IMG/VR virus record: IMGVR_UViG_3300002040_004264
Coordinates: 1-25,976 of that record
Length of the DNA stretch: 25,976 nt
Strand: one strand, 5' to 3'
Source of the DNA: a virus
In this document: positions 1 through 25,976 of the stretch, one piece after another
How positions within the stretch are numbered: position 1 is the first letter of the stretch
Layout: the number at the start of each line of letters is the position of its first letter
Program-made: the position numbers and the translations under genes
Notes under the pieces: generated by a model
What the model saw: the letters and a program-made list of their open reading frames with translations, nothing else
What the model was told of the DNA's origin: nothing
The model's database searches: none

Positions 1-513
1 ATGCGCAATAAGGTATTAGTAACAGGCCTGAGCTTATCAGCTGCTGCACTGATCGCCTTGGTTTCATCTGAGGGGTTTTCTCCAGTTGCCGAGATCCCCG
101 TTAAAGGTGATCGCCCTACACTAGGATTTGGTTCCACTTATCACGCAGATGGACGGCCAGTAAAGCTAGGCGAAACCACTACCCCAATTAACGCACTTAA
201 AACCGCAAAGGCTCATATCGATAAGGATGAGCAACGCTTTCGAGCAAGCCTGCCTAACGTGGAGCTTAACCAAGCATCTTACGATTTATACATCGATTGG
301 ACGTATCAATACGGAATTGGCCGCTGGTTAGCCTCTCCGATGCGTGGTCATCTTATCCAAGGTGAATACCAACAATCATGTGATGCATTGCTGTTGCCAG
401 AGTATCGCACCGTCGCTGGCTATGACTGCTCAACGCCTGGCAACAAGCGCTGCTATGGCGTGTGGCTTCGGGCGCAGCAGCGGCACCGCGACTGCCTCGA
501 TGCCCTCAATTGA
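1..513 (+). CDS. Phage endolysin, GH24 lysozyme with SAR-like N-terminus
   Basis: This is a muramidase that cuts peptidoglycan at the end of the lytic cycle (170 aa). An uncharged hydrophobic stretch at residues 5-21, rich in Gly/Ser/Ala/Thr, looks like a signal-anchor-release (SAR) helix. The catalytic-type Glu24 follows at once in SSEGF. The GDRPTLGFGST segment (residues 36-46) matches the T4/P21-type GH24 active-site block, with Asp37 and Thr40 as probable partners. Four cysteines in the C-terminal third fit the disulphide-rich end common in phage lysozymes. It is the first gene of the lysis cassette, followed by spanins and a holin. A SAR anchor would let it reach the periplasm through Sec and be released when the membrane depolarises. 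The family call is firm; the SAR mechanism is inferred from composition. The gene begins at the first base of the window, so its promoter and RBS are not visible. Confidence 0.93.
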   Translation: MRNKVLVTGLSLSAAALIALVSSEGFSPVAEIPVKGDRPTLGFGSTYHADGRPVKLGETTTPINALKTAKAHIDKDEQRFRASLPNVELNQASYDLYIDWTYQYGIGRWLASPMRGHLIQGEYQQSCDALLLPEYRTVAGYDCSTPGNKRCYGVWLRAQQRHRDCLDALN

Positions 514-666
514 TTTTGTACAAGTTACTGATAATTAAGGTGTTTGATATTTGGTGGGTGGGGCGGGTCAAAACTTCAGGGCTTTTGCCTAACTGACCGT
601 GCGCCTACCTTTTTATGCAAAACCGCGAAATGAGACCTTTTTTTCTGGCAAATTTAGGCGTTAAAA
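514..666 (+). other. Intergenic gap, candidate cos region
   Basis: These 153 bases between endolysin and i-spanin hold no convincing gene. The start is strikingly G-rich (551-568). GGTCA at 566-570 and TGACC at 594-598 can pair around an inner GGC-TTTT-GCC hairpin (580-589). A T-rich stretch (about 637-645) lies just before the i-spanin. In lambda the order is lysis genes, cos, small terminase; here this is the only sizeable non-coding gap in the window upstream of the terminase genes, so it is the natural place for a cos site in a phage with an HNH nuclease next to the terminase. That is inference: I cannot identify the cohesive ends. It could instead hold a weak terminator or an RNA structure affecting spanin translation. 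Confidence 0.35.
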
Positions 667-1191
667 ATGCTCTCGACAATATCAAGTAAAATCATTGCCT
701 TACTTATCGTTTTGCTGATTGTTTTGATAGGCGCATTCAGTGCTTTTTTTGTGATCAATAAGGGCCAAATAGCGCTATTAAATGCAAATTTGGATAAATC
801 GGAGCTTGCCCGTTCCGAGCTGCAAAAAAATTTATCCTCGGTGACTTCATCACTCGAAACTGCAGAAAAAGATAAACAAACCTTGCTCGGCAATCTTGCC
901 TTGCTGGCCAAGGCCTTGAGCGATCGTGAAAGGTCACGAAATGAGATTAAGCGCGAGTTCGAGCAATCCACCAAAGAGTTGACTCAGGTATTCGAAAGGT
1001 CCAGCGATGAAAAAACGCTATCTTGGGGTGCTACTGTTATCCCTGATGCTGTTAACAGCGTGCTCGAGCAGTTCGCCAGATGTGCGAACCGTTACCGTAA
1101 CCAAGATTCAGTATGTTTTTCCGCCCAAGGAACTGATCAGCCAGTGCATCGTTCCGCCGTATTCCAGCAAGAAAAACCAAGATCTTTCTGA
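667..1191 (+). CDS. i-spanin (Rz-like inner membrane spanin subunit)
   Basis: This 174-residue protein has an N-terminal transmembrane helix (about residues 9-31). A long, charged, helix-forming periplasmic domain follows (about 35-115, with heptad-like Leu/Ala spacing). The segment near 118-135 containing WGATVIPDAV resembles the block seen in phage LysB/Rz-type spanins. Its role is to span the periplasm, bind the outer-membrane lipoprotein partner and fuse the inner and outer membranes after peptidoglycan is cut. The o-spanin gene starts inside this one in the +1 frame, the classic Rz/Rz1 embedded arrangement, which strongly supports the call. A weak AGG-like RBS precedes the ATG. Confidence 0.85.
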   Translation: MLSTISSKIIALLIVLLIVLIGAFSAFFVINKGQIALLNANLDKSELARSELQKNLSSVTSSLETAEKDKQTLLGNLALLAKALSDRERSRNEIKREFEQSTKELTQVFERSSDEKTLSWGATVIPDAVNSVLEQFARCANRYRNQDSVCFSAQGTDQPVHRSAVFQQEKPRSF

Positions 1192-1294
1192 ATACACCAA
1201 CTCGTTGATGAAAGTTATTTCTCTGTGCGACCTCGATTGGTTAGCACTAGAAAACTGGATTAACGAGCAAAAGTCGAAATTGTCTACCGAGTGA
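1007..1294 (+). CDS. o-spanin (Rz1-like outer membrane lipoprotein)
   Basis: This 95-residue protein starts inside the i-spanin gene in the +1 frame and runs past its end by about 100 bases. The N-terminus is a textbook lipoprotein signal: basic MKKR, a Leu-rich core, then the lipobox LTAC with Cys19 as the lipidated residue. Ser follows at +2, which fits outer-membrane sorting. The mature part is short and carries several Pro residues near the start. It should pair with the i-spanin across the periplasm to complete lysis. A GAAAGG-type RBS lies about 9 bases upstream of the ATG. The extension beyond the i-spanin makes this an overlapping rather than fully nested pair. Confidence 0.88.
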   Translation: MKKRYLGVLLLSLMLLTACSSSSPDVRTVTVTKIQYVFPPKELISQCIVPPYSSKKNQDLSEYTNSLMKVISLCDLDWLALENWINEQKSKLSTE

Positions 1295-1307
1295 TCGGAG
1301 GCTAACA

Positions 1308-1577
1308 ATGAATATCAAACCCTTGGCGCCAATTATGGATAAAGCAACGACAACTGGGAGCTATATCGCTTCAATCTCTACGGCAATTGGCGGTTTTCTA
1401 TCACTAGATAAGATTGCGTTATTGCTCGGTATCGCATCAACAATCGTTTTATTCGTTGTTCAATATCGCCTCTCAAGAGAAAAGAAACGGCAAAACCGCG
1501 AATTTCACGAAGCCAGAATGGCCGCGATAAAAGCTGGCAACCTAAACGTAATCAATATGGACGATAGCAATGAATAA
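1308..1577 (+). CDS. Holin, HP1-like, two transmembrane segments
   Basis: This 89-residue protein has two hydrophobic segments (about residues 17-33 and 36-53). A strongly basic, charged tail (SREKKRQNRE, then a mixed helix) follows and should stay in the cytoplasm. Size, topology and position resemble the HP1 family of phage holins. It would accumulate in the inner membrane and open at a set time, depolarising it and releasing a SAR endolysin or letting a soluble one pass. A strong GGAGG RBS sits 9 bases upstream of the ATG. The order is unusual compared with lambda: the holin follows the spanins instead of preceding the endolysin. Another holin could lie upstream of the window, in which case this one might be an antiholin. 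Confidence 0.75.
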   Translation: MNIKPLAPIMDKATTTGSYIASISTAIGGFLSLDKIALLLGIASTIVLFVVQYRLSREKKRQNREFHEARMAAIKAGNLNVINMDDSNE

Positions 1578-1938
1578 AGTCGTCGTTATCTTCAATGGCG
1601 CCATCGTTTCCGTGCCAGCTGTCGAATCTCATATTGGTAATGGCGGCAATGGTCAAACAAAATTAGTACCTCTGGTACCTGCTGACTGGGTTGAGGTAAC
1701 CGTATTAAACGCAGCATACCCAACATTTCAGGGAAAAACTAAGCCGCCAGTTATCGAGCAAAGCAAGCAAGACGATTTAATCGAGTCAATGCAAGCGCTA
1801 ACCGCGGCCATTACTGCCCAAACCAACGCTATCAGCCACCTGGTAAACAGTAATCTGGAAATCGTTGATCAGATGATGGCCGTAGAGGACGAAGAACAAA
1901 AAACATCAACCTATTTAGATGGCTCAAATGAGCTATGA
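1570..1938 (+). CDS. Unknown phage protein with coiled-coil C-half
   Basis: I do not recognise this 122-residue protein. The N-terminal half (1-60) looks beta-rich, with a glycine turn GNGGNG near residues 24-29. Residues about 65-105 form an amphipathic helix with regular hydrophobic spacing (LIESMQALTAAITAQTNAI and on), suggesting a coiled coil. The C-terminus is acidic. There is no signal peptide or membrane segment. It overlaps the holin by 8 bases and its stop overlaps the HNH start (ATGA), so it is translationally coupled to both. Sitting between lysis and packaging it could be a small virion or packaging accessory protein, but no function is supported. Confidence 0.6.
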   Translation: MNKVVVIFNGAIVSVPAVESHIGNGGNGQTKLVPLVPADWVEVTVLNAAYPTFQGKTKPPVIEQSKQDDLIESMQALTAAITAQTNAISHLVNSNLEIVDQMMAVEDEEQKTSTYLDGSNEL

Positions 1939-2267
1939 GCCAACCAAGCTGGCGCGATGACAAACGCAAAACCGCCGAACGTGGTTACGGTGGACGCTGG
2001 CAAAAAGCCCGTGAAACCTTCTTAAAGCGCCATCCTCTCTGCTGTTTCTGCGAGCAAAAAGGCATTATCACCGCCGCAACGGTAGTGGATCACAAGATCC
2101 AACACAAAGGCGACACAACCCTATTTTGGGATACCAACAACTGGCAGCCGCTGTGCAAGCCTTGCCACGATAGCACCAAAAAAATAATGGAGAGCAGAGG
2201 GGTAAAGCTTGGCGCCGATGAAAGCGGCAAGCCAACAGACCCAAATCACCATTGGAACAAGCAGTGA
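1935..2267 (+). CDS. HNH endonuclease next to terminase
   Basis: This 110-residue HNH nuclease has zinc-knuckle cysteines Cys36/Cys39 and Cys74/Cys77. The catalytic block is VVDHKIQHKGD (Asp52, His53), followed by NNWQPLC (Asn69) and His78 of CHDSTK. The order HNH - small terminase - large terminase is a known signature of cos-packaging phages with HK97-type large subunits. In those, the HNH protein works with terminase in specific cleavage at cos. The start overlaps the previous stop as ATGA at 1935-1938. All expected metal and catalytic residues are visible, so it should be active. The role in packaging is inferred from context and from what is known of HK97-type phages. Confidence 0.92.
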   Translation: MSQPSWRDDKRKTAERGYGGRWQKARETFLKRHPLCCFCEQKGIITAATVVDHKIQHKGDTTLFWDTNNWQPLCKPCHDSTKKIMESRGVKLGADESGKPTDPNHHWNKQ

Positions 2268-2275
2268 GGTAAAAC

Positions 2276-2788
2276 GTGGCAGTAGGACGAAAAACCACGC
2301 CAACCGCGCTCAAGCTCGTTACAGGCAACCCCGGCAAAAGGCCGCTCAATAAAAAAGAGCCAAAGCTAGAAGCGGGGATCCCGCGAATGCCGGCACATCT
2401 CAGTCCAAGAGCAAAAGCAGCATGGAAAAAGCTAACAAAACTGCTTAAAGACATGGGCGTGCTCACACTGGCTGACGGTATGGCGCTTGAGCGGTTATGC
2501 GACGTCTACTCAGAAATCCTCGACCTGAGGGACGAAATAAAACAAAACGGCCGAACTTACCAAAGCATCAAAATCATCGGCGAAAACATCGATGAAGATA
2601 CCCGCGAAGTCACCCAAGTCGAGCAAATGCTAATGAAGGCAAACCCAGCCGTACAAATGCTGGCCGATGCCGACAGGCGATTTAAAGCCTATCTCGTAGA
2701 ATTTGGGCTAACTCCATCGGCCCGTAGCAAAGTACAGGTAACTGATGGCGACAAGAAAAAAGACGAGCTCGACGAGTTCTTCGGCTGA
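2276..2788 (+). CDS. Terminase small subunit, P27 family
   Basis: This 170-residue protein recognises phage DNA and loads the large subunit. The start is GTG at 2276, preceded by a GAGGT RBS that overlaps the HNH stop. The N-terminal block GRKTTPTALKLVTGNPGKRP is the hallmark of the P27/Terminase_4 family. Next come a helix-rich middle (about 40-110, AKAAWKKLTKLLKDMGVLTLADGMALERLC) and a C-terminal helix (FKAYLVEFGLTPSARSKV). The gene overlaps the large subunit by 44 bases, consistent with coupled translation. Length is typical for the family. Confidence 0.92.
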   Translation: MAVGRKTTPTALKLVTGNPGKRPLNKKEPKLEAGIPRMPAHLSPRAKAAWKKLTKLLKDMGVLTLADGMALERLCDVYSEILDLRDEIKQNGRTYQSIKIIGENIDEDTREVTQVEQMLMKANPAVQMLADADRRFKAYLVEFGLTPSARSKVQVTDGDKKKDELDEFFG

Positions 2789-4484
2789 TATAGAAGATCG
2801 CGTCACTCGTTGGGCAAAAGAAGTCGTCTCTGGGGAGTTCCTCGCCGGCCCCGATATCCGCAACGCCTGTAAGCGGCACTTAAAAGACTTAGAGTCTTGC
2901 CACGCAACAGGTCTTACTTGGGATTTAGCCGCCGCCAACCGCGCCATTAGCTTTTTCCCAAAAGTATTGCGCTTAAGTGGTGGTGATCACGAAGGCAAGC
3001 CATTCAATCTGCTCGACTGGCAAGCATTTATCGTCGGCTCGCTGTTTGGCTGGAAGGATGCCGACGGTACCCGCCGTTTTCGCATGTGTTATGTCGAAAG
3101 TGGCAAAGGCTCTGGTAAATCCCCGTTAGCCGCAGGTATCGGGCTTTACGGTTTAGTGGCCGATGGTGAGGCCTCCGCCGAAATTTATGCCGCGGCCACC
3201 AAAAAAGATCAGGCCATGGTGTTGTTCCGCGACGCGGTTTCCATGGTTAACCAATCGCCGCAGCTAAGTTCAAGATTAAAAAAATCGGGTACCGGGCAAA
3301 GCGTTTGGAACCTTGCCTATCTGGCTAAAAACTCATTTTTTAGACCCATCAGCTCCGACAACGGCCAATCAGGGCCGCGTCCCCACATGGCGCTGATTGA
3401 CGAAGTACACGAACACAAAAACAACAACGTCGTCGAGATGATGCGTGCGGGTACCAAAGGCCGCAAGCAAGCGTTGATCTTCATGATCACCAACTCAGGC
3501 CACGACCGCACCAGCGTTTGTTACTCGTACCACGAATACGGCAAAGCCATTTGTGCGGGTACCAAAGAAGATGATTCCTTCTTCGCCTTTATCTGTTCGC
3601 TCGATGAAGGTGACGACCCGATTAATGACGAAAGTTGCTGGCAAAAAGCCAACCCATCACTGGGGCACACCTTCACGCATAAATACCTGCGTGAACAGGT
3701 CACCCAAGCCAAGGGCATGCCAGCCAAAGAGAGCATTGTTCGGCGCTTAAACTTCTGCCAATGGGTAGATAGTGCCTCGCCTTGGCTATCCGCCGACACA
3801 TGGATGGATTGCGAAGATGATTTTGATATCAGCGAGCTCTACGGCGAAGAATGCTACGGCGGGCTCGACTTATCCGGTACCCGCGACTTAACCGCCTTAG
3901 CGCTGTACTTCCCGCGAGTCAAAACGCTGTTAGTCGATTTTTGGACACCAAAAGACACGTTACTGGATCGCGAACGCACCGATAACGTGCCTTACTCGGC
4001 ATGGCTCAGGCAAGGTTTTATCCATGCGCCACCCGGGCATGCAGTGGACTACAGCTTTGTGGCCGAGCGAGTCGCCGAGCTGTCCGCACTGTTTGAGATA
4101 AAAAGTATCGGCTTCGACCAATACCGGATCCACTACCTTGAGCCAGAACTCGCCGAGGCAAACGTATTTATCCCGCTAGTTAAACACGGGCAAGGTTACT
4201 ACAAAGCATCAGAGTCAAACCTCTGGATGCCGCGCTCAATTGAACTGTTTGAAAAGCTGATCACCAGCAAAGAGATCAGAATCAAAACCAACCCATGCCT
4301 AAGGTGGAACGCCGCAAGCGCAGTGCTTGAGGCCGACGCCAAAGACAACCGTATTTTTACCAAGAAAAAATCCACAGGTCGTATCGACGGCGTAGTCGCC
4401 GCCGCTATGGCAGTGGGAACGGCTGACCCAGTAAGTGATGCTCAGTCAACTTCAGTTTACGAGACTTCGGACGTTCTATGTTGA
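2745..4484 (+). CDS. Terminase large subunit, HK97-type ATPase-nuclease
   Basis: This 579-residue motor protein pumps DNA into the prohead and cuts concatemers. The Walker A motif is ESGKGSGKS (residues 118-126, with Lys125). Walker B is MALIDEVHEH (about 215-224, Asp219/Glu220). The segment MITNSG shortly after fits motif III (coupling). The C-terminal RNase H-like nuclease begins near 370 with GGLDLSGTRDLTAL (first catalytic Asp), has a middle Asp in IGFDQYRI and ends with RIDGVVAAAMA (last Asp). All expected parts are present and length is typical. It overlaps the small subunit upstream and a small membrane ORF downstream. Confidence 0.97.
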   Translation: MATRKKTSSTSSSADIEDRVTRWAKEVVSGEFLAGPDIRNACKRHLKDLESCHATGLTWDLAAANRAISFFPKVLRLSGGDHEGKPFNLLDWQAFIVGSLFGWKDADGTRRFRMCYVESGKGSGKSPLAAGIGLYGLVADGEASAEIYAAATKKDQAMVLFRDAVSMVNQSPQLSSRLKKSGTGQSVWNLAYLAKNSFFRPISSDNGQSGPRPHMALIDEVHEHKNNNVVEMMRAGTKGRKQALIFMITNSGHDRTSVCYSYHEYGKAICAGTKEDDSFFAFICSLDEGDDPINDESCWQKANPSLGHTFTHKYLREQVTQAKGMPAKESIVRRLNFCQWVDSASPWLSADTWMDCEDDFDISELYGEECYGGLDLSGTRDLTALALYFPRVKTLLVDFWTPKDTLLDRERTDNVPYSAWLRQGFIHAPPGHAVDYSFVAERVAELSALFEIKSIGFDQYRIHYLEPELAEANVFIPLVKHGQGYYKASESNLWMPRSIELFEKLITSKEIRIKTNPCLRWNAASAVLEADAKDNRIFTKKKSTGRIDGVVAAAMAVGTADPVSDAQSTSVYETSDVLC

Positions 4485-4648
4485 TTTATATCGCTTTCAT
4501 TATTGGTATAGCAGGGGTTTTATGCGTGTCTTATGGCGCGTGGCTGCTGCTTCCCGCGGTAGGGTTTATCACGCTTGGTAGCTTATGCCTGCTTTGGTCA
4601 TGGATGGTGACTCGAGCTATGAGCACAACCAAAGGGCCAGGTGAATAA
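4478..4648 (+). CDS. Small two-helix membrane protein between TerL and portal
   Basis: This short ORF fills what would otherwise be a 160-base gap between terminase and portal. The ATG at 4478 overlaps the TerL stop, and the TAA overlaps the portal ATG as TAATG (4646-4650). It encodes 56 residues with two hydrophobic segments (about 2-25 and 27-44) separated by a Pro, then a basic Arg and a short polar tail (TTKGPGE). The exact double overlap argues it is a real translated gene. Small hydrophobic ORFs at this place occur in other HK97-type phages (DUF1056-like proteins in Gram-positive phages are one example), but I cannot show homology. Function unknown; membrane anchoring of assembly or an effect on the envelope are guesses. 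Confidence 0.72.
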   Translation: MLIYIAFIIGIAGVLCVSYGAWLLLPAVGFITLGSLCLLWSWMVTRAMSTTKGPGE

Positions 4649-5901
4649 TGTTTATTCCGCAAATGTTCAAGGGCTCTCGCCAGCAAGGTAACGACTGGTG
4701 GCGATGGGTGAGCTCTATTAGTGGCAGCTCTACCGCATCAGGTATCCATGTCACGCCAGAAAAGGCGCTAGCGCTTTCTGCTGTACGTGCTTGCGTTACC
4801 TTGTTGGCCGAGTCAGTTGCCCAACTACCTTGTGAACTGTATCGCCGCGAAGGGGATGGCCGAGTCAGAGCCACAGATCACCCGCTATACGACATTATTC
4901 ACAACCAGCCAAACCAAAAAGACACTAGCTTTGAATACCATGAGCAATCAATGGGCTGGCTTGGGCTGCGCGGTAATTACCTAGCGTTAAAAGACTATGA
5001 TAGCAATGGTTATATCAAAGAATTGATCCCAGTAAATTGGGATAAATTTGAGGTTCTAAAAGGACCTGATGGACTTCCTTATTACCATTCAATCGATCTA
5101 AATGAGACTTTTCCTGCCAGATTAGTCCATCACATCAAGGGATTTAGCCTTGACGGTTACATTGGCCTATCACCCATTCAAACTAATGCTGATGTATTTG
5201 GGCTGGCGTTAGCGACTGAACAACATGCAGGCAATGTCTTTGCCAACGGCACCACGCTCAGCGGCGTTATTGAACGACCTGATTCAGTCAAAGCAATTGA
5301 CTCTCAAGACAAAGTTGACGCGATCCTAAATAAATTTAAAGAGCGTCACTCAGGACTGCGCAATGCGTTTTCCGTGGCCATGCTGCAAGAGGGTATGAGC
5401 TACAAGCAGTTATCAATGGATAACGAAAAAGCCCAGCTGTTAGAGAGTCGTGGCTTTGGTATCGCTGAAGTGTGTCGTCTTTACAAAATCCCGCTGCACA
5501 TGGTGCAGATGACAGAAAAAACCACCTCTTGGGGTTCTGGCATTGAGTCAATGTCACTTGGCTATGTGATTTACTCATTACTGCCATGGTTAAAGCGGAT
5601 TGAAGCCGCTCAAACCCGTGACTTATTACTGCCATCCGAGCGCGGCCAGTACTACATCGAGTTTAACGTGCAAGGCTTGCTCCGTGGCGACCAAAAATCA
5701 CGTTACGAATCTTACGCAATTGGCCGCAACTGGGGCTGGTTGAGTGTCAACGATATCCGTCGCCTTGAGAACATGAGCCCAATCAAAGGCGGTAACACCT
5801 ATTTAACCCCGTTAAACATGGTTCCAAGCAACTCAGCGCAACAACACCTGAACGCCACACCAGAGCAAATGCAGCAAATCGAGGCAATACTATGCAAGTA
5901 A
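4648..5901 (+). CDS. Portal protein, HK97 family
   Basis: This 417-residue protein forms the dodecameric ring at the capsid vertex, through which DNA enters and to which the tail attaches. Family features are visible in order. The N-terminal SAVRACVTLLAESVAQLPCELYRR block is at about 48-71. LRGNYLALKDYDSNGYIKELIPV follows at about 110-132. HIKGFSLDGYIGLSPIQ is near 170-186. The helical stem region GFGIAEVCRLYKIPLHMV is around 271-288. The late SVNDIRRLENMSPIKGGNTYLTPLNMVP signature is typical of Phage_portal proteins of this type. The start follows an AGG-type RBS and overlaps the preceding stop; the 3' end overlaps the protease gene by 10 bases. Confidence 0.96.
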   Translation: MFIPQMFKGSRQQGNDWWRWVSSISGSSTASGIHVTPEKALALSAVRACVTLLAESVAQLPCELYRREGDGRVRATDHPLYDIIHNQPNQKDTSFEYHEQSMGWLGLRGNYLALKDYDSNGYIKELIPVNWDKFEVLKGPDGLPYYHSIDLNETFPARLVHHIKGFSLDGYIGLSPIQTNADVFGLALATEQHAGNVFANGTTLSGVIERPDSVKAIDSQDKVDAILNKFKERHSGLRNAFSVAMLQEGMSYKQLSMDNEKAQLLESRGFGIAEVCRLYKIPLHMVQMTEKTTSWGSGIESMSLGYVIYSLLPWLKRIEAAQTRDLLLPSERGQYYIEFNVQGLLRGDQKSRYESYAIGRNWGWLSVNDIRRLENMSPIKGGNTYLTPLNMVPSNSAQQHLNATPEQMQQIEAILCK

Positions 5902-6842
5902 ACTACCCCAATTTAGCCAGCATGGTATTCAATACCCCATTGCTAGCCACCAGAACTGCAGTTGATGCCGTAAAATCAGTGCTGATCCCGCGCATCACGG
6001 GTAACTTGTCAATCGACATTCCATCACTGCAACAAGATCAACAACCGCCAGAGCGACTTGCCACCATTGCGGATGATGACTGCGATGTTTCTGGCATGTA
6101 CACCATTGCAAATGGCCGAGTAGCAGTTATTCCTGTTCATGGCCTGTTAATGGCTCGCCGTGGCCACATCACCGCCGCCTGCACCGAGTTAAACAGCTAT
6201 GAAAAGCTACAAGATCGTATGACTCGGGCGCTTAACAACAACATGATCGAAGAAATCGCCTTAGATTTTAATACTGGCGGCGGCATGGCGGTTGGCTGCA
6301 AAGAACTGGCTGATTTCATCTATCAATCGCGCCAAATCAAGCCAATTAATGCGATCGTCAACTACAGCGCCTATTCAGCTGGCTACTTTATGGCCTCTGC
6401 GTGCTCAAAAATCATTGTATCCGCAACCTCTGGCGTAGGTTCAATCGGCGTGATTATGGAACACATGGAAGTCAGCAAATTAGAAGAAAAAGAAGGCCTT
6501 AAATTTACAACCTTCTACCGTGGCGATCATAAAAATGATGGTAGTCCACACGAACCCATCACCGAACAAGCGATCATCGAAATTAATGCTCGCTTAGACG
6601 AAACCTACCGAATGTTTACCGAATCTGTCGCGCAATACCGCGGTATGGAAGTGCAAAAGGTTATCGATACCCAAGCCAAACTATTTGGCGCAAGAGAAGC
6701 CATCGCAATGGGACTAGCCGATGAGCTGATGACGCCATTCGAAGCCATTAACGCCATCGCAAAACCCTACATGACGCAAAGTCGCCCAAGCAAAAGCATT
6801 GGCATGCAAGCCAAGGCCATGAATATCAAAAACCAGCTCTAG
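5892..6842 (+). CDS. Head maturation protease, S49 (SppA-like) family
   Basis: This 316-residue protease probably cleaves scaffold sequences from the capsid protein during prohead maturation. The fold is ClpP/SppA-like: VAVIPVHGLL near 77-86 and DFNTGGGMAVG at 125-135. SAYSAGYFMASAC at 159-171 has Ser162 as likely nucleophile, and GVGSIGVIMEH at 181-191 follows. RGDHKNDGSPHEPIT carries Lys214 as the likely general base of a Ser-Lys dyad, and FGAREAIAMGLADEL closes the domain. The residue assignment is by comparison with lambda C/SppA proteins from memory. It overlaps the portal gene by 10 bases. It differs from the S14- and HK97 gp4-type proteases used by other HK97-like heads. No separate scaffold gene is seen, which fits a capsid with its own delta domain. 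Confidence 0.92.
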   Translation: MQVNYPNLASMVFNTPLLATRTAVDAVKSVLIPRITGNLSIDIPSLQQDQQPPERLATIADDDCDVSGMYTIANGRVAVIPVHGLLMARRGHITAACTELNSYEKLQDRMTRALNNNMIEEIALDFNTGGGMAVGCKELADFIYQSRQIKPINAIVNYSAYSAGYFMASACSKIIVSATSGVGSIGVIMEHMEVSKLEEKEGLKFTTFYRGDHKNDGSPHEPITEQAIIEINARLDETYRMFTESVAQYRGMEVQKVIDTQAKLFGAREAIAMGLADELMTPFEAINAIAKPYMTQSRPSKSIGMQAKAMNIKNQL

Positions 6843-6864
6843 CCAAGCGGCGGGGCAAACAATG

Positions 6865-6889
6865 TGCAGCCAATAGGCTGCATTTTTTT
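6865..6889 (+). terminator. Intrinsic terminator upstream of capsid gene
   Basis: There is a perfect 7-bp stem TGCAGCC/GGCTGCA (6865-6871 with 6876-6882), an AATA loop and seven T's (6883-6889). It sits 20 bases upstream of the capsid start codon, before its RBS. This is a canonical rho-independent shape. In an antiterminated late transcript it could act as partial terminator or as a 5'-end stabiliser of a capsid mRNA. Confidence 0.8.
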
Positions 6890-6908
6890 CACCTGAAGGA
6901 GCTTTACC

Positions 6909-8180
6909 ATGTTTAAAATCGAAGAACTTCGCCGCAAACGCGCAGAGATTAACGCTCAAGTGCAATTGCTCGCGGCAAAAGACGCTGAGGCCTCTTTGAG
7001 CGCTGAAGAGTTAACTCAATTCGAATCCTTATCCAAGGAATTTGATGAGATTACCGCTCAAATTGGCCGCTTAGAATCCGCCGAGCGCATGAATGCAACT
7101 CACGCAAAACCAGTTAAAAATGGTTCTGCTGCCGTTCACACCCCAAAAGAAGCCGAGCAGTATCAAGGCGCAACATTTGCGCGCTTGGCAATGTCAATTG
7201 CGGCCTCAAAAGGGGATTTGGAAGGCGCAGCGCGTTTTGCTAACGACACCATCGGCGACGGTAACGTAGCTTTGGCCATTGAAACCTCGGCGGGTTCGGG
7301 TGGCGCATTAGTACCACAAAATACCGCAATGGAAGTTATCGAGCTATTGCGTAATCGCACCATTGTGCGCCGCTTAGGTGCGCGTTCAATGCCATTACCA
7401 AACGGTAATATGTCATTGCCACGTATGAGCGGTGGCTCAACTTCATCCTACGTTGGTGAAGGAACCGATGTTTTAGCATCAAATGCATCAACGGACGATG
7501 TTAAATTGTCAGCCAAAACCATGATCACCTTGGTACCGATTTCTAACCAATTAATTGGTCATGCAGGCCGTAACGTAGAAGCCTTAGTGCTGCAAGATAT
7601 GCTGTCATCAATGGCAGTGCGTGAAGATAAAGCGTTTTTACGTGATGATGGTTCATCATCAACACCAAAAGGCTTTAAAAAGACCGCCACGGATGCAGGC
7701 CGTACAGTACCTTGGGCTGGCTCGGCAGATCTCGCCACTATCGATGCCTACCTCGATAACCTGATCCTGCAATTGATGCAGTCAAACTCGCTAATGATTT
7801 CCCCTGGTTGGGGTTTATCACCACGCACCTATATGAAGCTGTTCGGCCTGCGTGATGGCAATGGCAACAAGGTTTATCCAGAAATGTCCTCTGGCTTCCT
7901 GAAAGGCTTCCCTATTCAGCATACCAACACCATTCCATCAAACCTTGGTACCGGCGCCAACGAAACTGAAATCTACTTTGCTGACTTTAACGATGTGCTC
8001 ATCGGTGAAAGCGGCAGTTTCGCAATCGACTTTAGCCGCGAAGCAACCTACAAGGATGATCAAGGACAATTGGTTTCTGCGTTTAGCCGCAACCAATCGT
8101 TAATCCGCGTGGTTACCGAGCACGATATCGGCTTCCGCCACAACGAAGGTCTGGTATTAGGTACTGGCATTACTTGGTAA
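6909..8180 (+). CDS. Major capsid protein, HK97 fold
   Basis: This 423-residue protein builds the icosahedral shell. Residues 1-60 are a charged helical coiled coil (the delta/scaffold domain), followed by a low-complexity linker to about 110. The conserved body begins near SAGSGGALVPQ (about 127-137). Next come IVRRLGARSMPLPNGNMSLPRM, the long MITLVPISNQLI segment (E-loop and spine region), AFLRDDGSSSTPKG, and a late MSSGFLKGFPIQHTNTIP block. The C-terminal FSRNQSLIRVVTEHDIGFRH is the usual end of Phage_capsid proteins. The S49 protease encoded upstream should remove the delta domain. A strong AAGGAG RBS (6896-6901) and flanking terminators fit very high expression. Confidence 0.96.
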   Translation: MFKIEELRRKRAEINAQVQLLAAKDAEASLSAEELTQFESLSKEFDEITAQIGRLESAERMNATHAKPVKNGSAAVHTPKEAEQYQGATFARLAMSIAASKGDLEGAARFANDTIGDGNVALAIETSAGSGGALVPQNTAMEVIELLRNRTIVRRLGARSMPLPNGNMSLPRMSGGSTSSYVGEGTDVLASNASTDDVKLSAKTMITLVPISNQLIGHAGRNVEALVLQDMLSSMAVREDKAFLRDDGSSSTPKGFKKTATDAGRTVPWAGSADLATIDAYLDNLILQLMQSNSLMISPGWGLSPRTYMKLFGLRDGNGNKVYPEMSSGFLKGFPIQHTNTIPSNLGTGANETEIYFADFNDVLIGESGSFAIDFSREATYKDDQGQLVSAFSRNQSLIRVVTEHDIGFRHNEGLVLGTGITW

Positions 8181-8212
8181 TAAAAGCTTGGTAATAAGAG
8201 CTTGGCAATCAG
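8173..8212 (+). repeat. Near-tandem 14-bp repeats at capsid stop
   Basis: Three consecutive units begin with CTTGG: 8173-8186, 8187-8200 and a shortened third at 8201-8212. The first two differ at one base; the third is degenerate. The first unit includes the last capsid codons and the stop. This looks like slippage duplication of the gene end. Repeated in-frame TAA codons may act as backup stops. No known function. Confidence 0.75.
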
Positions 8213-8221
8213 TTAACTGAT
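8208..8221 (+). repeat. Perfect 14-bp palindrome after capsid gene
   Basis: ATCAGTTAACTGAT reads the same on both strands. It lies between the 14-bp repeats and the terminator hairpin. It could be a binding site for a dimeric protein or simply chance. Confidence 0.5.
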
Positions 8222-8233
8222 AAGTAAGCAATC

Positions 8234-8260
8234 AAAGTGGGGCGTTTGCCCCATTTTTTT
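8234..8260 (+). terminator. Intrinsic terminator downstream of capsid gene
   Basis: The stem TGGGGC/GCCCCA (8238-8243 with 8248-8253) has a GTTT loop and seven T's (8254-8260). The A-rich 5' side can extend pairing with the T tract, so it may also work on the minus strand. It ends the capsid transcript before the next small gene. Confidence 0.85.
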
Positions 8261-8273
8261 AGAGGAAATTGCA

Positions 8274-8471
8274 ATGGCAAAGCCACCTGTAAAAAAAGAA
8301 GCATCGACTGAATCTGGAAAAGTCGTCGTTTCATTCACCAAACCATGGACCCGTTATTCACCTAAAGATGTAGCAGGGTTTGACGCAGAAACCGCAGAAA
8401 AACTCATCAAGATTAAGGTTGCAGAACCTTTTGATGCCGCGGCAGAACAAGCCGAAGGCAAACAGGAGTAA
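8274..8471 (+). CDS. Small head-associated protein of unknown role
   Basis: This 65-residue protein sits directly after the capsid gene. The core KVVVSFTKPWTRYSPKDVAGFDAETAEKLI resembles small phage proteins often found here, with a pattern of a short beta strand, then a Y-x-P/G-x-D-V-A-G-F turn, then a helix entering A-x-x-L-I. The ends are charged and low in complexity. The RBS AGAGGA is 7 bases upstream of the ATG. Position suggests a role at the head or head-tail joint, but no function is known to me. Acidic C-terminus, no membrane segment. Confidence 0.75.
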   Translation: MAKPPVKKEASTESGKVVVSFTKPWTRYSPKDVAGFDAETAEKLIKIKVAEPFDAAAEQAEGKQE

Positions 8472-8476
8472 GCGAC

Positions 8477-8821
8477 ATGCCGCTGATCACCATTGAAGCT
8501 GCTCGGCGGCAAGTTAACCTGCTCGAGTCAGAAACGTATCACGACCCATATTTACAACAACTCATGGCCGCAGTTGAGGCGCATATTCGCCGTCGTTTGA
8601 ACTGTACCTTTTTTGAGACTGCGGCCGAATATGAAGCGGCAGATCCAAAGCCATTAAAAGCAATCATCATAGAAGAAAGCCAGGACTTAACCCATGCCGC
8701 ACTATTGCTATTGGCGCATTGGTTTACTAACCGTGAGGCCGTATCTACGGTGCAAATGGTTGAAGTCCCCGCGGCATTTGAAAGCCTGATCTTTGAATTT
8801 AGAGACTTGGCAATAGGATAA
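8477..8821 (+). CDS. Head-tail connector, HK97 gp6-like
   Basis: This 114-residue helical protein has the gp6-like connector pattern: an N-terminal ITIEAARRQVNL helix and a DPYLQQLMAAVEAHIRRRLN helix. A variable loop and a late helix LTHAALLLLAHWFTNREAVST, ending with a short FESLIFEFRD segment, complete it. Connector proteins of this kind bind beneath the portal as a ring and seal the packaged head. The AGGAG RBS overlaps the previous gene's stop, so translation is coupled. Confidence 0.88.
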   Translation: MPLITIEAARRQVNLLESETYHDPYLQQLMAAVEAHIRRRLNCTFFETAAEYEAADPKPLKAIIIEESQDLTHAALLLLAHWFTNREAVSTVQMVEVPAAFESLIFEFRDLAIG

Positions 8822-8824
8822 GCT

Positions 8825-9163
8825 ATGGCAAGCGGCAAGCTACGTCATCGAATTGATGTTTTTACATCACAAAAGCAGCAAAACCCACTAACTGGAGAAA
8901 TACAAGATCAGTGGGCGTTAGCATTTCAAACCATGGCAGGATTTGAGCCGCTTTCAGTGAAAGAATTTATTGCCGCATCCGCGGCACAGTCGCAAATTTC
9001 AGGCAAGTTTGAAATCCACTTTAGAGCAGAATTCCCAAGCGAGTTTCGCATTCGCCACGCAGGCAAGGTTTATAAACCGGAAGGCGCTTTACCCGATAGC
9101 CAATCAGGCCATCAACGGATAATCATCCCGGTATCAGAAACAAAAGACGTTTTAGTAGGTTAA
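8825..9163 (+). CDS. Head closure/joining protein, HK97 gp7-like (SPP1 gp16-like)
   Basis: This 112-residue, beta-rich protein starts LRHRIDVFTSQKQQNPLTGEIQDQWA, the typical opening of phage head-tail joining proteins (Phage_H_T_join). A central GKFEIHFRAEFPSEFRIRHAGKVYKPEG stretch follows. It should form the stopper/joining layer between the connector and the tail. It lies in the expected place after gp6 and only 3 bases downstream of it. The end of the gene lies inside a 15-bp direct repeat (9154-9168). Confidence 0.88.
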   Translation: MASGKLRHRIDVFTSQKQQNPLTGEIQDQWALAFQTMAGFEPLSVKEFIAASAAQSQISGKFEIHFRAEFPSEFRIRHAGKVYKPEGALPDSQSGHQRIIIPVSETKDVLVG

Positions 9164-9407
9164 CCATGAAAACACCTCACATTTTCACCATTGAAAATAC
9201 CAGTGAAATAGGTAAACCCGTTGAGGTGTTTTTAAACGGTAAAAAACTAGATCATTGCATTTATGCCGATACCAAAAAGGGCAAGGTGGTGTTTTGTCCT
9301 CAGCCACTTAAAGTCCATAAACATAAAAAGAAAGTGATCTGCAAAACGTGTTACGGCCACGTCACGGTTGAGTACTTAAACAGCCAAAACAAAGTAGGTT
9401 AACCATG
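9154..9407 (+). repeat. 15-bp direct repeats exactly flanking a 78-aa ORF
   Basis: The same 15 bases, AGTAGGTTAACCATG, occur at 9154-9168 and 9393-9407. Each copy contains the end of one gene, an AGG RBS and the ATG of the next. Recombination between them would remove the 239-bp segment holding the ORF at 9166-9402. The gp7 stop and the gp10 start would both remain intact. Confidence 0.85.
9166..9402 (+). CDS. Small Cys/His protein of unknown function, repeat-bracketed
   Basis: This 78-residue protein has an N-terminal half that contains VFLNGKKLDHCIYADTKKGKV. That resembles a phage beta-hairpin family often found near the head-tail joint. The C-terminal half is basic and carries Cys44, His51, His53, Cys59 and Cys62 (CKTC), which could bind a metal, together with Cys31. 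The gene lies between the gp7- and gp10-like genes and is bounded by identical 15-bp repeats. This makes it look like a dispensable, mobile or easily lost insert. Zinc binding is only suggested by residue spacing. Function unknown. Confidence 0.68.
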   Translation: MKTPHIFTIENTSEIGKPVEVFLNGKKLDHCIYADTKKGKVVFCPQPLKVHKHKKKVICKTCYGHVTVEYLNSQNKVG

Positions 9408-9866
9408 GCAACCTCAGATTTCAGCATTCTTGGCTTAAAAGAAGTTAAAGCCAAAATGAACAAGGTTAGCCAAACCGTGCTTGATACAGGCACACGAGCA
9501 GCGTTACGCAAAGCCGCAGGAATTGTAAAAAAAGCGGCGCAACAAAACGCCTTGGCAGTGGATGACCCAAAAACAGGGCGAAGGATCCGCGACAACATCA
9601 CCCTGCAGTTTGCTAGCCGGCTATTTCAGCGAGACGGGGTGATCATGTATCGCGTGGGTGTAGCCACCAATCGCGGCCGTATTCCAACGCCAAATGCCGA
9701 CGAAGGCGCTCGCGGAAATACACCACACTGGCATTTAGTGGAGTTCGGTACCGAACGCGCCCAAGCACAGCCATTTATGCGCCCAGCATTGGCTAACAAT
9801 ATCAACCAAGTAATAAATAGCTTTACCTTTGAATTTGATAAAGAACTCGATAAGGCACTTTCATGA
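9405..9866 (+). CDS. HK97 gp10-like tail completion protein
   Basis: This 153-residue protein opens with a helix containing VKAKMNKVSQTVLDTGTRAALRKAAGIVKKAAQQN, then DPKTGRRIRDNITLQ. It later has GNTPHWHLVEFGTERAQAQPFMRPALANN. The late HLVEFGT...PFMRPA block is the signature of the HK97-gp10 family, which acts at the neck/tail completion step. It overlaps the next gene by 4 bases (ATGA). Confidence 0.9.
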   Translation: MATSDFSILGLKEVKAKMNKVSQTVLDTGTRAALRKAAGIVKKAAQQNALAVDDPKTGRRIRDNITLQFASRLFQRDGVIMYRVGVATNRGRIPTPNADEGARGNTPHWHLVEFGTERAQAQPFMRPALANNINQVINSFTFEFDKELDKALS

Positions 9867-10231
9867 GCACCGCGCCTATTTTTGTGGTTTGCCGCAATAG
9901 TCCAGAGGTAACCGCGTTACTCGGCACCAACCCAACAAGGCTATTCCCATTTGGTCAAGCACCACAGGACGTAGTAAAGCCATACGCAGTGTGGCAAGTG
10001 ATCGGCGGTAGCCCCGAAAACTATTTAGCCGGCAGACCAGATACCGATGCATTCACCCTGCAGGTGGATGTATACGCCGAATCAGGCGCCACAGCCTCAG
10101 CAGTGGGTGATGCGATTCGTTATGCCATCGAACTGGATGCCTATACCACCAATTACAACGGTGATGACCGAGATAAAGAAACAGGCAATTACCGCCACAG
10201 CTTTGATATTGATTGGCTCGTCACTCGTTAG
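9863..10231 (+). CDS. Tail terminator-like protein, DUF3168 family
   Basis: This 122-residue protein has a first half (ALLGTNPTRLFPFGQAPQDVVKPYAVWQVIGGSPENYL) and a later DAFTLQVDVYAESGATASAVGDAIRYAIE. Both match the DUF3168 pattern, which is structurally related to tail-terminator/completion proteins such as lambda gpU and SPP1 gp17. It should cap the tail tube so that it joins the head. Its start overlaps the gp10-like stop; a terminator follows. Confidence 0.88.
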   Translation: MSTAPIFVVCRNSPEVTALLGTNPTRLFPFGQAPQDVVKPYAVWQVIGGSPENYLAGRPDTDAFTLQVDVYAESGATASAVGDAIRYAIELDAYTTNYNGDDRDKETGNYRHSFDIDWLVTR

Positions 10232-10260
10232 CCACTCTAAAAAATCCCGCACTTAAAACC

Positions 10261-10290
10261 AAAAGCCTCTGCAACCGCAGGGGCTTTTTT
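10261..10290 (+). terminator. Intrinsic terminator upstream of tail tube gene
   Basis: The stem GCCTCTGC/GCAGGGGC (10265-10272 with 10277-10284, one G-T wobble) has an AACC loop. A's on the 5' side pair with six T's (10285-10290). It lies 35 bases before the tail tube start codon. Confidence 0.85.
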
Positions 10291-10325
10291 GTATCTGCCG
10301 CAAGGCTATTGTTAGGAGCAACAAC

Positions 10326-11027
10326 ATGAGTATGAAAACGCAGGGCACCCAGCTCTATGCAATCGATCCGGCAGATGATTCCATTTTAGGTGTCATCGCG
10401 GTGACCTCCATTGACGGTATCGACAGCCAAGTCGATCCTATCGACGTTACCCCATTAGAAGCCATGGCACGCGAGTTTGAGGCGGGGCTAAAATCACCTG
10501 GTGCCGCAACATTTGGTATCAACGTAGACCCACGTATCCCAAGCCATTTACGTTTACATCGTTTAAAAACAGCAGGAACTACCCTGCAATGGGCTATTGG
10601 TTTCTCTGATGGTCTCAATACAGCACCTACAGTTATTGCAGATCAAGGCATCGGCACAATGCTGATCGAAAACGGTGGTTCAGGATATACAACTGCACCA
10701 ACAGTATCTTTTGTTGGTGGCGGTGGTTCTGGTGCTGCTGCAACTGCAACTGTAGCTGATGGAAAAGTGACAGGTTTTGAAATTACAAATAAGGGCAGTG
10801 GTTACACATCAAGTCCAACAATTATTTTAACGAGTGAAGATGGTTCAGGCGCTATTGTTAAGGCCATTCCTTCACTTGTTTTACCAACTAAACGTACTTG
10901 GATTGCATTTCGTGGATTTATGACTGCTTACCCGTTTACCTTTGGTCAAAACGATGTAGTTAAAAGCACCATTGGTATTCAAGTATCAGGCGATCCAGAC
11001 TTAGTGCCAGCCGCTGTTACTCCGTAG
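10326..11027 (+). CDS. Major tail tube protein with inserted Gly-rich domain
   Basis: This 233-residue protein polymerises into the tail tube. The family core is split. The N-part (1-96) includes ITSIDG-like turns, DVTPLEAMAREFEAGLKSPGAATFGIN and LQWAIGFSDG. The C-part (about 187-233) is TKRTWIAFRGFMTAYPFTFGQNDVVKSTIGIQ. Between them, about residues 107-181 hold two copies of a GSGYT-x-x-PT motif (GGSGYTTAPTVSF and KGSGYTSSPTIIL) with glycine linkers. That is an extra domain most tube proteins lack, and its DNA looks more AT-rich than the flanks. A strong AGGAG RBS precedes the ATG at 10326, and terminators lie on both sides. The domain probably decorates the outside of the tube. Confidence 0.87.
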   Translation: MSMKTQGTQLYAIDPADDSILGVIAVTSIDGIDSQVDPIDVTPLEAMAREFEAGLKSPGAATFGINVDPRIPSHLRLHRLKTAGTTLQWAIGFSDGLNTAPTVIADQGIGTMLIENGGSGYTTAPTVSFVGGGGSGAAATATVADGKVTGFEITNKGSGYTSSPTIILTSEDGSGAIVKAIPSLVLPTKRTWIAFRGFMTAYPFTFGQNDVVKSTIGIQVSGDPDLVPAAVTP

Positions 11028-11048
11028 TCAACCTCTTGAACCAACATA

Positions 11049-11074
11049 AAAAGCCCACTTAGCAGTGGGCTTTT
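11049..11074 (+). terminator. Intrinsic terminator downstream of tail tube gene
   Basis: The stem AGCCCACT/AGTGGGCT lies around 11052-11071 with a TAGC loop. It is extended by A's on the left pairing with T's on the right (11071-11074). The T tract is short (four), so it is weaker than the other hairpins. It could work on both strands. Confidence 0.78.
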
Positions 11075-11113
11075 ACTTTGTCATCTTAACTAACTTAATC
11101 CTAAGGAATAATC

Positions 11114-11608
11114 ATGGAATTAAGTGTTGCAAGCCTTATTCAGTCGGGTTCCTATTCTCCCGCAAAGCCAGAACGCCGCGAAATTTCGTGGATAAATCCA
11201 GAAGGTGACACCTGTAAAGCTACTGTATTCATCCGTAAAAAGTCATTCGCTACAGCACAAGTAGAAGCTGACAATTTTAACCGTGGTGTGAGTTCGCTAG
11301 CGTCTCGCCTTATTTCAAGCCTTGTCGATGAAAACGGCAACCAATTATTTGAAATAGACGACATCATGGGCAATGACGCCCACGGTCCCATTTGCGATTC
11401 GTTAGGTTATGCGCTGTATGGCGCCATTAACGAGGTTAACGGCATTGGGCTAAAACCAGACCCGGAAACCTTACCGCCGACTCAGAATTCTGGCACGAGC
11501 TCGTGCTCGCAGGAGTCGGCGGACGAACCATCGAAGAAGCTCAGCAAAACCTCACGCATCGAGAAGTTATCGACTGGATCGCCTACCGAGCAAAGTTCGG
11601 CCCCTTAA
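11114..11608 (+). CDS. Tail assembly chaperone, lambda gpG-like
   Basis: This 164-residue protein is in the gpG position between tube and tape measure. The folded part is probably residues 1-115 (MELSVASLIQSGSYSP, a beta-rich segment with KATVFIRKKSFATAQVE, then helical SLASRLISSLVDENGNQLF and DSLGYALYGAINEVNG). After about residue 115 it becomes a Ser/Thr/Gln-rich tail, because the frame overlaps the T-coding region. An AAGGA RBS lies 7-11 bases before the ATG. It should coat the tape measure during tail assembly and be absent from the finished virion. Confidence 0.82.
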   Translation: MELSVASLIQSGSYSPAKPERREISWINPEGDTCKATVFIRKKSFATAQVEADNFNRGVSSLASRLISSLVDENGNQLFEIDDIMGNDAHGPICDSLGYALYGAINEVNGIGLKPDPETLPPTQNSGTSSCSQESADEPSKKLSKTSRIEKLSTGSPTEQSSAP

Positions 11609-11799
11609 GCATTCAAGCGCGGCAAGAGCGCATTGCCGCAGCACAAATGCATCACATCAACACCATTCACGGCGGCAAAGCCAAGTTTGAAGATTTTATG
11701 ATCTTCAGCCAGTTAGACGAGGCAGAGCAGCCAGAAGCCACCGTTGACGATGTATTAATGATGCTCAAAGCCAGCGCAATTAAAAAGCAAACCGATTAA
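11114..11799 (+). CDS. G-T fusion chaperone made by -1 frameshift
   Basis: A second conserved reading frame (-1) runs from after the stop at 11437-11439 to 11799. It has no sensible start codon of its own at its true beginning. Its peptide ADSEFWHELVLAGVGGRTIEEAQQN, then LTHREVIDWIAYRAKFGPLS, resembles T-type extensions. The GTG at 11503 would cut off the conserved SEFWHEL part and has no good RBS. The simplest reading is ribosomal -1 frameshifting between 11440 and about 11482. If it happens on the Lys114 AAA codon (11453-11455), the fusion is 228 residues: 114 from G and 114 from the T frame. This matches the G/G-T scheme known in lambda-type tails. Confidence 0.78.
11452..11456 (+). promoter_or_regulatory. 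Candidate -1 frameshift slip site
   Basis: AAAAC within GGGCTAAAACCAG. The 0-frame reads CTA AAA CCA. tRNA-Lys on AAA can move back one base and still pair with AAA. No canonical X-XXY-YYZ heptamer exists in the allowed interval (11440-11482), so this is the best but not a textbook site. A perfect palindrome GCACGAGCTCGTGC (11493-11506) lies downstream, further than usual for a stimulatory hairpin. Confidence 0.45.
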
Positions 11800-11855
11800 C
11801 AGCAATAAGGCCAAGGACGGCCACCCACAAAGCAGAACACCAAGCAGGAATTCCC

Positions 11856-14600
11856 ATGGCGAATAAGTCACTCGGCACACTCACGCTAAACATGGTTGCC
11901 GAAACAGGCAGCTTTGTTGAAGGCCAAACTAAGGCAGAACGCGCCTTAGCAAAAACCGAAGCCGCAGCAGCCAAACAAAAAGCCGAACTTAACCGCTTAC
12001 TTGGGCAAATTGATCCGCTAGTTGCTGAGTACAGCAAGCTAGACAAAATGGAGCAGCAGCTCCGCCGCCACCGTGAATCTGGCTCGCTAGGACAAACGGA
12101 ATACGATACCTACAGCAAAAAAATTGCGCAGATGCGTAGTGAAGTAGGTAAAGCCAGCATTGAATTTGATAAAAACGGCCTATCAGCAAAGCAAATGGCC
12201 TTTGCCACTCGAGGCTTACCAGCGCAGTTCACCGATATTGCCGTATCCTTGCAAGCTGGACAAAACCCGATGACGGTATTCTTGCAGCAAGGTGGTCAGC
12301 TTAAAGACATGTTTGGCGGGATTAACCCTGCAATTAGGGCAATGGGCAGTTACGTTGCTGGACTTATTAATCCATTGACTGTTGGTGCGGCAGCGGCAGG
12401 TGTAATGGCACTGGCCTATTATCAGGGGAGCGTAGAGGCCGATAGATTACGCAACGCGCTGATCTTAACGGGCAACTCAGCGGGGGCCACTTCTGACGAA
12501 CTCATGGGCGCCGCCAAGCGCATTGATGCCATTAGCGGTACCCAACGCCAAGCCGCTGCAGCACTGGCAGAGGTCGCCAATACAGGCAAGTTTACCGCCA
12601 GCCAAATTGAGTTAGTCGGCCTTGCCGCTGTGCAAATGGAAAATACCACGGGTAAAGCCGTTGCCGATACGGTGGCTGAATTTGTCAAACTGGCCGATGA
12701 CCCGGTAAAAGCCGCCGAAGAGCTCAACAAAAAGTTTAACTTCCTCAGTGCCTCGACGTATGAGCAAATTGTCGCCTTAAAAGCAGCGGGAAAATCCACT
12801 GAGGCCGCAGAACTCGCCTTTAGTGCCTATAGCAATGCTATTGATCAGCGCACTAAAGAGATCACCGGCAACCTTGGCACCATCGAAAAAGCATGGAAGG
12901 CAATTAAATCAGGCGCGGTTGAATCTTGGGATCAAATCCTCAATATCGGTCGTGCCGATACGCTCGAGCAGCAGTATGCCGCATTATCAAAACGTATCGA
13001 AGATCTGCGCCCCAAAACAAAGCAAGGTGAATGGGGTTATGGCCTAGCTAGAGAAGAATTAAAGGCACTGGAAGCTGAGCGTGATTCAGTAATGGCGCTG
13101 ATGAAGACTGAACGTGACCGCAGCGCAGAGCAAGCGAAACGAGCCAAACTAAACCAAGACTCAATCGAAGCCCAACGCGCCATTGCCAAAGTCACCGAAG
13201 AAACCCTTACCAACGAGCAAAAACGCAACAAGGCGATTAAGGAATACAACGACAATATTGAGAAGGTGCGCAAAGCCGATCCCAATAGCGCCTTGCTCAA
13301 TGCCGATAAAATCAAACGTGATTTGGCATCGATCGAAGAAAAGTTTAAAGACTCGGCCAAAACCACTAAAGCCTTTGCCGATGATGCTGCAACTAGCTAC
13401 CTTATGCGCCTGCGCGAAACCCAAGCAGGCTTGCAAGGCCAGCTAGATAGCAACACTAAACTTACGCAATCACAAAAAGAGCTCGCGCAGTTTGAACAGC
13501 AAATTGCAGATATCAAAAATAAAGAAACCCTAACCGCGCAGCAAAAAAGCCTGCTGGCAGAGCAATCGGTGATCCGCGCCCAGCTTGAAAAAAACGTCGC
13601 TCTTGATGAAGAGCTTAAAAAACGTAATGAGGCGCTGCGCCTACAAAGCTATAGCGCCAACCTTGCGGCCAACTTAGCCGCAGAGCAACAACGCAATGCC
13701 GACAAGCTCGCCAGCTTTGGCTTAGGAGACAAAGCACAACAACGCCTAGGTGATCGCCAAAGCATTGAGCGTGATATCGAACGCGCCCAAGGCAAGGCAT
13801 TGTCTGACAACCTCGCAGGCCGTACCACTAATGAAGAGTATCAAGCCCAGCTTTTGATGCTTAAGCAAAACCTCAGCGAACGATTAGCCGCGCAAGATGA
13901 GTACTATATTGCCCTTGATGCCAAACAAGCCGACTGGACAAATGGTGCCCGTTCATCAATGCAAAATTACATTGATTCCGCAGCGGATATGGCTGGCCAA
14001 ACTGAAAATCTATTTGATAGCGCCTTTGGCGGCATGACTGACGCCTTAACTGACTTTGTTACCACGAGTAAGGCCGACTTTGCCGGGTTAGCTAAGTCTA
14101 TCTTGTCAGATCTCGCCAAAATCGCCATGCAAAAGGCAATTGCAGGTATCGCCAGCAATATTTTTGGTGGGTTTTCTGATGGTGGCTCCGTTGGCTATTC
14201 ATCCGGTGGTTACACAGGCGCAGGCGGTAAATATGAACCTGCAGGTATTGTTCATCGCGGTGAGGTAGTTTGGTCACAACGCGATGTTGCCCGTGCAGGT
14301 GGTGTGGCCACGGTTGAAGCCATGCGTAAAGGCCACAAAGGCTATGCTGACGGTGGTGTAGCAGGTGGTGCAGCCTATAACGGTGTGCCAGCAGCGGCCA
14401 TGGCTGGCGCTGGAGTGGTGCATGTTGAGGTGAATATTGACCAAAGCGGCAAAGCAACGACCACAGCCGATACGCCAGCATTAAGCCAGTTCGGCAGCGA
14501 GCTCGGCAAATTTGTTGAGCAAAAATATCGCCAATTGCTCGCTAACGACTTAAAGCCTAACGGCCAAATTGGTCGCACTATGGCGGGAGGGTATCGCTAA
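11856..14600 (+). CDS. Tail tape measure protein, lambda gpH-like
   Basis: This 914-residue protein sets tail length and is ejected with the DNA. The N-terminus (about 1-115) is a charged coiled coil. Next comes QMAFATRGLPAQFTDIAVSLQAGQNPMTVFLQQGGQLKDMFGG, the gpH signature. A hydrophobic segment (about 165-190, SYVAGLINPLTVGAAAAGVMALAYY) could insert into the host membrane. Long Ala/Lys/Glu/Gln-rich helices run to about 690. The C-terminal part (about 700-914) has FDSAFGGMTDALTDFVTTSKADFAGLAKSILSDLAKIAMQKAI and a glycine-rich SDGGSVGYSSGGYTGAGG...GIVHRGEVVW block typical of the lambda H C-terminus. The stop overlaps the next start as TAATG. Confidence 0.95.
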   Translation: MANKSLGTLTLNMVAETGSFVEGQTKAERALAKTEAAAAKQKAELNRLLGQIDPLVAEYSKLDKMEQQLRRHRESGSLGQTEYDTYSKKIAQMRSEVGKASIEFDKNGLSAKQMAFATRGLPAQFTDIAVSLQAGQNPMTVFLQQGGQLKDMFGGINPAIRAMGSYVAGLINPLTVGAAAAGVMALAYYQGSVEADRLRNALILTGNSAGATSDELMGAAKRIDAISGTQRQAAAALAEVANTGKFTASQIELVGLAAVQMENTTGKAVADTVAEFVKLADDPVKAAEELNKKFNFLSASTYEQIVALKAAGKSTEAAELAFSAYSNAIDQRTKEITGNLGTIEKAWKAIKSGAVESWDQILNIGRADTLEQQYAALSKRIEDLRPKTKQGEWGYGLAREELKALEAERDSVMALMKTERDRSAEQAKRAKLNQDSIEAQRAIAKVTEETLTNEQKRNKAIKEYNDNIEKVRKADPNSALLNADKIKRDLASIEEKFKDSAKTTKAFADDAATSYLMRLRETQAGLQGQLDSNTKLTQSQKELAQFEQQIADIKNKETLTAQQKSLLAEQSVIRAQLEKNVALDEELKKRNEALRLQSYSANLAANLAAEQQRNADKLASFGLGDKAQQRLGDRQSIERDIERAQGKALSDNLAGRTTNEEYQAQLLMLKQNLSERLAAQDEYYIALDAKQADWTNGARSSMQNYIDSAADMAGQTENLFDSAFGGMTDALTDFVTTSKADFAGLAKSILSDLAKIAMQKAIAGIASNIFGGFSDGGSVGYSSGGYTGAGGKYEPAGIVHRGEVVWSQRDVARAGGVATVEAMRKGHKGYADGGVAGGAAYNGVPAAAMAGAGVVHVEVNIDQSGKATTTADTPALSQFGSELGKFVEQKYRQLLANDLKPNGQIGRTMAGGYR

Positions 14601-14935
14601 TGCCGCAAACATTCACTTGGGCACCAGACAACGGCGCCACAGGCGATACCCAATATCGGACTCGCTCCGCCCAGTTTGGTGATGGCTACAGTCAATCAGT
14701 AGGCGATGGCATTAACAGCAAGGTGCAAAGCTGGCCGCTCACATTCACCAAAAACAAAGCCACCGCCGAGGCGATACTCGCCTTTCTTGATGAACACCAA
14801 GGCGCTAAGTCATTTATCTGGACGCCGCCCCTAGGCACCGCATCGCTATGGCAAGTTAAGCAGGTCACCAACACCCCATTAGGCGGCGGCATGTATCGCA
14901 TCGCCGCCACTTTCGAACAAGCATTTCATCCTTAA
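14600..14935 (+). CDS. Tail tip protein, lambda gpM-like
   Basis: This 111-residue protein of the Phage_min_tail family has QTFTWAPDN near the start and RTRSAQFGDGYSQSVGDGINSKVQSWPLTF. AKSFIWTPPLGTASLWQVK and a C-terminal YRIAATFEQAFHP follow. The RxxxFGDGYsQ and the late ATFEQ.F motifs are diagnostic. It is part of the tail tip complex and follows the tape measure directly through a TAATG overlap, as in lambda. Confidence 0.93.
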   Translation: MPQTFTWAPDNGATGDTQYRTRSAQFGDGYSQSVGDGINSKVQSWPLTFTKNKATAEAILAFLDEHQGAKSFIWTPPLGTASLWQVKQVTNTPLGGGMYRIAATFEQAFHP

Positions 14936-14967
14936 TTCGCTATCGGACCTGATATTAGGACAATCAC

Positions 14968-17097
14968 ATGGCATTTGAAACGATTAATCTAGGCACCCAG
15001 CCAGCAGGCACGGGTGGCGATACGGCTCGCTCAGCATTTGAAAAAACCAACCGCAACTTTTTAGCTGTAGATGTACTCTCCGCAGCCATGTCACAAGCGC
15101 AGTTTGAAGCGATACGTTCACAAAACAAAGAACGCTATGCCGCGAGTGGATGGGTCAGCTTTGGTAATCATGAATCAGGCAAGCAAGTTAACGAATGCAA
15201 GCCCGGGCTTTATACCGCGCTTACTACACCAAACACCTTGCTTATTGGTAAAGCTGGCGGGGTTGGTGGCTCTAAAACCGATAATGCATCGGTACATATT
15301 GATGGAGTGGTTTTCAACTTAACCAATCAATTTGTGCTAACTCTGCCATCACATCCTACATCTACACAGCCAGAACGTATGGATATGTATGGTGTTGAGT
15401 CAGAAAAAGTTGAGATAAGCGCAGCATCGCCCAATGCTTATCAAGGCGGGTTGCGTGGTGTTGGTGCCGCAGTAAACCTATTTACCGCTACAGATCAGCA
15501 GAAAAAAGACTTCTTCTCGGCCAATGCCAATACCACCTATATAGGTACTGATGGCAAAATCTACCAGTGGCAGTTATATAAAATCTCGTTTGCAGGCACG
15601 ACTGATGGTGTGCCATCACCTTCAGAACAGGGATATTCACTGAATGCTTTTGGCGATCTATGGCTTAAAGAAGGTAAAAACCTGCTCTATTTTGGCAATG
15701 TGCTCCGTTTAAATGATGGCGGATATCATCCATCATTCAACCCGCTAGGTGCCGCAAAATTTGTTGGCGATACTTTTTGGTACAACACCGCTGCTAGCAT
15801 CACATCAAGAGCAGATTGTTTTTACCCTGCAAATTTGCTTGCTGGTTCAGGTTCCATAGCCAGCGGAAAATCTGGACGTCCTGAAATCGGTGGGCGTTAT
15901 TACGATGCTATTTATGCTAGTGGTTTTGGCGGAGTTTGCCGAGATATGCGCTATCCAGCATACGGGATAACTTCTGAGGATTCCGATGAAGCAGATCAGC
16001 GAGTAAAAAATGGTGCTTATAGGGGGTTTGAAAAACTTGTATTTAGTAAAGTAACCAAAGCTACGGCACCTAGTTCTTCCTCCCAATCACAAGATATATT
16101 TGTTGCTAATGCTTCTGAATGGACAGGGGGGGATAGAATTTCGCTATATGATGGTGAAACAGGAACATTGATTTTTGACAAACAGATTGTAACAGCAGTT
16201 GGTGATTCATTTGTTTATTGCCAAAATGCCCCACAGTACAACCGTGTCGCTGGTAGAGATTACTATTCTGTGCAAGAGAAGTATACTAATGTATCCGTGG
16301 GTGGTTCATTCTTGCAAACTGATGTAGTTGGTAACCCTGATACTATCTTAGTAACTCAAGCATTAGTTAATGGTTGGCACGGTAGTTGGATTCCTTTGAT
16401 TCCTGCCGCTACCGGCATTATATCTGAAGAACTTATTCGCAAAAACCTAGGTTCAATTAATGTTGATACTACATATTCTTTGGATTTTGGATCTTCTTTT
16501 GAAAAAACAACCAGCGATTTCTCAATAGTAGATAACAGCGTTGTTATTGGACAGAACTCTAACCTAGTTAGTCTATTACAATATACCGCATTTGCTAAAC
16601 AAACTGAAAACGCTGTAAATGCATCAGTTTATGGTGGTATAGGTGGTTTGCATGATATGGCAGAATACGGTGGGTATTTTGCGTCAATTTGGGGTGGTAT
16701 TTTTTTTGAAAGTTTGCTGAATAAAGTTGCTATTAGCGATGCAGGCGGAGGCGGAGTTAGTCATTTAAATCTGACAATAAAACTCATTAGACCAGATACA
16801 TTCACAATGAACCCTTACTCTGATCAGACTTGTTACCATACTGCAATAAGCAAACCCAGCCCAACTAATGGAAGCAGTGGAATTAAGGCGTTAGGTTACA
16901 ACGTCAATATCAGCCAACAAGCATTTATCCAGTACGCTTATACCGAGCTAAAACATAATGGCGCCAACTGGGGTGATGATGGCAAAGTGACAATTGTCGA
17001 TAACCAATCCACAAAAACAGACCTTAACGGAAACTCTGTTTTAGTGGGCACGGCCAAGTTGCGTGAGCCCATCGGTTGGATCAAAAACAAGGTTTAA
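14968..17097 (+). CDS. Fibre-like structural protein inserted in tip operon
   Basis: This 709-residue protein has N-terminus FETINLGTQPAGTGGDTARSAFEKTNRNFLAVD. That matches the INxG-x-x-P-x-x-GTGD-x-x-R-x-AF-x-K-x-N-x-NF module often found at the base of phage fibres and baseplate proteins. The rest is glycine-, Ser/Thr- and aromatic-rich, predicted beta (for example WLKEGKNLLYFGNVLRLNDGGYHPSFNP near 231-258 and GGRYYDAIYASGFGG near 308-322). The end contains NISQQAFIQYAYTELKHNG and KLREPIGWIKNKV. I do not recognise the central part. The DNA from about 16000 to 16850 looks more AT-rich than its surroundings, as expected for an exchanged receptor-binding gene. It has its own AGGA-type RBS. Lambda has no gene here between M and L. 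Likely role: host recognition fibre or side structure. Confidence 0.7.
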   Translation: MAFETINLGTQPAGTGGDTARSAFEKTNRNFLAVDVLSAAMSQAQFEAIRSQNKERYAASGWVSFGNHESGKQVNECKPGLYTALTTPNTLLIGKAGGVGGSKTDNASVHIDGVVFNLTNQFVLTLPSHPTSTQPERMDMYGVESEKVEISAASPNAYQGGLRGVGAAVNLFTATDQQKKDFFSANANTTYIGTDGKIYQWQLYKISFAGTTDGVPSPSEQGYSLNAFGDLWLKEGKNLLYFGNVLRLNDGGYHPSFNPLGAAKFVGDTFWYNTAASITSRADCFYPANLLAGSGSIASGKSGRPEIGGRYYDAIYASGFGGVCRDMRYPAYGITSEDSDEADQRVKNGAYRGFEKLVFSKVTKATAPSSSSQSQDIFVANASEWTGGDRISLYDGETGTLIFDKQIVTAVGDSFVYCQNAPQYNRVAGRDYYSVQEKYTNVSVGGSFLQTDVVGNPDTILVTQALVNGWHGSWIPLIPAATGIISEELIRKNLGSINVDTTYSLDFGSSFEKTTSDFSIVDNSVVIGQNSNLVSLLQYTAFAKQTENAVNASVYGGIGGLHDMAEYGGYFASIWGGIFFESLLNKVAISDAGGGGVSHLNLTIKLIRPDTFTMNPYSDQTCYHTAISKPSPTNGSSGIKALGYNVNISQQAFIQYAYTELKHNGANWGDDGKVTIVDNQSTKTDLNGNSVLVGTAKLREPIGWIKNKV

Positions 17098-17108
17098 TAG
17101 GATTATCT

Positions 17109-17774
17109 ATGCCAGATTTAACGATGTTTTACGAACTCGATTCAGATTCGCCGATGCTCGATGAGCACAATCAACCAGTGACACGCCATCGGCCAGAGTC
17201 AAAATCTCTGGCCGATGTGCTTTTAGTGACTCAATTACATGCAGCAAATCCAGCAATGCACCATGTGATCGATAAGTTTATCGAGTTGTACGCTGTCACG
17301 CTGCAATGGGATTGGTTTGAACAGTATCAAGCATGGCTTGCGCGTAAAACGGATACTGAGCTTAATGCGCCAGCGTTACCGATTGATACGGAAGATCAGC
17401 AAGCGATTGAGCAACCATTATTTGCAGAGCCCGAGCCTGTTCGTCCTGAATTTAAAACCATCGAGCAATATCGCGCTGAAATACTGATCGATGGCATCAG
17501 CATTGATGAATACCTATTCCGCACCCAACGGGCGGCAGCAGTGAATTCCATTACTGTTGAGGTGGATGGGCTAGTGTTTGATGGTGACGAACAATCCCAA
17601 CGCCGCATGTTGGCCGCAATTCACGCCTCTGAGGATGCTGGTATTACCTCCACCATTTGGCGCTTAGCAGATAACACCGAAGCGGCTGTTACTGTGGATC
17701 AAGTTCGTCAGGCGCATAGTTTAGCGATTATTGAGCAAGGCAAGCTGTGGACTAAAGGTGGCGCCGATGCTTAG
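17109..17774 (+). CDS. DUF4376-like fibre assembly/chaperone protein
   Basis: This 221-residue protein starts at the ATG at 17109, chosen because AGGA (17099-17102) precedes it. An in-frame TTG at 17076 is possible but lies in the fibre gene and lacks an RBS. The C-terminal 70 residues (ITVEVDGLVFDGDEQSQRRM, ASEDAGITSTIWRLADNTEA, VTVDQVRQAHSLAI) match the DUF4376 pattern seen in tail fibre assembly proteins: a VDG hairpin, a Ser/Gln-Arg helix, then W-x-x-x-DN. The middle has Pro/Glu-rich linkers. It follows the fibre gene by 11 bases and probably helps it fold or attach. Its stop overlaps the start of the L gene, so the fibre cassette is knitted into the tip operon. Confidence 0.75.
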   Translation: MPDLTMFYELDSDSPMLDEHNQPVTRHRPESKSLADVLLVTQLHAANPAMHHVIDKFIELYAVTLQWDWFEQYQAWLARKTDTELNAPALPIDTEDQQAIEQPLFAEPEPVRPEFKTIEQYRAEILIDGISIDEYLFRTQRAAAVNSITVEVDGLVFDGDEQSQRRMLAAIHASEDAGITSTIWRLADNTEAAVTVDQVRQAHSLAIIEQGKLWTKGGADA

Positions 17775-18507
17775 TGCTGATATTCAAACTCTCGAACCGG
17801 GTAATGAGATTGTTCTCTATGAAATCGACGGTACTGCCTTTGGTGCGGATATCCTGCGCTTTCATTCCCATAATCTGACATATACCGAAGCTGAGTTAAT
17901 CCAAGCAGCACAAACACAGCAACCACTGCCAGCAAAGGTAATCTATTGGCAGGGTGAAGAATACAGCCCGTGGCCAGCGCAGTTAGAAGGGGTTGAGGTT
18001 AACTCCGATGGCTCGCCCAGCACTCCAACGCTAACCGTGGCTAACCTCGATGGCAGTATCAGCGCCCTGTGTTTGTACTTTCAGAATATGGAGCAAGCTA
18101 AGGTCACAATACACCGAACCTTGGCTAAATATCTCGATGCTGCCAACTTCCCTAGTGGCAACAGCGAAGCGGATCCAACCCAAGAAGCGGTTGAGATTTG
18201 GTATGTTGATAAAAAGGTCAATGAAGATAACGTCGCCGTTACCTTTGAACTATCCAATCCAGCAGATTTATCAGGCTACAAAATCGGCCGACAAATGACC
18301 GCCTATTGCTATTGGTGCCAACGGGGTGAATATCGCGGTGCTGATTGTGGCTACACTGGCGAGGCCATGTTTACCGATGAAGATCAACCAACCGATAACC
18401 CAGCTCTCGACCAGTGCTCAGGCACTATCAAAGGCTGCACCTTACGCTTTGGCGAAAATGCCGAATTACCCCACGGCGGCTTCCCAAGCGTGAGGCTAAT
18501 ACGTTAA
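17767..18507 (+). CDS. Tail tip protein L-like, iron-sulphur type
   Basis: This 246-residue protein uses the start at ATG 17767 because MLSADIQTLEPGNEIVLYEIDG is the usual family N-terminus. The frame is open further upstream but without an RBS. DIQTLEPG, FHSHNL, YWQGEEYSPWP and WYVDKKV are family blocks. The C-terminal part has Cys184, Cys194, Cys217 and Cys224. The last three have spacings of 23 and 7 residues, which equal the spacing of the lambda gpL cysteines that bind a [4Fe-4S] cluster; the first pair differs by one residue. Cys181 is an extra nearby cysteine. It joins the tip complex with M, K, I and J. It overlaps the DUF4376 gene by 8 bases. Confidence 0.93.
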   Translation: MLSADIQTLEPGNEIVLYEIDGTAFGADILRFHSHNLTYTEAELIQAAQTQQPLPAKVIYWQGEEYSPWPAQLEGVEVNSDGSPSTPTLTVANLDGSISALCLYFQNMEQAKVTIHRTLAKYLDAANFPSGNSEADPTQEAVEIWYVDKKVNEDNVAVTFELSNPADLSGYKIGRQMTAYCYWCQRGEYRGADCGYTGEAMFTDEDQPTDNPALDQCSGTIKGCTLRFGENAELPHGGFPSVRLIR

Positions 18508-18510
18508 AAG

Positions 18511-18534
18511 CATTTTCCCGCCGTCGGCAAAATG
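18511..18534 (+). repeat. Inverted repeat between L and K genes
   Basis: CATTTTCCCG (18511-18520) pairs with CGGCAAAATG (18525-18534) with one C-C mismatch and a CCGT loop. No T tract follows, so it is not a standard terminator. It may be an RNA processing or stability element. Confidence 0.5.
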
Positions 18535-18558
18535 GTCTAACACACTAAGCAGGTCCCT

Positions 18559-19275
18559 ATGCACCCAACCATTTTACATGCCTTCAGTCAGCATGCGGCA
18601 AACTGCTACCCTCACGAATGTTGTGGGCTGCTGATCCGGCAAGGCAATAAAGCACAATATGTACCATGTGAAAACAAGGCGACTAACAAGGCCGATGAAT
18701 TTGTGATTGATCCGCAGCAATACTCGGATATTGACGAACAAGGCGCAATCATAGGCATTTGCCACAGCCACCCAGACGCCAGCAGCAAGCCCAGTGAGCG
18801 CGATCTCGCCATGTGTGAGGCGAGTGGCTTGCCATGGCATATCCTCAGCTGGCCTGATGGTGACTTACGCACCATAGTGCCAACAGGTGAGCGTAAACCA
18901 CTGCTAAACCGCCAGTTTGTGCATGGCGTATGGGATTGCTATAGCTGCGTGCGCGACTGGTACAGTGAGGTGCAACAAATCCATTTGCCAGACTTTGAAC
19001 GGCAAGACGGCTGGTGGGAAGGCGAGCAAGAGCTATACCTAGATAACTTTGCCAAAGCTGGATTTATGGCGCTGCCAAATATCAACCTAGCCGATCTGCA
19101 AATTGGCGATGGCATCTTAATGCAAATCCAAAGTCAGCGAGTTAATCACGCCGCCGTTTATGTTGGAGAAGGAAAAATCCTGCATCACCTGTATGGTCGC
19201 CTTAGCCGCTACGATATCTATGGAGGATACTGGCAACGCAATACCCGTTTGATAGTGCGTTACCATGGTAAGTAA
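18559..19275 (+). CDS. Tail tip peptidase K-like: JAMM domain plus NlpC/P60
   Basis: This 238-residue protein has two enzyme-type domains. Residues 1-105 carry a full JAMM/MPN+ metal motif: Glu20, then His69-Ser-His71, seven residues, Ser79 and Asp82. Residues about 118-236 are NlpC/P60-like: Cys127 in VWDCYSCVRDWY, His197 in VNHAAVYVGEG and a third position around His209/His210. Lambda gpK has the same order. It is needed for tail tip assembly and may cut peptide or peptidoglycan bonds during assembly or entry. All key residues are present, so both domains look active. It sits between L and I as expected. Confidence 0.93.
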   Translation: MHPTILHAFSQHAANCYPHECCGLLIRQGNKAQYVPCENKATNKADEFVIDPQQYSDIDEQGAIIGICHSHPDASSKPSERDLAMCEASGLPWHILSWPDGDLRTIVPTGERKPLLNRQFVHGVWDCYSCVRDWYSEVQQIHLPDFERQDGWWEGEQELYLDNFAKAGFMALPNINLADLQIGDGILMQIQSQRVNHAAVYVGEGKILHHLYGRLSRYDIYGGYWQRNTRLIVRYHGK

Positions 19276-19342
19276 AACACGATTGATTCAAAGCGCTATA
19301 AGACTTATCCTGCCATAAATATGCGGAAAAATACCTCCCACT

Positions 19343-19369
19343 AAAGCCACCTTTTCAGGTGGCTTTTTT
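19343..19369 (+). terminator. Intrinsic terminator between K and I genes
   Basis: The stem AAAGCCACCT/AGGTGGCTTT (19343-19352 with 19357-19366) has a TTTC loop and a run of six T's (19364-19369). It is strong and near-symmetrical, and lies 34 bases before the I-like start codon, inside a set of tip genes that must be co-expressed. Confidence 0.87.
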
Positions 19370-19402
19370 ATTGTCTCAAATTCATGTTTTCGCGGAAACA
19401 CC

Positions 19403-20029
19403 ATGAGCACACATACCACTATCAAACTATCAGGATCCTTAGCGGCTAAGTTTGGCCGCGTTCACCAGCGCCTACTCGAAACGGGGACCACAACCGAAGC
19501 TTTTAGCGCGTTAAAAAATACCCTTCAAGGATTTGAGTTATTCATCAAAGAACAGGCAAAGCTCGGCCTACGTTATGCAATTTTTCGTAATGGCCGCAAT
19601 ACCGGTATGGATGAATTTGAGTTAGCCGGCACAAATGAAATCCGCATTGTGCCTGTAATCGCAGGGAGTAAGCGCGGCGGCATTCTGCAAACCATCGTCG
19701 GCGCAGTAATGATTGTGGTTGGCGCCTACTTTGGCCAAGCATGGCTAGTTCAGGCTGGCGTGGGTTTAGTGGCGGGTGGCGTGGTGCAAATGCTATCACC
19801 ACAAGCAAAAGGACTAAAGGGAAGGGAAGCCGCAGAGAACGCCCCAAGCTATGCCTTTGGTGGCGCGGTTAACACCACTGCTGCGGGTAACCCTGTTGGT
19901 ATTGGTTACGGCAAGCGTCGCATTGGTGGCGCCATTATTAGCGCCGGCATTTATGCCGAAGATATCGCAACCAGCAAGCGCCCAATTCAATCTGGTGGTG
20001 GCAATGGTGGCGGTCAATTGGAGCAATAA
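19403..20029 (+). CDS. Tail assembly protein I-like
   Basis: This 208-residue protein is of the lambda I family. The N-terminal domain (about 1-90) has TIKLSGSLAAKFG and ends ELAGTNEIRIVPVIAGSKRGG. Two hydrophobic, glycine-rich segments (about 93-112 and 113-131: ILQTIVGAVMIVVGAYFG, then WLVQAGVGLVAGGVVQML) follow. A C-terminal NAPSYAFGGAVNTTAAGNPVGIGYGKRRIGGAIISAGIYAED block is diagnostic. It is thought to be a tip assembly factor that helps J. The start is preceded by CGCGGAAACACC, a weak RBS, and by a terminator hairpin. The ATG of J lies 5 bases after its stop. Confidence 0.92.
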   Translation: MSTHTTIKLSGSLAAKFGRVHQRLLETGTTTEAFSALKNTLQGFELFIKEQAKLGLRYAIFRNGRNTGMDEFELAGTNEIRIVPVIAGSKRGGILQTIVGAVMIVVGAYFGQAWLVQAGVGLVAGGVVQMLSPQAKGLKGREAAENAPSYAFGGAVNTTAAGNPVGIGYGKRRIGGAIISAGIYAEDIATSKRPIQSGGGNGGGQLEQ

Positions 20030-20034
20030 TCAGC

Positions 20035-23000
20035 ATGGGTATTCCAGCATTAAATCAACAACTCGTTATCCATGGCGCTAAAGCAGGCGAAAGCGAGCAG
20101 CGTACTCCGGTTGAATCGCCAGATGATCTGCGCTCCATAGCAAAAGCTAAGATTTTACTGGCTATCGGTGAAGGTGAATTTGAGGGCCAATTATCCGGCC
20201 AAAATGTGTTTTTAGATGGCACACCTCTGCTCGATGCCAACGGTGCTGAAAACTTCCCAGGTGTTATTTGGGACTTTCGTCCGGGATCTGTGCATCAAAC
20301 TTATATTCCGGGCTTGCCATCGGTTGAAAACGAGGTCGCATTAGGGATTGAGTTAAAGTCTGAGCAGCCTTACACCCGCGCCATTACAAACTCACTACTC
20401 TCTGCTGTTCGTGTTCGCTTTCGCTGGCCTGCGTTGCAACAGCAGCTTGATAACGGTGATGTAAATGGCTATCGCATTGCATACGCCATTGATCTCTCTA
20501 CTGATGGCGGTAGCTATCAAACGGTATTAAGCACTGCTGTAGATGGTAAAACTACCCAGCCCTATGAGCGCAGCCACCGTATTGATTTACCTGCAGGCAA
20601 TAGCTGGCAGATACGCATTCGCCGCTTAACACCAAACCAAAACAACAACCGCGTCGCCGACTTAATGCAAATTGCGGCGATTACCGATGTGATCGACAGA
20701 AAGCTCAAATACCCAAACACGGCATTGCTATACGTGGAATTTGACGCTAGCCAATTCCAGAATATTCCCGTGGTATCGTGCGAACCCTTTATGCGAAAAG
20801 TAAAGGTGCCAACTAACTACAATCCGCTTACCCGCGAATATACAGGCGTGTGGGACGGTAGCTTTAAAATCGCATGGACCGATAATCCTGCATGGGTGAG
20901 TTACGACATTATCCTCGACGACCGCTTTGGCACAGGCCGCAGGATCAATGCGTCGCTGGTGGATAAGTGGGAGCTTTACCAGATTGCCCAATATTGCGAT
21001 CAACTGGTACCAAACGGCAAAGGCGGCATGGAGCCTCGCTATATCTGCAATATCTACATTCAGCAAGCGGCTGAAGCATGGCAAGTGCTGCGTGATTTAG
21101 CGTCTATTTACCGTGGCATGACGTACTGGTCAAACGGCCAAATGTACTCAGTGGCAGACATGCCTCGCGATATGGATTTTATTTACACCAATGCCAACGT
21201 GATCGACGGAAAATTTAGCTATTCATCCAGTAGCGAAAAGGTGAAATACACTCGCGCGTTAATTAGCTGGGATAACCCTGATAACGCCTATGAATCCGAT
21301 GTTACCTCGGTATCAGATCAAGCCTTGCAGCGCCGTTATGGCGACAACGTAGTCGAATTATCCGCCTTAGGTTGCACCCGTGAATCAGAGGCGCAGCGCC
21401 GCGGTAAATGGGCTATTTATACCAATAACAATGACCGCGCGGTTAATTTTAAAGTGGGCATGGATGGCAGTATTCCATTACCTGGTTATGTTATTGGAGT
21501 TGCAGATCAACTTATAGCAGGTAGCCGCATTGGTGGGCGTATCTCGGCGGTTAATGGCAAACAAATCACCTTGGATCGCGCTGCCACTATTGCTGTTAAC
21601 GACCGCTTGATTATTAACTTGCCAAGCGGTAAGGCTCAGGCGCGTACCATTGAGGCCGTTAATGGCCGAGTGGTAACGGTAACCACCGAATACAGCGAAA
21701 TGCCATTGCCACAGTTGTTATGGTCGGTTGAGTCAGATGAACTAAAGCTACAGCAATTTAGAGTACTGCGTGTCGCCAAAGCCAATAGCGACAGCATTGA
21801 GTACGAGATCACCGCAGTTGAGCATAACCCAAGTAAATACCCCTATATCGACACAGGCGCACGACTAGAAGATCGGCCAATTAGTAAATTGCCCGTTGGG
21901 GCGCAAGAAGCACCGGCTACTGTGACCATCAGCCAGTCAACATTTACTGAGCAAACGCTGTCAGTCACGACTATGACAATTCAGTGGGCCACGGCTAAAA
22001 ATGCAGTGGCTTACGAGGTTGAATGGCGTAAAGACTCAGGCGAGTGGGTTAAGTTACCGAAAACCAGCGGTACCTCGGTTGATATCCGCGGCGTTTACAC
22101 CGGGCAATATATTGCTCGAGTTCGCGCAATCAACTCTGTTGATGTGTCGTCAGTGCCAAAATTATCCGACCTAACCAATATCACGGGTAAAACCGGAATA
22201 CCGCCAGCGGTGGCCTCGTTCACCACTACACAGCTAGTGTTTGGCATTGCGTTAAATTGGTTATTCCCTGCTGGTGCAGAGGACACTCTACGCACCGAAA
22301 TTGAGTACGGCCCCAATAATAACGACAGCGGTATGATCAAGTTAGGTGATTTTGCCTACCCCATAAACAGCCACACCATGACAGGCCTGAGAGCAGGGGT
22401 GAGTTTTTGGTTTAGAGCGCGGTTAGTTGACCGCACTGGCAACGTGGGCCCATGGTCTAACTTTGTAAACGGTCAAAGCTCAATCGACCAAACCAAATAT
22501 GATGAGTACTTCAGCGAGCGCATTACATCATCAGCACTCGGGCAAGAATTGCTATCAGAGATTGAGCTGATCCCTGTTATTAAAGTCGAAACTGATAAAA
22601 TCCCTGATATTGAAGTCAGCATTACTGAAGCCGAAAACAAAATTCAGCAGATGCAGGCCGAGATCGCCGATATTGCAGGCGCACCAGATTGGGATAACAC
22701 AGTAAGCTATCTCACTGGGCAGTTGGTTAAATATCAAGGAAAGCTCTACTCAGCTAAACAAACCGTACCCGCAGGAACACTGCCAACCAACACCACCTAT
22801 TGGACAAAAATTGGTGAATATTCATCCTTGGGTGAGGCTGTATCTGCATTAACTGTACGTGTAGATAATGTTGAGACCTCGATAGAAACTATCGATGGCA
22901 AACTGACTGCAGAATCATCACGAATTGATGGCATATTTGCCCAAGTTAACCCGCCATTAGCGGGGGATACTGGTTGGAATGCGGGTACCACAGTAGTATT

Positions 23001-24399
23001 TGCTGGCGTGTGGTCTGAGCAATATGCAAGGGCTGCAGCTGATGAAGCATTGGCAAAAAGTATTGATGCCGTTTCAGCGAGCATCGATAAAAACACTGCA
23101 GCCATCATCACAGAGCAAATGGCTAGAGCGACTGCAGATGAATCACTGGCAAACCAAATCATCAGTATTTCAGCAACAGTAAACGGCAACGCTGCGCTTA
23201 TTAAACAAGAGCAAACCGCTCGTGCAGATGCAGATAGCGCTTTAGCTACGCAAATTACCACTGTTCAAGCTGCCGCCGATACTGCCAATACCAAGGCAAC
23301 CCAAAACGCAGCAGCAATTCAAACTGAGCAAACAGCTAGAGCTAATGCTGACAGTGCTTTAGCAACACAAATCACTACTGTGCAGGCTACAGCCGATGCT
23401 GCTAACACCAAGGCAACCCAGAACGCTGCGGCAATTCAGACTGAGCAGACAGCACGCGCCAACGCTGATAGCGCATTAGCATCTCAAATCACCACTGTGC
23501 AGGCCTCTGCTACCTCAGCAAATACGGCAGCATCTACGGCGCAAACTGCCGCAGATCAAGCCAAGGCCGATGCTGCAGCTGCCGCTGGCATCGCCAATGG
23601 CAAGGGCAAGGTGATTATTCAATCTTCTGCCCCAGCGACAGCGGACCGTCTAGCGCAAAACCTATGGATTGATACGACAAACAACGCCAATACACCTAAG
23701 CGTTGGAACGGCTCAGCATGGTCTACAGTGACTGATAAAGCGGCCACGGATGCCGCTAACGCCGCCGCAGCCGCACAAGCCGCTGCCGATGCTGCTAACA
23801 CCAAGGCAACCCAAAACGCTGCGGCAATTCAGACTGAGCAGACAGCACGCGCCAACGCTGATAGCGCATTAGCATCTCAAATCACTACTGTGCAGGCTAC
23901 AGCTAACAATGCATCAGCCGCGGTGCAGCAAACATCGACTGCATTAGCTGATTTAGATGGCAAGCTGCAAGCAATGTACTCGATTAAGGTTGGTGTCACG
24001 GCAGACGGTAAATACTACGGCGCAGGCATGGCGATCGGTATTGAGAACACTCCATCTGGCATGCAATCGCAAGTGTTATTTACTGCAGATAGATTTGCAA
24101 TTGTGAATCAAATCACTGGTGCAACAACTATCACTACGCCTTTCACTGTCCAAGGTGGTCAGGTATTTATTAACAGCGCGGTTATTGGTGATGGCACAAT
24201 CACCAACGCTAAGATCGGCAGCTATATCCAATCAACAAACTATGTTGCACAAACCACTGGCTGGAAACTAGATAAATCCGGTGTATTTGAAATTAATGGA
24301 AACACTGCAGGCGAGGGGCGAATGCAAATATCAAATAATCGTATTGATGTTTATGATACCGCAGGAAATCTAGTAAGCAGAATGGGTAAATTGACATGA
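20035..24399 (+). CDS. Host specificity tail tip protein J-like
   Basis: This 1454-residue central tip protein forms the trimeric tip and binds the receptor. The J core (1-620) includes EGPIEGLS-like LLAIGEGEFEGQLSGQNVFLDGTPL and DIILDDRFGTGRRI. Two fibronectin III-like domains lie near 627-712 and 722-817. Residues about 883-934 resemble a small CBM5/12-type sugar-binding module (WDNTVSYLTGQLVKYQGKLY ... TTYWTKIG). Then come coiled-coil repeats of 39 residues (roughly 1030-1185 and 1245-1300). They flank a small domain near 1191-1240 with QNLWIDTTNNANTPKRWNG. The C-terminus (about 1305-1454) contains a DUF1983-like part (IKVGVTADGKYYGAGMAIGI, VLFTADRFAIVN) and a tip domain. The stop overlaps the next gene as ATGA. 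The receptor is unknown. Confidence 0.94.
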   Translation: MGIPALNQQLVIHGAKAGESEQRTPVESPDDLRSIAKAKILLAIGEGEFEGQLSGQNVFLDGTPLLDANGAENFPGVIWDFRPGSVHQTYIPGLPSVENEVALGIELKSEQPYTRAITNSLLSAVRVRFRWPALQQQLDNGDVNGYRIAYAIDLSTDGGSYQTVLSTAVDGKTTQPYERSHRIDLPAGNSWQIRIRRLTPNQNNNRVADLMQIAAITDVIDRKLKYPNTALLYVEFDASQFQNIPVVSCEPFMRKVKVPTNYNPLTREYTGVWDGSFKIAWTDNPAWVSYDIILDDRFGTGRRINASLVDKWELYQIAQYCDQLVPNGKGGMEPRYICNIYIQQAAEAWQVLRDLASIYRGMTYWSNGQMYSVADMPRDMDFIYTNANVIDGKFSYSSSSEKVKYTRALISWDNPDNAYESDVTSVSDQALQRRYGDNVVELSALGCTRESEAQRRGKWAIYTNNNDRAVNFKVGMDGSIPLPGYVIGVADQLIAGSRIGGRISAVNGKQITLDRAATIAVNDRLIINLPSGKAQARTIEAVNGRVVTVTTEYSEMPLPQLLWSVESDELKLQQFRVLRVAKANSDSIEYEITAVEHNPSKYPYIDTGARLEDRPISKLPVGAQEAPATVTISQSTFTEQTLSVTTMTIQWATAKNAVAYEVEWRKDSGEWVKLPKTSGTSVDIRGVYTGQYIARVRAINSVDVSSVPKLSDLTNITGKTGIPPAVASFTTTQLVFGIALNWLFPAGAEDTLRTEIEYGPNNNDSGMIKLGDFAYPINSHTMTGLRAGVSFWFRARLVDRTGNVGPWSNFVNGQSSIDQTKYDEYFSERITSSALGQELLSEIELIPVIKVETDKIPDIEVSITEAENKIQQMQAEIADIAGAPDWDNTVSYLTGQLVKYQGKLYSAKQTVPAGTLPTNTTYWTKIGEYSSLGEAVSALTVRVDNVETSIETIDGKLTAESSRIDGIFAQVNPPLAGDTGWNAGTTVVFAGVWSEQYARAAADEALAKSIDAVSASIDKNTAAIITEQMARATADESLANQIISISATVNGNAALIKQEQTARADADSALATQITTVQAAADTANTKATQNAAAIQTEQTARANADSALATQITTVQATADAANTKATQNAAAIQTEQTARANADSALASQITTVQASATSANTAASTAQTAADQAKADAAAAAGIANGKGKVIIQSSAPATADRLAQNLWIDTTNNANTPKRWNGSAWSTVTDKAATDAANAAAAAQAAADAANTKATQNAAAIQTEQTARANADSALASQITTVQATANNASAAVQQTSTALADLDGKLQAMYSIKVGVTADGKYYGAGMAIGIENTPSGMQSQVLFTADRFAIVNQITGATTITTPFTVQGGQVFINSAVIGDGTITNAKIGSYIQSTNYVAQTTGWKLDKSGVFEINGNTAGEGRMQISNNRIDVYDTAGNLVSRMGKLT
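23392..23897 (+). repeat. 113-bp direct repeats and 117-bp period inside J
   Basis: Bases 23392-23504 and 23785-23897 are identical except at two positions. The offset is 393 bases, so recombination between them would delete 131 residues in frame. A more diverged copy lies one period (117 bases, 39 residues) upstream of the first. The encoded unit contains AAIQTEQTARANADSALA and TQITTVQATADAANTKATQN and forms coiled coil. Confidence 0.9.
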
Positions 24400-24719
24400 G
24401 TTATGGATTAGCTGTTTATAACAGCGGTAAAGAGGTCCTTTACAGTGCTACACCATATAATTTGTTTTGGTGTTTACGTGTAAAAGACCTATACCCAGGC
24501 GTTCATTCTGTCACGCTACCATCAAATGGTGTCGGTGGTAAGCTCTCATTCGTTTGGGGTTTAGAACGCAGCACGCCGGATCAAGAGGTTTCCTTAGGCA
24601 GTACTTTTAGAGTCAAAATAAACAGTCTCACGATCTCAGGCAATACAGTCACATTTGAACTAGAGCAAGATGCCTTTGGTGTAACCGCTATCTTGCTTTC
24701 ATTTTTTTATTCACGGTGA
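24396..24719 (+). CDS. Post-J tail accessory protein, one-module
   Basis: This 107-residue, beta-rich protein is translationally coupled to J (ATGA overlap). It opens SYGLAVYNSGKEVLYSATP. This motif recurs twice in the next gene and resembles the YGLRV-x-N-x-x-G-x-V-x-F-D-S opening of small phage proteins found after J, which I recall as the DUF6453 group. The rest (HSVTLPSNGVGGKLSFVWGL, FRVKINSLTISGNTVTFEL) fits a small beta sandwich. It has no signal peptide. By position it may be a minor virion component at the tail tip or a J chaperone. The family name is from memory and uncertain. Confidence 0.7.
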   Translation: MSYGLAVYNSGKEVLYSATPYNLFWCLRVKDLYPGVHSVTLPSNGVGGKLSFVWGLERSTPDQEVSLGSTFRVKINSLTISGNTVTFELEQDAFGVTAILLSFFYSR

Positions 24720-24722
24720 TTT

Positions 24723-25433
24723 ATGTACGGCGTTGAAATTCGCAACAAGGACCTTTCGTTATTTTTAGGTACCTATGAAACCACCTTTATGTATTGGGGA
24801 TACAAGGACGTAACCCACACTAATGGGACTGATACCTATATCGATCTGTTTGGTATTCCGGTTGGTTACGATATTCAGATTTATACCTACTGCAACACCC
24901 AGGGAGAGCAATACCCATATTTAAGAGCATTGCATGTGATCCTAGATGGAACAGGTAGCACATGGAGAGGCTTAGTTAGTTCTTGGATGTATTCCGGTAC
25001 CGCGAGGATTTATGTGTTTGCTTCAGCTAAAGCAATAAATTTGCCTAAGTATGGCTTAGCCATTTATGACACAGCGGGACATGTGCGCTTTCACAGCGCT
25101 AGGCCTCCGGTATCAATAAAACTGCTTGGCGAAGTGATTTATTCACAAGGCCAGCACAGAACTAACTGCAGCTTTAAGCCAGCATGCAAGCCAACCATTG
25201 CCCGAGTCGATTCTGAATACGCGGGAACGCCAGGGCAATACTATGTTGAGTACTCACGATTTAATGGGTTTTACAACAGTAGTGATGGCGGCTATCAGCA
25301 CGGATGGACTCTGCAAACGCAAGGGCCGCGCGGTGGCCCTTCTCGATATCAACCTGCAGATGTAATGAATTACGCTGTTATTGATGCTTCTTACTATGAG
25401 CAGTTCCCAAACTTGGGCAACTTTCCACAGTAG
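24723..25433 (+). CDS. Post-J tail accessory protein, two-module
   Basis: This 236-residue protein starts 3 bases after the previous stop. It appears to hold two copies of the module in the preceding protein. The first starts MYGVEIRNKDLSLFLGTYET (1-20), the second KYGLAIYDTAGHVRFHSARP (109-128). Both are followed by Tyr- and Gly-rich beta sequence. The C-terminal part (about 170-236) is rich in Tyr, Gly and Ser (YVEYSRFNGFYNSSDGGYQH), as seen in exposed adhesin-like or fibre-tip surfaces. It shares no recognisable enzyme motif. A role at the tail tip or in receptor contact is inferred from position and composition. The gene ends exactly where the opposing lipoprotein gene ends. Confidence 0.7.
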   Translation: MYGVEIRNKDLSLFLGTYETTFMYWGYKDVTHTNGTDTYIDLFGIPVGYDIQIYTYCNTQGEQYPYLRALHVILDGTGSTWRGLVSSWMYSGTARIYVFASAKAINLPKYGLAIYDTAGHVRFHSARPPVSIKLLGEVIYSQGQHRTNCSFKPACKPTIARVDSEYAGTPGQYYVEYSRFNGFYNSSDGGYQHGWTLQTQGPRGGPSRYQPADVMNYAVIDASYYEQFPNLGNFPQ

Positions 25434-25976
25434 TTATTTGCTGATAACGCTCAACTCAGAAATGGGGGTATTGGGTGGATTATTGTAAATCGTCGCCAGA
25501 GCACTATCAGCCAATGTGCTCTGAGCTTTGAGCACTCGATAAGAGTCTTTATCAGTTCGATTTAAGCCAAAAATCTTATAAGCCACCAAATCAAAAGTGA
25601 CATTAGGGCAGGATGCCATATCACCAACTTCAATGGTGTATTGCCAATTACCTAGAGGGATTGAAGTAAGGCAACCCACATTTGATGATTTAATCGTAAT
25701 GTCCGCTGGCTCTGTGCCATTTGAATATCGAATTATCTGATAACCGGCCACTTGCTCGATACGCTCTAATGACAACAAGATTTTGTCGATATCTTCAGAG
25801 TGAGACTCAACAGCGATCACCAGTGGTAAATCTGCATCACTTGGTCTAACCGTTTTCCCGTCAACCGCATTCGTGCTAGAGATCAAATTTTTGATATCTC
25901 CACCGACGTCATCATCACCGCCACCACCGCATCCTGCGAGTGAAACCATTAAAGCCATCAGCGCTAAACGTTTCAT
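25434..25976 (-). CDS. Unknown lipoprotein on opposite strand, possible moron
   Basis: This 180-residue protein is encoded on the minus strand. The N-terminus is a lipoprotein signal: MKR, a hydrophobic core, lipobox LAGC with Cys16, then GGGG and DDD. Gly at +2 fits outer-membrane sorting. The mature domain has a strand-helix-strand-strand order (LPLVIAV 50-56, EDIDKILLSLERIEQVAG 61-78, YQIIRYS 79-85, ADITIKS 91-97). Cys102 and Cys123 could form a disulphide. A helix with VAYKIFGLNR near 131-140 follows. I do not recognise it. It is the only leftward gene, converging on the tail operon with no gap, so it is transcribed independently and could be expressed in a lysogen. A surface lipoprotein next to tip genes could block superinfection, but a host gene flanking a prophage is also possible. 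The start lies at the last base of the window, so its promoter is not visible. Confidence 0.72.
   Translation of the reverse strand: MKRLALMALMVSLAGCGGGGDDDVGGDIKNLISSTNAVDGKTVRPSDADLPLVIAVESHSEDIDKILLSLERIEQVAGYQIIRYSNGTEPADITIKSSNVGCLTSIPLGNWQYTIEVGDMASCPNVTFDLVAYKIFGLNRTDKDSYRVLKAQSTLADSALATIYNNPPNTPISELSVISK

Follow-up and report, generated by a model that had tools for sequence, protein, structure and literature searches.

A candidate superinfection-exclusion lipoprotein in the Cor position of LambdaSo-type Shewanella prophages

What is the role of the single gene that runs against the late operon at the end of LambdaSo-like Shewanella prophages? The window analysed here, an IMG/VR virus record of 25,976 bases taken at its full length, is the right half of such a prophage. 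Its lysis genes are followed by the terminase, head and tail genes, J, p107 and p236, and finally by the antisense gene lp180 (Table 1). A first-pass annotation had read lp180 as a candidate superinfection-exclusion lipoprotein, with T5 Llp as an example. This is the most likely reading also after our analysis, with Cor as the closer analogue and with phage ownership of the gene now shown directly.

Table 1. Position of lp180, of its predicted protein parts and of the neighbouring tail genes in the window
Feature	Position	Strand	Description
J, central tail fibre/host-specificity protein	20035..24399	+	PHROG 31, PHROG 2589; SO_2940 equivalent in MR-1
p107, first gene after J	24396..24719	+	distant homologue of phi80/N15 gp22; PHROG 557 E=1.9e-4
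p236	24723..25433	+	distant homologue of phi80/N15 gp23; PHROG 425 E=6.5e-10
lp180 (candidate superinfection-exclusion lipoprotein)	25434..25976	-	180-aa ORF, six orthologues, mean dN/dS 0.060, inside LambdaSo att sites in MR-1
lp180, signal peptide and lipobox	residues 1-16		
lp180, Gly/Asp-rich tether	residues ~17-27		
lp180, body	residues 28-180		

The open reading frame was recovered exactly where the annotation had placed its sole minus-strand gene. It comprises 180 codons, from the ATG at 25976-25974 to the TAA at 25436-25434; all other minus-strand frames in the window fall within longer plus-strand genes. The stop codon of p236 (25431-25433) directly touches that of lp180, so the two genes stand back to back, and lp180 directly follows J and the genes p107 and p236 of the receptor-binding module (PHROGs 557 and 425), in line with the earlier remark.

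The protein starts with MKRLALMALMVSLAGC followed by GGGGDDD, which contains a standard LAGC lipobox with glycine at position +2. Under the Lol rule, aspartate at +2 retains lipoproteins in the inner membrane. LAGC and the following glycine, which is compatible with the outer membrane, are present in all six orthologues, in agreement with the sorting proposed earlier; the localisation itself is predicted. These orthologues come from four IMG/VR proviruses, the window included, and two genomes, and share 91-99% amino-acid identity. Their dN/dS is 0.25 over codons 1-30 (signal and tether) and 0.044 after codon 30, and therefore purifying selection acts strongly on the body. The values for p236 (0.038) and p107 (0.044) are similar. 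Judged by its orthologues and dN/dS, lp180 is more than a chance reading frame. Cys102 and Cys123 are invariant across the six sequences and could form one disulphide.

The annotation had not recognised the family, and searches with lp180 gave no match in Pfam, PHROGs or PADLOC, and in NCBIfam only sub-threshold matches (the LptM signal-peptide model and PRK13435). A profile search of the PDB returned noise only (E 1.6), and tblastn against phage and plasmid collections found no match. AlphaFold2 gave no usable fold for the full length or the mature part (mean pLDDT 32). In the literature, we found no paper giving a phenotype or a locus tag for lp180 in Shewanella oneidensis MR-1.

All four IMG/VR records, that is the window and three related proviruses, stop exactly on the ATG of lp180. 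Such an end would be expected if lp180 were a host gene captured by the provirus boundary call, and the record was evidently trimmed at a gene boundary. This explanation is already refuted by the whole genomes. One of them is MR-1 itself: its J frame fits the published position of SO_2940, with 3,077,206 as coding base 3267 (PMC5148205), the LambdaSo att core stands at its published coordinates on the same contig, and 4 kb of IMG/VR record 637000258 are found there exactly. Split-read mapping of excised LambdaSo, an infectious prophage, placed the att sites at 3,074,594-3,074,605 and 3,126,435-3,126,446 (PMC8682789, Table 1), and each site contains the 12-bp core TCACTCATTAGT. In this genome lp180 occupies 3,074,870-3,075,412, 264 bp inside the prophage end. 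The mapped att sites enclose lp180, which therefore lies within the excising phage.

The order J-p107-p236-lp180 is the same in the window, the three other proviruses and the two genomes, MR-1 and G015. In MR-1 the prophage ends at rluB; in G015 the same end abuts fabH, so that lp180 is found at two different host loci. At the fabH site, a search with exact 14-base words found no att core. The other 128 of the 130 Shewanella genomes are without lp180, three of them (G088, G118 and G123) giving weak matches confined to N-terminal parts of the query, and no phage-free strain among the 130 was found to have lp180 at this locus. A profile search of 395 genomes from the order, a sample without a demonstrated positive, also returned none. 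The gene was thus found with the phage throughout the IMG/VR relatives and the genomes, as the annotation had suggested checking. lp180 belongs to the phage.

Two side observations concern these ends. In the IMG/VR record of LambdaSo from MR-1 (L023, IMGVR_UViG_637000258_000004), p107 is the last gene before the cut and p236 and lp180 are missing, although mapping places att about 1.5 kb beyond the end of the record. Moreover, the att core at MR-1 3074594-3074605 (L137:195-206) overlaps the start codon of rluB, so the region upstream of rluB is phage DNA in the lysogen, and rluB expression may be altered by lysogeny.

Does lp180 follow the phage as such, or a part of it? Four of the 130 Shewanella genomes have a J with at least 94% identity, and p236 is present in exactly the two that have lp180. 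The other two J-bearing genomes keep nearly the same J body with a different tip. In Shewanella sp. PS-2, where the prophage uses the rluB site as in MR-1, J has a C-terminal extension and no gene separates it from the att arm. In S. oncorhynchi (fabH site), a p368 module (PHROG 1265) is present without lp180. Therefore, lp180 tracks the receptor-binding module and neither J nor the insertion site. In coliphages, receptor-binding genes directly downstream of gpJ come with cognate exclusion proteins, and phages that use TolC have a J extension in place of the downstream receptor genes (PMC8594841). The swap of p107-p236-lp180 for an extended J in Shewanella parallels this picture.

Further variation was seen in the same region. 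J with an extended C-terminus and without p107, p236 and lp180 occurs in L087 (901-5469), L019, L021 and L022, apparently a natural exchange of the receptor-binding module within one phage lineage. Among close relatives (the window, L008, L024, L126 and L128), the length of J ranges from 1341 to 2067 aa, apparently because a repeat around 'TARADADSALATQITTVQA' varies in copy number, and in L009 the J frame is split in two. Within the minor-tail cluster of the window, a 709-aa gene without a Pfam match (14968-17097) is possibly a side fibre or spike.

The neighbours of lp180 connect it with a known locus. The gp22 proteins of phi80 and N15 match PHROG 557, and their gp23 proteins match PHROG 425 over the full length. 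Direct BLASTP of p107 and p236 against N15 gp22 and gp23 was weak, with an hhalign probability of 32%, and the tie therefore comes from the PHROG profiles. By these profiles, p236 is a probable receptor-binding tail-tip component. In N15 and phi80 the order is J-gp22-gp23-Cor, with p107 and p236 belonging to the gp22 and gp23 families. The same locus holds exclusion factors (PMC11990801).

We then asked how regularly a lipoprotein gene occupies this place. Of 80 IMG/VR viral contigs that encode a protein closely related to phi80 gp23, 79 have a lipobox ORF at most 1.5 kb downstream, a count that rests on closely related phages, versus 54 of 400 places chosen at random. The 79 ORFs all resemble Cor and lie on the plus strand. 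In seven of the annotated phages compared, namely ES18, PaulSarasin, BrunoManser, SECphi4, slyngel, JLBYU60 and BIFF, Cor is antisense and converges on gp23; phages of this kind include T1-like phages, Dhillonviruses and ES18. The window, where antisense lp180 converges on p236, has the same arrangement. Two enteric phages, AAS23 of Pantoea and Sweeny of Klebsiella, have gp22 and gp23 with no lipoprotein ORF in the Cor position. Thus, the link between gp22/gp23 and a lipoprotein is strong but not absolute. Separately, an unannotated Cor-like lipobox ORF was noted in Aeromonas phage pAEv1818 (L226:3740-4018), between the gp23 homologue and the next tail gene.

In sequence, lp180 stands apart from the known exclusion lipoproteins. 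It has no match to PHROG 1119, whereas N15 Cor (3e-32), phi80 Cor (7e-37) and T5 Llp (1e-19) do. Compared with Cor and Llp by pairwise alignment, profiles and our own 12-sequence HMM, it aligns in the signal peptide alone. As far as sequence tells, lp180 is not Cor by descent. What it shares with Cor (PHROG 1119; phi80, N15, ES18 and T1-like phages) is a lipobox, a place after J, PHROG 557 and PHROG 425, an antisense orientation in many phages, and two cysteines besides the lipidated one. At 180 aa it is about twice the size of the Cor and Llp precursors (72-90 aa), its host is Shewanella, and exclusion is its candidate function.

The proposed analogy with T5 Llp holds in part. Llp is likewise a lipoprotein whose gene adjoins a receptor-binding gene on the opposite strand; however, Llp is a 77-aa protein of a virulent phage, its gene diverges from the receptor-binding gene where lp180 converges, and it has no sequence match to lp180. 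Cor is the closer analogue by position, although neither matches in sequence. Lipoproteins that exclude phages, including Lpp021 and Lpp010 of mEpimmI, have been demonstrated by infection assays (PMC11893012). Like lp180, the mEpimmI Lpp proteins are lipobox proteins, of several sequence types, encoded inside the structural cluster of temperate siphoviruses. Their likeness to lp180 is one of lipobox and gene place, and exclusion, shown for Lpp in these assays, is only predicted for lp180.

Because the window ends on the ATG of lp180, its ribosome-binding site and promoter lie outside the window, and we read them in the two whole genomes. The DNA upstream of the start codon extends 264 bp to the prophage end in MR-1 and about 410 bp to fabH in G015. 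The two regions are alike only over about 9 bp before the ATG. Promoter scans of both found no consensus site above chance, and promoter and terminator scans at lp180 gave no more sites than in shuffled sequence.

We consider it fairly likely that the lipoprotein lp180, encoded by LambdaSo-type Shewanella prophages, acts in the outer membrane and there excludes superinfection. It would be unrelated in sequence to Cor, stand in the Cor position and block the phage's own outer-membrane receptor. The gene, which moves with the phage, would have a promoter of its own within the approximately 264-410 bp that separate its start codon from the end of the prophage, and would be transcribed in the lysogen, early in infection, or both. 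The product is predicted to carry its lipid on Cys16 and, with glycine at +2, to be sorted to the outer membrane. There, judging by position and analogy, it would bind the outer-membrane protein that the J/p107/p236 tip uses as its terminal receptor and make this receptor unusable; as for Llp on FhuA, binding would probably take place from the periplasmic side. The lysogen, or lysis debris, would then fail to adsorb related phages. A structure of Llp with FhuA is published (PMC9586334).

The strongest evidence for exclusion is synteny. The proposal has gained strength because the neighbours of lp180 are relatives of gp22 and gp23, the genes before Cor in N15 and phi80, and because Cor is antisense at this place elsewhere. 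With the place and orientation that the lock-out gene has in many E. coli phages and an unrelated sequence, lp180 is probably an unrecognised lock-out gene. It is possible, if somewhat doubtful, that the slot after J-gp22-gp23 is a general exchangeable site for sequence-unrelated exclusion lipoproteins across gammaproteobacterial siphoviruses, with lp180 as the first of an unrecognised larger family that blocks a Shewanella outer-membrane receptor.

Against exclusion it must be said that unrelated cargo, too, commonly sits beside attachment sites. Lambdoid phages often bear cargo genes there, and lp180 stands alone in its orientation as the final gene before att. Shewanella surface lipoproteins such as MtrC and OmcA also start with a Gly/Asp-rich tether after the lipid cysteine, as lp180 does. 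These features would suit a lysogenic-conversion lipoprotein, a moron of the lambda Bor/Lom kind in a cargo slot beside att, altering the envelope or biofilm and not serving exclusion. We regard this as rather unlikely, since lp180 tracks the p107-p236 module, not J or the insertion site, and its place fits Cor, including the orientation seen in many phages.

A part in the lytic cycle, for instance in lysis, with or without a spanin-type role, or at the membrane in support of the tail tip, is very improbable. Lipoproteins such as Rz1 do act in lysis and lp180 abuts tail genes, but the lysis cluster already holds an Rz1/LysC-like lipoprotein (Pfam PF23793, 1007-1294) and lp180 is antisense to the late operon. 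In addition, phages that have J without p107 and p236 are also without lp180.

lp180 is thus a candidate exclusion gene in LambdaSo of the model organism S. oneidensis MR-1, where it is open to test; prophage-cured strains of MR-1 exist (PMC7530303). If the proposal is true, the binding partner of lp180 would reveal the receptor of LambdaSo, and exclusion lipoproteins would be findable by position where sequence similarity fails.
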